A stretch of 60,283 bases of DNA from assembly GCA_022563885.1 (NCBI GenBank), contig JADFMM010000006.1, positions 1 through 60,283 on the forward strand, written 5' to 3'. The translations under genes were made by a program, and so were the position numbers. The notes under the pieces are model-generated. The model did no database searches. It had not been told where the DNA came from and worked only from the letters and a program-made list of their open reading frames with translations. Positions 1-60,283 of the stretch are shown one piece after another. How positions within the stretch are numbered: the stretch's first letter is position 1; each line of letters opens with the position of its first letter. Source of the stretch: Planctomycetota bacterium (lineage in GTDB: Bacteria; Planctomycetota; Phycisphaerae; Sedimentisphaerales; Anaerobacaceae).

Positions 1-115
1 GTTCTTCGGTGATCTGGATGGAAAGGGCGTTGTCCCTGCCGATGATGTAGTGTCGTCTGCCCAGGGGGAAGTAGTCGCCCTCGCTGCCCCCTGCGATAAC
101 GATATTTAAGGCAAT
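1..115 (-). CDS. FHA-domain protein, N-terminal fragment
   Basis: The minus strand reads about 38 codons before leaving the window. The stretch LGRRHYIIGRDNALSIQI matches the first strands of a forkhead-associated domain (phosphothreonine reader: IGRD, then an S/DIQI strand). An in-frame stop lies at 116-118, and no ATG, GTG or TTG follows it in this frame. The best start is an ATT at 113-115, placed six bases after an AAGGA ribosome-binding site. It sits downstream of a Ser/Thr kinase on the same strand, which fits a phospho-signalling role. The rest of the protein is outside the window, so its full domain set is unknown. Confidence 0.6.
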   Translation of the reverse strand, partial: MALNIVIAGGSEGDYFPLGRRHYIIGRDNALSIQITEE

Positions 116-131
116 TTATAATCCTTATTAT

Positions 132-145
132 CCTGAATGTTCAGG
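132..145. repeat. 14-bp inverted repeat CCTGAA-TG-TTCAGG
   Basis: The six-base arms are perfectly complementary with a two-base centre. The repeat lies just upstream of the ribosome-binding site of the FHA gene, on its non-coding side. It could be an operator for that gene or chance; the loop is too short for a typical terminator. Confidence 0.3.
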
Positions 146-199
146 TGAGACTCATTTCCCGGACCCCCCATCATAGACATAGAGCAGGCGGCGGGCGAT

Positions 200-640
200 T
201 CAACCCTTTTCGGCGTCGGCGCAGTCGGTTTTGATGTCTTTTCGGGTGAGCAGGGAAAGCGCCCAGATACCCACGGGCAGGCCGACGATGTTACCGGGGG
301 AGACGATCATGGCCAGAACCGAGCCGGTCACGGCCAGCCGTCGCGATTCCATGTGGAGCATCTTGGACACGCCGAACATCATCAGTCCCGACAGGGCCAA
401 GGCAGCTATCGTTACGATGGCAAACTCAGTACCGCCGAGGGGGGCGGATTGAGGGGGATTCACCGATACGACGAGGATGGTAATGAGAAAAGCGATCCAG
501 TTGACAATCCCGATCACGAAAATGGTGACAGCGGGAGCCTTTAGTCGTTGGCGGTGCTCTGCGTTGGGATACTTGGTGTGGTATTCTGCTTTCGGAAAGC
601 GGCTTTGACATCCTTGCGGGCAAGGACGATTAATGCCCAC
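200..640 (-). CDS. Membrane module ORF; probable frameshifted or duplicated kinase C-terminus
   Basis: From about residue 30 this ORF encodes a three-helix membrane module. The module copies the C-terminal module of the preceding kinase: RLAVTGSVLAMI and GIWALSLLTRKDIK here, against RLAVAAGIFAMI and GLWALIVLARKDVK there. The first 30 codons only re-read the kinase 3' end in another frame from a GTG start, and no start codon lies at the beginning of the homologous part. The simplest reading is that the kinase gene once continued through this second copy and was split by a frameshift near 541-555. A sequencing error would look the same. Alternatively it is a real small membrane protein translated by coupling to the kinase stop. 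Confidence 0.5.
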   Translation of the reverse strand: MGINRPCPQGCQSRFPKAEYHTKYPNAEHRQRLKAPAVTIFVIGIVNWIAFLITILVVSVNPPQSAPLGGTEFAIVTIAALALSGLMMFGVSKMLHMESRRLAVTGSVLAMIVSPGNIVGLPVGIWALSLLTRKDIKTDCADAEKG

Positions 641-2388
641 AGACCGAAAAGACTTGTGAAAATCCAGATGGGGCCGGTGGGAATCATAGCGAAAATACCC
701 GCTGCCACAGCCAGGCGATAGGACCGGAGGTTCATCATTTTGTTGGCAGCTACGATGATGACGACGGCAAAGACGACACTGAGGACCATACCCACATTAA
801 GGATCCAACCCAGTTCATCGAGTTCCCTCAGGGCGGCTGCGCGACCCTCTTCTTTAAAGGTAGCCAGAACTTCCAGAAAATATGAAGAGACATTGAAACA
901 GGCGGAGAATCCAGCATACAGGAGGCCAATGGCCGGCTTTTTGACCTGCCACCGCAGGGCTTGTTCCGGTGTCTGCTCTTTTTTTGCGTCTGTGTATATC
1001 TGGCGTGTGACGCGTTGAATCTTCATATACAGCCGAACCATCACGTAGAGGCACCAGACGATGATAAGGGCGATGAGAATGCGAACGAAGGTGTCATCGT
1101 CATCGCCGGGTTCGTAGCCGGAAACTTTGTAGAGCCAATCCAAAAGAGGCTCCGGTTTGACCATCAGATAAACCAGCACGGCCACCAAGGAAGCAAGCAG
1201 CATGACGCCAGGTGCGGCGCTTCTGATCGTCTTGCGATGGCGGATTGCATCAAAGGCACATACCGCAACGCCCAGAAGAAAAAGAAAGATCCACATGGCC
1301 GGGCTGGCGTTGGGTACCAAGAGCTTGTTTATGGTAATTAACACAATTATAAAGATAAACGCCAACGCATAGCGGAAATGCCAAGGGCGGGCCTTCCGGT
1401 TAATCAAAGAATCTGAGGGTGTTTCGGTACGTATCGAGGGAGTTTCGATCGTCTCGATGTCGGTTTGGACTTGGCTGACATGCTGGTAGCGGCGAGCGGG
1501 TTCCTGTTCCAGTGTTCGCAGGACGATCTCGTCGATGCGGACGTCCACCTGGACTTTTCTAGAGGGCGGATCGAAACGGCCCAGAGGCAGTTGGCCCGTG
1601 AGCATCTCATAGAAGACCACGCCGAGCGAGTAGATGTCGGCGCGGTGATCGACATTGTGGGACCCAGCGATCTGTTCGGGGGCCATGTAGTGCGGCGTGC
1701 CCATCTTTTGGCCCACGGCGGTGAGGGTATAGACGGCGGCGGGTTTGTCGAGCAGGCGGGCCAGGCCGAAATCGGCGATCTTGACGCGGCCTTTTTTGTC
1801 GAGCAGGATATTTTCGGGTTTGATATCGCGGTGGACAATGCCCTCGTCGTGAGCGTACTGCAGGGCCTGGCAGATCTGCGGAACGATGGCCAGGGACTCC
1901 TGTGGGGAAAGATTGCCGGTCTGTAGCACCTGGCGCAGATCGGTGCCATCGACGTATTCCATGACGAAGTAGTAGAGGCCGCTCTGGGTCCTGCCGATGT
2001 CGTGGATGGTGACGATCTGCGGGTGGTTGAGTTTCGCCAGGGCCTTGGCCTCGCGGGTGAATCTCTCGGCGAAGGCGGGGTCCTGGCCGATACCGGGCGG
2101 TAGGACCTTGAGAGCGACGATGCGGTCCAACTGCTTCTGGCGGGCCTTATAGACGACACCCATCCCGCCGCGGCCCAGTAGCTCGATGATCTCCAATTGG
2201 GGGAAATCGCCCGCGATCTGCTCGGGTTCAGGCGGCACGAAACCACCCGGCGGTGTGAGAGAGGTTTGGGCCTGGGTGTCCGGCTGTAAACCCTGTTTTA
2301 ACAGACATCTGGGACAAATGCCCTGTGGAGCGCCGGCCGGTAGATCGGCGCCACATTGGGGACATTTATTTTTTGCTTCATCAGCCAT
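541..2388 (-). CDS. Zinc-ribbon Ser/Thr protein kinase with C-terminal membrane domain
   Basis: A 615-residue Hanks-type kinase. Residues 9-28 form a CxxC...CxxC zinc ribbon. The kinase domain spans about 66-330, with glycine loop GRGGMGVVY, ATP lysine K94, catalytic HRD at 186-188, DFG at 206-208 and the GTPHYMAPEQ activation segment, so it should be active. From about residue 344 there are roughly seven hydrophobic segments. The kinase is therefore cytoplasmic and anchored, with the membrane part as the likely sensor. The ribosome-binding site is GGAG, eight bases before the ATG. It lies 76 bp downstream of an ECF sigma gene on the same strand; kinase-ECF pairs are common in planctomycetes and the kinase probably controls that sigma factor (inference). 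The next ORF downstream repeats its last membrane module. Confidence 0.92.
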   Translation of the reverse strand: MADEAKNKCPQCGADLPAGAPQGICPRCLLKQGLQPDTQAQTSLTPPGGFVPPEPEQIAGDFPQLEIIELLGRGGMGVVYKARQKQLDRIVALKVLPPGIGQDPAFAERFTREAKALAKLNHPQIVTIHDIGRTQSGLYYFVMEYVDGTDLRQVLQTGNLSPQESLAIVPQICQALQYAHDEGIVHRDIKPENILLDKKGRVKIADFGLARLLDKPAAVYTLTAVGQKMGTPHYMAPEQIAGSHNVDHRADIYSLGVVFYEMLTGQLPLGRFDPPSRKVQVDVRIDEIVLRTLEQEPARRYQHVSQVQTDIETIETPSIRTETPSDSLINRKARPWHFRYALAFIFIIVLITINKLLVPNASPAMWIFLFLLGVAVCAFDAIRHRKTIRSAAPGVMLLASLVAVLVYLMVKPEPLLDWLYKVSGYEPGDDDDTFVRILIALIIVWCLYVMVRLYMKIQRVTRQIYTDAKKEQTPEQALRWQVKKPAIGLLYAGFSACFNVSSYFLEVLATFKEEGRAAALRELDELGWILNVGMVLSVVFAVVIIVAANKMMNLRSYRLAVAAGIFAMIPTGPIWIFTSLFGLWALIVLARKDVKAAFRKQNTTPSIPTQSTAND

Positions 2389-2464
2389 CGTTCAACTCCT
2401 AACAGATGTTTTGTTTCCAGCAGTTACTGAAGCAAAAGCGGCTGAAGGTTACACGAAAAATTGC

Positions 2465-3202
2465 CTACTGACCCAAGGCATTGAAGAGGTCGCGGATTTC
2501 CTCGTCGATCTGGGATTCGTCGGCGACGGTATGGGCGATTTCCTCGCGTAGCAGTTGGCGGCAGCGCTTACGTAGGCGATGGACGGCCGTCTTGATGGCT
2601 CCTTCGGTCATACCGAGTTTCTCGGCGATTTGGCGATAGGGGACGGCGTCTTTCGCGGCGGTGAGGGTGAGCTTTAGCTGATCGAAGAGTTGGTTTTTAT
2701 CGGCTCGCGCGTGTTCATCCTGGAGACGTCTGAGGGTGCGATCGATCAGGGTCAGGGCCCACTGCTTTTCGAAGAGTTTTTCGGGGCTGAGTTGGAAAGA
2801 TGGTTCGAGTTCGTAGCGGTTTTCGGCGTTAACTGCGCCCAGCGCTATGGGGGTTTGAGTCGGGCAACGTTTTTGGGCGTGGTCACGGGCGTATTGGTTG
2901 GCTACAAAATGGTTGAGCCCAGCCAGCAGATAAGAGCGGAATTTACCCTTGTGTGGGTCGGCTGAATTGAAGTCTCTCTTTTCCAGCAGACGGGCAAAGA
3001 AGGCCTGGACGAGGTCTTCGGCCTGGTGAGCGGATGTCCCTTTTCTGCGGAGATAGGCGTAGAGGGGAAACCAGTAGGTTCTACACAGCGTTTCCATGGC
3101 ATGGTGGGCAGAGGGTGAAGAGGGTGAGGATTTTCCTGCAGCGAGGACGACACTCCAATGGGTGGTGGCAAAGCGACCGTTACCAGGCTGAGAAAGACTC
3201 AT
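2465..3202 (-). CDS. ECF-type RNA polymerase sigma factor
   Basis: About 245 residues. The N-terminal FATTHWSVVLAAG motif is typical of planctomycete ECF sigma factors. It is followed by a sigma-2-like region (YWFPLYAYLRRKG, AEDLVQAFFARLLE) and a C-terminal sigma-4 helix-turn-helix (YRQIAEKLGMTEGAIKTAVH). It should direct RNA polymerase to a small regulon, perhaps under phosphorylation by the adjacent kinase. I chose the ATG at 3200-3202; a longer TTG start at 3223 would begin inside a TATAAT box. That box ends six bases before the ATG, so the transcript may be leaderless. No anti-sigma gene is present, which fits kinase-based control. Confidence 0.9.
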   Translation of the reverse strand: MSLSQPGNGRFATTHWSVVLAAGKSSPSSPSAHHAMETLCRTYWFPLYAYLRRKGTSAHQAEDLVQAFFARLLEKRDFNSADPHKGKFRSYLLAGLNHFVANQYARDHAQKRCPTQTPIALGAVNAENRYELEPSFQLSPEKLFEKQWALTLIDRTLRRLQDEHARADKNQLFDQLKLTLTAAKDAVPYRQIAEKLGMTEGAIKTAVHRLRKRCRQLLREEIAHTVADESQIDEEIRDLFNALGQ

Positions 3203-3204
3203 CA

Positions 3205-3216
3205 GGGTATTATAAA
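3205..3216 (-). promoter_or_regulatory. TATAAT box immediately before the sigma-factor start
   Basis: Reading the minus strand, TATAAT is followed by ACCCTG and then ATG. This spacing would place the transcription start at or next to the start codon. There is no convincing -35 hexamer 16-18 bases upstream, so it could be a chance match or a promoter for an alternative sigma factor. Confidence 0.3.
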
Positions 3217-3223
3217 CCGTCAA

Positions 3224-3709
3224 ATGGGCAAAGAGAAGGCAATAGGTCTGCCGTCGGGGTGCGAAAAAGGGGGATTGTGGACATATTGAGCCGGCAGGGT
3301 CGGCAATTGCAAAATGGTTGCGGGAATTTTGAAGGTCTTACTTTGATGACCCTTCAATGCGCTGGGCAATGGAATCCATGTCACCTCAACCAGTGAACCA
3401 AGCGAACCCTCGGTTCTCGCATCACTGGGGGCGCACAAGAAGGCTCTAGCCCGTTGCCTGCCGCGGCCTGGCACCTCGAAAGTGCGGAGATAGAACCTAT
3501 GATCGTCTCGGCCCTGCACTAGGCGTTCGCGCAGGATGCCCCATTGAACACCGATCTGATTCTCGATATGATCCAGTCCACCCCGCCCTCGTCGGTGACA
3601 ATGGCCGAACGCATCGAGGCGCCGCGCTGCTGGGCGAAAAATCGCTGCGTCCCGGCGGAGTGTTCCTTGGGATAGCCTGAAATCCCATTTGTTTAGGAGC
3701 CGTAGTGCG
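3224..3709. other. Intergenic region between sigma factor and ABC operon
   Basis: Nearly 500 bp between divergent genes. A minus-strand open frame covers all of it (3220-3756), but it has no recognisable domain, ends inside the sigma-factor start and overlaps the ABC gene. I do not accept it as a gene, though part of it (about 3400-3680) could be an old gene fragment. No terminator or RNA gene is evident. Confidence 0.4.
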
Positions 3710-4636
3710 TTGAAGGAGGTCGACCTGGAAGCAGTTGGCTTACGACATGTCAGCAAGCGATTCGGATCGCACCAGGCGGTAGACGATTTGAGTCTGTCGG
3801 TGCCTGAGGGATCGGTCTATGGATTTATTGGTCCCAACGGCTCGGGTAAGACAACCACGATTCGCATGATCCTGCATATCATCTCCGCGGACGCGGGGGA
3901 GATTGAAGTGCTGGGGAGCGTTTCGACCCGGGCCAACAGCGACCAAGTGGGATATCTGCCGGAAGAGCGGGGGCTGTATAAGAAAATGACAGTGCGGCGG
4001 CAGCTTGCTTATTACGCGTCGCTGAAGGGGATGACGGCACGGGCGGCGCACCTGGCGATAGACGACTGGCTGGAGCGCTTCGAATTGAGTCCCTGGGGAC
4101 ATCGCAAGATCGAGGCCTTATCGAAGGGAATGGCGCAAAAGATTCAGTTTATCTCGGCCGCGATCGCCAAACCGAAGCTGTTGATTCTGGACGAACCCTT
4201 TACCGGACTCGATCCGGTGAACCTGGAAGTGTTGCGGAAGGCGATCCTCGAACTCAACAAACAGGGGACGACGGTGATCTTCTCGACGCACGACATGGCG
4301 ATGGCGGAGAGATTGTGCGATTTTATTTTTATGATCTACGAGGGACGCAAGGTCTTGGATGGAACGCTGGAGACCATCCAGCAACAATACGGGGAGGATA
4401 CCGTGCGGCTGGAAATCGATGGCGGCAGCCGATTACTGGAAGGATTGCCGGAGGTAGAGCGGATACTGGACCAGGGGAATTACCAGGAGGTGACCCCCAG
4501 TGGCGATCCGCAAGCGCTGTTAAAGGCCCTGGTCCAGAAAACGCGGGTGAAGCGATTCGAACTGGCCCGGCCATCGCTGCACGACATCTTTCTGCGGATC
4601 GCGGGACCGGAAGCACAGGAGGGACAGGCCCAATGA
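3710..4636 (+). CDS. ABC-2 type transporter ATP-binding protein (NatA-like)
   Basis: About 308 residues. It has Walker A GPNGSGKTTT, the signature LSKGMAQKI, Walker B LLILDEPFTGLDP and a C-terminal extension of the DUF4162 kind. It powers export through the permease encoded next, with which it overlaps by four bases (ATGA). The start is ambiguous: TTG at 3710 follows AGGAG, but the strongest ribosome-binding site, AAGGAGGT at 3713-3720, points to a CTG at 3725; a further TTG lies at 3689. No ATG precedes the conserved region. By family the substrate may be sodium, an antibiotic or a lipid-like compound; the sequence does not say which. Confidence 0.9.
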   Translation: MKEVDLEAVGLRHVSKRFGSHQAVDDLSLSVPEGSVYGFIGPNGSGKTTTIRMILHIISADAGEIEVLGSVSTRANSDQVGYLPEERGLYKKMTVRRQLAYYASLKGMTARAAHLAIDDWLERFELSPWGHRKIEALSKGMAQKIQFISAAIAKPKLLILDEPFTGLDPVNLEVLRKAILELNKQGTTVIFSTHDMAMAERLCDFIFMIYEGRKVLDGTLETIQQQYGEDTVRLEIDGGSRLLEGLPEVERILDQGNYQEVTPSGDPQALLKALVQKTRVKRFELARPSLHDIFLRIAGPEAQEGQAQ

Positions 4637-5952
4637 GAAAGGTCTTCAGTGTGATGCGAACGGAGTATCTCAATTCGGTCCGGAGCAAGGGGTTTCTGAT
4701 CGGGCTGGCGATGTTACCGCTGATCATCGGTTTCACCGTCTTGGCCCAGGTAATGACCCGGGACAAGGCGGACCTGAGCGATCGGACATTCGCGGTGGTG
4801 GATCGCAGCGGCCGTTTGTTCTCGATCATCGAGCAAAAGGCAGCCGAGCGCAACAGCGAAGCGATTTATCGCACCGACGATGGAGGCGGGAAGAAACAGA
4901 TCAGGCCGCGCTTCCTGCCGGTCGTCTATGACGAGACACAGGCCGAAGACAAGCAGCTTCAACTGGAGCTTTCAGAACGCGTGCGTCAGGATAAGTTGTT
5001 CGCGTTTTTGATTATCGGTGCGAAGGCGATCGACGGCAAGGGCGATGAGGCCGCCCGGATCGCCTACTTTACTCAGACGCAGACCTACACGCAGCTTCCC
5101 AACTGGCTGAAGTCGGTCCTCAACGCGGAGATCAAGCGGATACGATTTTCCGAGGCCGGAATCGATAAGGGATTGGTAGAGAGCTTGTCCCGCAGTGTGA
5201 ATTTCAAAGAATTGGGACTGGTGAAGGTTTCCGGGGAGGGTGAACTGATCGAAGCCGAGGAGAAGAACGATGCGGTGACCTATGGGGTCCCGTTCGCGAC
5301 CATGTTTTTGCTCTTTATGTTGGTGATGATGAGCTGTCCGACGCTGTTGAATACGGTACTGGAAGAAAAGATGCAGCGGATTTCAGAGCTATTGATCTCA
5401 TCGGTGAGTCCTTTTCAACTGATGCTGGGAAAGATTTTGGGAGCGGTGTGTTTGTCCTTGACACTCTCAGTGTTATACGTTGGCGCCGCGATAGGGATGT
5501 TGTGGTATTTTGAGTTGAGCCGGCTCGTTCCCTGGTCCATGTATCTCTGGTTCGGGACCTTCCTGTTGTTGGCTCTTTTCATGTACGGGTCCGTCTTCGC
5601 CGGCATCGGGGCCGTCTGTTCGGAGATGAAGGATGCGCAGAGTCTGATGACACCGGCGATGATCCTCATCATGCTGCCGCTTTTCTGCTGGCAGCCGGTG
5701 CTGCAGTCGCCCAATAGTGCCTTTTCGACGTGGGTTTCGCTGTTCCCGCCGGCGACACCGATGATGATGATGTTACGGTTGGCGACGAGCCCGGGACCGC
5801 CCGCGTGGCAGGTGGCCCTGTCGTTGGTGGTGACGGTAACGTTTACGCTGGGTTGCGTCTGGGCGGGGGCAAAGATATTTCGGATTGGGATTTTGTCGTA
5901 TGGGCAGACGCCGACGCTGGGACGGCTGGTGCGGTGGATCGTGTCGGGTTAG
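4633..5952 (+). CDS. ABC-2 type transporter permease (NatB-like)
   Basis: 439 residues starting at an ATG that overlaps the ATPase stop. There is one N-terminal membrane helix (residues about 16-38), then a soluble extracytoplasmic domain of some 180 residues, then about five C-terminal helices from residue 215. This topology is that of NatB/YhaP-type ABC-2 permeases. The conserved element TVLEEKMQRISELLISSVSP, at the start of the helical half, is characteristic of the family. It forms the channel with the ATPase immediately upstream. An in-frame extension into the ATPase gene exists but is not coding. Confidence 0.88.
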   Translation: MRKVFSVMRTEYLNSVRSKGFLIGLAMLPLIIGFTVLAQVMTRDKADLSDRTFAVVDRSGRLFSIIEQKAAERNSEAIYRTDDGGGKKQIRPRFLPVVYDETQAEDKQLQLELSERVRQDKLFAFLIIGAKAIDGKGDEAARIAYFTQTQTYTQLPNWLKSVLNAEIKRIRFSEAGIDKGLVESLSRSVNFKELGLVKVSGEGELIEAEEKNDAVTYGVPFATMFLLFMLVMMSCPTLLNTVLEEKMQRISELLISSVSPFQLMLGKILGAVCLSLTLSVLYVGAAIGMLWYFELSRLVPWSMYLWFGTFLLLALFMYGSVFAGIGAVCSEMKDAQSLMTPAMILIMLPLFCWQPVLQSPNSAFSTWVSLFPPATPMMMMLRLATSPGPPAWQVALSLVVTVTFTLGCVWAGAKIFRIGILSYGQTPTLGRLVRWIVSG

Positions 5953-5960
5953 GGATCGGC

Positions 5961-5983
5961 ATGCCCGGCACACAACAGGGCAT
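5961..5983. terminator. Weak hairpin between convergent genes
   Basis: ATGCCC and GGGCAT form a six-base-pair stem around an 11-base loop, in the 43-bp gap between the permease and the giant glucan gene. There is no T-run, so termination activity is doubtful. Confidence 0.3.
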
Positions 5984-5995
5984 GTGTACGCGGAC

Positions 5996-8900
5996 TCACC
6001 GGTTCATCTGGGTCAGACATCCGCGGGCGGCTGCGCTCAACCGGCCCTGTGGCGACCGAGAGGCGGCTTCGAGTTGATCCTGAATCACCTGTTTCTCCTT
6101 GAAGTGCTTCATGGCGTGAAGCCGCATGAGGGCATGGGCCGCGCCACGACGAACCGATGCCGCCTCACTGGAAAGGGCAATGACGAGCTTCCTGATGGCG
6201 TCGGGAAGTAGCAGCCCCTTGCGCAGGATGGCATCCGCGGGACTCCTGTCGCTGACGGCATCGAATTCTACGATGAGCTGGACCGCATCGAGATGATCTG
6301 GCAGGGCCAACCCGTGGATCTGAGCATACATGGTGACGTAGTCATGCAGAAGGCGCAGCCAACGATGGTCTCTCCGGAAGGCATTGAATGAAAGTTCGGC
6401 GTAGGCCAGTTTGACGGGACGCCCCGCCTCATCGCGATAGAGCCCGCGACTCCCGTGGCGATAGATCGAGACGGCATCTTGGAGCGCTGCAAGCAGGGAA
6501 TTTCCCGTGAATCCCTGAAACTTGATCCCATCTGTCGCCTCACCCATGTCCCCGAAGTCTCGGTCGGTGACCGTTCGCGTCAATCCGTCCTGGTGATGGG
6601 CTATGACCGGTGTTCCTCCGGCATGGGCCTCCTGTTGACTGATCCCACAGGGCTCTCCGATGTCTCCCCCCGAGGGCATGACAAAAAACTGGCTCCCCAA
6701 GTAGAGATTGCGGTAGAGCGAGGGAGGCAGCGTCCCTTCGGGGAAGTAGGCGAAGCGTCCCTGAAAGTCGGGCCGCTGGGCTATGCGTTGCAGATGGGCG
6801 TCGAATCGGCGTCCGTCGCCACTATCCTCAACCCGCCCACAGATAACGAACTGTACCTCTTCATTCGTGGACAGAAAGTGTTCCAGCAGGGTAGACCCCC
6901 TCATATTCCAGGCTTCACAGTGAAAATCCAAGTGTCCCTCTCTTGGATACACCTTCCAGTCGACCAGCAACTCGAACCCCTTTTGGCGACAGATGCGATG
7001 CAGCATGCCGAAGATGATGTGATGTTGTCCCTGTTTGTCAGGGCGCAGTCGGATGTGCGGATCCTCTTGCAGATGCGCTTTGGCCGTCTGTTTGATACGC
7101 GTATATTTGAGAAAGAGCCGTTTCGAGGCGGCGGGGCTATAGGTCTCCAACAGGCTCTTCTTGCTGCCAAACCAGAAACGCTGGCGCGCAGCCATATTGA
7201 AACCGTTGCGCTTGCCGAAGAAGCGGCCCGTCTCTGCCTTCTCTCGGAAGAGGTGGGCATGGCCGAAGAGCCAGGGCTCATCGAGAATGCGTTGTCGCAT
7301 GGCCCGACTGACGGTGCCAATAAAAGCAGAGGTCTTCAGCATGATGTGGGTAAGGTCGATGTCACGACCCGTTTGACTATCGGGATCGAGTAGGAGGGCG
7401 AACTGCATGGTGCGATCAAAATCCAGCACGGCGCAGTAATAAGACCATTTGAGGGGATCAGTCTCCGCCAGCACAATGCTGTAAGCAGGATGGGGATTGT
7501 GCATCATGCTCAGGGTTTCGGTCCCCTTGAAATGTGGATCATCACGGAAAGTGACCTGATGCCTCAGGTAGGCGGGAATGAGCCAAGTCGGCCATTCATT
7601 GGTCTGAATGATGGTGGGATAATAGTTAAAGGCGCGCAGGGCCTCCAAGGCGGACTGTGCGAACAAGCGGGCCCGGCGCAGCTTGTCCTCCGCCGTTTCA
7701 CCCCCATAGGGCCGGTCGAAGTAGGTTCCGTTCTCCAGGTAGATCACTTCGACCCGGGACCGCTTGCCGTGACTGATCCGGTTGAGTTTGGCGCGCAGGA
7801 AATTGACCACATCGGATGACTCTCCCGGATGGATGCTCCGGTTGTGCTCGTCGAATCGCGGGAAGGTCACGGTATAGCTATGGCCTTCGTATTTGGGAGC
7901 AAACTGGCTGAAGATATGGTTGCGATTGCACTCATAGAGGGGCGTGACAATCACCACGTGGAAACCCATCTCGCTCAACACGTCGGCCATGTCGGTGGTG
8001 TACAGACCCACGCCACCCGAACTGCCGCTGAATTTGGACTCCGGCGAGACCATGGCAATGGTGCCGATGTTAATGGAGTGAAGAATATCGGCCGCCGCCA
8101 GGCGGACGCGAATCTCCACTTGGCGACTCTTCCGGACGGCGATTCTCATCAGATAGTCAATGATGACCTCTCGTTGATGGGCGTCCTCCTCGCTGATCTC
8201 GGCCAACACCGTCGCCAGGTCGGCGATGCCCAGTTTTCGCTTCTTGTCGATCCAGGTGACCACCGTCACAAACAACTCTATGAAGCGTCGTAATCTGGTT
8301 TTCCCTGGCTGCGAGGCCTGCCGGAAGGCCGATCCGATATAGCTGTGCCGAACGCGGTCCGTCTTGCCATAACGGAAATAGCGGAGAAATGAATCAATGA
8401 GCACGGGCGGTTCATCGACGGCGTGATCTCGATTGATGAGTTCATACACGTGAGAAGAGACCGGTGACAAGACACCGCCGAAGCCGAGGTGCACGAGTTC
8501 CTCGCCCGACCAGTAAGATCTTTCACCTCTGCCTCTGCGACCCTCGGCATTGTTATAGCGTTCTCGAATCTCGTAGATAAGATCCGATTGGATCTCATCG
8601 GGTAAGTCACCCGTCGCCGCCTGCTTGAAGGTAAAGTTAAACTCACGAGCCACTGCCTGTTGGCCTTCATGGTGGGGATTGGGAAAATTGAAGACACAGA
8701 GAAAGGATTGGCCGCCATGTGTTCGTAGGAAGGCGGCAATACGCCCGTTGTGGGTCTCAATCGGCGTCAAGGTGCCTTTGGTCAATGCCGTATGCTCATC
8801 CGCAAAGGCAAAGAGACCTCTCAGATAGAGGCCAAAGCCGGCCAGCAACGGATAGCGATCCATGATCTCTCGCTTCGCGCCAAATTCGCCGGGCCAGGGA

Positions 8901-11503
8901 TGCTGGAAGCGATTGTTGACCCAGTGCTTCCAGCATTCGAGATAGGCCTGATCGAACCTCTCTCGAAGGGACCCCGCTTCTTCTCCCGGTAGACGGCTGA
9001 TATGGTACATGAGAGGGCCATAGCTGCTGAAGACCAGAAAGGCCGCCGCCGGCCAAATCATGTTCTGGTAGTTGCTCGCCGGGGCCTCTTCGTCGTGGCT
9101 GTTAAACAGGGAGATCGTCTGACCGCCAAACTCATTGATGACCCGCCCCAAGTAGCGAAGATTGTCATTGAGGCCCAAGGCTTCGTGGATGGATTCCCCC
9201 GTGCGGATGTTTTCCAGGTTCTTGATGAGGGAGTTATAGGGAACGGCACCGCTCTGTAACATGCGCGCTTCGTTGCCGTGCCACTGCTCAACATAGACCA
9301 CCGGCACGGCGGCATTCTTCTTCTGCGTGCGATAGTGGAGATAGAGCAGAGGGATGTTTGGCTGCGAACTGCCGCGCAGATCCACGGGTTCAAAACCCGG
9401 CACGGTGACCTCTCCGAACAAGCGAGCGGTGCCGGAGAGGTCGGGATGAACCGGGAAGACCGTATCATACCCGTGCCCCACATCGATGCGCAATCCGAAA
9501 CCCAAGGCAGCCAATTCCTCGGCAATCCGTGCGAGACGCTGAACATTGGCAAAATCCCGCATATTCACCATGAAGCTGTCATACCACTGATCCCACTCTC
9601 CGTCCCAGCCGGCCCGGCGGGTCAATCGATGGTCATCCTCCAAGATATAGGCAGGAAAATGATAGGGATAGTCCTGTCGCGCCCGGGAAAAATGGGAGAG
9701 CGCGCAGAGAATGACCTTCATGCCGAGTCTGTCCGCCTCCGCTCTCAGGCCGAGCAGGCCTTCGATCCCGCCCATGTCACGGCGAACGGTCCAACCGTCA
9801 GAGACCGAAAAAACGGAGGGATCCGGTCCCGCCTCGCCTGGCCAGCCCAACTCCAGCGCACCCAAGGGATAGATGCGTGTATAGCCCTCGGCCTTGATAC
9901 CTGCCAACTGCTCGGCGATCGTTTGAAAGGTCCCGTAGACATATCGCCCCCGATCATCGCGGAGGGGCCTCTGTTGATCGTCCAAGCTTAGATTGAAGGT
10001 GTCCGCATAGAAACTGAGAATGCGCTCTCCCCTCTCGTCGGGGATGAATTTGAGCAATCCATTGGAGGCCTTGTCCGAGACCTCGCTCTTCCAACTCTTG
10101 CCCTGATCCTCCGATATCTGAACCGAATAGTGGATCCAACCCTTTCGAGCGGGAAACTCGCCCCGAAACACGATTCGACTGCCCTTGCTCCCCTGCTTGA
10201 CGGGCTCCATCATGACCGGTCGTTTACGGTGCCCGTTGATCGACCACTGCATTCTCGCCCGCACGTGGCCTGCGTTGATCCGGGGGCGTTTGTGCACGGT
10301 CACCTGCACCCGAGCCATTTCCGTGCGCAGCACACACCGGTTGATGCGGCTGGCGGGAAAGCTCGTCGGACGCTCGGTCAGCAGATCCTCCAGGATCTTG
10401 CTCACACGCAGACAGATCGATCGGCTCATCCCACGGTCGGGATTGAACCAGTAATAGAGACCGGCGTAGAGCAAGCGAATGGACTCCTCGGCGTTGTCCT
10501 TGCTATGAATCTTCTCAACCAATGCGTCTATCGCTGCCTGCGCCGTCGAGACATCGCTGGAGGTCAGGTTTTGAGCCAACGAGAGCAAGGGGGGATCCTT
10601 CTGATAGAGCTTCACTCTCTCCAGATAGGGCCTTATGAAGCGACCATGATCGTAGAAGATCTCCGTCCGCGTATCCCCATGGGTGATGGCATGGCAGGCG
10701 GCAGGAGAGGCCATCGCATCCAGGAATCGGGATCGACAGATACGAATGCATTTTCGCGTGGTTCTGCCCAACGCGTAGATGAAGACGATTGATTCCGTAT
10801 CGGGGACAAACACGCTGAAACGCGTCACCGGAGCGACAACCTCCCGACTGAGGCTGTGCTCCTTCTCAAACTGCGTTTGCAGTCGGCCCACGTCATCTTT
10901 GATCTTCCGTTTCACGTGAAGCGGATCGTTCCTGACTCGCCTTAGCAGCGTACAGGCGCCAAAGGCGTGGCAACCCACCCAGGTCCAGAACCGCTCCAGC
11001 AGCAATATCTCATGCCGATGAGAGAGTACCTCCGACCAGAGGCGCAACTCGCCATTCTCCTTGCGCCGCTCGCATTCCTCCAGCGTGGCCGCACAGATGC
11101 ATGCCTGACCCGCAAGAAACCGGAGGGAATGATGCATGACCTCTCCGATATGGGCATCGGGTCGTGTCGCATGAAACAGTGTCCGCTCCAACAAACCTAT
11201 CAGAAAAAGCCGTCGGACGTCCTTCTGATCAGGGTCAAAACTGAGCAAATCCCGGTCGAGCAGGATTTCCTGGGGGGCCAATCGCACCAACTCGTCGAGT
11301 GACTCTACCAAGCGAACGTTGAGCGTCCTGCCCAACAAATCCCGATAGCGGTCGGTCGCAAAGGAAGAGAGATGAGACAGGGTCTGATTCAGCGTGCTGG
11401 TGAAGAAACGCGTCTGATTGGGACCCAGTATCTGGCTCAGACCGGGACCACGGACATCACACTTCCCCTTTTCGTCGATATGTACCGAGGTGAGGCTGTC
11501 CAT
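5996..11503 (-). CDS. Giant GH13 alpha-amylase-family / GT5 glycogen-synthase fusion
   Basis: 1835 residues from the ATG at 11503 (AGGGA upstream; a TTG two codons earlier is possible). Residues 1 to about 400 are unrecognised and mostly helical. About 410-520 resembles a beta-sandwich carbohydrate module as in GlgE-type enzymes. About 530-1000 is a GH13 barrel keeping all three catalytic acids: nucleophile in LRIDVGHG (about 674), acid/base in VYVEQWHGN (about 741) and aspartate in NSHDEE (about 805). From about 1150 a GT5 domain begins with the ADP-glucose loop-like SGSSGGVG. Its C-terminal half has GEPCGISQQEAHAGG, the E-x7-E motif, near 1620. The last 100 residues look like HEAT repeats. 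No signal peptide: cytoplasmic glycogen work. Divergent from a GT35-like gene. Confidence 0.88.
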   Translation of the reverse strand: MDSLTSVHIDEKGKCDVRGPGLSQILGPNQTRFFTSTLNQTLSHLSSFATDRYRDLLGRTLNVRLVESLDELVRLAPQEILLDRDLLSFDPDQKDVRRLFLIGLLERTLFHATRPDAHIGEVMHHSLRFLAGQACICAATLEECERRKENGELRLWSEVLSHRHEILLLERFWTWVGCHAFGACTLLRRVRNDPLHVKRKIKDDVGRLQTQFEKEHSLSREVVAPVTRFSVFVPDTESIVFIYALGRTTRKCIRICRSRFLDAMASPAACHAITHGDTRTEIFYDHGRFIRPYLERVKLYQKDPPLLSLAQNLTSSDVSTAQAAIDALVEKIHSKDNAEESIRLLYAGLYYWFNPDRGMSRSICLRVSKILEDLLTERPTSFPASRINRCVLRTEMARVQVTVHKRPRINAGHVRARMQWSINGHRKRPVMMEPVKQGSKGSRIVFRGEFPARKGWIHYSVQISEDQGKSWKSEVSDKASNGLLKFIPDERGERILSFYADTFNLSLDDQQRPLRDDRGRYVYGTFQTIAEQLAGIKAEGYTRIYPLGALELGWPGEAGPDPSVFSVSDGWTVRRDMGGIEGLLGLRAEADRLGMKVILCALSHFSRARQDYPYHFPAYILEDDHRLTRRAGWDGEWDQWYDSFMVNMRDFANVQRLARIAEELAALGFGLRIDVGHGYDTVFPVHPDLSGTARLFGEVTVPGFEPVDLRGSSQPNIPLLYLHYRTQKKNAAVPVVYVEQWHGNEARMLQSGAVPYNSLIKNLENIRTGESIHEALGLNDNLRYLGRVINEFGGQTISLFNSHDEEAPASNYQNMIWPAAAFLVFSSYGPLMYHISRLPGEEAGSLRERFDQAYLECWKHWVNNRFQHPWPGEFGAKREIMDRYPLLAGFGLYLRGLFAFADEHTALTKGTLTPIETHNGRIAAFLRTHGGQSFLCVFNFPNPHHEGQQAVAREFNFTFKQAATGDLPDEIQSDLIYEIRERYNNAEGRRGRGERSYWSGEELVHLGFGGVLSPVSSHVYELINRDHAVDEPPVLIDSFLRYFRYGKTDRVRHSYIGSAFRQASQPGKTRLRRFIELFVTVVTWIDKKRKLGIADLATVLAEISEEDAHQREVIIDYLMRIAVRKSRQVEIRVRLAAADILHSINIGTIAMVSPESKFSGSSGGVGLYTTDMADVLSEMGFHVVIVTPLYECNRNHIFSQFAPKYEGHSYTVTFPRFDEHNRSIHPGESSDVVNFLRAKLNRISHGKRSRVEVIYLENGTYFDRPYGGETAEDKLRRARLFAQSALEALRAFNYYPTIIQTNEWPTWLIPAYLRHQVTFRDDPHFKGTETLSMMHNPHPAYSIVLAETDPLKWSYYCAVLDFDRTMQFALLLDPDSQTGRDIDLTHIMLKTSAFIGTVSRAMRQRILDEPWLFGHAHLFREKAETGRFFGKRNGFNMAARQRFWFGSKKSLLETYSPAASKRLFLKYTRIKQTAKAHLQEDPHIRLRPDKQGQHHIIFGMLHRICRQKGFELLVDWKVYPREGHLDFHCEAWNMRGSTLLEHFLSTNEEVQFVICGRVEDSGDGRRFDAHLQRIAQRPDFQGRFAYFPEGTLPPSLYRNLYLGSQFFVMPSGGDIGEPCGISQQEAHAGGTPVIAHHQDGLTRTVTDRDFGDMGEATDGIKFQGFTGNSLLAALQDAVSIYRHGSRGLYRDEAGRPVKLAYAELSFNAFRRDHRWLRLLHDYVTMYAQIHGLALPDHLDAVQLIVEFDAVSDRSPADAILRKGLLLPDAIRKLVIALSSEAASVRRGAAHALMRLHAMKHFKEKQVIQDQLEAASRSPQGRLSAAARGCLTQMNR

Positions 11504-11509
11504 CGTCAA

Positions 11510-11821
11510 TCGTCCCTAGGCGGGCGCGTTCGTGGTAGCATGGACCCGAAGTCACTCCAGCGCCAGTCTAAGCGGGCAAGTCACTTATCGCCACTTAAAA
11601 GGGCCCCAGACGTTAGTAGCGACGTGACAAGATAATGCTTGACAAGACCAGAGAACTCTCCACCATGGACTCCATCCTGGCAATGGCTAAGAGTGAACAC
11701 TCTGCATCCCGCGCAGAGTGAACCCTCAAAACGACATAACAAGAAACATAAGGACGAGCGGCCTCGCGCAAGGATGCCGTGACTGCTTGGATCGTTGTGT
11801 ATTATGCTGGAGGAATTGGGT
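11510..11821. promoter_or_regulatory. Divergent intergenic region of the glucan gene pair
   Basis: About 310 bp that must hold promoters for both the GH13-GT5 gene (leftward) and the GT35-like gene (rightward). It contains a perfect eight-base inverted repeat, CACTCTGC / GCAGAGTG, at 11698-11720 with a seven-base spacer, a plausible operator serving both genes. A TTGACA at 11639-11644 lacks a good -10 partner. Confidence 0.4.
11698..11720. repeat. Inverted repeat CACTCTGC-N7-GCAGAGTG
   Basis: The eight-base arms are perfect, and the copies extend as CACTCTGC and GCAGAGTG flanked by similar GTGAAC sequence. It lies about 100 bp before the GT35-like start, without a T-run, so an operator is more likely than a terminator. 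Confidence 0.4.
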
Positions 11822-13726
11822 GTGAAGAGGTGCGGTGCAACCTGGATCGACATCAACGCCCCACTGCTGCGTTACAAACTTATCGTAACCGTTTCGATGG
11901 AGGGTTATATTCCCGAGTTTGAGGGCGATGCCCGCGAGGCAAATACGAAGGGAGGATTGGGCGTCTATTTCGGAGACAAGCTGGAGGGTCTGGCTGCTAT
12001 AGGGATCCGCAATGCATTTGGCTGTATGCCCATGTACGACAAACGCCTGGTGCAGCAGATCCGCAACGGACGGCAAGAAATAGACTATCGAGAAGTCTCC
12101 TACGATCAACAGCCCGTCACGCCGCTGCTCGATGAAGATCGGCAACCCATTAAATTGGAGGTGTGGGGCATCAACACCGAGAATCCCCTCGAGGAGGTTC
12201 GTCATGAGGCAGAGGTGTTCTGTACCTATCGAGGCGGCACGCCCCTCTATCTCTTCCGCTGTCCCAAGGTCTTCGACATACTCTACCCCGACGAAACCAC
12301 GCATCAATGCTTGGGACGCCGTCACCGCTTCCTGCAAGAGACGATATTCGCCCAATGTGTCCCCAGACTCTTCAAGCGTCTCGGCGTCATTCCCGATGCG
12401 CTGCTGATCAACGAGGGTCACGTGGCTGTCGCCGGAGCGATCACACGGGGCGACCCCGTCTTCAACAAGACCGCCATCCTCTATACCAATCACACGGTCG
12501 TACCCGCGGGCTTGGAGGTCTTCGACGTCGATGAACTGGTGGGCAACGATCTAGGCCGGGCACGATACATCATGCGTTTCCCTTCCCAAAGCTGGCAGTG
12601 GCTCTGGAAGAAATTCATTGTAGAGAGCGAGGGCAAGGTCCTGATCGACTTTTCCAAAGGCGCCCTGGAAATCTGCAGCGCGGCCAATGCCGTTAGTGCC
12701 GAACACGCCGGCATGACCCGAAGCCTTTTTCCTTCGCACAACAAACACATCCACCCGATACTCAATGGCTCGGGCGACACCTGGGTCCAGCGAGAACTTC
12801 TCGAACTGGAGCGCCAGGGGATTCAGCCAAGCGCCGAGGAGTTGCTGGCATTGGGGCTCCAAGGAAAACGGACCGCCCGCGAGGCCATTCGACGGAGGAC
12901 CATGGATCTGACCAATCAACAGGGCAAGGTCATCGCCGCCGAGGGGCGAGAATTGAACCTGGACATGCCCGCTGTCTGGTTGGTCCGCCGCATTGTGGAT
13001 TACAAGAGCCAGTACCCCATCCTGAAGGACATCATTCACATCCTCTGCGCCGATCGCGAGCAGAGGGTCGATAGCCGCTGGGGTCTTAGGCGCGGGCTAG
13101 GCATGCAAGTCGTCGTTGGGGGTGTCGCGCCGCTGAATAGCCATGAACAGACCTGGATAGAGGCCTTTGTCCAATGGATGGAAAGGCCGGACCTGAAGAA
13201 CCGATTTTTCTTTGTGCCAGGGGGTGACACCGAATTGCTGAGACTGCAGGCCATCGGCGCGGACATCTGCCTCAATTGCCCGCAGCCCGGCCGAGAGGCC
13301 TGCGGCACGAGCGATCAGCGCAGCGCGCGAAACGGTGGCATAAACATTGCCGTCCACAGCGGTGGACCGCCGGAATATCTGGAGGATGGCAGGAGCGGCA
13401 TGCTGATCGGCCCTTACATCAACAACAAGGACTTTTTCGATCTAGCCCCCAAACACATCCTCGAGAAGCTGGAGGTGTTGGCAGACATGTACTACGCCCA
13501 GGGGCGAAACGACCTGCGTTGGCGGGAGATGAAACTGCAATCCTATCTTGCCAGCCGACAGGTCTCTGCAGCCGCCATGGAGCAGCGCTATGCGCCCGTT
13601 TACGTGCAAGCCATCCGCTCCAGGCTTGAGAATCTGCAGGACCCGGAGTCTCGGCATCACGTCGAGACAACATCGGACCAGTATCACCAACCCGTCCAGA
13701 ATACGTACACTGGTCTGACGGGCTAG
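11822..13726 (+). CDS. GT35 glycogen-phosphorylase-like protein lacking the PLP lysine
   Basis: 634 residues from a GTG at 11822, chosen because GGAGGA lies seven bases upstream. The phosphorylase fold is recognisable: GGLGVYFGDKLEG (family GGLGVLAGD), LINEGHVAVAG (LNEGHSAF), TNHTVVPAGLEVFD (TTHTPVPAGHD), a HPILNGSGDTW loop, and near the C-terminus GREACGTSDQRSARNGG. In true phosphorylases the last motif is EASGTSGMKAAxNG and its lysine binds pyridoxal phosphate. Here that position is arginine (residue 500), so a Schiff base cannot form. It is therefore either a PLP-independent glucosyltransferase or a catalytically dead glucan-binding or regulatory protein. It is cytoplasmic and divergent from the GH13-GT5 gene, with which it probably works. 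Confidence 0.82.
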   Translation: MKRCGATWIDINAPLLRYKLIVTVSMEGYIPEFEGDAREANTKGGLGVYFGDKLEGLAAIGIRNAFGCMPMYDKRLVQQIRNGRQEIDYREVSYDQQPVTPLLDEDRQPIKLEVWGINTENPLEEVRHEAEVFCTYRGGTPLYLFRCPKVFDILYPDETTHQCLGRRHRFLQETIFAQCVPRLFKRLGVIPDALLINEGHVAVAGAITRGDPVFNKTAILYTNHTVVPAGLEVFDVDELVGNDLGRARYIMRFPSQSWQWLWKKFIVESEGKVLIDFSKGALEICSAANAVSAEHAGMTRSLFPSHNKHIHPILNGSGDTWVQRELLELERQGIQPSAEELLALGLQGKRTAREAIRRRTMDLTNQQGKVIAAEGRELNLDMPAVWLVRRIVDYKSQYPILKDIIHILCADREQRVDSRWGLRRGLGMQVVVGGVAPLNSHEQTWIEAFVQWMERPDLKNRFFFVPGGDTELLRLQAIGADICLNCPQPGREACGTSDQRSARNGGINIAVHSGGPPEYLEDGRSGMLIGPYINNKDFFDLAPKHILEKLEVLADMYYAQGRNDLRWREMKLQSYLASRQVSAAAMEQRYAPVYVQAIRSRLENLQDPESRHHVETTSDQYHQPVQNTYTGLTG

Positions 13727-13811
13727 GACCCATGGGTCAGAGTGCCAAATGATGGACTAGCCGATGACCGCCCTAGTTTGATATCTAACCCTATCACTGC
13801 CCTCCACACGC

Positions 13812-13852
13812 AACAGCCCCAGGACCGTCTTAGCGGTCCTGGGGCTGTTTTT
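13812..13852 (+). terminator. Strong Rho-independent terminator
   Basis: A 16-base-pair perfect stem (left arm AACAGCCCCAGGACCG) with a six-base loop is followed by five Ts. It ends the GT35-like gene. Its right arm and T-run overlap the start of a duplicated upstream region. Confidence 0.93.
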
Positions 13853-13920
13853 CCCTTGATCTGCCTTGCTTCAGAGGGGTAGAATGGTTTTCATGGTCGA
13901 AGAATCAAAATGCCTATCAG
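13833..13920 (+). repeat. Duplicated upstream region, copy 1
   Basis: About 88 bp that recurs at 15667-15754 with a constant offset of 1834 bp. A run of about 28 bases around the promoter (CTTGATCTGCC to AGAGGGGTA) is identical; the remainder is clearly similar. Copy 1 includes the right arm of the terminator. Confidence 0.85.
13856..13885 (+). promoter_or_regulatory. Sigma-70-like promoter TTGATC-18-TAGAAT
   Basis: The -35 is TTGATC at 13856-13861 and the -10 is TAGAAT at 13880-13885. The predicted start leaves a leader of about 48 bases before the exported-protein gene. The same -35 and spacer are kept in the duplicated copy before the PQQ gene. Confidence 0.55.
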
Positions 13921-13939
13921 TATCAATCGGAGGTCCATG

Positions 13940-15472
13940 ATGTTTACCAAACTCGCGACAAGACGAGCGTTTCTCAGGTCAGCCTCCACAGGCAGTCTCG
14001 CGGCGATAGGTGGCTTCGCTTTCCTGTCCCAATTGCCGCGGGTCTCGGCCGAGGACACCCAATTGAAACCGAAACTGGTGAAGTTCGATGGTCACATTGA
14101 GCCGCTCGTGCGGCTGATCGAAGAATCACCCCGCGATAAGTTGCTGGAACGAGTCGCGCAACGCATTCGGGGTGGAACCTCCTACCGCGAAGTGCTGGCG
14201 GCGCTGTTGCTGGCGGGAATACGCAACGTCCAGCCGCGACCTTCAGTAGGATTCAAGTTCCACTGTGTACTGGTCGTCAACTCTTGCCACTTGGCGAGTC
14301 TGTCCGGGCCAGCCGAAGATCGATGGCTGCCGATCTTCTGGGCGTTGGACTATTTCAAGTCATCACAGGCTGATGAGGCGCGCCGCGGTGGCTGGCGCAT
14401 GAATTCCGTGAATGAATCGATCGTTCCCGATGCGTTGCGAGCCCGGCGTTTGTTTGTCGAGGCGATGGACGCATGGGACGCGGACAAGGCAGACGTCGCA
14501 ACCGCCGGCCTGGTCCGAACGGCGGGAGCGACCGAAGTGTTCAATCTATTTGCGCGCTATGCTGCTCGTGACTATCGATCGATCGGCCACAAAGCCATTT
14601 ACCTGGCGAACGCCTGGCGCACGCTGCAGGTCATTGGGTGGGAGTTTGCGGAGCCCGTATTGCGGTCCTTGACATTTGCTCTGTTGAACCATGGGGACGA
14701 GCCAAATCCGGCCCAGAGCGATCTGGCCGCCGACCGACCGTGGCGTGAAAACGTCGAAAGACTCGGTCGAATTCCTGACAACTGGCTCGGCGGAAAGCCC
14801 AATGACACTGTTCCCACAGAGCTGTTTCAGGCCTTCCGTCACGGAACTCCGTCTGCGGCCGCCGAGACGGCCGTCGAGGCGCTGTCGCGCGGAGTGGGGC
14901 CACAGTCTATCTGGGATGGTGTGTTCGTGGGAGCCGGCGAACTCCTAATGCGCCAGCCTGGCATCGTAGGATTGCATGGACTGACAACGGCGAACGCCAT
15001 GCATTATCTGTGGCGTACTGTGGCTGACGATGGCCTGCGACGCCAACTGCTGCTTCAGGCCTGTGCGTTCAACCCGATGTTTCGCGATTCGGCTAAAGGT
15101 CGCGGGGGGCTCGGTGACCAGCGGATCGAAGACCTGCGGCCCATGGCGACCGAGGCGAGCGGCAGCGAAGCACTGGCAGAGATCTTGGCTGACATTTCGG
15201 TGGACAGAATGCGGGCGGCGGCAAAAGTCGAGTACTTTCTTTCGTCCGGTGGCAACGGCCACGATCTGGTTAACGCGGCCAGGCGAATTCTGTTCCGCAA
15301 GGGCCGCGACGCGCACGATTACAAGTTCAGTTCGGCCGTACTCGAGGACTACCGCCATGTAAGCCCGGCATGGCGGAACCGTTTCTTGGCGATGTCCGTC
15401 TTCAACCTCAAGGGAAGCGGGCATCCCGACAGTGATTTGCTGAATCGCACTCGCTCGGCTCTGCAGGGATGA
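13940..15472 (+). CDS. Tat-exported protein of unknown function
   Basis: 510 residues from the second of two adjacent ATGs, six bases after GGAGG. The N-terminus TRRAFLRSASTGSLAAIGG is a twin-arginine signal, with cleavage near VSAED. The mature part is mostly helical, without a motif I recognise; HCVLVVNSCHLASL and several conserved-looking His/Trp segments (GLHGLTTANAMHYLW) suggest an enzyme or cofactor binder. It stands between a strong terminator and the exported PQQ protein, with which it shares a duplicated promoter region, so the two are probably co-expressed. Function unassigned. Confidence 0.85.
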   Translation: MFTKLATRRAFLRSASTGSLAAIGGFAFLSQLPRVSAEDTQLKPKLVKFDGHIEPLVRLIEESPRDKLLERVAQRIRGGTSYREVLAALLLAGIRNVQPRPSVGFKFHCVLVVNSCHLASLSGPAEDRWLPIFWALDYFKSSQADEARRGGWRMNSVNESIVPDALRARRLFVEAMDAWDADKADVATAGLVRTAGATEVFNLFARYAARDYRSIGHKAIYLANAWRTLQVIGWEFAEPVLRSLTFALLNHGDEPNPAQSDLAADRPWRENVERLGRIPDNWLGGKPNDTVPTELFQAFRHGTPSAAAETAVEALSRGVGPQSIWDGVFVGAGELLMRQPGIVGLHGLTTANAMHYLWRTVADDGLRRQLLLQACAFNPMFRDSAKGRGGLGDQRIEDLRPMATEASGSEALAEILADISVDRMRAAAKVEYFLSSGGNGHDLVNAARRILFRKGRDAHDYKFSSAVLEDYRHVSPAWRNRFLAMSVFNLKGSGHPDSDLLNRTRSALQG

Positions 15473-15666
15473 CGCGCGGCGCACCGTGTCTCGCAGACGC
15501 CACGGTTTTCATGACACGGGCGGCGGCCTCGCAGAAGGGTAGCGCGTGGACTTCGTCTGATCTATGCTTCTGTCTTATCTCTCCATGAATCACTCGCGTC
15601 TCTCCGACGATTGTCGAACGACTCCATTCGCATCTGCTTCGACATTTGCTCGCACTAACGGCCATG

Positions 15667-15754
15667 GCGGTCCTGACGCTGTTTTCTCCTTGATCTGCCT
15701 TGCTTCAGAGGGGTATGATCATGTTAATGGTTGAACAATCAAAGCACCTATCAG
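15667..15754 (+). repeat. Duplicated upstream region, copy 2
   Basis: Second copy of the 13833-13920 sequence. The promoter hexamers, their spacer and the downstream CAATCAAA...CCTATCAGT segment are retained. The left arm of the terminator hairpin is not, so it cannot terminate transcription. Confidence 0.85.
15690..15719 (+). promoter_or_regulatory. Sigma-70-like promoter TTGATC-18-TATGAT
   Basis: The -35 TTGATC at 15690-15695 and -10 TATGAT at 15714-15719 sit in the duplicated region about 85 bp before the PQQ-propeller gene. Confidence 0.55.
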
Positions 15755-15805
15755 TGAGCCGTGCTGTGGCTGGTTTTCTCGGCTCGTTGACAGGGAACAT
15801 GGCTC

Positions 15806-17041
15806 ATGCACAAGAACGGTGATCACGCTCTGCGAAGTCTCTCCATCGGTATTCTGATCGCAACCCATCTCGTTGCTTCCCTCAAGGCTGACGACTGGCA
15901 TCGCTGGCGCGGCCCGAATCTGAACGGTGTTTCCGCAGAGACGGCATGGCTTGACACATGGCCCGACCAGGGTCCCTCGATCATTTGGAAGACGATGGTC
16001 GGGACCGGTTTCTCGTCAACGTCGGTCGCCCGAGGACGCCTCTACACGATGGGAAACGAGGACAACACCGAGACCGTCTATTGCCTGGACGCGGTGACCG
16101 GCAAGGAACTGTGGACCCATTCGTACGCGTGCGCCCTGGACGACAGGTTCTTTGCTGGGGGACCGACCTCGACGCCCACCGTCGATGCCGGGTCTGTTTA
16201 CACGTTGAGCCGACAAGGACACCTGATCTGTTTCGAAGCGGCCTCGGGCGAGGTGCTCTGGTCCAAGAACATTCAAACCGAGACGGGAGTCAGAATCCCC
16301 GGCTGGGGTTTTGCGGGTTCGCCGCTGGTTCACGAGAACCTGCTGCTGCTGAATGTCGGCGAGGCCGGCACGGCCGTTGAGAAAACGACTGGCAAGCTGA
16401 TTTGGACCTCGGCCGACCGTGACGCCGGCTATGCGACACCGGTTCCCCTGCGACAGGACGGACGGTGGGTGGCCGTCATTGCCTCGGGCAAGGCGTATCT
16501 GGCGGTGGACATCAAGACCGGCAAGCAACTGTGGCGGCATCGTTGGTTGACGCGCTTTGGCTGCAATGCCGCAGACCCGATCGTGGACGACGATTACGTG
16601 TTTCTCTCCTCAGGCTATAATCGGGGCGCCGCCTTGCTAAAGATGGCCCGTGATCGGCCATCGGTCATCTGGGCCCACAAGGAATTGCAGAATCAGCTCA
16701 ATTCCAGCGTGCTGATTGACGGCTTTCTGTATGGCATCGACGGCAATGCCGGCTCGAAGACCCGCCTGAAATGTTTGGAGTGGCTGACGGGTGAGGTGAG
16801 GTGGACGCAAGATGGAATCGGTTGCGGATCATTGATGGCGGCCGACGGCAAGTTGATTGTTCTAAGCGAGCGGGGCGAATTGATCATCGCCCGGGCCTCG
16901 CCGAAAGGTTTCGTTGCCTTGGCCCGTGCCCAGGTCGTGAGCGGCATGTGTTGGACCGTGCCGGTTCTCGCTCAGGGAAGAATCTATTGCCGCTCGGCCG
17001 ACGGAGAACTGGTGTGTGTCGACGTTCGTTCGTCGAATTGA
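15806..17041 (+). CDS. Exported PQQ-type beta-propeller protein
   Basis: 411 residues. Residues about 8-28 form a Sec signal peptide ending near LKADD. The mature protein begins with the WHRWRGPNLNGVS element typical of planctomycete exported propellers. It then shows successive PQQ-like blades marked by G-x-x-(L/I)-W: GKELWTHS, GEVLWSKN, GKLIWTS, GKQLWRHR. Such proteins are periplasmic or surface beta-propellers, some binding PQQ as dehydrogenases and others, like BamB, serving as scaffolds. No catalytic set is evident here. It is followed 38 bp later by a Tat-exported Gfo/Idh protein, suggesting a shared role in extracytoplasmic sugar or polyol oxidation (inference). Confidence 0.9.
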   Translation: MHKNGDHALRSLSIGILIATHLVASLKADDWHRWRGPNLNGVSAETAWLDTWPDQGPSIIWKTMVGTGFSSTSVARGRLYTMGNEDNTETVYCLDAVTGKELWTHSYACALDDRFFAGGPTSTPTVDAGSVYTLSRQGHLICFEAASGEVLWSKNIQTETGVRIPGWGFAGSPLVHENLLLLNVGEAGTAVEKTTGKLIWTSADRDAGYATPVPLRQDGRWVAVIASGKAYLAVDIKTGKQLWRHRWLTRFGCNAADPIVDDDYVFLSSGYNRGAALLKMARDRPSVIWAHKELQNQLNSSVLIDGFLYGIDGNAGSKTRLKCLEWLTGEVRWTQDGIGCGSLMAADGKLIVLSERGELIIARASPKGFVALARAQVVSGMCWTVPVLAQGRIYCRSADGELVCVDVRSSN

Positions 17042-17079
17042 AACTGAGAAATATGCACGGAAACAACTAGAGGACGGCG

Positions 17080-18402
17080 ATGAGTCTGAATCGAAGAGAG
17101 TTCATCAAGACGGCGACCGCCGCCGGCATCATTTCGGGCGTGGCGCCGCTGGTTCGAGCTGGGTTTAAGCACAAAAAGTACCGGACCGCGCTGATCGGAT
17201 CGGGCTGGTGGGGCATGAATATTCTCCGCGAGGCGATCGCCGCCGGAGCCACCAAAGTGGTTGCGCTGTGCGACGTGCACCAGGACCAGCTCGACACGTC
17301 GGCTGAAGAAGTCCAAGACCTGTGCGGCGACACGCCCAAGAAATACACGGATTTCCGAGAATTGCTCGACAGAGAGCAAATCGAGATAGCGATCGTGGCG
17401 ACTCCGGACCACTGGCACGCGCTGAATGCCATTGCCGCCGTCAAGTCGGGAGTCCATGTGTTTCTCGAAAAACCGACCGGCCATACCATTCAGGAAAGCC
17501 GCGCCGTGGTCCAAGCGGCGCGCGACGCCGACCGAGTGGTTCAGGTGGGGCTGCATCGGCGGGTCGGTCCCCATTACGTCTCGGGGATGAAGTTTCTTAA
17601 AGAGGGGGGCGCCGGTCAAATCGGCATGGTGCGGATGTTCGTCCACGGGCGCGGCGGAGCCGAACTGCCGACGCCCAACAGCGCGCCGCCGGAAGGCATG
17701 GACTGGGACATGTACTGCGGTCCGGCTCCGTTGCGGCCTTTCAACCGAAAAATTCATCCGGGCGGATTCCGAAACTTTCTTGACTTCGCCAACGGTACCT
17801 TGGGTGACTGGGGTGTCCACTGGCTGGACCAGGTTCTGTGGTGGACCGACGAAAAGTATCCTCGGCGCGTTTACTCGACCGGCGGCCGGCCCATTCGCGG
17901 CGCGCCCGTGCTTTCCACGACAGGGCAGACGTCTGATGCTCCCGATTCGCAGGTGGCCGTTTACGAGTTTGAATCGTTCACGGCCATCTGGGAACACCGA
18001 AAGTTCGCGAACAACGAAGCCGAGAAGCACCGCATCGGCTGCTATTTTTACGGCACGAAGGGGACGTTTCACATGGGCTGGCGAGACGGTTGGACGTTCT
18101 ATCCCGCGAATTCCAAGAGCAAGACACTGCACGAAGACGCCCAGTTGCAACAGCCCGGCGGGCACAGCATCCGGGCGTTGTGGGCCGATTTTCTGCGGAG
18201 CATTGAAACGGGGCAACGCCCGGTTTGCGACGTGGAAATCGGCCACCTCTCGACGAATCTCAGTTTGCTCGGCATGCTGTCGTACAAGCTGGGTCGCAGC
18301 ATCAAGTGGGACGGCGAGACGGAAACGATCGACGGCGACGACGAGGCAAACAAGTTGCTGCGGCGCGATTTCCGAGCGCCGTGGGTGTATCCGCAAGTCT
18401 GA
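17080..18402 (+). CDS. Tat-exported Gfo/Idh/MocA-family oxidoreductase
   Basis: 440 residues. The N-terminus NRREFIKTATAAG is a twin-arginine signal, so the protein is exported folded with its nucleotide bound. A Rossmann domain follows: GSGWWG as the GxGxxG loop (about residues 45-50), ALCDVH at the end of the second strand, TPDHWH, then EKPTGHT carrying the family EKP lysine. The C-terminal part is the usual substrate-binding sheet domain (GDWGVHWLDQVLWW). It is one of many exported planctomycete paralogues thought to act on sugars; substrate unknown. Ribosome-binding site GAGGA. Probably co-transcribed with the PQQ propeller 38 bp upstream. Confidence 0.93.
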   Translation: MSLNRREFIKTATAAGIISGVAPLVRAGFKHKKYRTALIGSGWWGMNILREAIAAGATKVVALCDVHQDQLDTSAEEVQDLCGDTPKKYTDFRELLDREQIEIAIVATPDHWHALNAIAAVKSGVHVFLEKPTGHTIQESRAVVQAARDADRVVQVGLHRRVGPHYVSGMKFLKEGGAGQIGMVRMFVHGRGGAELPTPNSAPPEGMDWDMYCGPAPLRPFNRKIHPGGFRNFLDFANGTLGDWGVHWLDQVLWWTDEKYPRRVYSTGGRPIRGAPVLSTTGQTSDAPDSQVAVYEFESFTAIWEHRKFANNEAEKHRIGCYFYGTKGTFHMGWRDGWTFYPANSKSKTLHEDAQLQQPGGHSIRALWADFLRSIETGQRPVCDVEIGHLSTNLSLLGMLSYKLGRSIKWDGETETIDGDDEANKLLRRDFRAPWVYPQV

Positions 18403-18625
18403 TCTGATCGGATCGAGAGCGTCTAACACGGTCGCCTCTGCGCGTCGGCACGCCAAAATGAGGGCGGGTGGCATCCCGCTCCCGCAGCCATTTGTCGAAG
18501 ACGTGCGGAAGTGTCTTGGGAAAGAGGAAGCGGTTCCCTCTACGCTTGAATCCTCACATCTTAGGTGCTATAAGGATCTGCAAAGACTGAATTCACCGCA
18601 CTTCACTCGTGGAAAGGACATCGCC

Positions 18626-19954
18626 ATGATCCTCCGTACAAAGCGACACAAACCAAGCACGTTGGTGTTCCTCGTCAATCTCCTCGTCCTAGGCAGTGGA
18701 ACATACGCACTTGAGTCACCGAAAGGACTCAAAGAACGTCTCCAAGACGAACACGCCTCCGGTGCAGATTTTTGGATCTACAACGACATCGCCCAAGCGC
18801 GTGAAGAGGCGAGAAGGCAAAACAAGCCCATGTTCGTCACGTTTCGCTGCGTCCCTTGCAAGGCCTGCTCCGCGTTTGATGCCGAGGTTGCCAAGGACAA
18901 TCTACGGATTCGGCGGCTGGCGGCAGAAAAGTTCGTAGCGATTCGGCAAGTGGAAATGAAGGGTGTCGATCTGACCCAGTTCCAGTTTGACTATGACCTC
19001 AATTGGGCCGCTATGTTCATCAATGCCGATGGCACCGTCTATGCTCGCTACGGCACGCAGAGCGCGGCCGGACCCGACGGGTACAATTCAATCGAAGGTC
19101 TCGAAAAAACGATGCGGCGTGTATTGACCCTGCATGCCGGCTATCCAGACAATGCAGCCTATTTCGATGGCAAACGGGGTGCTCCCCAGCCCTATCGCAC
19201 GGCGCTTGAAATGCCGGGGCTGGATCACAAAGAAAAGTTTCTGGGCACGACCAACCGCCAAAACTGCATTCACTGTCACAACATCTACGATGCCATGAAC
19301 CAGCACGCGCAGGAAACGGGCTCTTTTACGCAATCCACGCTCTGGAAATATCCTCTGCCGGAGAACATCGGGCTGATCATCGATGCAAACGATGGCACGC
19401 GCATTACATCCGTTGTTCCGGGAACACCCGCTGACGCATCCGGCTTGGAACCCGGCACACATGTACGGTTCGTCAACGGCCAGGTCATCTCCTCCATTGC
19501 CGATATCCAGTGGGTCTTGCACCACCTTCCCAACACGGCCACGCGTGTCGAAGTCACAACGGAACGAAGCCGGAGGGTTACGCTAGCACTCCCCGCAGAC
19601 TGGAAGAGAACTGACATTTCCTGGCGTGAGTCTATGTGGTCGTTAAGCCCACGGCTACGCGTCTGGGCACCGGCGCTGACAGAAGAACAAAAAAGGGAAC
19701 GGGACCTTCCCTTGGAAAAAGGCGCCTATCTGGTTCGCTGGATCAACAGGGACTCAGATGCCGGTCGTGCCGCCCATGACGCCGGAATGCGGCAAAAGGA
19801 TGTCATTGTGGCTGTGGCAGGTGAAGCACTGAACATGACTTGGGCACAATTGAGCGTCCACATCAAACTGAATTACAGCGTCGGCGATGAACTTCCGCTC
19901 ACCATTCTGCGCGATGGAAAGGAACGGTTCATCCATGTCAAGTTGGTCGAGTGA
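18626..19954 (+). CDS. Exported thioredoxin-like / mono-heme / tandem PDZ protein
   Basis: 442 residues from the ATG after GGAAAGGA; a longer upstream reading only shadows the Gfo/Idh gene. A signal peptide covers residues 1-29. A thioredoxin-like domain has VTFRCVPCKACSAF with cysteines 75, 78 and 81. A CIHCH motif (214-218) would bind one c-type heme. Two PDZ domains follow (about 255-330 and 370-442; SVVPGTPADASGLEPG marks the first). The likely place is the periplasm, with redox and peptide-binding functions on one chain. PDZ-thioredoxin proteins are known in planctomycetes, but a heme motif between them is unusual. It has its own 220-bp upstream gap, so it may be transcribed separately. 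Confidence 0.85.
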   Translation: MILRTKRHKPSTLVFLVNLLVLGSGTYALESPKGLKERLQDEHASGADFWIYNDIAQAREEARRQNKPMFVTFRCVPCKACSAFDAEVAKDNLRIRRLAAEKFVAIRQVEMKGVDLTQFQFDYDLNWAAMFINADGTVYARYGTQSAAGPDGYNSIEGLEKTMRRVLTLHAGYPDNAAYFDGKRGAPQPYRTALEMPGLDHKEKFLGTTNRQNCIHCHNIYDAMNQHAQETGSFTQSTLWKYPLPENIGLIIDANDGTRITSVVPGTPADASGLEPGTHVRFVNGQVISSIADIQWVLHHLPNTATRVEVTTERSRRVTLALPADWKRTDISWRESMWSLSPRLRVWAPALTEEQKRERDLPLEKGAYLVRWINRDSDAGRAAHDAGMRQKDVIVAVAGEALNMTWAQLSVHIKLNYSVGDELPLTILRDGKERFIHVKLVE

Positions 19955-19991
19955 TGCGCTGCTATGCCCTTCTCTGCCAAAAGACAAGCAG

Positions 19992-21392
19992 CTACTTCTT
20001 GCCCTGTCTCTTTTTCCAGGCAGTCACATGGATTCTCTCAATGCCCTTTTCTCTGGCCATCCCTATCAATCTTCCGACTGTTCTCTCGGGTACATCCTTC
20101 ACGACGTGGAGTTCTAAAACAGACTCGTGGGGGCGATCAATGTCTTGCAAGCGTTCTTCGATCTCTTCCAGGGAGGTGGGCCTTTCTTTGTAATAGATCT
20201 TTGCGCCTCCCTCCGTAGCTTCGATGAACAGATGAATCACCGAGCTTTGATCTCGTTCCGCCCGCTTTTCACGCCTGATGTGTTCCACCTTGATTCTCTT
20301 GATGCCCGCGTCTTCGGCAGTCTCCGTAATATGTTGGACCCATTCCTCAGATATCGCACCCCGAACGTGAACATGCAGAAGTTGATCATTCTTCAGGTCA
20401 TGCAAAATCTCGCGGAGTTGTTCGTTGGATACGCGTTTCTCCTTGAAGAATATCTGAGGGTCGCCCGTTTCCGCGGCCCGCACGGTGATGTGTGTCGCTC
20501 TGAGCGCCCGATCCGGTCGTTCGGACCTCTCCTTGGCCTGCCGTCGTTTCCCACCGACCATCTGCTCTGCCACGCTTCCAACGGCAGCGCTTTTCTCCGC
20601 ATGGCCGAATTCCCGCCACAGCCTGGAGGCCAGCAACAAGACCTCGGCCAGATTCTCACGACTCGGAGCCCGCTCCCGGATTCGCAGCCCCTCCTCGTCT
20701 CTGCGTCCTTCGAGCACGACTTCACGCGAACGAATGGCCCGCGTGAGCAGTTCGGCCGCATCGGTCCGATTCGCTTCCTTGAGTGCGGGCTTTGCCATTC
20801 TCATCACCTCAAGCTGGTGAAGGGCGACTTCTCGCTCGGCCTTGGGGCGCTCTCCTCTGGCCTTCCGTTTGTCACTTTCTCCTTCTCTGCGGACGACCCG
20901 CTTGACCTCTTTCTTGGGTCCGCGGTTTTCCTGCAATTGATCTCTCAAACGTGCAACTTCCCCACGAAGCTCTGCGACTTGATCCTGTAGTCGTTCGAAA
21001 CGAGCCCACAGCGAGTCTGTCCCTCGTCGGGCAAGGCCCTCCTCAGACCGGCCCCGTGTGCCACGCGGCCTATCAGCTTCCAATTCTCTGACCCATTTGT
21101 GTTCTGCCTCTGTCACATATGCGACGGCCACCGTTTGACCCTCTCGTAGCCTCCGTCCTCTCGCCACCAGCTCTTCTTGCCGCTGCGACAGGAGCACAGT
21201 CATGTTCTTGCGGCCCTCGAGCGGTTTGATGACGAGGCCCAAATAGGTCCGTTCACCTACACGTTTCTCTGTGAGGCGTACAAATGTACCTCGCAGCTCT
21301 CCCACCCTTGACCGCTGTTCCGCCTGCAGCACGGCGCAAAAAGCCGATATGGCGAGTACACCAAACACCAGAATCTCAAATTGCTTTTTCAT
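19992..21392 (-). CDS. Exported protein with coiled coil and two ExbD-like domains
   Basis: 466 residues with AAGGAG seven bases before the ATG. Signal peptide 1-24. Residues 25-110 look like a small beta domain (TYLGLVIKPLEGRKNMTVLLS). About 135-165 is a coiled coil (FERLQDQVAELRGEVARLRD), then a basic, charged linker. The C-terminus holds two similar units: IFFKEKRVSNEQLREIL...LHVHVR...AEDAGIKRIKV, and IYYKERPTSLEEIEERL...LELHVV...AREKGIERIHV. Each follows the pattern of the periplasmic domain of ExbD/TolR (strand, helix, strand, helix, GI-x-x-V), but without an ExbD membrane anchor. Function unknown; a partner of TonB/Tol motors is an inference. Confidence 0.75.
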   Translation of the reverse strand: MKKQFEILVFGVLAISAFCAVLQAEQRSRVGELRGTFVRLTEKRVGERTYLGLVIKPLEGRKNMTVLLSQRQEELVARGRRLREGQTVAVAYVTEAEHKWVRELEADRPRGTRGRSEEGLARRGTDSLWARFERLQDQVAELRGEVARLRDQLQENRGPKKEVKRVVRREGESDKRKARGERPKAEREVALHQLEVMRMAKPALKEANRTDAAELLTRAIRSREVVLEGRRDEEGLRIRERAPSRENLAEVLLLASRLWREFGHAEKSAAVGSVAEQMVGGKRRQAKERSERPDRALRATHITVRAAETGDPQIFFKEKRVSNEQLREILHDLKNDQLLHVHVRGAISEEWVQHITETAEDAGIKRIKVEHIRREKRAERDQSSVIHLFIEATEGGAKIYYKERPTSLEEIEERLQDIDRPHESVLELHVVKDVPERTVGRLIGMAREKGIERIHVTAWKKRQGKK

Positions 21393-21900
21393 AGCAGAAC
21401 TCCTTATGAACGTATCGCTCTTGCCCTAATGATGCTCACCATCGTGGCACTCATTGTTTTTCGGGAATATCGTGCGGCGTGAGATGGGTGATCCATGGTC
21501 TTCATCCTTTCTGTGTCGAAAGTGGAAGACACTGTCCTGCAGAGTATAGGGCCTAATCAAGCCTGCGGCAAGACCGGAAAGGCAGTGGTTAGTAATCAGT
21601 GATCTGCAATCAGTAGTAGTAGTCCTCCTTCGCAGCAAGCTGCTACGGAGGACAGGTCCATCCCCAGTAGCGGGCTACTGCGGAGGAGGCGCAGTAATCG
21701 GGACAATCGCGTCTCCTTCGCGGCCATTCGCTAATGCACAAACTGAAATGCTCTGTCATATGTAAGGGCGTGCAAAACATCGGAGGAATCCCCAGCCTCT
21801 GGACAGGTTCATCTGCAGTTGATATTCTAAGATCCGTAGCGTTGAATTCGAATCGCATAGTGTGCCGTCGTTGGGATCGCAACCGGCGGGAAAACTGCTC
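21393..21900. other. Intergenic region with palindromes and short repeats
   Basis: About 500 bp between divergent genes. Its centre holds degenerate AGT/ATCAGT repeats (about 21588-21622) and two adjacent hairpins. The short open frames have no recognisable product. A promoter for the cupredoxin gene is expected but I cannot place it. Confidence 0.5.
21622..21653. repeat. REP-like hairpin GTCCTCC...GGAGGAC
   Basis: GTCCTCC-TTC-GCAGC pairs with GCTGC-TAC-GGAGGAC across a two-base loop, with only the central three bases unpaired. A second hairpin, CAGTAG-CGGG-CTACTG, follows at 21665-21680 and ends in another GCGGAGGA. The shared GGAGGA ends suggest a dispersed palindromic element. Confidence 0.55.
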
Positions 21901-22725
21901 ATGAAGTCCAACGGAAAGTATCGGGACAGCGTATCAAGGCAATCTTTGCCTGGAATCGCAGTTTATCTCTTCTTCGCCCTCCTTCTCGCCCTCTCGACCT
22001 CATTTGCGGAGGACGTCTCTAGAATTCAAAAAAAGCACGTTGACGAGTCGTCCGGGGGAACCGATGAGCTCGCAGAGCGAGTACCGCCCCCGACCCACCA
22101 CCGAGGGACAGGCTCGATCGAAGGCCGAGTGGTCTATAGAGCCGATGCGGAACGCCCCTGGCGCTATGCCCGCTACTACGTGAAAGATCGCCACAAGGGG
22201 CAGCTCGCCGAGGCCGTCGTCGCACTGGAGACCGCGGCGGTAGAGCGTGGGCGCTCGGAAAAAGCGGCCACCCTCATCATCGACCAGAAGGATTTCCAAT
22301 TCACCCCGGAGACGGCGGCCATCCGGGCTAGCGATAGCGTCAAGTTTCTCAACAGCGACATGGCGGTGCACAACGTGCAGACCTTTCATCCGCAACACTC
22401 CTTTAACATCAACATGCCCGCCGGGGGAGAGCATGTCGAGACATTTCGCAAGGCGGGTGGCATTGACCAGCCCTACCGAATTGGGTGCATCTACCACAGT
22501 GCGATGCGTTCCTGGATCTTCGTTTTCGATCACCCCTATTATCAAGTGACGAAAACAGATGGCCGCTTTCGCTTGACGAAGATTCCGCCGGGAGAATACA
22601 TCTGCCGCATGGCCCATCCGGCGGGACGGTTGCGGTGGAGCCGGCGCATCAAGGTTGAGGCGGGCAAGACAACGCAACTTGATATTGTGGTTTCCCCGGA
22701 CAACAAACCCAAGAAGCATCCCTAG
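21901..22725 (+). CDS. Exported amicyanin-like cupredoxin with carboxypeptidase-regulatory domain
   Basis: 274 residues from the ATG; a GTG 13 codons earlier is possible. A signal peptide ends near residue 36. The type-1 copper site is complete: His157 (AVHNVQ), then Cys196, His199 and Met202 in GCIYHSAM. The C-x2-H-x2-M spacing is that of amicyanin. A C-terminal beta domain (GRFRLTKIPPGEYICRM, about 225-274) is of the carboxypeptidase-regulatory kind. It should carry single electrons in the periplasm. The gene lies 60 bp before a sulfite-oxidase-type enzyme that has no heme partner nearby, so it is the likely electron acceptor (inference). Confidence 0.85.
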   Translation: MKSNGKYRDSVSRQSLPGIAVYLFFALLLALSTSFAEDVSRIQKKHVDESSGGTDELAERVPPPTHHRGTGSIEGRVVYRADAERPWRYARYYVKDRHKGQLAEAVVALETAAVERGRSEKAATLIIDQKDFQFTPETAAIRASDSVKFLNSDMAVHNVQTFHPQHSFNINMPAGGEHVETFRKAGGIDQPYRIGCIYHSAMRSWIFVFDHPYYQVTKTDGRFRLTKIPPGEYICRMAHPAGRLRWSRRIKVEAGKTTQLDIVVSPDNKPKKHP

Positions 22726-22785
22726 AGAAACCTGCCCCCCTCTGCCGACCCACCAACCACCTTAGCAATCAAAAGGAGAGAATCG

Positions 22786-23970
22786 ATGGCACGACAATTA
22801 CAGACACGACGCGAGGCGCTCAAAGCCGGTTCAACAGCCATTGCCGCCGCCGTGGCTCACCTGGCAAAGCCCGGCTTCGCATTTCCCACTGAAGATCCCG
22901 GTGAAGAACTCCTGCCCTTTCTGGACATGCCGCGGACGCCGCCGAACCGGCTCGACTGGGAAACGCTGGACACATGGATCACACCGGCGGATCAGGTCTT
23001 CAGCGTGCAGCACTACGGTGTACCGGAGTTTGACGCCGGCCAGGCGAAACTCGACATCACGGGGCTCGTAGAGAGGCCGCAATCCTTCACGCTCGATCAA
23101 TTGAAGGTGCTTCCCAAGAAAGAGCAGTTGATGACCCTGGAGTGTTCCGGCAATGGCTCATCGAAGGGATTCATGAATGCCGTCTACAATGGCAAGTGGA
23201 TCGGCACGCCCCTGGCACCGATTCTGAAGGCCTGCGGACTGAAGACGGGTGCGAAAGAGGTTGTCTTTTTCGGCCACGACACCAAGGAGGAGACGCTTCG
23301 CAAGGGCACGAAACGCGAGTTGACGGTGAAGGTATCCTTCGGCCGCAGCATGTCCCTCGAGGACGCCCTGAATCTCAACGTCCTGCTGGCATACGAGCGA
23401 AATGGCGAACCCCTCGAGAAACGAAACGGCGCCCCCATACGGTTGATCGTCCCCGGCTGGTACGGCATCGCCAACGTCAAATGGCTCAAACGCATCGAAA
23501 TCCGCGACAGTCGTTACATGGGCCGTTTCATGGGCCGCGACTACGTCACGGTGCGAGGCGAGCGTCGTGGCGATGAGGTCGTGTTTGTAGAATCCTCTAT
23601 CACACGCATGAGACTGAAGTCAGTCGTAGCGCGGATCACCCAGCGATCAGGGCAGGATGGAGCCCATTCGCTGAAGGCATACGGCGCGGCGTGGGACGAC
23701 GGGACGGGAATCCAAAAAGTGCAGGTTAAATGCGACGAGGGAAAGTGGCAGGATGCTATGCTGGATGCAACGCCGCGGGACAAGTTCTGCTGGACCTTCT
23801 TTTCCATCGACCTGGGGTCGATGGAACCCGGCAAACACACCGTCGTATCCCGGGCCATCGACGTGAAGGGACGCGTCCAACCCTCGGCACAAGACGACGA
23901 AATCGCCCTCAAAAAAACCTACTGGGAAGCCAACCAGCAGTGGCCGCGAGAGATCGAGGTCAGTGCATGA
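22786..23970 (+). CDS. Sulfite-oxidase-family molybdopterin oxidoreductase (SoxC/SorA-like)
   Basis: 394 residues with AAAAGGAGAG before the ATG. The N-terminus TRREALKAGSTAIAAAV is a twin-arginine signal. The molybdopterin domain has the molybdenum cysteine in TLECSGNG (Cys120) and PGWYGIANVKWLKRIE; a C-terminal dimerisation beta domain follows from about residue 275 (YGAAWDDGTGIQKVQV). By family it oxidises sulfite or a related sulfur compound in the periplasm. The heme domain of eukaryotic or SorAB systems is absent; the cupredoxin upstream could take the electrons. A convergent OPT transporter gene follows. Confidence 0.9.
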   Translation: MARQLQTRREALKAGSTAIAAAVAHLAKPGFAFPTEDPGEELLPFLDMPRTPPNRLDWETLDTWITPADQVFSVQHYGVPEFDAGQAKLDITGLVERPQSFTLDQLKVLPKKEQLMTLECSGNGSSKGFMNAVYNGKWIGTPLAPILKACGLKTGAKEVVFFGHDTKEETLRKGTKRELTVKVSFGRSMSLEDALNLNVLLAYERNGEPLEKRNGAPIRLIVPGWYGIANVKWLKRIEIRDSRYMGRFMGRDYVTVRGERRGDEVVFVESSITRMRLKSVVARITQRSGQDGAHSLKAYGAAWDDGTGIQKVQVKCDEGKWQDAMLDATPRDKFCWTFFSIDLGSMEPGKHTVVSRAIDVKGRVQPSAQDDEIALKKTYWEANQQWPREIEVSA

Positions 23971-24068
23971 TCCCATACAGCAGCCTGGCAAGCCCCACAT
24001 CCGATGCGGTCATAATCGCACCGATCGAGAATTCGGGGATTCATTTTCTGCGCGACCGGTAAGGACCC

Positions 24069-26021
24069 CTAACCCCTCTTGATCAAGTGCCAAAATGTCC
24101 CGGTCAGCAGAGCCAAGGCGCAGAGTCCGAGTGCCGGTGCCCATGGGCCGGCCCAGGCATAGCCCAAGCCTTCGGGGGCGTGTTGAAGCAGGACTGCCAC
24201 GCCGGCGATACCCACGCCCAGCAGCCCCTCTCCTCCGACCAGACCCGATCCAAAGAGCACACCCCTTTCTCGCCTGGCCCCCGCCTGATCCTTATCTCGT
24301 GACGTTCTTTCGGCGCCCCATCTGAGGAGTCCGCCCAGGAAGACCGGCATCATGGTGGACACCGGCAGGTAGACGCCCACGGCAAAGGGCAGGCTGGGGA
24401 TGCGGAGCAACTCGCAGCCCAGTGCAATTGCCACGCCCATGCCCACGAACAGCCAAGGCAGGTTTTGTTGCAAGACGCCCTCGATCACCACCTTCATGAG
24501 CGTGGCCTGGGGCGCGGGTAATTCATCGGTGCCAAACCCATAGGCGTTGTGTAGGAACTTCACGGTCAAGCAGACGAAGAGGGCAGAGGTCAGCACACCG
24601 ATGAGTTCTCCGATCTGCTGTTTCCTGGGCGTGGCCCCCAACAGGAAACCGGTCTTGAGGTCCTGAGAGGTGTCCCCGGCGATGGAGGCGGCAATGGCCA
24701 CGACACAGCCCACGGTCAGTGCGGCCACCTTGCCGTTATCACCGGTCCAACCCAGCAGGAGAAAGATGGAGGACGTCAGTAGCAGGGTCGCGATGGTCAT
24801 GCCGCTGGTGGGATTGGAGGTGACACCCACGAGTCCGACGATTCTGGACGACACCGTCACGAAGAAGAAGGCACAGAGGATGACCAGCAGGGCGGCAATC
24901 GTCCGGGCGCCGACGTGACCGAGCACGGGAAAGATCTGCGGGACCAGGGACATGGCCAGGAACAGCAACAGAAGCCCGCCCCCTACGATCTTCAAGGAGA
25001 GGTCCTGTTGGGTGCGTGGTTCCTTGCCGGACGTCTGAGCGAATCGTTCCTTGACTTTCCCTACGCCGATGCGAATGCTCTCGATGACGGTGGGGATGGA
25101 CCGAATCAGGGTGATCAGGCCGCCGGTGGCGACGGCTCCCGCGCCAATGTAGCGCACATACTTCGTCCAAATGTCGGAGGGTGACATGTCACCGATGGCC
25201 AGTAGGGTCTCCGGATAGAGGGGGTCGCTCCGGCCGCTGCCCCACTGGGCGATCACGGGGATGATGATGAGCCAGGAAAGCAGACCGCCACCGACCATGA
25301 TGGCGCCGATCCGAGGCCCCAGGATATATCCCACCCCGAAGAGCGCCGTTGACACCTTGCAGCCCAACTCTGCCTTGGGCAGCAGGGGTATCGCTACGGT
25401 GACCTTACCCGGGACGAGGTGCAGACCGTCGATGGCCAGTTTGTAGAGCGCACCGAAGCCGAGCCCCCAAAAGACATTCCGGGCCCGGCCGCCCCCCAGG
25501 TCGCTGGCCACCAAGACCTCTGCGCAGGCGGTCCCCTCCGGATAGGGAAGTTTGCCGTGTTCCCGATCGATCAGAAAGGCCCGCAGGGGGATCATGAAAA
25601 GCACGCCGATGAGCCCGCCGCAGAGCGCCAAGAGGACCATCTGCAAGAGGGTGGGATCGAGTTGCCAGAGAAAGAGGGCCGGCAGCGTAAAAATCATCCC
25701 GCTAGCCAGGCTGCTGGAGGCCGATCCTATGGTCTGTGACATATTGGCTTCCAAAATCGTGCCGGGCCGGCCGATGCCTCGCAAGCCGCGAAAGGCCGCC
25801 ACGGTCATGACGGCCACCGGTATCGAGGTGGAAATGGTCAGGCCCGCGACCAGACCCAAATAGGCGTTGGCCGCTCCAAAGACGATGCCGAAGAGGATGC
25901 CCAGGATGATGGCCTTGGCGCTGAACTCCGGTGGGCTCCCCGAACTGGCAACATAGGGTCTATATGGCCTCTCTTGCGTCTGAGGCGTGTAGGCCGTGGC
26001 ATCCAGTCCCTTCTTGTCCAT
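24069..26021 (-). CDS. OPT-family oligopeptide transporter
   Basis: 650 residues, with AGGAG eight bases before the ATG. There are about 14-16 membrane helices starting at residue 35. Family signatures are visible: FGAANAYLGLVAGLTISTSIP in the first helices, SQTIGSASSSLASGMIFTLP, GKLPYPEGTACAEVL, and GDTSQDLKTGFLLGATPRKQQ. Bacterial members of this size take up small peptides or metal chelates across the inner membrane with protons. It is a single gene, convergent with the molybdoenzyme and divergent from the glycosidase gene, so no substrate can be read from context. Confidence 0.93.
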   Translation of the reverse strand: MDKKGLDATAYTPQTQERPYRPYVASSGSPPEFSAKAIILGILFGIVFGAANAYLGLVAGLTISTSIPVAVMTVAAFRGLRGIGRPGTILEANMSQTIGSASSSLASGMIFTLPALFLWQLDPTLLQMVLLALCGGLIGVLFMIPLRAFLIDREHGKLPYPEGTACAEVLVASDLGGGRARNVFWGLGFGALYKLAIDGLHLVPGKVTVAIPLLPKAELGCKVSTALFGVGYILGPRIGAIMVGGGLLSWLIIIPVIAQWGSGRSDPLYPETLLAIGDMSPSDIWTKYVRYIGAGAVATGGLITLIRSIPTVIESIRIGVGKVKERFAQTSGKEPRTQQDLSLKIVGGGLLLLFLAMSLVPQIFPVLGHVGARTIAALLVILCAFFFVTVSSRIVGLVGVTSNPTSGMTIATLLLTSSIFLLLGWTGDNGKVAALTVGCVVAIAASIAGDTSQDLKTGFLLGATPRKQQIGELIGVLTSALFVCLTVKFLHNAYGFGTDELPAPQATLMKVVIEGVLQQNLPWLFVGMGVAIALGCELLRIPSLPFAVGVYLPVSTMMPVFLGGLLRWGAERTSRDKDQAGARRERGVLFGSGLVGGEGLLGVGIAGVAVLLQHAPEGLGYAWAGPWAPALGLCALALLTGTFWHLIKRG

Positions 26022-26172
26022 TGCGAGTACTCCTGGAACTTAGTGAGCCGGTACCATACCGGAATGTGGAACATTGTGCCATGCGCATGTGAGTTGGGAC
26101 GACGAACCGCAGGTTCAAGTCATCAGTCACCGGTTGAATCAGAGACTGATTACGAGATCACTGACTGACTAG

Positions 26173-26200
26173 TCGACTTCTATCCTTTTCGGGCTATACT
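26173..26200 (+). promoter_or_regulatory. Candidate promoter TCGACT-16-TATACT
   Basis: The TATACT -10 is good and the -35 moderate. It lies about 38 bp before the glycosidase start. The TCGGGC-TATACTCA context around the -10 closely resembles a second candidate at 30531. Confidence 0.45.
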
Positions 26201-26237
26201 CACCCCATAAACCGTTCACTTCGATGGGAGTCCGACC

Positions 26238-27623
26238 ATGAATAGAATCCACCCGCAACTCTCCTCCCTGATACTGATCGCCATCCTGTCGCACATGGGA
26301 CTGGCCTCCATTCAGCCTTGGTCTGAAGATCCACGCTACTGGCAGTATCGCGGCGAGCCCGTCATGCTCCTGGGCGCGAGTGACGACGACAGTCTCTTTC
26401 AATGGCCGTCACCCCGTTTGGAAGCGCATCTCGACGCCCTGCAGGCGGTGGGCGTCAACTACATCCGCAACACCATGAGCGACCGGCACGACCATGATTT
26501 TGAACTCTATCCTTATGACCAACGAGCCGATGGCAAGTACGATCTGGATCAATGGAATCCTGAATATTGGCGTCGCTTCGCGACGCTCCTGCGCGAGACC
26601 CACAAGCGGCGCATCGTCGTCCAGATCGAAATCTGGGACCGCTTCGACTACTCCCGCCAGCACTGGCCCCCGCATCCCTACCGTCCCCGCAACAACATCA
26701 ACTACTCGGCCGCGGAATCTGGTTTCGCCGAGGTCTACCCTGATCATCCCGGGCGCAACCTGCAGCCCTTTTTCTACACGACCCCACTCCAGCGAAACAA
26801 CCTAGCGGTGCTCGAGTATCAGCAGCGTTTCGTGGTTAAACTCCTCTCCTACGCCCTCGAGTACGATCATGTGCTCTACTGTATGGACAACGAAACGTCC
26901 GGCGAGGAGGCCTGGGGCGCCTACTGGGCTCAGTTTGTCCAGGAGCATGCTGCGAACCGAGACAAGCGGGTGTTGGTCACCGAGATGTGGGACGCCTGGG
27001 ATCTGCGGGGCGATCAGCACCGGCGAACCTTCGACCACCCCGACCGATATGCGTTTTGTGATGTCTCGCAGAACAATCAGAAAAAGGGGCAGGTCCACTG
27101 GGACAACTTCCAATGGGTGCGCCGGCGCATCGCCGCGGCTCCGCGTCCCCTCAATACCGTCAAGACCTATGGCGCCGATGGCGGCAGACACGGGAATACG
27201 CGCGATGGGATCGAACGCTGGTGGCGGCACGTCATCGGTGGCGCCGCGTCGGCCCGCTTTCATCGACCTCCGTCGGGACTGGGACTGTCACCTCTGTCGG
27301 TAGCCTCCGTAAGAGCGGCTCGTCGGCTCGAATCCCTCGTCAGGTTCTGGGAGATTGAGGCTGCCAATCATCTGCTCTCGGAACGTGAGGCAAACGAGGC
27401 TTTCCTGGCGGCGCAACCGGGCCATGCCTATGCCCTCTACTTTACCAATGGCGGTCGCGTCGGGCTTGATCTGCGGGAACACGCCCGGCAGTTCTCGCTC
27501 AGTTGGATCGACATCCGTACGGGGGACTGGGGGCCGTCGGACACCTGCGATGGGGGTAAGGTCGTGCCGATCCAGGCACCCGGCTCGGGACACTGGTTGG
27601 CGGTCTTGCTGAAGGATGAGTGA
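26238..27623 (+). CDS. Exported glycoside-hydrolase-like protein (DUF4038 / apiosidase-like)
   Basis: 461 residues after a GGGAG site. Signal peptide 1-24. A TIM-barrel domain starts with [20 protein letters not shown], the entry strand of DUF4038/GH140-type enzymes. Candidate catalytic acids lie at strand ends in YCMDNETSG and [10 protein letters not shown]. The last 90 residues fit the small beta domain often labelled putative collagen-binding ([12 protein letters not shown]). It probably trims plant or algal polysaccharide outside the cytoplasm. It is monocistronic with its own promoter. The exact linkage cannot be assigned; the two acids are inferred by position only. Confidence 0.8.
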
Positions 27624-27759
27624 GTCTGCCGACCACCGCTGTCGTTGTCAGCGGAGCCCTTGTCATCATCGTAATCGAACCCCTAACCGAGCCAACTCGT
27701 TGTCGCGACTACGACAACGAGCGACATTGGGGCTCTCGCAGACGGAGGTCGGCCTTCCC

Positions 27760-29133
<1,374 letters not shown>

Positions 29134-29826
29134 CTTGTTTCCTCATTACAGTTTAGAGCCCCTAACAGAATGAACGTCGCACCGAGAGCGAGCGTTTTTG
29201 CCTCTGGCAAGGAAGGCGAAGCAGGCCATCCGAGGATGGTCGATGGAGCCTGACGCCGTCCAGAGGGATAGTCAGCCGCTCGAATGCAGACTCATTTTGC
29301 GTAGGTGCTCTTAGTCGTTCATTCAGTCTTTCCGATTGGCGAAAACGCTGTGGATACGGGCTCTGAAGGTGGTAAACCATCGTCGTAAGCAAGAAGAGGC
29401 CGAGTTTAGCACACCCGATTCCCGCGATCAATAGAAAACACAATGTTGAATAGGCACGGCGAGGGGGCTGGGCGATTCCGGACAACCCCGTCGGCCGCGC
29501 AAAAAAAACCCCTGCGAGCGGAGGGAGAGGAGAGGAAAGCGAGATGTCGCAGGGGGTTTGCTTGTTTATCGATTGCTCCAGAGCAACCGTATATGTCTAA
29601 CAGTTGTGGCAACAGGCAACTGATCAATGCCGACGGCCATGTCTATCCAATAAAACATGTTGCTACCCATCAGCAACGGATCCGTCTCGTACTACTATCG
29701 TCAATGATAGCATCTTCATGGAACTTAGTCTATGGGTTTTCCACTTTTTCTTGCGATGCATTGGCTCGGCCAGCGAGGAAAAGGCTGAATACCCACTTTC
29801 CCCCCGTTAGACAGGGCCTAATTGGG
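29134..29826. other. Gene-poor stretch upstream of icd
   Basis: No gene I can support. It should contain the icd promoter near its left end and holds a minus-strand terminator-like hairpin. The short open frames lack domains and ribosome-binding sites. Confidence 0.45.
29501..29556 (-). terminator. Minus-strand terminator-like hairpin with T8
   Basis: On the minus strand CCCCTGCGA pairs with TCGCAGGGG and is followed by eight Ts. The loop is long (about 30 bases, pyrimidine-rich). It lies downstream of the prepilin-like remnant and may be its original terminator. Confidence 0.55.
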
Positions 29827-30288
29827 CTAGGCCAGCGGGAATGTCTCAGAGCGCGGATGCGACTCCACAGGTCCGTCCAAGAACGCGCAATTTCCCCGAC
29901 CGCCAAGTTTGTTGCCTGCTGGGGCATGGTGGAAACCGGCGATGGTGTCCCAGAAGGGGCCGACTCCATCAGGACCCGGTCTGACGGCCCACTCGTTGCC
30001 GCCGTTTTGTCTCAGCCAACCTTCAACCGTGCTGGTATTCTGCAGAACCATGTAGGTGTCATTCAGTCCCGAAGCGTTGTAGGCCGTGTCCACATAGGAA
30101 CTCTCTTCGGTAAAGGAGAAGGTGGTGGCGGGGTGTTTGACATTTTGCAGATTGCTGACCCTCAGGCCTTCAAGCGCCCCGGGAGGGCCCAGAAAGGCAT
30201 TCGTGGTGTAGTTGTACCAGGGCTGGTAATCGCGGATGGTGCTCCCATTGGCCTTGTAGAACTGGTCCTCAGAGTAATTACGGGTCAT
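29827..30288 (-). pseudogene. Remnant of an H-X9-DG prepilin-like (DUF1559-type) protein
   Basis: About 153 codons. The end, GFHHAPAGNKLGGRGNCAFLDGPVESHP, is cut from the C-terminal pattern (RHGGRANVAFLDGHVE) of planctomycete H-X9-DG proteins, which carry a type IV prepilin N-terminus. Here that N-terminus is missing: an in-frame stop lies 15 codons before the first ATG, and no prepilin helix is found upstream. The second histidine of the motif is also replaced (DGPVE). It is best seen as a decayed fragment of a once longer surface protein gene. A stand-alone short protein is less likely. Confidence 0.6.
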
Positions 30289-30776
30289 GACCTTAAAACG
30301 TGCATGACAATGAGTTGTCGAATGATCCGCTCAAATTTAGGTGGGATTGGGTCGTAATCGATCGAGCGAAACCGCCGGATTCTGGACCTGATTAGAGGCG
30401 CTTTCCTGAGTAGTTTCATGCCGCTGTCGCGGCTAGGTTGCTCCAGGGAAGCCGCCGTTTTCCTGCTATTTTGATTCCAATGGACCGGGTTCACACCCCG
30501 TTTTCCATTGATCGGCCTTCCCCTCGGGCGTATACTCATTTCTATGGTTGTTAAATCAGATTTCCTACCAGTTAAAGCAAATTTCCCATCCGTTCGTCAT
30601 CGGGGTGAGCAAGTCCTCGGCCAAGAAGGGCTGTCTTTGTCGGGAGTCGGAACGCGCCAAAATCCACTTTCGCAACAGTCGGGTGATGGCATTGCCCCCC
30701 GGCATCACCGGCGACGAGCCAACCGCTCCGGTCGTGAAAAAACCAGTGATAGTTGAGTCATCGGAGTTCTGCTGAA
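30289..30776. other. Upstream region of the DUF1549/DUF1553 gene
   Basis: About 490 bp. It contains a good sigma-70-type promoter and then about 240 bp of leader without a gene I can support. A plus-strand frame at 30548-30775 ends exactly at the next start but has no recognisable domain or ribosome-binding site. Confidence 0.45.
30508..30536 (+). promoter_or_regulatory. Sigma-70-like promoter TTGATC-17-TATACT
   Basis: The -35 TTGATC (30508-30513), 17-base spacer and -10 TATACT (30531-30536) are well placed. They would drive the DUF1549/DUF1553-DUF1501 pair with a leader of over 230 bases. Confidence 0.55.
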
Positions 30777-33710
30777 ATGTGTTCCGCACTTCGAATCCTA
30801 TTGACCATGCTACTGGTGCTGGTCTCTGGTCAATCCGGCGCCGGCATTGCAGCCGAGGGCGAAATGCCGCCGGACGATGCTCTTTCGACCGACGAGCAGA
30901 AACTGCTGCGCCGGTGGATCGAAGACGGCGCGCCGGGTCTGTCAAAAACGGCGTCCGGCAAGACGGGTCATTGGGCGTTTCAGCGTCTGGGTACGCACAA
31001 TCCGCCACAACCAACGGATGCGGGACGCGGGCGAACTCCGGTGGATCGGTTCGTCCTGAGCAAACTCGACCTGCGCGGGCTGTCTCTCAATCCCCAAGCC
31101 GATCGGTCGACATTGATTCGTCGAGTCAGCTACGACCTGACTGGATTGCCGCCGGCGCCCGACGAGATCACCAGATTCCTGGCCGACCAAGCCGATGACG
31201 CCTACCAGCGCATGGTTGATCGGTATCTGTCCTCGCCACGTTACGGCGAGCGCTGGGGAAACCACTGGCTCGATGTGGCCGGCTACGCCGACTCGAACGG
31301 CTACTTCAGCGCCGACACCGACCGTCCCTTGGCGTACCGCTATCGCGATTACGTGATCCGGTCGTTCAACGCCGACAAGCCGTTCGATCAGTTCGTGCGC
31401 GAGCAACTTGCCGGCGATGAGCTGGCAGAAACCATCGGTTACCGTCCCGGTGGAACGATCACTCCGCGGTTCATCGAGTTGCTCGAGGCGACCCATTTTC
31501 TGCGAAATGCGCAGGACGGAACCGATTCGAGCGACGGCAACCCTGACGAAGTGCGAACCGACAAGTACAAGGCATTGGAAGGAACGCTGCAAATCATCGG
31601 CTCTTCACTGCTAGGTTTGAAGCTGCAATGCGCACGCTGCCACGATCATAAATTCGAGCCCATCAGGCAGCGCGAGTACTACCAGTTGCAGGCCGTCCTA
31701 TTTCCGGCCTTTAACGTCGACAACTGGATTGTTCCCCAGAAACGGTTCGTGATTGCCGCGTCGGCCAAGCGGATTGCCGAATGGGAAGCGGATTCGGCCA
31801 AGCTCGACGACGAAGTGGCTCTGCTCCAGACGCGGTTTGCCGAATGGTTCCGCAAGAACCGGGAGCCTGGGCTTGTTGCGTTTGAAGATCGCTTTGACAA
31901 AAGTGATCGTCCGGACGCTACCGCCGACCCAGACGCCAACACCAAATGGAGCAACTCGGTCCCCGGCGATGCAAGTCCCGCGGGAACTCCGGCGGTTCAA
32001 ATCGGTTCGGCGACTGCGCCTGGGGCTGTCGTCGAGAAGGCGGCGTTGCGGATCATCGAATCCGGTGCCGCGGGCGACCGAGGGATTTCGACGAAGCGGA
32101 AGTTCGATTGGACTCCGGACGCAAAAAACGCCTGGATTCAGGCCACGTTCGATTTGGTCGCAAATTCCGTCGACGGCAGCCCTCCGGCAGCACGGATCGG
32201 GTATTTCATCGCGCTGGCCGATTTCAATGACCGTGGCGAGGGCGGCGGCAACATCCTGCTCGATGGAAATCCGGCCGGGGGCGCTGCGGTTGACCTCGAT
32301 TATCCAGGCAGCGATTCCAAGTCGGCCGGCAGCATTGGCCAGCAAGGCTACCAGTCGGGGCACAACTACGGCGTGCGCGTGACGAACGAGGGGCAGGACC
32401 GGTTCCGCCTAGATCACCTCGTCGACGGCGCCGTTGAAGGCAAGTCCGTAACGATTGCCGCGTCGGATCTTCCGGACGGCGGTTTCGGATTCGAGTACTG
32501 TTGTGGTCGCAGCTTCATCGTGGACAACGTTGTCGTTGAGACAAGCGATCCATCGCTCGATCCGTCCGATCGTTTGATGTTTGCCAAAAAACTTGCAGCG
32601 AAACGCAAGAAGCAGAGCGATGGGCTCAAGGCCCTCGCCGCCCAGCGAACCGACAAACCCGGCAAGATCGCCTGGGTGACGGATGCCTCGTCGGAGTCTC
32701 TGGACGTGTATCTTCTGGATCGAGGCGACTACAAAGCCCGACTCGAAAAGGTGCAACCGGCCGGCCTGACGATTCTTTCCGATCCGGACAATCCGTCTGA
32801 ACTGAGGCCCACTGACTCGAAAGTCATTCGCACAACGGGGCGGCGCTTGGCGTTTGCCCGCTGGCTAACGCAGCCAGGTTCCAAGTCCGCCGCCGTGTTG
32901 GCACGCGTGACCGTGAATCGCATTTGGCAACGGCATTTCGGTCGCGGAATCGTCTCGACGTCCGACAACCTGGGTTACTCTGGTTCGCCGCCGTCGCATC
33001 CGAAACTGCTCGACTGGCTGGCGGCTCGATTTGTCGAAAGCAGCTGGAGCGTCAAGCACATGCACCGACTTATTCTGGCATCGGCCGCCTATCGGCAATC
33101 CAGTGTTCCGAATCAGGCGGGCCGCGAAATCGATCCCGACAACCGATTGCTGTGGCGGCATGCGTTGCGGCGTCTCGATGCCGAATCGATCCGCGACGGC
33201 ATGCTGGCGATCAGCGGTGAACTGGATCGGCGCATGGGCGGTCCCTACGTTCCCACCAAGCGGCTGAGCCCGTCGGAGGTGACCGTTGACGAGAACAGTC
33301 CCGGCGCCCGTCGGCGCAGCGTGTACTTGCAACGCCGACGAACGCAAATACCGAATTTTTTGAAAGTATTCGACGCCCCGTCCGTCGTCTTCAACTGTAC
33401 ACTACGTGACTCGACGACGGTGCCGTTGCAGTCGCTGGCTCTAATGAATTCCGACTTTTCCCGGCGCCGGGCTGCCGCATTGGCCGCGCGGCTGCGACGC
33501 GACGCCGGCGCCGGCCGGGATGCGAAGATCACCCGTGCATTCCTGCTGGTCTTGGGGCGCGACGCGACCCGCGAAGAACGGGTCGTCTCGCGAACGTTTC
33601 TGACGCAGCAGTCGGCCGAGTACTCCGCGCAAGTTGCGGACGACGAACAGGCATGGGTTGATTTCAGCCAGATGCTGATGGCCAGCAATGCGTTTCTGTA
33701 TGTGGAGTAA
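30777..33710 (+). CDS. DUF1549/DUF1553 planctomycete protein without the heme domain
   Basis: 977 residues from the ATG at 30777; a TTG eight codons earlier is possible. A signal peptide (about 1-26) is followed at once by GEMPPDDALSTDEQKLLRRWIEDGAP. That is only the tail of the PSCyt1 cytochrome domain; its CxxCH heme motif is gone. Then come DUF1549 (VDRFVLSKL, LIRRVSYDLTGLPP, SPRYGERWGNHWLD), a CARCHDHKFEPI motif, a concanavalin-like segment of about 200 residues, and DUF1553 (LARVTVNRIWQRHFGRGIV to VLGRDATREE). CARCH could still hold one c-type heme. These proteins are exported, always paired with DUF1501, and of unproven function. Co-transcribed with the next gene, four bases away. Confidence 0.92.
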   Translation: MCSALRILLTMLLVLVSGQSGAGIAAEGEMPPDDALSTDEQKLLRRWIEDGAPGLSKTASGKTGHWAFQRLGTHNPPQPTDAGRGRTPVDRFVLSKLDLRGLSLNPQADRSTLIRRVSYDLTGLPPAPDEITRFLADQADDAYQRMVDRYLSSPRYGERWGNHWLDVAGYADSNGYFSADTDRPLAYRYRDYVIRSFNADKPFDQFVREQLAGDELAETIGYRPGGTITPRFIELLEATHFLRNAQDGTDSSDGNPDEVRTDKYKALEGTLQIIGSSLLGLKLQCARCHDHKFEPIRQREYYQLQAVLFPAFNVDNWIVPQKRFVIAASAKRIAEWEADSAKLDDEVALLQTRFAEWFRKNREPGLVAFEDRFDKSDRPDATADPDANTKWSNSVPGDASPAGTPAVQIGSATAPGAVVEKAALRIIESGAAGDRGISTKRKFDWTPDAKNAWIQATFDLVANSVDGSPPAARIGYFIALADFNDRGEGGGNILLDGNPAGGAAVDLDYPGSDSKSAGSIGQQGYQSGHNYGVRVTNEGQDRFRLDHLVDGAVEGKSVTIAASDLPDGGFGFEYCCGRSFIVDNVVVETSDPSLDPSDRLMFAKKLAAKRKKQSDGLKALAAQRTDKPGKIAWVTDASSESLDVYLLDRGDYKARLEKVQPAGLTILSDPDNPSELRPTDSKVIRTTGRRLAFARWLTQPGSKSAAVLARVTVNRIWQRHFGRGIVSTSDNLGYSGSPPSHPKLLDWLAARFVESSWSVKHMHRLILASAAYRQSSVPNQAGREIDPDNRLLWRHALRRLDAESIRDGMLAISGELDRRMGGPYVPTKRLSPSEVTVDENSPGARRRSVYLQRRRTQIPNFLKVFDAPSVVFNCTLRDSTTVPLQSLALMNSDFSRRRAAALAARLRRDAGAGRDAKITRAFLLVLGRDATREERVVSRTFLTQQSAEYSAQVADDEQAWVDFSQMLMASNAFLYVE

Positions 33711-33714
33711 CGTG

Positions 33715-35139
33715 ATGGAATCGCACTTTCCGTATTCGCTCAATCGACGATCCTTCCTGGGCGGTTCGACCGGGGCACTGGGCATGCTGGCGCTAGCGCA
33801 TCTGCTGCGTGCCGAATCCAAACCGCCGGCTACGGCTGACCAACGCCATTTGACGATGGGTGCGGCGACGCATCATCGGCCGCGGGCGAAATCGGTGATT
33901 TGTCTCTTTCAGCATGGCGGTCCGAGCCAGGTCGATCTATTCGATCCGAAACCCGCACTCACAAAACTCGACGGCAAACCGTACTCGGGCGATCTCGAAG
34001 CCCATTTTGACAAGCAGAAAGGCAACTGTCTGGCGTCACCGTTTCGGTTCACGCCGAGCGGACAATCGGGCATCGAATTATCCGAACTGCTGCCGCACAC
34101 CGCCCGCATTGCCGACGAAATCACTCTTATTCGATCGATGACCACCGAGTCGGTTGACCATGAATCGGCTCTACGGCTGATTCACAGCGGCACGTTCAGC
34201 GCCGGCTCACCGACGTGGGGCAGTTGGGTGATCTATGCGCTGGGAGCCGAGAACCAAAACCTGCCGGCCTATGTGGTCCTCTCTGATCCGGGTGGTCTGC
34301 CGGTCGACGGCGGGCGCAATTGGTCCAGCGGTTGGTTGCCAGCGGTATATCAAGGCACGCCGTTTCAGACCGGCGATGCGCCGGTGCCCAACCTGATGAC
34401 TCCGCCGAATGTCACGCCCGGCGCGCGCGTCGCCCAACTTCAGTTTCTGGATCAGCTCAATCGGTTCCAGCAACGCCGATTCCCAGACAACTCGGAGCTG
34501 AAGGCCCGCATCACGAATTTTGAGACGGCAGCCCGCATGCAGACGACCGTCCCGAGTGCGCTGGACCTCTCGAGCGAGACCCAGGCGACTCAGAAAATGT
34601 ACGGCCTCGACAACCCGATCACGCGCGACTACGGCGCCAGATGCCTGACGGCGCGCCGGCTGATCGAACGCGGCGTTCGCTTCGTGCAGCTATTCCTCTC
34701 GGGCCAACCCTGGGATACACACAGTGAGAATGCTAAGACGCTGACGGGACTGTGTGCGCGCACCGACCAACCCAGCGCGGCGTTGGTCGAAGATTTGAAG
34801 CAACGCGGACTGCTCGATTCCACCATCGTCCTCTGGACTGGCGAGTTCGGCCGTCTGCCGATCTCGCAAGGCAAAGATGGTCGCGACCACAATCGTCACG
34901 CGTTCTCGTTGTGGTTGGCCGGCGGAGGGTTCAAGCCCGGCTACTGTCACGGCGGCACCGACGATGTCGGTTACCGCGCGGTCAAAGACGTTGTCACGGT
35001 CCACGACCTGCATGCCACATTGCTTTGGGCCTTGGGCCTGGATCATCGCCGCCTGACCCATCCTCACGACGGGCGCCCGACATCCTTGTCGGATCCCGAA
35101 TTGACCCAGGCCCGCGTCGTACCCGAATTGCTGGCCTGA
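33715..35139 (+). CDS. Tat-exported DUF1501 protein
   Basis: 474 residues from the ATG four bases after the previous stop. NRRSFLGGSTGALGMLALA is a twin-arginine signal. The body belongs to the DUF1501 group of the alkaline-phosphatase superfamily: ICLFQHGGPSQVDLFDPKP at the start, then the metal-site-like TGEFGRLP and GRDHNRHAFSLWLAGGGF near residues 385-410. By fold it may be an exported sulfatase- or phosphatase-type hydrolase, acting with the DUF1549/DUF1553 partner in the periplasm. The pair is a hallmark of planctomycete and some verrucomicrobial genomes. Confidence 0.94.
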   Translation: MESHFPYSLNRRSFLGGSTGALGMLALAHLLRAESKPPATADQRHLTMGAATHHRPRAKSVICLFQHGGPSQVDLFDPKPALTKLDGKPYSGDLEAHFDKQKGNCLASPFRFTPSGQSGIELSELLPHTARIADEITLIRSMTTESVDHESALRLIHSGTFSAGSPTWGSWVIYALGAENQNLPAYVVLSDPGGLPVDGGRNWSSGWLPAVYQGTPFQTGDAPVPNLMTPPNVTPGARVAQLQFLDQLNRFQQRRFPDNSELKARITNFETAARMQTTVPSALDLSSETQATQKMYGLDNPITRDYGARCLTARRLIERGVRFVQLFLSGQPWDTHSENAKTLTGLCARTDQPSAALVEDLKQRGLLDSTIVLWTGEFGRLPISQGKDGRDHNRHAFSLWLAGGGFKPGYCHGGTDDVGYRAVKDVVTVHDLHATLLWALGLDHRRLTHPHDGRPTSLSDPELTQARVVPELLA

Positions 35140-35620
35140 TTCCGTCTGGCCTGAATTATCCGGACAAGCAAGGTGCGGCCGTTCACTTAAACCCGAGCTT
35201 CTGACGGCGCGCCAAGAGTGCTATCGACTCCTTCACCCGCTTCGTTCCGGTGTCGGGGGTTTTTTGCCGATTGGATCCAGATGCGCTTGTCAACGGCCAA
35301 CGGGACCGCAGCTGCACCGCCGACGACAGCATAAGGGGCCACTGATAAGACTATGAATGGAACCTGTCTCCTCGCAAAAAAGACTGACGGCAAAACCGTT
35401 TGGGTCATGAGTTCTTGAAAGGGAATCAGTAAGGATTTTTATGTTGCCTGCTCATGAATAGTCAGTAGAGTCGTCATTCCAGGAGCTCCCATAAGCCGTT
35501 GGAATTAAACAAGTTCGAATTATTGAGTAGGACAGGTCATTTTTGAATTGCTATGAGCAGAGGCTAGGCTCACCTGAGGACAAGGGACGCTACACCTCGG
35601 TTGACGGGTCTGGTTGATAA
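35140..35620. other. Intergenic region with a long dispersed inverted repeat
   Basis: About 480 bp with no gene. It includes one copy (35490-35537) of a sequence found inverted at 57709-57755. There is no clear terminator after the DUF1501 gene, and I cannot place a promoter for the next operon. Confidence 0.5.
35490..35537 (+). repeat. Dispersed repeat copy A (inverse of 57709-57755)
   Basis: The reverse complement of this stretch matches 57709-57755 at about 41 of 47 positions, including TGTCCTACTCAATA and TTCGAACTTGTTT. Weaker similarity continues on one side. It lies in non-coding DNA. Confidence 0.8.
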
Positions 35621-36979
35621 ATGAAGAATCTCAAGCGGTCACCGACCATGTCCGAAACGTCTTTTAACTCCCTAACTATGAAGCAATCGGTAAGGTTGTC
35701 GCGGCGCCAGTTTCTGACCACGCTGGCCGGATCGGCAGCCGCCGCCGCCACGTGGAACCGTCCCGCAACCACCTATGCAGCCGCGAAGAAAAATGATCCG
35801 CCCCGGAAGGTGGCGTTAATCGCCACTTGGGTAAAAAAGTATGCCCATGCTCAGCATTTCATCGATCGGTTTCTCGAAGGATATGGCTGGCACGGGAAAC
35901 ATCACTACCCCACACTGAAGCTGGTTTCCCTGTACGTGGATCAATTCCCCGAGGGAGATTTGAGCCGTGATCGGGAACGGCGACACGGAGTAAGAATATA
36001 CCCCTCCATCGCCGAAGCCCTCACCCTGGGCACTTCCAAACTTGCGGTGGATGGAGTGATCATCATTGGGGAGCATGGGGATTATCCCCGCAACGAAAAG
36101 GGCCAAAAACTATATCCGCGGTATAAGTTTTTCAAAGAAGTGATCCGGGTCTTCGAGGACAGCGGCCGCTCCGTGCCGGTGTTCAATGACAAGCACCTAT
36201 CCACGGATTGGCGGGAATGCGTGGAAATGGTCGAGGACTCGAAACGTCTCGGATTTGCATTTTTAGCCGGCTCCTCGCTGCCTGTCACTTGGCGAATTCC
36301 AGCGATGGAATTACCCCTGGGAACGCCCTTGGAGGAAAGCGTCTGCGCCTGTTACGGCGGAGTGGATTCCTATGACTTCCACGGCCTGGAGACTGCCCAG
36401 TGCATGTCCGAACGACGCGCCGGTGGGGAGACGGGCGTTCGATCCATTCACGCCGTTAAGGGGGCGAATGTCTGGGAAAAGCTGGCGGATCGGCCGGAAA
36501 CCAAGCGGCTGTTGCTTGCCGCCCTGGCCCGCAGCCATACCTGCGCCGGCGCGCCGGGTTATACCTATTCACAACCCTCCCTCGATTGGATCCGCCGCTC
36601 CAGCCCCGAAGCCGTTGCTTATTTCATCGAACACCGGGATGGATTCCGGACCACTCTGTTCCTGCTGAACGGACTAATTCGCGACTTCAATTACGCGGGC
36701 AAGGTGAAGCAACCCGGTCAAATCGTCTCCTGCCAGATGCAATTGCCGATGCCTCCTCGGTTTACGACCTTGGCGGATTTTTTCAATCCTCTCGTCAACA
36801 ATATTGAAAGGACCATCTTGGAAAGAAAAGCAACTTATCCCGTGGCAAGGACACTGCTTACTTCAGGAATGACCCTGTCGGGCGTGGAGTCCTTGCATCG
36901 CGGCCAAGTCAAACTCCTCACTCCGGAGCTGAAAGTCGCGTACGAAGCTCCCGCACAATCAACCTTCTGGAGGGCGTGA
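35621..36979 (+). CDS. Tat-exported protein of unknown function, paralogue A
   Basis: Up to 452 residues; the true start may be the ATG at 35678 just before the twin-arginine signal SRRQFLTTLAGSAAAAAT. The mature protein opens with KVALIATW and contains RRHGVRIYPSIAEAL, VDGVIIIGEHGDYP, PVFNDKHLS and GSSLPVTWR. This strand-helix order resembles the Rossmann half of Gfo/Idh proteins but lacks GxGxxG. GETGVRSIHAVKGANVWE and the preceding region are matched in the next gene, so the two are ancient paralogues. The cluster (symporter, creatininase) points to exported recognition or conversion of the imported compound. Function unknown. Confidence 0.85.
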   Translation: MKNLKRSPTMSETSFNSLTMKQSVRLSRRQFLTTLAGSAAAAATWNRPATTYAAAKKNDPPRKVALIATWVKKYAHAQHFIDRFLEGYGWHGKHHYPTLKLVSLYVDQFPEGDLSRDRERRHGVRIYPSIAEALTLGTSKLAVDGVIIIGEHGDYPRNEKGQKLYPRYKFFKEVIRVFEDSGRSVPVFNDKHLSTDWRECVEMVEDSKRLGFAFLAGSSLPVTWRIPAMELPLGTPLEESVCACYGGVDSYDFHGLETAQCMSERRAGGETGVRSIHAVKGANVWEKLADRPETKRLLLAALARSHTCAGAPGYTYSQPSLDWIRRSSPEAVAYFIEHRDGFRTTLFLLNGLIRDFNYAGKVKQPGQIVSCQMQLPMPPRFTTLADFFNPLVNNIERTILERKATYPVARTLLTSGMTLSGVESLHRGQVKLLTPELKVAYEAPAQSTFWRA

Positions 36980-37043
36980 TGCTTTGGGTTTCTTAATGCC
37001 GCCACTTCCTTATTCCTTCACTCCTTGGGCAGCAGCTTAGCCG

Positions 37044-38144
37044 GTGAAAGCGCTTAGGAAAATCGCCTTTCTGTTGGAGGAGTTCGAGTTGGGTTCTCCA
37101 GCCCAGCAATTGCTGGATCGTTTTCTCCTGGGTTACCCCCAAGACGGCGGTTGGCACACCTTAACGGACTGCCAAATCTCAGTTCATCTTTCCACCGGCC
37201 AGGGAACCGATGAACTCAGGCAACGATCCAACGACTTCGGGTTGGTGCGGGAGCGCAACGTTGCGGCTGCCTGCAGCGATGCCGATGCCATTGTGGCAAT
37301 CTCCCAAGGCGACGGTGCGGTCGCGAATGAAGGGTTAATCATTTCGGCTCTGGAACAGGCTTCTGCTCCTGCCGGCTGTTTTGTTCATGGAGCGCTGGCC
37401 AACAGTTTGGCTGAAGCCAAAAAACTGAGCCGGCTGGCCGAGTCCCGCAACATTCCCCTTCTGGCTGGAACCCCACTGCCTGTAACCTGGCGCCTGCCGC
37501 AAAGAGATCTCCGGCCCAACACTCCTTTGAAAGAAGCGCTCATCATCGTTCAGGGCCAATCGCCGGCCGCCGAGCTGCACGCCCTGGAAGGCCTCCTGCC
37601 GGTGATTGAACGGCGCAGCCATGGGGAGAGCGGAATTCGCCGCCTGCGCTACCTCAAGGGCAACGAGGTTTGGGATGCCGGCAAGCGGGGCCTGTGGTCC
37701 GGGGCGCTCTTAGCCGCCGCGATTTCCCGGTCCAATACTCCCCAAGGTGATCCGGTCAGGGACGGACGCACGCAGGATCTGGTGGGTCTGGGTCTGGTCC
37801 CCAAGCTGGCACGTAATCCTCGTGGCTGGTTGATCGTGCACGAGGACAAGTTGAGATCGACGATCCTGGTGCTCGACGGAGTCGTTGCCGATTATAATTT
37901 TGCCGTCGAGACCAGTGACGGCGAGGTGATCTCGGCGCAGATTTATCGCCCCCCTGCCCCGCCCGACCATCAGTACAGCCGGCTGGCGGCAGCGCTGGAG
38001 GAATTTTTTCGAACGGGCTTACGGCCCTGGCCCTGGGAGCGCAGTATTCTGATAGCGGGATTCCTCGAGGCGGCTCGCACGTCCGCGGAACCGTCGGGAA
38101 AAGTTATTGAAACGCCCGAGTTAGTAATTGCCTACGGAAGCTAA
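37044..38144 (+). CDS. Cytoplasmic paralogue B of the preceding protein
   Basis: 366 residues from a GTG; no good ribosome-binding site. It matches paralogue A along its length: GTPLPVTWRLPQRDL against GSSLPVTWRIPAMEL, and GESGIRRLRYLKGNEVWD against GETGVRSIHAVKGANVWE. It has no signal peptide, and the GEHGDYP segment is replaced by SQGDGAVANEG. One copy is thus exported and one stays inside, suggesting the same ligand handled on both sides of the membrane or in two steps. The gene stands 64 bp after A and before the transporter genes. Function unknown. Confidence 0.8.
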   Translation: MKALRKIAFLLEEFELGSPAQQLLDRFLLGYPQDGGWHTLTDCQISVHLSTGQGTDELRQRSNDFGLVRERNVAAACSDADAIVAISQGDGAVANEGLIISALEQASAPAGCFVHGALANSLAEAKKLSRLAESRNIPLLAGTPLPVTWRLPQRDLRPNTPLKEALIIVQGQSPAAELHALEGLLPVIERRSHGESGIRRLRYLKGNEVWDAGKRGLWSGALLAAAISRSNTPQGDPVRDGRTQDLVGLGLVPKLARNPRGWLIVHEDKLRSTILVLDGVVADYNFAVETSDGEVISAQIYRPPAPPDHQYSRLAAALEEFFRTGLRPWPWERSILIAGFLEAARTSAEPSGKVIETPELVIAYGS

Positions 38145-38200
38145 CCAGCGGGGCGGAGCCTCAGACCGAGGGGTAGTTGCATGGAGAATCCGGTCGGAGC

Positions 38201-38216
38201 GCGGACTTCAGTCCGC
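38201..38216. repeat. REP-like palindrome GCGGACT-TC-AGTCCGC
   Basis: The seven-base arms are perfect, preceded by GGTCGGAGC. It lies in the 130-bp gap between paralogue B and the YhdT-like gene. Similar GAGCGCGGACTTCAGTCCGC-type elements are, as I recall, abundant in some Verrucomicrobia. Confidence 0.55.
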
Positions 38217-38273
38217 TTCAAGGTTGAATGAAGCAGGGGTTAGAAAGGCTGATGCACCCGGGGAATTGACTGA

Positions 38274-38600
38274 ATGAACCGCGAAAACTCGACCAACAAA
38301 GATTACGATCCGGTTTATTTAAACTCGCTGCGGGAGACATTCGTAATCCTGCTCGCATGGGTCGGATTTTGTCTCTGGGTCGTTGGCTACTGCGCTTGGC
38401 GCGGGTATGACCTGGAGGTGGAACAAATGCAATTGACTCTGGGTATGCCCAATTGGGTTTTCTGGGGCATCGCCGTGCCTTGGGTAGTGGCCAATGTTTT
38501 TTCCATCTGGTTTTGCTTGCAGTATATGGCCGACGATCCGCTGGAAGACAACGAGGGTGGCCAAGCTCAAGAGGGTATCGACCGGGGGAATAATCGGTGA
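38274..38600 (+). CDS. YhdT-like (DUF997) small membrane protein
   Basis: 108 residues with two membrane helices (about 22-43 and 63-85) and charged ends. Its start overlaps nothing upstream, but its stop overlaps the start of the symporter by four bases. In E. coli the small membrane protein YhdT likewise immediately precedes the pantothenate symporter PanF, and the length and helix pattern match. It is probably an accessory subunit of the transporter; its role is not established. Confidence 0.75.
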   Translation: MNRENSTNKDYDPVYLNSLRETFVILLAWVGFCLWVVGYCAWRGYDLEVEQMQLTLGMPNWVFWGIAVPWVVANVFSIWFCLQYMADDPLEDNEGGQAQEGIDRGNNR

Positions 38601-40498
38601 ATGGAGTGGGCGCGTCCAACTCGGCTCTGATTTGCTTTGCTCTTTATTTGCTTGTTGTCTTCCTGCTCGCCTTGATGTCCAGCCGGGTCATGAAAAAGAA
38701 GGAGTTTGTGGGAGAGTATTTTCTGGGCAGCCGGAATTTGGGTATGTGGGCTTTTGCCTTAACCTTCGCCGCAACCAACGCCTCCGGCGGCAGCTTCATG
38801 GGATTTCCTTCGTTGATTTACACCCACGGGTGGGTCCTGGCCTTGTGGATCGCCAGTTACATGGTGGTGCCACTGGTCACGATGGGGCTGTTGGCGAAAC
38901 GCCTGAATCAGGTTGCCCGCAAAGCGGGCGCGATCACCGTGCCGGAGGTGATGCGGGAACGGTTTGCCAGTGCAACGGTGGGGATCACCGCAACGTTGCT
39001 GCTTATTTTTTTCACGTTCTTCTACCTGCTTGCCCAGTTCAAGGCCGGCAGCAACATCCTCACGACTCTGCTGGCCGACGTGCAACCTTTTCAGCAAGCC
39101 GTCGCGGTAATGGGCGACATCACTGACGGCCTTCCCTGGGTTGGACAGGCCGCTCCGGATTATCTCTTGTGCCTGGTGGTATTCGCGGTGTCCGTCATTG
39201 CTTACACGACCTACGGCGGCTTTCGGGCCGTGGTCTGGACGGATGTCATGCAAGGCATCGTCATGGTGTTTGGCGTGATGATTATGCTGGTGCTGGTCAT
39301 CGTGCAGGTTGGCGGATTGGGCCGGGCGACGGAGGAATTGGCGAAGATGACCACGCCCGAGCATGGCGAGGCGGTGTTGCATCTGGAACAGCCACGGGAT
39401 GATCCTCTAATAATCAAAATGGGCGCCTGGCTGCCCCTTGCGGGTGAAGCCGGCGGCAGACCTGGTATTATTCGCACCGGGAGGCAGGCCGTGATCGAAC
39501 CAGGATCCACCCGCAGCGAGGCCATCCCGATTTTAAAGATCACCACGCCCGAAGAAATCGATCGGATTCGGCCTGATGAATTGCCGGCGGCAGTGAATGT
39601 GGAGGTTACCAAGCTGGTACCGTACCGGCATGGCGCGAATCAGCGGGGGGTTTACGTCAGCGCTCCGGGACCCGATGCCCGCAATGATTTGGGTTTTCTG
39701 TCCCTGGGGATGGCCTTCAGTTTTTTTGTTTTTTGGGCCTTCGGCGGCGCGGGCCAGCCCAGCAACATGGTCCGCCAGATGGCCTTTAAGAACTCCGCCG
39801 TCTTAAAACGCTCGGTCGTCATGGTGTGCATTTATTACTCCGCCATTTATTTCTCCCTGGTCATTATCTTTTGCTGCGCCCGAGTCGTACTGCCGGGGAT
39901 GGAGATAGACTCCGATCGGGTCATGCCCGAAATGGCAACCCATCTGACCGCCGCCGCCGGTTGGCCCTGGCTGGCCGGCATCCTGGTCGCGGCACCCTTT
40001 GCGGCCGTGATGTCCAGTGTGGATAGTTTCTTGTTGATGGTTTCCTCCGCGCTGGTGCGGGATATTTACCAGCGAAACATCAATCCCCAGGCGTCAGAAA
40101 AACGTATTAAACGCCTGACCTATGGCATTACTTCGCTCGTCGGCGCCGCGGCAGTATTCGCGGTACTCAATCCCCCGAAATATCTGCAGGACCTGATCGT
40201 GTTTGCATCGAGCGGGTTGGCGGGCTGTTTCCTGGTGCCGGTCGCCTTCGCATTGTTCTGGCCGCGTATGAACGGGGCCGGCGCGGTTGCCGGCATGCTG
40301 GGTGGCGGAGGAACCCACCTGTTGCTCTACATCGTGGGTTATTTGAAAGCAGGCCATTTTTCCGTCCACCCCTTCCTTGGTTTGAATCCTTTCATTTGGG
40401 AAGTCGCCGGCTCAGCCATTTTCCTGCTGACCGCGTCCCTGTTGACGGCGCCGCCGGCAGAATCGTTGGTCAGAAAATTCTTTGGCCGGAAAAACTAA
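38597..40498 (+). CDS. Sodium/solute symporter (SSS family, PanF-like)
   Basis: 633 residues, GTG start overlapping the YhdT-like stop. Early signatures are YFLGSRNLGMWAFALTFAATNASGGSFMGFP and TYGGFRAVVWTDVMQG. There are about 13 helices. Between two helices, about residues 250-365 form an extra hydrophilic domain (TTPEEIDRIRPDEL, RGVYVSAPGPDARNDLG) not present in PanF, which is about 480 residues long. It should import an organic acid or amide with sodium; the neighbouring creatininase-family enzyme suggests a cyclic amide or peptide-like compound (inference). Confidence 0.9.
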   Translation: MNGVGASNSALICFALYLLVVFLLALMSSRVMKKKEFVGEYFLGSRNLGMWAFALTFAATNASGGSFMGFPSLIYTHGWVLALWIASYMVVPLVTMGLLAKRLNQVARKAGAITVPEVMRERFASATVGITATLLLIFFTFFYLLAQFKAGSNILTTLLADVQPFQQAVAVMGDITDGLPWVGQAAPDYLLCLVVFAVSVIAYTTYGGFRAVVWTDVMQGIVMVFGVMIMLVLVIVQVGGLGRATEELAKMTTPEHGEAVLHLEQPRDDPLIIKMGAWLPLAGEAGGRPGIIRTGRQAVIEPGSTRSEAIPILKITTPEEIDRIRPDELPAAVNVEVTKLVPYRHGANQRGVYVSAPGPDARNDLGFLSLGMAFSFFVFWAFGGAGQPSNMVRQMAFKNSAVLKRSVVMVCIYYSAIYFSLVIIFCCARVVLPGMEIDSDRVMPEMATHLTAAAGWPWLAGILVAAPFAAVMSSVDSFLLMVSSALVRDIYQRNINPQASEKRIKRLTYGITSLVGAAAVFAVLNPPKYLQDLIVFASSGLAGCFLVPVAFALFWPRMNGAGAVAGMLGGGGTHLLLYIVGYLKAGHFSVHPFLGLNPFIWEVAGSAIFLLTASLLTAPPAESLVRKFFGRKN

Positions 40499-40509
40499 TT
40501 TGCAGGAAT

Positions 40510-41268
40510 CTAGGGATGAAATGGCGGGATTTCCGCCACCCGTGTTCCGGCGATCATCTCCCGCAGGTAATTTGCCACCCGCTCCACAATGCGTTCGATG
40601 AATATCCGGCCGGTTTCGGCCGTCGCCATGGCCGGCGTGGGGTCAGGCTGTTCGGTCCAGACTTCCCGTCGCACGTTTTCCGGAAAAGCGGCCAGACCGA
40701 AGGCCGTTTCAAATTCCTGGGCGTGTCCGGGCAGGTCCTCCGGTAAACGGTGGCCGCTCTTTAACAGCTCTTTCGCGTCCTCCTGGCCGAGAACATCCCA
40801 ATAGGGAAGAAAATGAAGATTCACCTGGTGCAGACGCAGGAACTGAGCCCAAATGCCGTTGCAAGGAGCAACGTTTCCGCCGTGACCATTGAGGACCAGC
40901 ACATTTCTGAAACCGGCCCGCACCACCGAATCGATCAGATCTGATACCACGGCCAGAAAGGTGCCGGGACGCAACGTCAGGGTGCCGGGATGCCGCATGT
41001 GGTGCTCACTGATCCCCGCCATCAGACCTTCGGCCACGAGCACGTGCGGTTGCAAGCGCTCCGCCACCGATACCGCGATGTGACAAACACTGCGCCAATC
41101 GTGTTCCATCGCCAGGTGCTCCAGATGCTGTTCAATCGCGGCTACCGGGATGATGCAGGCCTTCAATTCACTCGATTGCATGCGCGCACGAAATTCGCGG
41201 CGAGTCAGCTTCTTGAGTAACACTTCCTGGGATGGCATAATAACAGAGGTCCGGGAATAAAAACTCAA
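40510..41268 (-). CDS. Creatininase-family amidohydrolase
   Basis: 252 residues, convergent with the symporter gene, 11 bp apart. Family landmarks are present: AAIEQHLEHLAMEHDW (family GAxEQHGPHLPxxTD), GISEHHMRHPGTLTL, LNGHGGN and GHAQEFETA (GHAGExET). These carry the metal ligands Glu, His, Asp and His of the di-metal amidase site, though Asp of HLPxxTD is shifted to a HD pair. It hydrolyses an amide bond of a small cyclic or formamide-like substrate. The start may be ATG at 41238, giving MPSQEVLLKKL. Its place next to a transporter makes the imported compound the likely substrate. Confidence 0.9.
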   Translation of the reverse strand: MSFYSRTSVIMPSQEVLLKKLTRREFRARMQSSELKACIIPVAAIEQHLEHLAMEHDWRSVCHIAVSVAERLQPHVLVAEGLMAGISEHHMRHPGTLTLRPGTFLAVVSDLIDSVVRAGFRNVLVLNGHGGNVAPCNGIWAQFLRLHQVNLHFLPYWDVLGQEDAKELLKSGHRLPEDLPGHAQEFETAFGLAAFPENVRREVWTEQPDPTPAMATAETGRIFIERIVERVANYLREMIAGTRVAEIPPFHP

Positions 41269-41345
41269 ATCCAGTTACAGGACACTCAATGGGAATAACA
41301 TCCAGAGCCCACGTAAAATCCAAGTGAAAGTCAAACTCCGGGGGT

Positions 41346-41367
41346 CCCCTGGCAGAGCCGGGGGTTT
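41346..41367. repeat. Hairpin CCCCTGGC-AGA-GCCGGGGG
   Basis: An eight-base stem with one wobble pair and a three-base loop, followed by TTTA on the plus strand and preceded by CGGGGGT. It lies at the 3' end of the TPR fragment. It could be a REP-like element or a weak terminator. Confidence 0.5.
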
Positions 41368-41749
41368 ACCCCTTATTATAGTTGCTAGCCTCTAATTCCT
41401 CTACCTTGCCGCCCGTATACTTTCGCATGTCGCGAATGTCTTCCATTCGCTCGTAGGCCGGAACCGCCAAGGCATAGTCATTGTTATTATACGCCACTCG
41501 ATGAAGAAGCAGGAAGGCAAATTCATCCAGAGGTTTGAGTTTGCCGTATTTTTTGGCGGGCCCAAGAGCCTGTTGGTTCCGATTGTAAAGGTATTCCCGA
41601 GAGACGAAGTCCATGGCATAACTCGACTCCGACGGTTCCAATTGATACGCTTTTCGAAGATTCCGAAGGGCCCATCCTTCCTGTTTATCCTCGTCAAGCG
41701 CAAGGCCAAGACGATTTTTTCCTTCTGCCATGCCAGGGTTCATCTTCAC
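41366..41749 (-). pseudogene. TPR-protein fragment
   Basis: About 127 codons with tetratricopeptide spacing: GKNRLGLALDEDKQEGWALRNLRKAYQLEP, then further helices ending AVPAYERMEDIRDM. No signal peptide, no ribosome-binding site before the ATG, and no companion domain. It looks like the C-terminal piece of a longer TPR protein whose 5' part has been lost. A short intact TPR protein cannot be excluded. Confidence 0.45.
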
Positions 41750-42546
41750 AGTTCAAGTCTGCGTCCAATATCCAAATTGTACTTAAAATCAGATTCTTCA
41801 ATTGCGACAGAGAACTATATTTATAAAAATGCGGAATCGATTAAGGCTTCAACTGGAATATCATGGAAGATTTACCTCTTCATTGTCAAGAGGGATTTTG
41901 AGAAAGGAGACGATGAAACGCGCACTGGTAGAATACCGTAGTCGGTTGTGTTATCGCGCCGGTGCACCCACCAAGCCGGGCAGGCGGCTATTCCTCAACG
42001 GATCTTAGAGGGAAAGACTGCTGAGGGTTTCAAGTCTCGGAGGTCTACCGAAAGCGTCTGCGTTATTTCGTGGATGGTTTGGTGATTGGCAGCGAAGGCT
42101 TCATCCGAGAACACACCGGTGTCCTTCGAGACAAGGGTGCGTATCTGCGGAGACATCCCATACCACACTTTGAGAGTCCCCACCTCTCCCTCCGTGAACC
42201 AAGCGATACTGTCGTATCATTTTAGGTCGCGTATCCTCACCCCGTGACCGAATCGCTACATTTCCACAACTCCCAGTAAAGACGGTCTGTCAAAGGTCCC
42301 TGAGCGGCACGCATCTGTACCAATCCTTCGGTTTAGCTACAAATGCGCAGTTGAAAGGTGACATACCGAGTCTGCGGCAGCCCCTATCGAGTTCTGTGCC
42401 GTCTCTTTTGCCGGCTTGTCTGAGGTAGTGTTGTCCCTTGGAGCCGGCACCCTGACTGCGTTAGGCTTGAACCTTAGAGCATTTGACCGGAGAAGAAGCT
42501 GAAGGCGTCGCAGTAAACCGCTAGTGTTGACCAGGAACGGAACAGG
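41750..42546. other. About 800 bp without a convincing gene
   Basis: AT-richer, decayed-looking sequence. It holds a 32-codon frame at 41912-42008 with a good GGAG site, and a 62-codon minus frame at 41995-42183; neither is recognisable. A small hairpin GATAC-TGTC-GTATC followed by ATTTT is at 42208-42226. Confidence 0.4.
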
Positions 42547-42690
42547 ATGAAACGACTCATAACAATCGCACTCTTCTCTGCCACCAGTGTTGCCACTGGT
42601 TGTACGGACGGAGTCCGCAAGTATCGATGGGAATTCAGCGATTTCAAAGAATGGCAGGACGACTCCCAGAACAGCCGCCCAAGAAGCTGA
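42547..42690 (+). CDS. Small putative lipoprotein, 47 residues
   Basis: ATG after a GGAAC/AGG-rich site. MKRLITIALFSATSVATGC is a short signal ending in a lipobox-like ATGC, with the cysteine at residue 19; the mature peptide is about 29 polar residues (TDGVRKYRWEF...). It resembles small outer-membrane lipoproteins but matches no family I know. It lies 130 bp before another predicted lipoprotein on the same strand. Confidence 0.45.
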   Translation: MKRLITIALFSATSVATGCTDGVRKYRWEFSDFKEWQDDSQNSRPRS

Positions 42691-42730
42691 TGTCCGACGT
42701 TCGCACAAAACATTGTAAAGGAAGAAGATG

Positions 42731-42758
42731 TTGTCGAAAGGGCAACGATCGTTACACT
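42731..42758 (+). promoter_or_regulatory. Candidate promoter TTGTCG-16-TACACT
   Basis: Both hexamers match consensus at four or more positions. It lies about 60 bp before the chosen start of the sialidase-fold gene. Confidence 0.35.
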
Positions 42759-42818
42759 AGGTAACTTGAAAACCAATTGTACCGTAAGCGCGTACCTGAA
42801 AGAGTGAGGATACTGGCT

Positions 42819-43889
42819 ATGAAGAAGTCTGTTGGGGTCTTGTTATGTCTCGTCCACTTGGCATCCTGTGCCGAAAGCTACAATGTCGAGACCTACCGAG
42901 TGTTTGGCCCTGAACACCCGGGCCAATACAAGCATCCCGCATCCATCACACAACTTACCAACGGGGACCTTTATATTGCCTACTACGGCGGTTCAGGGGA
43001 ATATGGCGACGACACCGCCGTGTACGGCTCCCGCCTCAAAGTGGGCGAAACCCAATGGACCGAACCTAAGGTCATCGCGAACACGCCGGAGCGGGGTGAA
43101 GGGAATTCCGTCGTGTGGCAGGCGCCCGACGGCCGCGTGTGGCTCTTCTACGTCAACCGGTACGGCGAAACCTGGTCCAGCGCGCGAGTCAAGGGGAAGA
43201 TTTCTAACGATGGCGCCAACACCTGGTCGGATTCGTTCATGCTGAATTTCGAAGAAGGAACCATGGTTCGGGGTCAGCCCATCGTCCTGAACGACGGCGA
43301 CTACCTCCTGCCCATGTACCACGAGACCGGCGAAGACCAGGAGATGACAGCGTCCACGACCTGTTCCTACTTCATGCGTTACAACCCGAAGACGAAGGTA
43401 TGGACCGAAACCAACCGGATCAAATCGCCCATGGGCAATCTGCAAGCCCAGGTCGTCCAGCTTACCGACAATTATCTCATCGCCTATATGCGCCGGGGCG
43501 GCGATTTCCTGCCTACCGACCACGGCTACATGTTGCGCTCCGAGTCCCGGGACGGCGGTCACACGTGGAGTGACGCAGTTGAGACGAAATTCCTCAACCC
43601 CACCTCCGCCGTCGACTTCATCAAGCTGCAGAACGGCCATCTACTGGTGGTCTATAACGATGACATGAACGATCGCACGCCGCTGACCGTGATGGTGTCG
43701 ACGGACGACGACAAAACCTATCCCCATCGGCGCGATATTGCGGCCGGCGACAATTCCTTCGCCTATCCCTATGCCATTCAGACCCGTGACGGCAAGATCC
43801 ACATCATCTACACGACGAACAGCCGAACGACCATTATGCATAGCGTATTCGACGAGTTCGCCATCATCGGCTCACCGCCCGATCTCTAG
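42819..43889 (+). CDS. Sialidase-fold (BNR/Asp-box) lipoprotein
   Basis: 356 residues from the ATG eight bases after GAGGA; a longer reading from 42777 would bury the signal. MKKSVGVLLCLVHLASC is a lipoprotein signal with lipobox LASC. The mature protein is a six-bladed propeller of the GH33-like kind with Asp boxes SNDGANTWSD and SRDGGHTWSD, and HPASITQLTNGDLYIAYYGGSG near the first blade. Planctomycete members act on glycans at the surface, but the catalytic arginine triad is not certain here, so a non-sialic substrate or binding-only role is possible. Monocistronic. Confidence 0.85.
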   Translation: MKKSVGVLLCLVHLASCAESYNVETYRVFGPEHPGQYKHPASITQLTNGDLYIAYYGGSGEYGDDTAVYGSRLKVGETQWTEPKVIANTPERGEGNSVVWQAPDGRVWLFYVNRYGETWSSARVKGKISNDGANTWSDSFMLNFEEGTMVRGQPIVLNDGDYLLPMYHETGEDQEMTASTTCSYFMRYNPKTKVWTETNRIKSPMGNLQAQVVQLTDNYLIAYMRRGGDFLPTDHGYMLRSESRDGGHTWSDAVETKFLNPTSAVDFIKLQNGHLLVVYNDDMNDRTPLTVMVSTDDDKTYPHRRDIAAGDNSFAYPYAIQTRDGKIHIIYTTNSRTTIMHSVFDEFAIIGSPPDL

Positions 43890-44345
43890 TCGACTCCGTG
43901 GCGTTTTGAGAATGAAGATGATTTGGTAAGGTTGAAAACAAAGGGTTAGACTCAAGATTACAGCGCTAAGGGATCGGCAAGAAATAAATTGGCCAATTTG
44001 GGGTGCAATCGGGCATTCAAAAGTCCAAGTTATTTCTTGCCGGTCCCTAAATGGGGCTTTTCGGCGCTGAGCCTCGTATCCATAAGCTCCACCAACACCA
44101 AATCCTTTTCCTGCGAAATAATCGTTTTCTCCCGCAGACAGGCTAACTTCTCGGCCAATTGCCTCAACGCTCCCTCGAACCTGCTCGACAACTTCCACCC
44201 CTGCTGTCAACCCTACCGGCTATTTGACCAGCGCAAAAGGAGTTATGTGGCAATACTATTTACACCTACATCCCACGACCTACAGCCCCCCTGCCCGTTC
44301 ATAGTCGCATATGCGTTTTTGGACTCTATGGGGTTAAGTACAAAA
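43890..44345. other. Intergenic region with an inverted-repeat element
   Basis: About 450 bp between convergent genes. Its first part is a long-armed inverted repeat (43967-44051). The remaining 290 bp show no gene or terminator. A minus-strand frame (43872-44210) has no domain. Confidence 0.45.
43970..44047. repeat. Miniature inverted-repeat element
   Basis: GGGATCGGCAAGAAATAA (43970-43987) pairs with TTATTTCTTGCCGGTCCC (44030-44047) with one mismatch, around 42 bases of spacer. A half-copy related to the right arm, GTCCAAGTTTCTTATTGACG, lies at 48311-48330. The two flank the PQQ/LamG gene. Confidence 0.7.
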
Positions 44346-47300
44346 CTACTTTCCTTCCAGACACACAACAGAGCCGTCCATGGTTGATATAAACAGCTTT
44401 CCGTTGGCTGCAATCATCCCATCAAATATGGGAGGGACATCCAGTTTGTAGTCTGAAATCTTCTGTCCATCCTTGGTTGAAACCATCCAGAGAATGCCGC
44501 CACGCTCTCCGGCCAGCAGCGCTGATTGTTTGTCCAGCCTTACCTGCATCTCGGGAGAGTTAAACAGGACCTTCACTTTTTCTTCGTCTATGATGTCTTC
44601 CGGTCCCGCTACAATCAGTTTATCAGCGGTTTTTACCATGGCCCGGACAAATAGGGGCAGGTCCTGTGTCCACCGATAGGGGAATGCCGTCGTCGTGCTT
44701 CGTCTTCTATTGGGCCTCAAGTTCCCGGAAAAGCTCAATGCCTGTCCATATTTTCCCTTTGCCGGAGTCACTCCATTTGTCAGAATGCCATGGTTTTTCT
44801 GTCCCGAGCTGTCCTGGGCGTCGCCATTATTAAACGTACAATGCAACACCAGCTCAGCATGAGCCGCGTCCACCGCATGCTCCGATTTCGTGTGGCCCAT
44901 GATCTCAGCCGCAGTAAGGTCGCCATGGTATATCCTGACATCATCAATGCTGCCCTTGAAGAGGGAGGGGGTTTTATAGTCACCTACACTCCCTGCATCA
45001 TCAGCACCAATTTCCATTCCCTGTACGGGAAGAGCCGATATCGGCCCCGATTCCTCGCCTTCGTTGTTGAGCTTGCCGTCGATATAAAGCTTGAGCTTTT
45101 TCCCAGACGTTAACACCCCGGCAATGTGCACCCACTTCGCCTTTACCTTCTCTGTGGCGACGACGGAGTAGACGTATCCATCCGTGCGTATCATGAATTT
45201 CGGCTTACCCTTCTGCAGGACCAGCGCATACCCGTTTGAGGGTCCGCCTCGAGCAAGGATGACTCCAGTTGCATTTGCCCTTTCCGGCTTGACCCAGGCC
45301 TCAACAGCCAAGGACTTGCCCACAGGATCCAGACTGTCAGTGACCGCGTAACGGATCATTGAATTCTCTTTTTCACTCTGTTTTTTCTGTTCTGCCTTAG
45401 GTTTGCCCGTTCCAAGTGTCCACTTTTTATCCACAGAAAACAACTGGTGCTCTATGGGAGTGGTCCACCTATAGTATTCGGGCTTGCGTCCGAAAGAGTA
45501 AATGTATTCCTCATCGAAGGCCATCAGCTTGCCACACGGTGTTTCCCTGCCTGCGCGATGGTATCCCGAATGCCCGCCCGAAAAACTCTGGCCATACACC
45601 TGATAGGTACGATGCCACCATGAATCGTCGAGAAATCCGGAAGGACAGAACAGGTGTGCGTCCTCTCCTCGCTGATCTGTCACCTTAAGCCTGTTAATCC
45701 TCGTCCTTTTACCTTCCATGTCAAACGGCTGTGAACACATGTAAACGTGCTTCCCATTGCTCGACAGTATGTCCGGTCTGCCCACTGGCATGTTGAGCCA
45801 ATCAATGTAGTCCTGTATGGGTTTACCGTCAGGATCGACGTCACTCATGACCGTATCAGAGAGCATCTCTCCAGTGAGTGGATTCAGCCGGTAGAGATGC
45901 AATCCGCCGTCCAGAAATATATTCCTGCCCGCCACAAAGTAAGCCGTATCCTTCTCAATGAGAATATTTCCCGGGACCGGCCACACGGACTCGACCTGTT
46001 CAAAAGCCATGTGCTTCATATCCCGCGGCGCAGCAAGAAACTTCCACGCCAGTTCACCGTCAGAGGCACGTACACAATAGACCCACCCGTCGTTACTACC
46101 GAACAGCACGCAGCCTCTGTAAAGGGTAGGTGCCGAGTCTATCCTGCCGCCGGCAACATAACTCCACAGTTTTTTTCCAGTCGTCTCATCGATGGCATGA
46201 ACTGCATGCCGATCCACTTCTGAAACAAACAGCCTACCACCCCCTAACACCGGCTGAGAGAGTCTGCCGCCGATCTCCAGGGTCCAGGATTTCTTCAGTG
46301 CATTCGGAATGCCAGCAGTCGTACTTCCGCTCCGGCTGGCATCGTGTCTGAATGTCGGCCACTCCTCTCGACCGGAACTGATTCGCTGATGGTTTATCGC
46401 TCCATACGCCGCCCCTTTAACCAGCCTATTAGTGGGCTTTGTGTCCGCTGGCTCACGATGACTTGAAAGGGCACTAAATCCATTCAACTTCACCTCCGGA
46501 TAGCACGCGCATGGGTGCTGTGGCGCGTACAAAGAACCGTTCGCCGGCATAACGCCATACAGACACGCACCCCGTACCCAATGATGTATCTTCCAGTCTT
46601 CTTCTTTGTAGTCAACAAATTCTACACCCGTACGTGACATCAAGAAGTAATTGTCCGTGGCCTTGGCGCGATAACACCGGTGATGAAACCAATATGTATC
46701 CACATTTGATGGAAACCGTTTCTTCTCCTCACCCGTCCAAGGATCCCTGCCAATCAGCTCTCCTGAAAGGTTGCCGCTGGTGGTTGCGGCGCACCACACA
46801 AGATCATCTACGATGAGAATATCTTCTGGTGACTGGTATCCTGACGGGGGATGTTCATCGGTCCACAAAGTTTTCCCATCTTTGGCGGAGATGGCATACA
46901 TCTGGTCATAGGACCCCCTGTGAGGCTTAAACGTGGCACCCCCGGCAAAAAACACTACATCCTTGTACGACACCAGTGTGGGAGCGAACATGGGAGACAT
47001 AATTGTCCAGTACTTCAGAGGTTCGGATTTCCACAACGCCTTCCCTGTCTTTATGTCCAGTGCGACGATGGTTTCCGTGTCATGCAGATACACTTGTCCC
47101 TTGCCCAGAGTCAGGGACAAAGGAAGAATCTTTGAATTGAATTCCCAGATGATATCGCCACTGTCCGCTCTGACGGCAACCAATCGCCTGGACTCCTCAC
47201 CCTTAATCGCACGCAGGGCAACCGTCGGATTAGGCTTATCCCCAGCGCTGCCCACCAGGAACAGGACGCCTTCAGAATAGAGGATTTCATCTGTTTCCAT

Positions 47301-48182
47301 GTCCGCGACGTAGGTTTTCAGTGTCGTACCAGTGGCTCCATCAATGACCGTGAGGGGTTCATGTATTCCTAATGAGGCATACAGAATGTCTCCTATCGCT
47401 ACCAGCTTGCGCGGCAGATAGGCGGGACCGCTCTTTAGCCTGTGCATATGGCTGTACCATTCACTGATATCCCGCTTCCACAATATGAACCCATTGTAAG
47501 CGTCACGTGCTACCAGTTTCCACGTCGGCCTCAAGTAGATAGACAGTCTCGATGATTCGTCCATCGTATGGTATATCCTGCCGCCGGCGGTCACACACGC
47601 ACCCATGGCCGACATATGATCATGATGTCTTGAATACCGGGGGCTGCCGACCCAGTTGAGATGTTTTGGAGGATGGACCTGCTGATCACGGGACACAGCG
47701 TTATTATCAGAATCATGCAGATAGTGGGTCCATTCGTCTGTATCGGGTGGCACTGGTTTTATGGTCTTCTGCCATTTTTGGCCGTCTTTAATATAGGCAA
47801 CGCCATAGGGTGCTAGTACACGCATGACTTCCTCCAGTGCTACGGCACCAAGATCCTCGCAGACCACAAGGTTGACAAGATTGTCTATGTAGGGCAGGTT
47901 CTTGCCGTCAAACGCAGACACCGTAACACCCTCTCCCCTTGCAAGCAGTTTCAGGCGTGTGGCCTGGACCGCTTTCCCATCAACATCCAGGCCCTGGACT
48001 AGGTAGCGGTCATTCACCTGCAGCGCTGTGGTAAGTGTGGCGTCGCCACAGCCAATGTGTACGATCAGTCCACCTTTAATGCCAGAATCTTCAATAATGT
48101 CACTGCCTGTCATAGCAATTGCCGAAACAGAAAACACCAGTAAATAGGCAAACATTGCCAGTTGACTCATCCGGGATTTCAT
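44346..48182 (-). CDS. Exported methyltransferase-like / PQQ propeller / LamG fusion
   Basis: 1278 residues, AGGAGA eight bases before the ATG. Signal peptide 1-24. Residues about 30-150 look like a class I methyltransferase: VHIGCGDATLTTALQ (SAM loop), LDVDGKAVQATR, NLVVCEDLGAVALEEVMRVLAP. A WTHYLHDSDNNAVSRD linker leads to a long PQQ-type propeller (about 170-900) with repeated W motifs (GFILWKRDI, GKALWKSEP, GKTLWTDE, GKKLWSYV). A LamG jelly roll (about 940-1100, WVHIAGVLTSGKKLKLYIDGKL) interrupts it, and the last blade follows. SAM is not expected outside the cytoplasm, so the first domain may bind another ligand. Single gene. Confidence 0.88.
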   Translation of the reverse strand: MKSRMSQLAMFAYLLVFSVSAIAMTGSDIIEDSGIKGGLIVHIGCGDATLTTALQVNDRYLVQGLDVDGKAVQATRLKLLARGEGVTVSAFDGKNLPYIDNLVNLVVCEDLGAVALEEVMRVLAPYGVAYIKDGQKWQKTIKPVPPDTDEWTHYLHDSDNNAVSRDQQVHPPKHLNWVGSPRYSRHHDHMSAMGACVTAGGRIYHTMDESSRLSIYLRPTWKLVARDAYNGFILWKRDISEWYSHMHRLKSGPAYLPRKLVAIGDILYASLGIHEPLTVIDGATGTTLKTYVADMETDEILYSEGVLFLVGSAGDKPNPTVALRAIKGEESRRLVAVRADSGDIIWEFNSKILPLSLTLGKGQVYLHDTETIVALDIKTGKALWKSEPLKYWTIMSPMFAPTLVSYKDVVFFAGGATFKPHRGSYDQMYAISAKDGKTLWTDEHPPSGYQSPEDILIVDDLVWCAATTSGNLSGELIGRDPWTGEEKKRFPSNVDTYWFHHRCYRAKATDNYFLMSRTGVEFVDYKEEDWKIHHWVRGACLYGVMPANGSLYAPQHPCACYPEVKLNGFSALSSHREPADTKPTNRLVKGAAYGAINHQRISSGREEWPTFRHDASRSGSTTAGIPNALKKSWTLEIGGRLSQPVLGGGRLFVSEVDRHAVHAIDETTGKKLWSYVAGGRIDSAPTLYRGCVLFGSNDGWVYCVRASDGELAWKFLAAPRDMKHMAFEQVESVWPVPGNILIEKDTAYFVAGRNIFLDGGLHLYRLNPLTGEMLSDTVMSDVDPDGKPIQDYIDWLNMPVGRPDILSSNGKHVYMCSQPFDMEGKRTRINRLKVTDQRGEDAHLFCPSGFLDDSWWHRTYQVYGQSFSGGHSGYHRAGRETPCGKLMAFDEEYIYSFGRKPEYYRWTTPIEHQLFSVDKKWTLGTGKPKAEQKKQSEKENSMIRYAVTDSLDPVGKSLAVEAWVKPERANATGVILARGGPSNGYALVLQKGKPKFMIRTDGYVYSVVATEKVKAKWVHIAGVLTSGKKLKLYIDGKLNNEGEESGPISALPVQGMEIGADDAGSVGDYKTPSLFKGSIDDVRIYHGDLTAAEIMGHTKSEHAVDAAHAELVLHCTFNNGDAQDSSGQKNHGILTNGVTPAKGKYGQALSFSGNLRPNRRRSTTTAFPYRWTQDLPLFVRAMVKTADKLIVAGPEDIIDEEKVKVLFNSPEMQVRLDKQSALLAGERGGILWMVSTKDGQKISDYKLDVPPIFDGMIAANGKLFISTMDGSVVCLEGK

Positions 48183-48559
48183 AATCTGTGTCTCCTAATT
48201 TCAATTCAACAACACGCCTGTTGGGCCACCATATGAACGGCTGAAAAAAATGAATTCAGCATAAACGAGTAGTGTACTGGCGGTAGTCAATTGTTTCAAG
48301 GGGAGAAAACGTCCAAGTTTCTTATTGACGGTCCCCTAACCAGGACGTGCAAGAAGATGGACGCGGTTCCATTTCCTGTTATTCTGGTACAAATGGGTCT
48401 TAGGCTCTGTCGGAAGACCCGATCTGGCTTCCCTTCGGGTCTGAGCCTCAGGGTCGAAGACGAGCGGCTCTTTTTCCGCGAAAATTTGGGTGCTCACGGG
48501 AGCTCCATAATGGCAGAAATCAGGGACGACGCGTGCGTCAGTTGATTGGGGAAACTTAG
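48183..48559. promoter_or_regulatory. Divergent control region of the PQQ/LamG gene and the moxR operon
   Basis: About 375 bp. It contains a half-copy of the inverted-repeat element (48310-48340) and a nested hairpin at 48402-48448. The latter lies in the probable leader of the moxR operon. No clear promoter hexamers could be placed. The short open frames here are not credible. Confidence 0.45.
48402..48448 (+). ncRNA. Candidate structured leader RNA upstream of moxR
   Basis: Outer stem AGGCTC/GAGCCT encloses inner stem GACCCGA/TCGGGTC with a 12-base loop and an asymmetric eight-to-one internal loop. A further GCGG-CTCTTTTT-CCGC hairpin follows at about 48464-48479. No known riboswitch class is recognised. 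It may be a leader element or a relic of a repeat. Confidence 0.35.
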
Positions 48560-49552
48560 ATGACTAAGGATATACAGGAAGTTAACGAGCGATTTAGGCG
48601 CGAAAGCGAGGTTATTGATCGCGTTCGACGCGAAATCAGCAAGGTAATCGTTGGCCAGAGCGATCTTGTTGAGCGATTGATCCTTGCTTTGCTGTGTAAT
48701 GGGCATGTTCTTATCGAGGGCATCCCCGGGTTAGCAAAGACCCTTTCAGTGACGACGCTGGCGAGGACAATTGACGCCAGTTTTCACCGGATACAGTTTA
48801 CGCCAGATCTGTTACCGGCCGATTTGATAGGGACTCTGATCTACAATCCCAAGACCGGTCAGTTTTCAACACGAAAAGGGCCGGTATTTTGCAATATTAT
48901 TCTTGCTGATGAGATCAACCGGGCCCCAGCGAAAGTTCAGAGCGCATTACTTGAGGCCATGCAGGAGAGGCAGGTTACTATCGGGGAGGAGTGTTTTGTT
49001 CTTGATGAGCCCTTTCTGGTGCTTGCCACACAGAATCCTATCGAGCAGGAGGGTACCTATCCTCTGCCCGAGGCTCAGGTCGATAGGTTTTTGTTCAAAC
49101 TGAAGGTCGGCTATCCGCAGCGTGACGAGGAGCGTGAGATCATGCGCAAGATGGCGCGGAGTCATCCAAATTTTGATGTCAATACCGTGATGACTCCTGC
49201 GGATATATTGCGATTGAGAGATCTTGTTGACGAAGTGTATATGGATGAGAAGATCGAGGAGTACATTCTCGACCTTATTACGGCAACACGGGAGCCAAAG
49301 GCATTTGATTTGGGTGAACTTGATGGCTTTATTCGTTACGGGGCATCGCCGAGAGCCACGATTTATCTGGCCATGGCAGCTAAAGGGCGTGCATTTTTGT
49401 GCGGTCGTGGATATGTTTCACCGCAAGATATAAAGTGTGTGGGCATGGATGTTTTGCGCCATCGCCTGATCGTAACCTATGAAGCCGAAGCTCAAAAAAT
49501 GACGAGCGAAGACATTCTCAAACGCATATTTAACACGGTCCATGTGCCATAA
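48560..49552 (+). CDS. moxR: MoxR-type AAA+ ATPase
   Basis: 330 residues, GGGGA before the ATG. Walker A GIPGLAKT (54-61), Walker B IILADEINRAP with D117/E118, sensor region ATQNPIEQEGTYPLPEAQ and the C-terminal lid (YGASPRATIYLAMAAKG). MoxR ATPases act as chaperones that activate VWA-domain partners, here the three DUF58/VWA genes that follow. It is the first gene of a six-gene bat-type operon; the next gene starts 18 bp later. Confidence 0.96.
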   Translation: MTKDIQEVNERFRRESEVIDRVRREISKVIVGQSDLVERLILALLCNGHVLIEGIPGLAKTLSVTTLARTIDASFHRIQFTPDLLPADLIGTLIYNPKTGQFSTRKGPVFCNIILADEINRAPAKVQSALLEAMQERQVTIGEECFVLDEPFLVLATQNPIEQEGTYPLPEAQVDRFLFKLKVGYPQRDEEREIMRKMARSHPNFDVNTVMTPADILRLRDLVDEVYMDEKIEEYILDLITATREPKAFDLGELDGFIRYGASPRATIYLAMAAKGRAFLCGRGYVSPQDIKCVGMDVLRHRLIVTYEAEAQKMTSEDILKRIFNTVHVP

Positions 49553-49570
49553 TGAGCTTATTGAGTCGTT

Positions 49571-50464
49571 ATGGTCACCAATGAGATGTTAGACAAACTT
49601 CGTTATATTCAGATATACAGCAGTAAAGCGGTCAACGAAATGCTTGCGGGTGAGTATCATAGCGTTTTCAAGGGTCGCGGTGTTGAATTTCATGAGGTGC
49701 GTGAGTACCAGACCGGCGACGATATTCGCAGTGTGGACTGGAACGTCACGGCACGCATGGGGCGTCCTTTTGTGAAACGATATGTGGAGGAAAGACAGCT
49801 TTCGCTTTTTTTCCTAGTGGATCTTTCGGCGTCAGGCAGTTTTGGAAGTGCAGGGAAAGCTAAAAACGAAATCGCAGCGGAGTTGTGTGCTCTGCTGGCA
49901 TTTTCAGCGATCAAGAACAATGACAAGGTAGGGCTTGTTATATTTACGGGTAAGGTGGAGCTTTTTGTTCCGCCTGGCAAAGGGATTTCGCATGTTCTTC
50001 GGATCATCCGGATGCTCTTGGGTTTTGAACCGAGTAGCAAGGGGACGGATATATCAGGTGCACTTGAGTACTTGGGACGCTTGCACTATAAAAAAAGTGT
50101 GGTATTTCTGGTGTCAGACTTTCTGGATTCAGGATACCAAGAACCGATGCAGGTCATTGCCCGGCGCCATGATCTTATCGCGGTATCTGTCCGGGATCCC
50201 GCCGAAATGAGGCTCGCCGATTCAGGACTGGTTGTGCTGGCAGATGCCGAAAGTGGCAAACGCGTCGTAGTTGACAGTTCGTGTCCTGCGGTTCGAAAGG
50301 CATTTGCGGCACGCGGTCTGGAACGGCAAAGAAAGCTTGCCGAATCGTTTGTCTCCATGGAGATAGACCATATTCCTGTTGAATGCGGGGATGACTACCT
50401 GCGTGACCTAATCACATTTTTTCGTCAGCGTGAGCGTAAACAGAGTGGTGAGTATGCACGCTAA
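49571..50464 (+). CDS. DUF58 / VWA-like protein
   Basis: 297 residues. The family core GRGVEFHEVREYQTGDDIRSVDWNVTARMGRPFVKRYVEER is intact, followed by a VWA-like fold starting FFLVDLSASGSFG (DxSxS-type metal site). It is cytoplasmic, a presumed client of MoxR. The start could also be the second ATG four codons on, since the ribosome-binding site is weak. It overlaps the next gene by 11 bp. Confidence 0.95.
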   Translation: MVTNEMLDKLRYIQIYSSKAVNEMLAGEYHSVFKGRGVEFHEVREYQTGDDIRSVDWNVTARMGRPFVKRYVEERQLSLFFLVDLSASGSFGSAGKAKNEIAAELCALLAFSAIKNNDKVGLVIFTGKVELFVPPGKGISHVLRIIRMLLGFEPSSKGTDISGALEYLGRLHYKKSVVFLVSDFLDSGYQEPMQVIARRHDLIAVSVRDPAEMRLADSGLVVLADAESGKRVVVDSSCPAVRKAFAARGLERQRKLAESFVSMEIDHIPVECGDDYLRDLITFFRQRERKQSGEYAR

Positions 50465-51479
50465 AACGGTTTTGGTACTAACACATTGGGGCATACTGGC
50501 GGCCATCGGGGCTGCGCTTGGCTTGGGGATTTGTTCCTGTAAGCGTGAAGCACGGCAAGGACCACGGAGATTTGACGAAGAATTCTCGTATAAAGCAGAG
50601 GGTATCGATCTCACCCTGACTGTTCGGGGGACCGAGATCAGCCTAGCCGGGCTTGTTGAGCTTGTGTTTGAGATAAAGCATGCCAGCGACGTGGAGGTTG
50701 AGATTGCCCAGATCGAAGGTTGGCGGGGCGAATTCGAGCTTTATGCGCTTGTTGAAGAGCCGGGAAGGATGATCGATGGGGGCCGTGGAATCATACGCCG
50801 GGTCGTATATTCGCTTGAGCCGCAGCGTGCAGGTGACTATCTGATAGACAAGATCAAGGTTGATTATTGGCACACTGATCGGCCGCTTCTTCGTGACAGT
50901 ATGGTGATGGAACCGTTTTCCGTACAGGTCTATTCGTTGGTTTATAGCTTGGTCGGGGAGAACACTAATGCTGCCGATATTCTGGACATTGAAGGACCTT
51001 GGATACCCAAGGAAAGCAAGCACTATTGGGGCCTGGCAGCGCTGGTGGCGGTTGTGTGTGGATGCGGCCTAGTATGGTTCTTTAGGAGAGAAAAACTGGA
51101 AGAGGTGATTGAGCAAGAGGTGGAGACAGCCCCGGCGGCAGGTGAGATCGCGATGCGTGAACTGACGAAGCTGCTTGACGAGAGGCTTTACGCGAGGGGT
51201 CTGTTTGATCCTTTCTTTGTGCGGCTTTCGGACATAGTGCGGCAGTACATCGAGTCAAAGTTTGATTGTCCGGTCCTTTCCCAGACGACGGAGGAGTTTT
51301 TGACTGCGATATCGCAAGAAGACGTGTTTGACAAAGAGCAAAAGAAGATGCTGGGACGCTTTCTGACGCAATGCGATAGAGTGAAATTTGCCGGAATCGC
51401 TGTCAGCCCAGAGTTCGCACGTGTCAGTGGTGAAAACTGTAAGTGTTTCATTATGACCACTATGGTGGAGAGGCGATGA
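50454..51479 (+). CDS. DUF4381-like membrane protein of the bat operon
   Basis: 341 residues from an ATG inside the end of the DUF58 gene; GTGs 6 and 9 bases earlier are alternatives. An N-terminal hydrophobic segment ends GLGICSC, so it may be a lipoprotein or an anchored protein. A periplasmic beta domain follows (about 35-180), then one helix (AALVAVVCGCGLVWFF, about 190-207). A cytoplasmic helical domain comes last (MRELTKLLDERLYARGLFDPFFVRLSDIVRQYIE), typical of DUF4381. It stands between DUF58 and batA as in other bat operons. Confidence 0.82.
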   Translation: MHAKTVLVLTHWGILAAIGAALGLGICSCKREARQGPRRFDEEFSYKAEGIDLTLTVRGTEISLAGLVELVFEIKHASDVEVEIAQIEGWRGEFELYALVEEPGRMIDGGRGIIRRVVYSLEPQRAGDYLIDKIKVDYWHTDRPLLRDSMVMEPFSVQVYSLVYSLVGENTNAADILDIEGPWIPKESKHYWGLAALVAVVCGCGLVWFFRREKLEEVIEQEVETAPAAGEIAMRELTKLLDERLYARGLFDPFFVRLSDIVRQYIESKFDCPVLSQTTEEFLTAISQEDVFDKEQKKMLGRFLTQCDRVKFAGIAVSPEFARVSGENCKCFIMTTMVERR

Positions 51480-52525
51480 GGTTTGAGGATCCCTGGGCAT
51501 TTTTGCTGCTTCCACTGGTTGTGGTGTACTGTTGCGTCTGCCGGAGAGGGGCCACAGCACTTGTGTTTTCATCGGTAGACCTTGTAGCTGTGAACATTCG
51601 GTCTGTTCGCCAGCGTTTTTTGGGGGTCGTTGGCTTACTGGAGATGTTGAGTCTGCTGCTGATCGTCGTGGCGATTGGGCGGCCACAGATAGGAAGGGAA
51701 AAACTGCGTGACATAAGCCGCGGCGTCGCCATACAAATGGTGATCGATGTGTCGAGTAGCATGGATTTATCAGTAGATTCATCAGGAAGGCATGAGAGCA
51801 GGCTTGAGATTGCCAAACGTGTATTTGAAGAATTCATTGCCGGTGATGACGAGGGGGCCAAAGGGCGTGAAAATGACCTCATAGGAATGATTAGGTTCGC
51901 ACGCTATGCAGATACGCTTTGCCCACTGACGTTGGGGCACGACGCGCTTTTGCAGTTTGTCAGAGAGTTGGAGATTGAGAGTCGAGCAAATGAAGATGGA
52001 ACCGCCATTGGAGACGCACTGATGCTGGCGGCGGCAAGGCTAAGTAAGGCTCACGCATCTTCCGGGGAAGGTGACGAAAAGGACCGCGCCGGTTATGAAA
52101 TCAAGAGTAAGGTGATCATACTGCTGACGGATGGTGAGAATAACTGTGGCAGGCACATGCCCATGGAGGGAGCCGCCCTGGCCCAGAAATGGGGTATACG
52201 CGTGCATACAATCGGGTTTGGCGACAAGCCTGATACACGTGTCGTTCAGACGCCGGCCGGTGAGCGGGAAATATCAGTCAATAGTGCGGATACGCAGACG
52301 CTGGCGCTGGTGGCACAGGCTACGGGGGGCGTGTTTCGGATGGCAAACGATGCCGATTCGTTGCGAGCGGTGTATCGCGAGATAGATGCCATGGAAAAGA
52401 GTGATATCGTCAGAGTGTCACGGATGGAGTATGGCGAGGCGTTTGGCGGATTTGCACTTGCCGGGCTTTGCTGCCTGGCGCTTGAGCAGTTGTTGGCTGC
52501 AACGCTATTGAGGAGGCTGCCATGA
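51476..52525 (+). CDS. batA: BatA-type VWA membrane protein
   Basis: 349 residues; the ATG overlaps the previous stop (ATGA). Two N-terminal helices (about 8-22 and 47-67), then a VWA domain with metal site D91-x-S93-x-S95 (DVSSSM), the threonine in EDGTAIGDAL and the aspartate in LLTDGENN. A C-terminal helix follows (about 325-345). It is an inner-membrane protein exposing the VWA domain. With BatB, BatC and BatD it is linked in Bacteroides and spirochetes to oxygen and stress tolerance. Confidence 0.93.
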   Translation: MRFEDPWAFLLLPLVVVYCCVCRRGATALVFSSVDLVAVNIRSVRQRFLGVVGLLEMLSLLLIVVAIGRPQIGREKLRDISRGVAIQMVIDVSSSMDLSVDSSGRHESRLEIAKRVFEEFIAGDDEGAKGRENDLIGMIRFARYADTLCPLTLGHDALLQFVRELEIESRANEDGTAIGDALMLAAARLSKAHASSGEGDEKDRAGYEIKSKVIILLTDGENNCGRHMPMEGAALAQKWGIRVHTIGFGDKPDTRVVQTPAGEREISVNSADTQTLALVAQATGGVFRMANDADSLRAVYREIDAMEKSDIVRVSRMEYGEAFGGFALAGLCCLALEQLLAATLLRRLP

Positions 52526-54720
52526 GTGGTGCGATTCTTTATGATGCCGGGATGCTTAAACTGCTGTGGATTGGCGTTGCGGTGACAGGATTGATCGTCT
52601 ATGGCTGGCGCATGCGCCAGAAAAACTTGCTCCGGTTTGCCGACCGGGAGATGCTTGAACGGCTGGGTGGAAAACTGAACCGGTGGGGAGAGTGCTTAAG
52701 GGGAGGATGTGTCTGTGTCGCGCTTGTACTGATCATTTTGGCGCTTTCCAGGCCTGCATGGGACGCAAAGGAGGTCAAAATCGCACGCAGCGGACGAGAC
52801 ATCATGTTTGTTGTTGATGTTTCGCGGAGTATGTTTGCAGAAGACCTGCAGCCGAACCGGCTTGAGCGGGCAAAGCAGGCTATCATGGATTGTACCGAAG
52901 GGCTTAGAGGTGACCGAGTCGGGCTGGTTGTTTTTGCGGGATCGGCGTCGATCAAGTGTCCGCTGACGCTGGACTATGATTTTTTCCGCAATGTGCTGGC
53001 GGAGATATCCTGGGATAGTGCGCAGATAGGAGGGACGCGGATCGGCGACGCGATCCTGAAAACGGCTCAGCATCTGCTGAATGAGAAACGGAGTGGATAT
53101 CAGGATATCATACTGGTCACCGATGGCGAGGATCATGAAAGCCGGCCCGAGGAGGCAGCGACAATTCTGAAGACAGGTGGGATTCGGCTGATTGCCGTCG
53201 GCATCGGGGATGCTTACCGGGGCAAGCGTATTGAAGTTGAGGATGGGGAGACGGGATCAACGTCGTTTTTGACATATCAGGGGCAGGAGGTCTGGAGCAG
53301 ACTAAATTCCCCCCTGCTTCGGAGGATCGTGGACGCTGCCGGCCAGGGTGTTTTTTGGGAGGCGGGTACAGGCGCAATCGATCTGACAGGTGTCTATCGC
53401 AGAGAGATTGCCACAGCCCAACGGATCGAGACGGATGCGCAAACCATGGTTGTTTATGAGGAAAAGTTTCAGTGGTTTTTGGCCGGGGCGCTGACGCTCA
53501 TGCTCTTGCGGAGGGCCGGTACATTTGGGCGCAGTTTTGCGGTAAAAGGAGTGATGGTTGCGATTTTCTTTGGGGCTATAACGGGAGAAACTCAGAGTGC
53601 CCGGGCTGGGGAAAACGAGGGTTTGAGGGCTTATAACGAGGGGCGTTTCACAGAGGCCGTCACAGTATTTCAACTGCTGCTGGACAGGGACGGTGAGTCA
53701 CCGGGGGTATTGTACAATCTTGGCGTGAGCCTTTATAAACGGGGCGCCTATAAGGAGGCATTCGACACTTTTGATGCAGCAACCCTGGCAGGGGCAGAGG
53801 CTGGGCTTACGCTGCGCTGCATTTATAATGAGGGCAACTGCATGTTCCGAATCGCCGAGGCAATGGTGCAACTGGACGACGATGGCTTGGCAATGGAAAA
53901 AGAGGGCCTGGTTGATATGATTGGATTCTATGCTCAGAGTCGTCGATCTTACCGCGCAGTGCTGAAGACTGAGTACCGTTTTGAGAAAGCCGCCTTCAAT
54001 CTTGAAATGGTGAAGATCAGGATGGCAGAGGCAAGGGCGGCATTGACGATCATTGAGGAAGCGGAACAAATGGCAACGAAACAGCTTGCCTCTGTACGCA
54101 AGTATCTGGAAGCGCTTCTGGCCAGGCAGGAGCAATTGGCAGACGAGACGGTTGATGTCGTCGAGTGGAAAACGGATAATGGTGTCGCTGGCGCCATGGC
54201 AGGGCAGCAACTCTTGCTAGCAGATGTGGATAAAGTACGTATGCTGATGGAGCGACTCAAGGGACAATTGCCCAACTTTCCGGTGGAGGATACCCAGGGC
54301 AAGATCATTAATGTGTCCGTGATGCAAGCTTCAATTGAGCACATGGCCAAGGTGATCGAAGCAGAGGGTTTGGCGATAGAGGACCTTGGAAACGAGCGCC
54401 TCGGTGAAGCCATCGAAAAGCAGTATATGGCGGTCGATGCGTTGGAGCTGGCATTAGAGGCGTTGCCTGAGATGGGTGGGGAGGAAGGAGAAGGCATAGA
54501 GGACAAAGGGAGTGAGGGCAAATGGACCGAGAGCGGCGAGGAGGGTGAAGGCCAGACGGACAGGCAGCTGTTTGAACTTGCGGCGGGTGAGATTGACGCG
54601 ATATCGCTACCTGCACCGGATGTCTCTCCGGAAGAAATACTCAAAGAAGAAGTCCTAAACCGACGCCAGCGGCAGCGCAAACGCTCGGGCCAGTATAGTG
54701 ACGTGGAGAGGAACTGGTAA
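52522..54720 (+). CDS. BatB-BatC fusion: VWA membrane protein plus TPR domain
   Basis: 732 residues, start overlapping the batA stop. Residues 1-330 are BatB-like: two helices (10-29, 63-79), VWA metal site D99-x-S101-x-S103 (DVSRSM), GGTRIGDAI and VTDGEDHES, and helix 315-331. After another hydrophobic stretch (about 345-365) comes a BatC-like part: TPR units NEGLRAYNEGRFTEAVTVFQLLLDRDGESPGVLYNLGVSLYKRG, then a long helical region and an acidic Glu/Gly-rich tail (about 650-690). BatB and BatC are normally separate proteins, though fusions are known in some lineages. Confidence 0.9.
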   Translation: MSGAILYDAGMLKLLWIGVAVTGLIVYGWRMRQKNLLRFADREMLERLGGKLNRWGECLRGGCVCVALVLIILALSRPAWDAKEVKIARSGRDIMFVVDVSRSMFAEDLQPNRLERAKQAIMDCTEGLRGDRVGLVVFAGSASIKCPLTLDYDFFRNVLAEISWDSAQIGGTRIGDAILKTAQHLLNEKRSGYQDIILVTDGEDHESRPEEAATILKTGGIRLIAVGIGDAYRGKRIEVEDGETGSTSFLTYQGQEVWSRLNSPLLRRIVDAAGQGVFWEAGTGAIDLTGVYRREIATAQRIETDAQTMVVYEEKFQWFLAGALTLMLLRRAGTFGRSFAVKGVMVAIFFGAITGETQSARAGENEGLRAYNEGRFTEAVTVFQLLLDRDGESPGVLYNLGVSLYKRGAYKEAFDTFDAATLAGAEAGLTLRCIYNEGNCMFRIAEAMVQLDDDGLAMEKEGLVDMIGFYAQSRRSYRAVLKTEYRFEKAAFNLEMVKIRMAEARAALTIIEEAEQMATKQLASVRKYLEALLARQEQLADETVDVVEWKTDNGVAGAMAGQQLLLADVDKVRMLMERLKGQLPNFPVEDTQGKIINVSVMQASIEHMAKVIEAEGLAIEDLGNERLGEAIEKQYMAVDALELALEALPEMGGEEGEGIEDKGSEGKWTESGEEGEGQTDRQLFELAAGEIDAISLPAPDVSPEEILKEEVLNRRQRQRKRSGQYSDVERNW

Positions 54721-54721
54721 G

Positions 54722-56587
54722 GTGATCACCCTGCGCGATAGAGCGGTCTTACTTGCCATCTTTGGGCTGATAGGACCCCTGGTCATGGCACTAAACGTGG
54801 AGGATAAATTAACGGGCAAGGAGCATTCATTTGCCCACCTCGTGATCGACAGCAACGCGGTGCAACTGGGCGAAGCTTTTGAAGTTGTGCTGCTGGTGGA
54901 AGCAACAGAAGGGGTGGTCAAGGCGGACTTTTCCGCCTTGGTGGATTTCAGTACCCGGTTTGTGAGCAGCAAGCCGGGTATCTCTGCACGCGGAGTCCGG
55001 TACGAGTTGCACTATGTTTTTGTTGCGAGGCGCAGTGGCAAGCTTGAGCTACCCGCCATTGAGGTTTCTGTCGGGAAGGAAATGCTCACAACACGGAAGA
55101 TTGATCTATGGGTGATTGAGCCTGAGCAGACGGATGCACTGGGATTGGATATCTCCCTGTCAAAGGAGCGATGTTATGTTGGCGAAGCGGTTGAGGTGAC
55201 AGTTACCTGGCGAATCAGTGTCGATCTTTCCCGCGTCAAAGGAGTCGATTTAACTATTCCGATACTTAACGACAAACGCTTTGATGTGTTTGACCGGGCG
55301 TTGGCGATGGATCCATCGAGTAAGGGGGCAGTGGGCATGCCCGTGGGGAACAGACGTGTCATCGCAAAAGCATCTACCCACAAGATTGGAGATAGTGAGT
55401 TTTCAACATTGACCTTTACGAAGGTGGTTGTGCCGCGCCAATCGGGTCTGATCGAGATCGAAAAAAGTTCTGTTTACTGTGCGATAAAGGCGGATAAAAC
55501 CAATCACAAACAAAATTGGAACCAGTACCCGAGCTATTTTAACAATGACTTTTTTGATCGAGACGTCGAGGATGAATACAAACGCTATTATGCCAAGTCA
55601 GAAGTTTTGCGGCTTGAGGTTAAGGAATTGCCGGAAGCGGGACGACCTGCTGGGTTTTACGGGCTGGTCAGCGCCGGGCTGGAGGTCAGTGTGCACGCAA
55701 AGTCTCTGCAGGTGGAAGTTGGAACGCCAATAACGATTGAGGTGCGCATGCGTGCTAGGGAATGTATAGAAAATCTTGAGCTTCGACCCTTGCATCTGCA
55801 GCCTGCACTTGCAGTGGATTTTGTTATTCCCCGCCGGCGGTCGCCGTTCGTGTATGACAAGGGGGCAAAGGTTTTTACTCAGTCACTCAGACCACTGCGG
55901 GGTGATATTGAGACCATAGGGGCGATCGAGGTGCCCTATTTTGATACAGACGTGAGTGAGTATGTAGTCGCCAGATCCGGGCCGGTTGCCATTGAGGTTC
56001 TTGGCGACGGGGCACAGACCGAGACAGGGATCGCCGGACCGGAAAAACGTAGCGAAGGCAATTGGCTGCCCGTAATCCATATCGTTGAAATTACCGTCGT
56101 ATTTGTCGTGGGCGTAGGTGTTGGAATGGGGCTGTTCGCTGGTGTGGCCAGGAAGAGACAGATCGCAAAGAGCAGATCACCGGACGCAAATGCCCATGCA
56201 GAGTTTAAACGGGCGATGGCAGACGTTCCAAATGGGGAAGACGAGGAGGGTAATGTGCATGAAGCGATTTATACTGCATTGCGTGAGTACCTTGGGGAAA
56301 AGCTGGGTATTACGCCACATACCCTCGTGTGTAGCGAGGCAATAAGGCGGCTTGCATCCAGAGGCGTTAATGCCCTAATACTTGAGAAGCTTGAGCAGGT
56401 GTTTTATGAGTGCGAAGTCTGCCGCTTTGGCACGTGCTATACGAACGACAACGCGTTGGACAACGCCGTACTCAAAGGATTTGCAGTGACGTGCACTGAG
56501 GATATCGACAGGTGTCTCGATACCTGTCTTGCTCAAACCAGACGAACTGATGAGAAACTCACCTACACAGGTTTGCGTGGTGACTGA
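54722..56587 (+). CDS. batD: BatD-type protein
   Basis: 621 residues from the GTG nine bases after AGAGGA; an earlier GTG overlaps the previous gene. Signal or anchor segment 8-26, then beta-sandwich repeats of the BatD kind (LGEAFEVVLLVEATEG; VGEAVEVTVTWRIS; VEVGTPITIEVRMRA), a helix at about 455-477, and a cytoplasmic helical domain (EAIYTALREYLGEKLGI) like that ending the DUF4381 protein. It is the last gene of the operon. The final codons overlap the start of a dead transposase in another frame, so the natural C-terminus may have been changed. Confidence 0.9.
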   Translation: MITLRDRAVLLAIFGLIGPLVMALNVEDKLTGKEHSFAHLVIDSNAVQLGEAFEVVLLVEATEGVVKADFSALVDFSTRFVSSKPGISARGVRYELHYVFVARRSGKLELPAIEVSVGKEMLTTRKIDLWVIEPEQTDALGLDISLSKERCYVGEAVEVTVTWRISVDLSRVKGVDLTIPILNDKRFDVFDRALAMDPSSKGAVGMPVGNRRVIAKASTHKIGDSEFSTLTFTKVVVPRQSGLIEIEKSSVYCAIKADKTNHKQNWNQYPSYFNNDFFDRDVEDEYKRYYAKSEVLRLEVKELPEAGRPAGFYGLVSAGLEVSVHAKSLQVEVGTPITIEVRMRARECIENLELRPLHLQPALAVDFVIPRRRSPFVYDKGAKVFTQSLRPLRGDIETIGAIEVPYFDTDVSEYVVARSGPVAIEVLGDGAQTETGIAGPEKRSEGNWLPVIHIVEITVVFVVGVGVGMGLFAGVARKRQIAKSRSPDANAHAEFKRAMADVPNGEDEEGNVHEAIYTALREYLGEKLGITPHTLVCSEAIRRLASRGVNALILEKLEQVFYECEVCRFGTCYTNDNALDNAVLKGFAVTCTEDIDRCLDTCLAQTRRTDEKLTYTGLRGD

Positions 56588-57088
56588 CCATTTCTCCCGC
56601 AAGATCATGTCTGTGACTCCACTGAAAGGACCCCATGCCGGGTGAATCAATAATGCCCTGGAAACTGCCATGCAAAAATAGTGAGACCGAAACACATCAT
56701 CTGTGATCAGGCCAGTGTCTTTACAGGAGAGGCCTTATCCGAACTGCTGAACCAACGGAGTATAAGGCCACGTCTGGGAGCCGTAGGAAAACATGGGTCA
56801 GTTTCAGCCAGCGAGAGAGTGATCGAAACTCTAAAATATGACCGGCTCAAACGTGTACCGATCATCAAGAACTTTGACCATCGAACTGAGCTGTGTGATG
56901 CGATTGAGAGCTGGTAAAATGTCTGGCGTCCTCACATGGCGTTAGAAGGTTTTTAGCCTGATGATGTCTATTACCAAAGAAAGCATGAGAAGCCCGATTA
57001 CCACTCGAAGACTGTTCCGAGTAGTATCGAGCAACATCTGTTCCGCGAAACAAGGGTCACCGGGTATCGACTGAAAGACGTTGGCTAG
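56571..57088 (+). pseudogene. Degenerate integrase-core (rve) transposase
   Basis: Three-frame reading gives a DDE-type transposase in pieces. VCVVTDHFSRKIMSVTPLKGPHAG lies at 56571 onward (each part broken by stops), then after a frameshift RPKHIICDQASVFTGEAL and GAVGKHGSVSASERVIETLK (56681-56917). After a stop come VWRPHMALEGF, a stop, and SIEQHLFRETRVTGYRLKDVG ending at 57088. HIICDQ and the ERVIETLK segment hold the second D and the E of the catalytic triad. It has at least four stops and one frameshift, so it is inactive. It begins inside the 3' end of batD. Confidence 0.85.
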
Positions 57089-57708
57089 GTTCGCGCCTAG
57101 TGCCCCCCTTGCTCTTGTCAAGACAGAGAGGGTCTATCGATAGATCATTCGATACGTGAAAGTTTGCCTGATGCCGAGCCCATCTATCAGCATCGAGACT
57201 AAACGCTCACTATGGCTGTCCCCTTCATGAAGTTTTCAATGGGCATATATAGCAGTTTTTGCGGCCCGGCAGTGGTCCGATTCGTTGTTGACAAGTACAT
57301 GATCATCTTGTTCGATCTCTCAGGTTGGGGTGACGCTTACTTTTCACCGGTGCTCACACGAATGCTGCGCATCTGCCGGGTCTTGTTGTTCGGCGATCCC
57401 TGGTACGAGGACGACATCGTTGGTCCGGTTCCGGCGCGGAACTGCGTCAATACGATACGAACGTCATCGCTGCAGGATCCCTTGCGGGTGACAAGCGCAG
57501 GGTATATGATTGAGCACTAGAAAGACTCATCCTCTCTTGAGGTCGGCCAACAACGCGATAGCCTCCGTCATTTCCGGGCTATATTGATTCGGACGCATAC
57601 TCCGTGTGTGGTCTGTCTCTTCGTCGTATTGGTGGGTTAAGGAATTGACCATCCACTCAAGTGTCTAAATGATCCGTTCTTTATCGATCGTAGTTTCGTC
57701 CATAATAA

Positions 57709-57755
57709 CTTGTCCTACTCAATAGTTCGAACTTGTTTGACTTCCATGGCTTATG
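57709..57755 (-). repeat. Dispersed repeat copy B (inverse of 35490-35537)
   Basis: Matches the reverse complement of copy A at about 41 of 47 positions; the best block runs TGTCCTACTCAATA and TTCGAACTTGTTT. It is 350 bp before the IS66-like genes. Confidence 0.8.
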
Positions 57756-58062
57756 TAAGTTTCGTGAATATCGGTACAACTTGATTTTAGGGAAAGAGTC
57801 AGGAGGAAATAACCTGAAAATCCCCACCAGCCTCCTCTTTGAGTGACCGCTTGATCATGAACGCAGCGTGCGGTTGTGACGGAGAAAGTCTCCTCAAGAT
57901 GACAGAATCTCTAGCCCAAGGCCATACTCATCAAATCATGAGCCGCTGCCAAACTGCCATCAAAACTGCAGACAGCGATTGACATTCTAAGAATTAACTC
58001 CGGGAAGTCCGTGTCTTTTCGGCAAGCCTGTATGACATGATTTTCCGTCGGTGCTATGCTGT

Positions 58063-58082
58063 GGGTTGTCAATCGTCAACCC
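58063..58082 (+). promoter_or_regulatory. Hairpin GGGTTG-N8-CAACCC before tnpA
   Basis: A perfect six-base stem with an eight-base loop ends 18 bases before the tnpA start. A TATGCT at 58055-58060 just upstream could be a -10 box. The stem may limit transposase expression or protect against read-through. Confidence 0.4.
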
Positions 58083-58100
58083 CTAGCGTAAGGACGACCC

Positions 58101-58508
58101 ATGAAGCACCGATCGCATTCTCAGTTACCGGCCAAACTGGCCGATGGCCGCCAACAGTTTGAGCGGTGGCGAAGCCAACACAAGCCCTACACCCATATAC
58201 CGGAGCCTCTCTGGTCGTTGGCAACCGAACTGGCACGGGAGTTTGGCCTCAACCGGACCGCGAGCATGATGAGGCTCGACTACTACGGGCTTAAGAAGCG
58301 TCTTGAGCGACCGGGGCTAGACGATACGTCTCCTGCTACCGATGGACCTTCATTTCTGGAACTACTACCGGTGCAGGCGACGCCTGCCGTCGAATGTACC
58401 ATCGAATGCCAAAACGCGGCAGGCACCCAAATCCGCATTCAGTTCAAGAGCCAAGATCTGCCCGATCTGACGGGGCTCTGTGGCGAACTCTGGAGTCGTC
58501 ATCAGTGA
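58101..58508 (+). CDS. tnpA: IS66-type accessory protein TnpA-like
   Basis: 135 residues. The N-terminal half is basic and helical with a helix-turn-helix-like segment (WSLATELAREFGLNRTASMMRLDYYGLKKRL). The C-terminal half is a beta-rich tail (FLELLPVQATPAVECTIECQ) ending LCGELWSRHQ, as in other IS66 first ORFs. It overlaps tnpB by four bases. IS66 TnpA is required with TnpB and TnpC for transposition and probably binds DNA. The identification rests on position and general layout more than on strong motifs. Confidence 0.75.
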   Translation: MKHRSHSQLPAKLADGRQQFERWRSQHKPYTHIPEPLWSLATELAREFGLNRTASMMRLDYYGLKKRLERPGLDDTSPATDGPSFLELLPVQATPAVECTIECQNAAGTQIRIQFKSQDLPDLTGLCGELWSRHQ

Positions 58509-58861
58509 TCCAATTGACCACGCATATGCGGATCCTGGTGGCCATCGAACCCGCTGATTTCCGTAAGGGCATTGACGGCCTGGCCGGGCTCTGCCGCGCC
58601 CGATTGAATCAGGATCCCTTCCAGGGCACGGTGTTCGTGTTTCGTAACCGCCGGGCCACGGCGATCAAGATCCTGGTCTATGACGGACAAGGATTCTGGT
58701 TGTGTCAGAAACGCTTGTCCAAGGGACGCTTTCCCTTCTGGCCTCAGTCTGTCACGGCGACGACCCGCCGACTCGAGGCACACCAACTGACGGTGCTGCT
58801 GTCCGGCGGTGATCCCACGGCCGCACAGGGAGTACCGCAATGGCGACAGCTCGATGCGTGA
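58505..58861 (+). CDS. tnpB: IS66 accessory protein TnpB
   Basis: 118 residues, GTG overlapping the tnpA stop; an ATG seven codons later is an alternative. The family pattern is clear: DFRKGIDGLAGLCRARLNQDPFQGTVFVFRNRR, then IKILVYDGQGFWLCQKRLSKGRFPFWP. The usual length is about 115 residues, so it appears intact. It is an accessory factor of IS66 transposition with no known catalytic activity. Confidence 0.95.
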   Translation: MIQLTTHMRILVAIEPADFRKGIDGLAGLCRARLNQDPFQGTVFVFRNRRATAIKILVYDGQGFWLCQKRLSKGRFPFWPQSVTATTRRLEAHQLTVLLSGGDPTAAQGVPQWRQLDA

Positions 58862-58897
58862 CTGAAAAAAAACAATACGATGGATAAAACCTCTTGC

Positions 58898-58927
58898 GTT
58901 CCGCGGAACCTTCTGCTAACGTTCCGC
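58898..58927 (+). promoter_or_regulatory. Palindrome GTTCCGCGGAAC plus half-site GTTCCGC
   Basis: A perfect 12-base palindrome (58898-58909) is followed 11 bases later by the half-site GTTCCGC (58921-58927), two bases before the start codon of the DruA-like gene. The arrangement suggests an operator, or a translation-blocking hairpin formed by GCGGAAC and the second GTTCCGC. Confidence 0.5.
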
Positions 58928-58928
58928 C

Positions 58929-59804
58929 ATGGCCGTCGTATTCAAGTATCGTGCACGCATCGTCACCGATGAAGACTTAACCTTCATCCGGAACCTGATC
59001 GAACAACATCCCACGGCCAGTCGACGCCGACTCTCGGCGTTGCTCTGTGAGGCCTTCAACTGGGTTCAGCCCAACGGCACGCTGTGCGATATGGTCTGTC
59101 GCTCCCTGATGCTCGGCATGCATCGCGCCGGGATGATCCAACTGCCGCCGGTGCGGCAGGTCAATCCCAATCCCCTGGCCGTTCGTGCAAAACCAAAACC
59201 GGTGACTGTCGAGGATACCGAGTTGTGCCGCCGCCTAAGGCAAATCCAACCGTTAAGGTTTGTCAAAGTCCGTCGCACGAAGGCCGAAGCGATCTTCAAT
59301 GGGGTCATGGAACAGTATCACTATCTGGGCTATACCCAGCCGGTGGGCGAGCATCTGAAATACCTGGTTTATAGCGAAGACCGCCCCATTGCGGCCCTGG
59401 CCTGGTCTTCGGCGCCGAGACATCTGGGTCCGCGTGATCGGTTTATTGGCTGGTCTAGCCCACAACGCCGACAGAACATACGGTTTATTGCCTACAACAG
59501 TCGTTTCCTGATCTTTCCCTGGGTTCATGTGCCGCACCTGGCTTCGCATATTCTCGGGGTCATGGCGCGGATGCTATCGCGTGACTGGGAGCATCTCTAC
59601 GGTCATCCGGTCTACTTCCTGGAGACCTTTATCGATCCGCAGCGTTTTAAAGGGACCTGCTACCGGGCGGCGAATTGGATCGCCCTGGGCCGTACCACCG
59701 GCCGGGGCCACCAGGACCAGACGCACCGGCCCAACCGGCCGCTCAAGGAGATTCTGGCCTACCCGTTGACCCAACAATTTCGTCAGTTGCTTTGCCAAGC
59801 GTGA
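58929..59804 (+). CDS. DUF4338 protein, DruA-like
   Basis: 291 residues. The DUF4338 core is well kept: YHYLGYTQPVGEHLKYLVY, ALAWSSAPRHLGPRDRFIGW, NIRFIAYNSRFLIFPWVHVP, LASHILGVMARMLSRDW, and FLETFIDPQRFKGTCYRAANW followed by LGRTTGRG. DruA is the shared protein of Druantia anti-phage systems; this stand-alone copy is inserted between IS66 tnpB and tnpC instead. An N-terminal helical region (1-100) precedes the core. Its stop overlaps the tnpC start, so it is expressed with the transposase. It could be a defence cargo or a working part of the transposition machinery. There is no ribosome-binding site, only the palindrome upstream. Confidence 0.9.
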   Translation: MAVVFKYRARIVTDEDLTFIRNLIEQHPTASRRRLSALLCEAFNWVQPNGTLCDMVCRSLMLGMHRAGMIQLPPVRQVNPNPLAVRAKPKPVTVEDTELCRRLRQIQPLRFVKVRRTKAEAIFNGVMEQYHYLGYTQPVGEHLKYLVYSEDRPIAALAWSSAPRHLGPRDRFIGWSSPQRRQNIRFIAYNSRFLIFPWVHVPHLASHILGVMARMLSRDWEHLYGHPVYFLETFIDPQRFKGTCYRAANWIALGRTTGRGHQDQTHRPNRPLKEILAYPLTQQFRQLLCQA

Positions 59805-60283
59805 TGAGTAAGCGATCCCAAAACCAGGCTAAGAAGCATAGAGACCGAGCCAAGAACAAGCGGCAACGCTTGCTGCGGGTCAAGGCCGCCCCCAAGGATT
59901 CGTCCCCTCCGTCCGAGATCGGCAAAGACGATGCGGACCCACGGACCGAAGTCGGCATAGATGAACTGGAAGCGATTATTGCACGTGCCGAAAAAGGGCC
60001 TTTAGGGGAACAGGACCGCCAGCTCCTGCTGTCGGCGGCACAGACACTGCGTTTTCTCACGGCGGAATTAGAGAAAAAGAGTATCTCCGTCGCGATGTTA
60101 AAGAAGCTCTTGTTCGGTGTCTCCACGGAGACGTCGAAAAACCTGGGTCTGGACGCGTCCGAGCAAGACGACGCTGACTCGCAAGAGGATCAGGACGATC
60201 CACCTGGCGAACCCAAGCCAAAACGCAAAGGCCACGGTCGCAATGGCGCGGAGGCCTACACTGGCGCCCAGAAGGTCCAGGTC
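59804..60283 (+). CDS. tnpC: IS66 transposase TnpC, N-terminal part
   Basis: 160 codons are open to the window edge. The ATG overlaps the preceding stop (TGATG). A basic start (MSKRSQNQAKKHRDRAKNKR) is followed by a leucine-rich helix (LLLSAAQTLRFLTAELEKKS) and LKKLLFGVSTETSKN, the IS66 N-terminal motif LRRLLFGxxSEK. An acidic stretch and GHGRNGAEAYTGAQKV, the start of the zinc-finger/linker region, come next. The catalytic DDE domain lies beyond the window. The ATG chosen is the only good start. Confidence 0.9.
   Translation, partial: MSKRSQNQAKKHRDRAKNKRQRLLRVKAAPKDSSPPSEIGKDDADPRTEVGIDELEAIIARAEKGPLGEQDRQLLLSAAQTLRFLTAELEKKSISVAMLKKLLFGVSTETSKNLGLDASEQDDADSQEDQDDPPGEPKPKRKGHGRNGAEAYTGAQKVQV

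Follow-up and report, generated by a model that had tools for sequence, protein, structure and literature searches.

GT35-like proteins with arginine at the pyridoxal phosphate lysine position form a clade in a small group of Phycisphaerae

The window, by which we mean the whole 60,283-nucleotide stretch of planctomycete DNA analysed here, carries an open reading frame at 11822-13726 of the forward strand whose translation is a 634-aa relative of the GT35 phosphorylases. It lies beside a long divergent gene, and the features of the two genes are as follows (window coordinates; residue numbers refer to the GT35-like protein).

5996..11509, minus strand: divergent neighbour of 1837 aa, with an N-terminus of about 430 aa without assignment, a GH13-like region and a GT5-like domain with EPCGISQQE, in which EX7E is kept (profiles)
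11809..11813, plus strand: GGAGG, a Shine-Dalgarno-like and likely ribosome-binding site, 8 bases 5' of the GTG start at 11822 (by eye)
11822..13726, plus strand: the GT35-like protein without the pyridoxal phosphate (PLP) lysine, 634 aa, in a frame open from 11795 (translation, TIGR02094 profile, structure-based alignment)
12491..12493, plus strand: His224 of TNHT, the His377 equivalent, kept (alignment)
12986..13009, plus strand: RRIVDYKS (389-396), with the phosphate residues Arg390 and Lys395 (Arg569/Lys574) and Tyr394 (Tyr573), kept (alignment)
13223..13225, plus strand: residue 468, Gly (Gly, Cys, Ala or Ser in the subfamily), at the site of the PLP-ring tyrosine Tyr648 (alignment)
13295..13336, plus strand: invariant motif EACGTSDQRSARNG, residues 492-505, in which Glu492 corresponds to Glu672 of muscle phosphorylase
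13319..13321, plus strand: Arg500 (codon CGC) at the PLP lysine position, aligned to Lys680 of the rabbit enzyme and Lys646 of E. coli MalP
13358..13378, plus strand: SGGPPEY loop (513-519) in place of the GT35 DGWWxE (alignment)

The gene downstream (13910-15472, plus strand) encodes a 520-aa product for which Pfam gave no match and in which a Tat-like signal is visible by eye; it is syntenic and 97% identical in the sister genome (G001).

Covalent PLP is regarded as a hallmark of glycogen phosphorylase. The preliminary description of this gene had claimed that the lysine that binds PLP is replaced by arginine at residue 500, and both translation and alignment confirm this. EACGTSDQRSARNG aligns without gaps to the EASGTSGMK/EASGTGNMK motif of phosphorylases, indicating that Arg500 occupies the site of the imine-forming lysine. 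Consistent with this, an alignment of a seven-member profile with solved phosphorylases pairs Arg500 with the PLP lysine in E. coli MalP, again with no gap in the motif, and the placement was confirmed against TIGR02094 proteins by profile-profile comparison (hhalign, E 7.7e-36). The column holds lysine in 50/50 GT35 relatives and arginine in all nine subfamily proteins. These nine distinct homologues share 55-97% identity with the window protein; each carries EACGTSDQRSARNG and none has lysine. They come from seven of the 89 genomes of the host family, in four genera. A second copy, 68% identical, is found in the window's own genome (contig C433).

Sequencing error or a decaying pseudogene would be the simplest account of such a change, and we found no point in its support. 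The motif is shared by nine distinct sequences from seven genomes, its codons vary synonymously among members, and there are no stops. In addition, dN/dS is 0.087 and 0.139 (0.09-0.14 rounded) in two close, unsaturated pairs; in the remaining pairs the synonymous sites are at or near saturation. The common motif, the differing synonymous codons and the low dN/dS together refute error or decay, and purifying selection bears out the earlier argument that fold-motif retention speaks against simple decay.

Searches at E 1e-14 covering 397 genomes from the class and 392 from the phylum gave no member outside the host family. Beyond the subfamily the next-best matches are ordinary GT35 proteins of about 22-30% identity, which keep GTSG(M/Q)K wherever the motif is visible. 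A plasmid search gave no subfamily member, and a scan of viral contigs for relatives gave just two ordinary GT35 pieces, in chimeric-looking contigs. One apparent homologue from Acidobacteria (L034:1-454) was rejected: 47 aa that are 89% identical to the window protein run into an unrelated reading frame, so the contig is probably chimeric. In the tree the subfamily forms a single clade with a long stem; the branches are very long, and the deep branching of the clade may be long-branch attraction. The clade is carried by a small group of Phycisphaerae, as sampled in a few genomes of one bacterial family, nearly all of them fragmented drafts.

The best curated family for the window protein is TIGR02094 (alpha-glucan family phosphorylase), matched with 102 bits over residues 44-586 (HMM 19-589 of 600), below the cut-off of 191.7. 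Members that match in one piece score about 94-135 bits, all under 191.7, and the match of the C630 copy in the sister genome is split into two shorter pieces. In the PDB, alpha-glucan phosphorylases (9l6i) rank first, ahead of MalP and other phosphorylases. Homology to the TIGR02094 family is therefore full-length, and the glucose and phosphate residues of GT35 have equivalents that are invariant in every case checked; the covalent PLP lysine of GTSGMK is absent.

We considered whether the protein could be a bacterial glycogen/starch synthase (GT5) mistaken for a phosphorylase. The starch synthase domain PF08323 scores 23.1 bits in the window protein, a bare excess over the cut-off of 22.7, and is matched by all seven members scanned (best 9e-11) versus 0/7 ordinary GT35 proteins. 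TIGR02095 (glgA) has no match in the window protein and weak matches, below its cut-off, in two of the seven members. However, TIGR02094 leads the family matches by a wide margin and covers nearly the whole length, and both halves of the protein match GT35 in profile-profile comparison (2.5e-23 and 4.2e-15), while neither has a good match to the GH57-linked GT5 proteins of the host; the one noteworthy GT5 match there is weak and falls on the GT5 domain of the neighbour. GT4/GT5 enzymes that use NDP-sugars usually have a second Glu at i+8 (EX7E), which holds the ribose, and in all members Glu492 is followed at i+8 by Arg500. GT5 membership was rejected on the profile-profile results, and a misplaced synthase is very improbable. 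Judged from sequence, the protein stands by descent beside GT35, failing as an alpha-glucan phosphorylase on the lysine and the curated score and as a GT5 enzyme on EX7E.

Which active-site residues persist was assessed against 50 GT35 relatives, in whose alignment 97 positions reach a conservation of 95% or more. All subfamily members keep 51 of these positions and 46 are not kept. The earlier statement that the remaining motifs are well kept holds for the 51, which include the sugar and phosphate shell, and fails for the 46, which include further PLP-site residues. Retained are G44-G45-L46-G47, E198, T222/H224/T225, N289, N315-G316 and W321, as well as R389-R390, Y394-K395, E492-A493, G495-T496-S497 and N504. 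In the numbering of the muscle enzyme this set includes the counterparts of the Gly135 loop, His377, Asn484, Trp491, Arg569, Tyr573, Lys574, Glu672, Gly675 and Thr676, most of which bind the glucosyl unit and the phosphate of the substrate; these roles are carried over from what is established for muscle phosphorylase and MalP. Across all nine members the equivalents of the residues that bind glucose and phosphate do not vary (GGLG, His224, Asn315, Arg390, Tyr394, Lys395, Glu492 and Gly495).

Several coordinated changes in the predicted PLP pocket, missed by the preliminary description, accompany the change of lysine to arginine. The Gly-Met that precedes the PLP lysine is Asp498-Gln499 in all members and the GKAHP lysine is Gly in the subfamily. 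Position 43, just before GGLG, is Lys or Arg. These changes bear on whether the protein could still be a PLP enzyme, with PLP held non-covalently through its phosphate and Arg500 next to the ring. The catalytic group of muscle phosphorylase is the PLP 5'-phosphate, not the imine, and the equivalents of the PLP-phosphate contacts (R389, K395, T496 and S497) are kept. Against this, the ring-packing tyrosine is Gly, Cys, Ala or Ser in every member and Asp498-Gln499 stands for Gly-Met, indicating that the PLP ring site is not under conservation; retention of PLP in this way is improbable. Only nine lysine positions do not vary across the subfamily (19, 53, 216, 264, 279, 349, 395, 402 and 571), and none of them stands out as compensating or lies near Arg500 in sequence, the nearest being K571 and K402; K395 corresponds to Lys574, which ordinarily binds phosphate. 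A substitute Schiff-base lysine is thus not apparent from sequence, short of proof. AlphaFold2 models made from few sequences were unusable (mean pLDDT 43.3 and 30.8). Given the confirmed lysine loss and no visible substitute, it follows, as proposed earlier, that the protein would have to use another mechanism or have a non-catalytic role.

The host has other glucan enzymes. The same genome encodes a classical TIGR02093 phosphorylase above its cut-off, so the GT35-like protein is an addition to, rather than a replacement of, an ordinary PLP phosphorylase and presumably does something additional. Most of the related genomes searched have ordinary TIGR02094 proteins above cut-off. In the window's genome (G000) an ordinary TIGR02094 phosphorylase on contig C421 (15044-15701, in L101) is split into two short pieces that lie in different frames, and one of the pieces contains an internal TAG; either the gene is broken or the assembly is at fault. 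This genome also encodes a 926-aa fusion of a GH57-like part (by eye) and a GlgA-like GT5 domain (contig C40; L089 / L102), and in eight related genomes no GlgA was found above the family cut-off.

The GH13-GT5 fusion gene adjoins the GT35-like gene in three genera, and homologues of it occur in six of 61 related genomes, including the window's own. The sister genome has the same divergent arrangement, across two overlapping contigs, and in G034 and G784 the neighbour homologue lies directly upstream of the GT35-like gene on the same strand. The two genes are also found apart, being on different contigs in G002, with the neighbour only in G004 and G042 and the GT35-like gene only in G020. By eye, the GH13-like region of the neighbour has RxD, Glu and HD motifs, under Pfam detection, and its layout recalls fungal alpha-1,3-glucan synthase. 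In two genera (G034 and G784) the GT35-like part continues into a GH133 amylo-alpha-1,6-glucosidase and a GH13 domain in one polypeptide of 1544-1567 aa:

L036:746-5368: GT35-like/GH133 (GDE_C)/GH13 single polypeptide, a would-be one-chain glycogen-processing enzyme
L109:1144-5847: the same architecture

The GH133 domain in G034 is nearly whole (GDE_C, 325 bits), and the domains of the G784 fusion were assigned by eye from similarity to it. In G020 (and, by eye, G327) a GH133 fragment alone remains after the GT35-like protein (L037:7124-7702, L048), suggesting loss of a fused debranching part. Overall the genomic context is alpha-glucan metabolism, without pointing to synthesis or breakdown, and fused debranching domains suit glucan breakdown more than synthesis.

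These fusions also bear on a non-catalytic reading, in which the protein is a pseudo-phosphorylase that has kept its glucan channel and works with the GH13-GT5 protein, or with the fused debranching domains, as a binding module or an allosteric partner. The lost cofactor, the 46 of 97 altered GT35 positions and the GH133 and GH13 fusions of two genera, where a binding module makes sense, are consistent with this. The catalytic-shell equivalents are nevertheless invariant in 9/9 members, and a mere binding module needs neither the phosphate residues Arg390 and Lys395 nor the Asp-Gln-Arg of the motif. We regard a non-catalytic role as possible but doubtful.

Retention of the glucosyl and phosphate sites with loss of the cofactor site suggests an active PLP-free enzyme. 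The reading that we prefer, with about an even chance of being right, is a clade that lacks the PLP site, stands beside the TIGR02094 branch of GT35 and probably still acts as a retaining GT-B enzyme on the non-reducing ends of alpha-1,4-glucans. Arg500, Lys/Arg43 and Arg389/Arg390/Lys395 would form a positive pocket at the usual site of the PLP phosphate, and this pocket may bind the donor phosphate or phosphates directly. In NDP-sugar GT-B enzymes the nucleotide phosphate occupies the PLP-phosphate site. A nucleotide-diphosphate glucose is the most likely donor of those considered, if only tentatively. We counted for it the PF08323 match in 7/7 members (0/7 for ordinary GT35), and against it Arg500 at the second Glu of EX7E and the failure to find a good GT5 profile-profile match. 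Next comes glucose-1-phosphate/phosphate without a cofactor, an unlikely option, in which Arg500 would replace the cofactor in PLP-free phosphorolysis; the fused debranching domains fit breakdown.

Among the titles listed by searches of open-access literature, none reported a GT35 protein lacking the PLP lysine. According to the proposal of a recent review, proto-GT35 was an NDP-sugar enzyme in which PLP came to stand in for a nucleoside monophosphate (PMC11046441). A GT35-lineage enzyme that used NDP-glucose instead of PLP and phosphate, at times fused to debranching and GH13 domains, would be a natural return to, or relic of, this proposed ancestral state; we hold this to be rather unlikely. 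A clade with the sugar and phosphate site but without the PLP site nonetheless makes the ancestral NDP-sugar proposal testable (PMC11046441). The subfamily probably processes glucose polymers by a cofactor-free route, and an annotation as 'alpha-glucan phosphorylase' can mislead on both cofactor and reaction.

Among known systems, the retaining trehalose phosphorylase of GT4 is a precedent for retaining GT-B phosphorolysis without PLP; it belongs to another family and acts on another acceptor. GT5 glycogen synthase (GlgA) shares the GT-B fold family, weak N-domain similarity (PF08323), the phosphate Arg/Lys pair and a GG-PE-like loop, but the window protein has Arg at the second Glu of EX7E and matches GlgA much more weakly overall than GT35. 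With classical phosphorylase (TIGR02093; E. coli MalP, muscle phosphorylase) it has the fold family and the substrate-site equivalents in common, whereas the PLP lysine is missing and the profile similarity is only distant. Compared with the TIGR02094 phosphorylases (GT35, GlgP type; solved 9l6i), the window protein is about 22-28% identical, scores below the cut-off, has the PLP Lys, ring Tyr, GKAHP Lys and DGWW replaced, and is without the N- and C-terminal extensions of their long forms (about 850 aa), yet shares with them full-length homology, the glucose and phosphate residues and the motifs GGLG, NEGH, T-H-T, NG, RR...YK, EA-GTS and NG.
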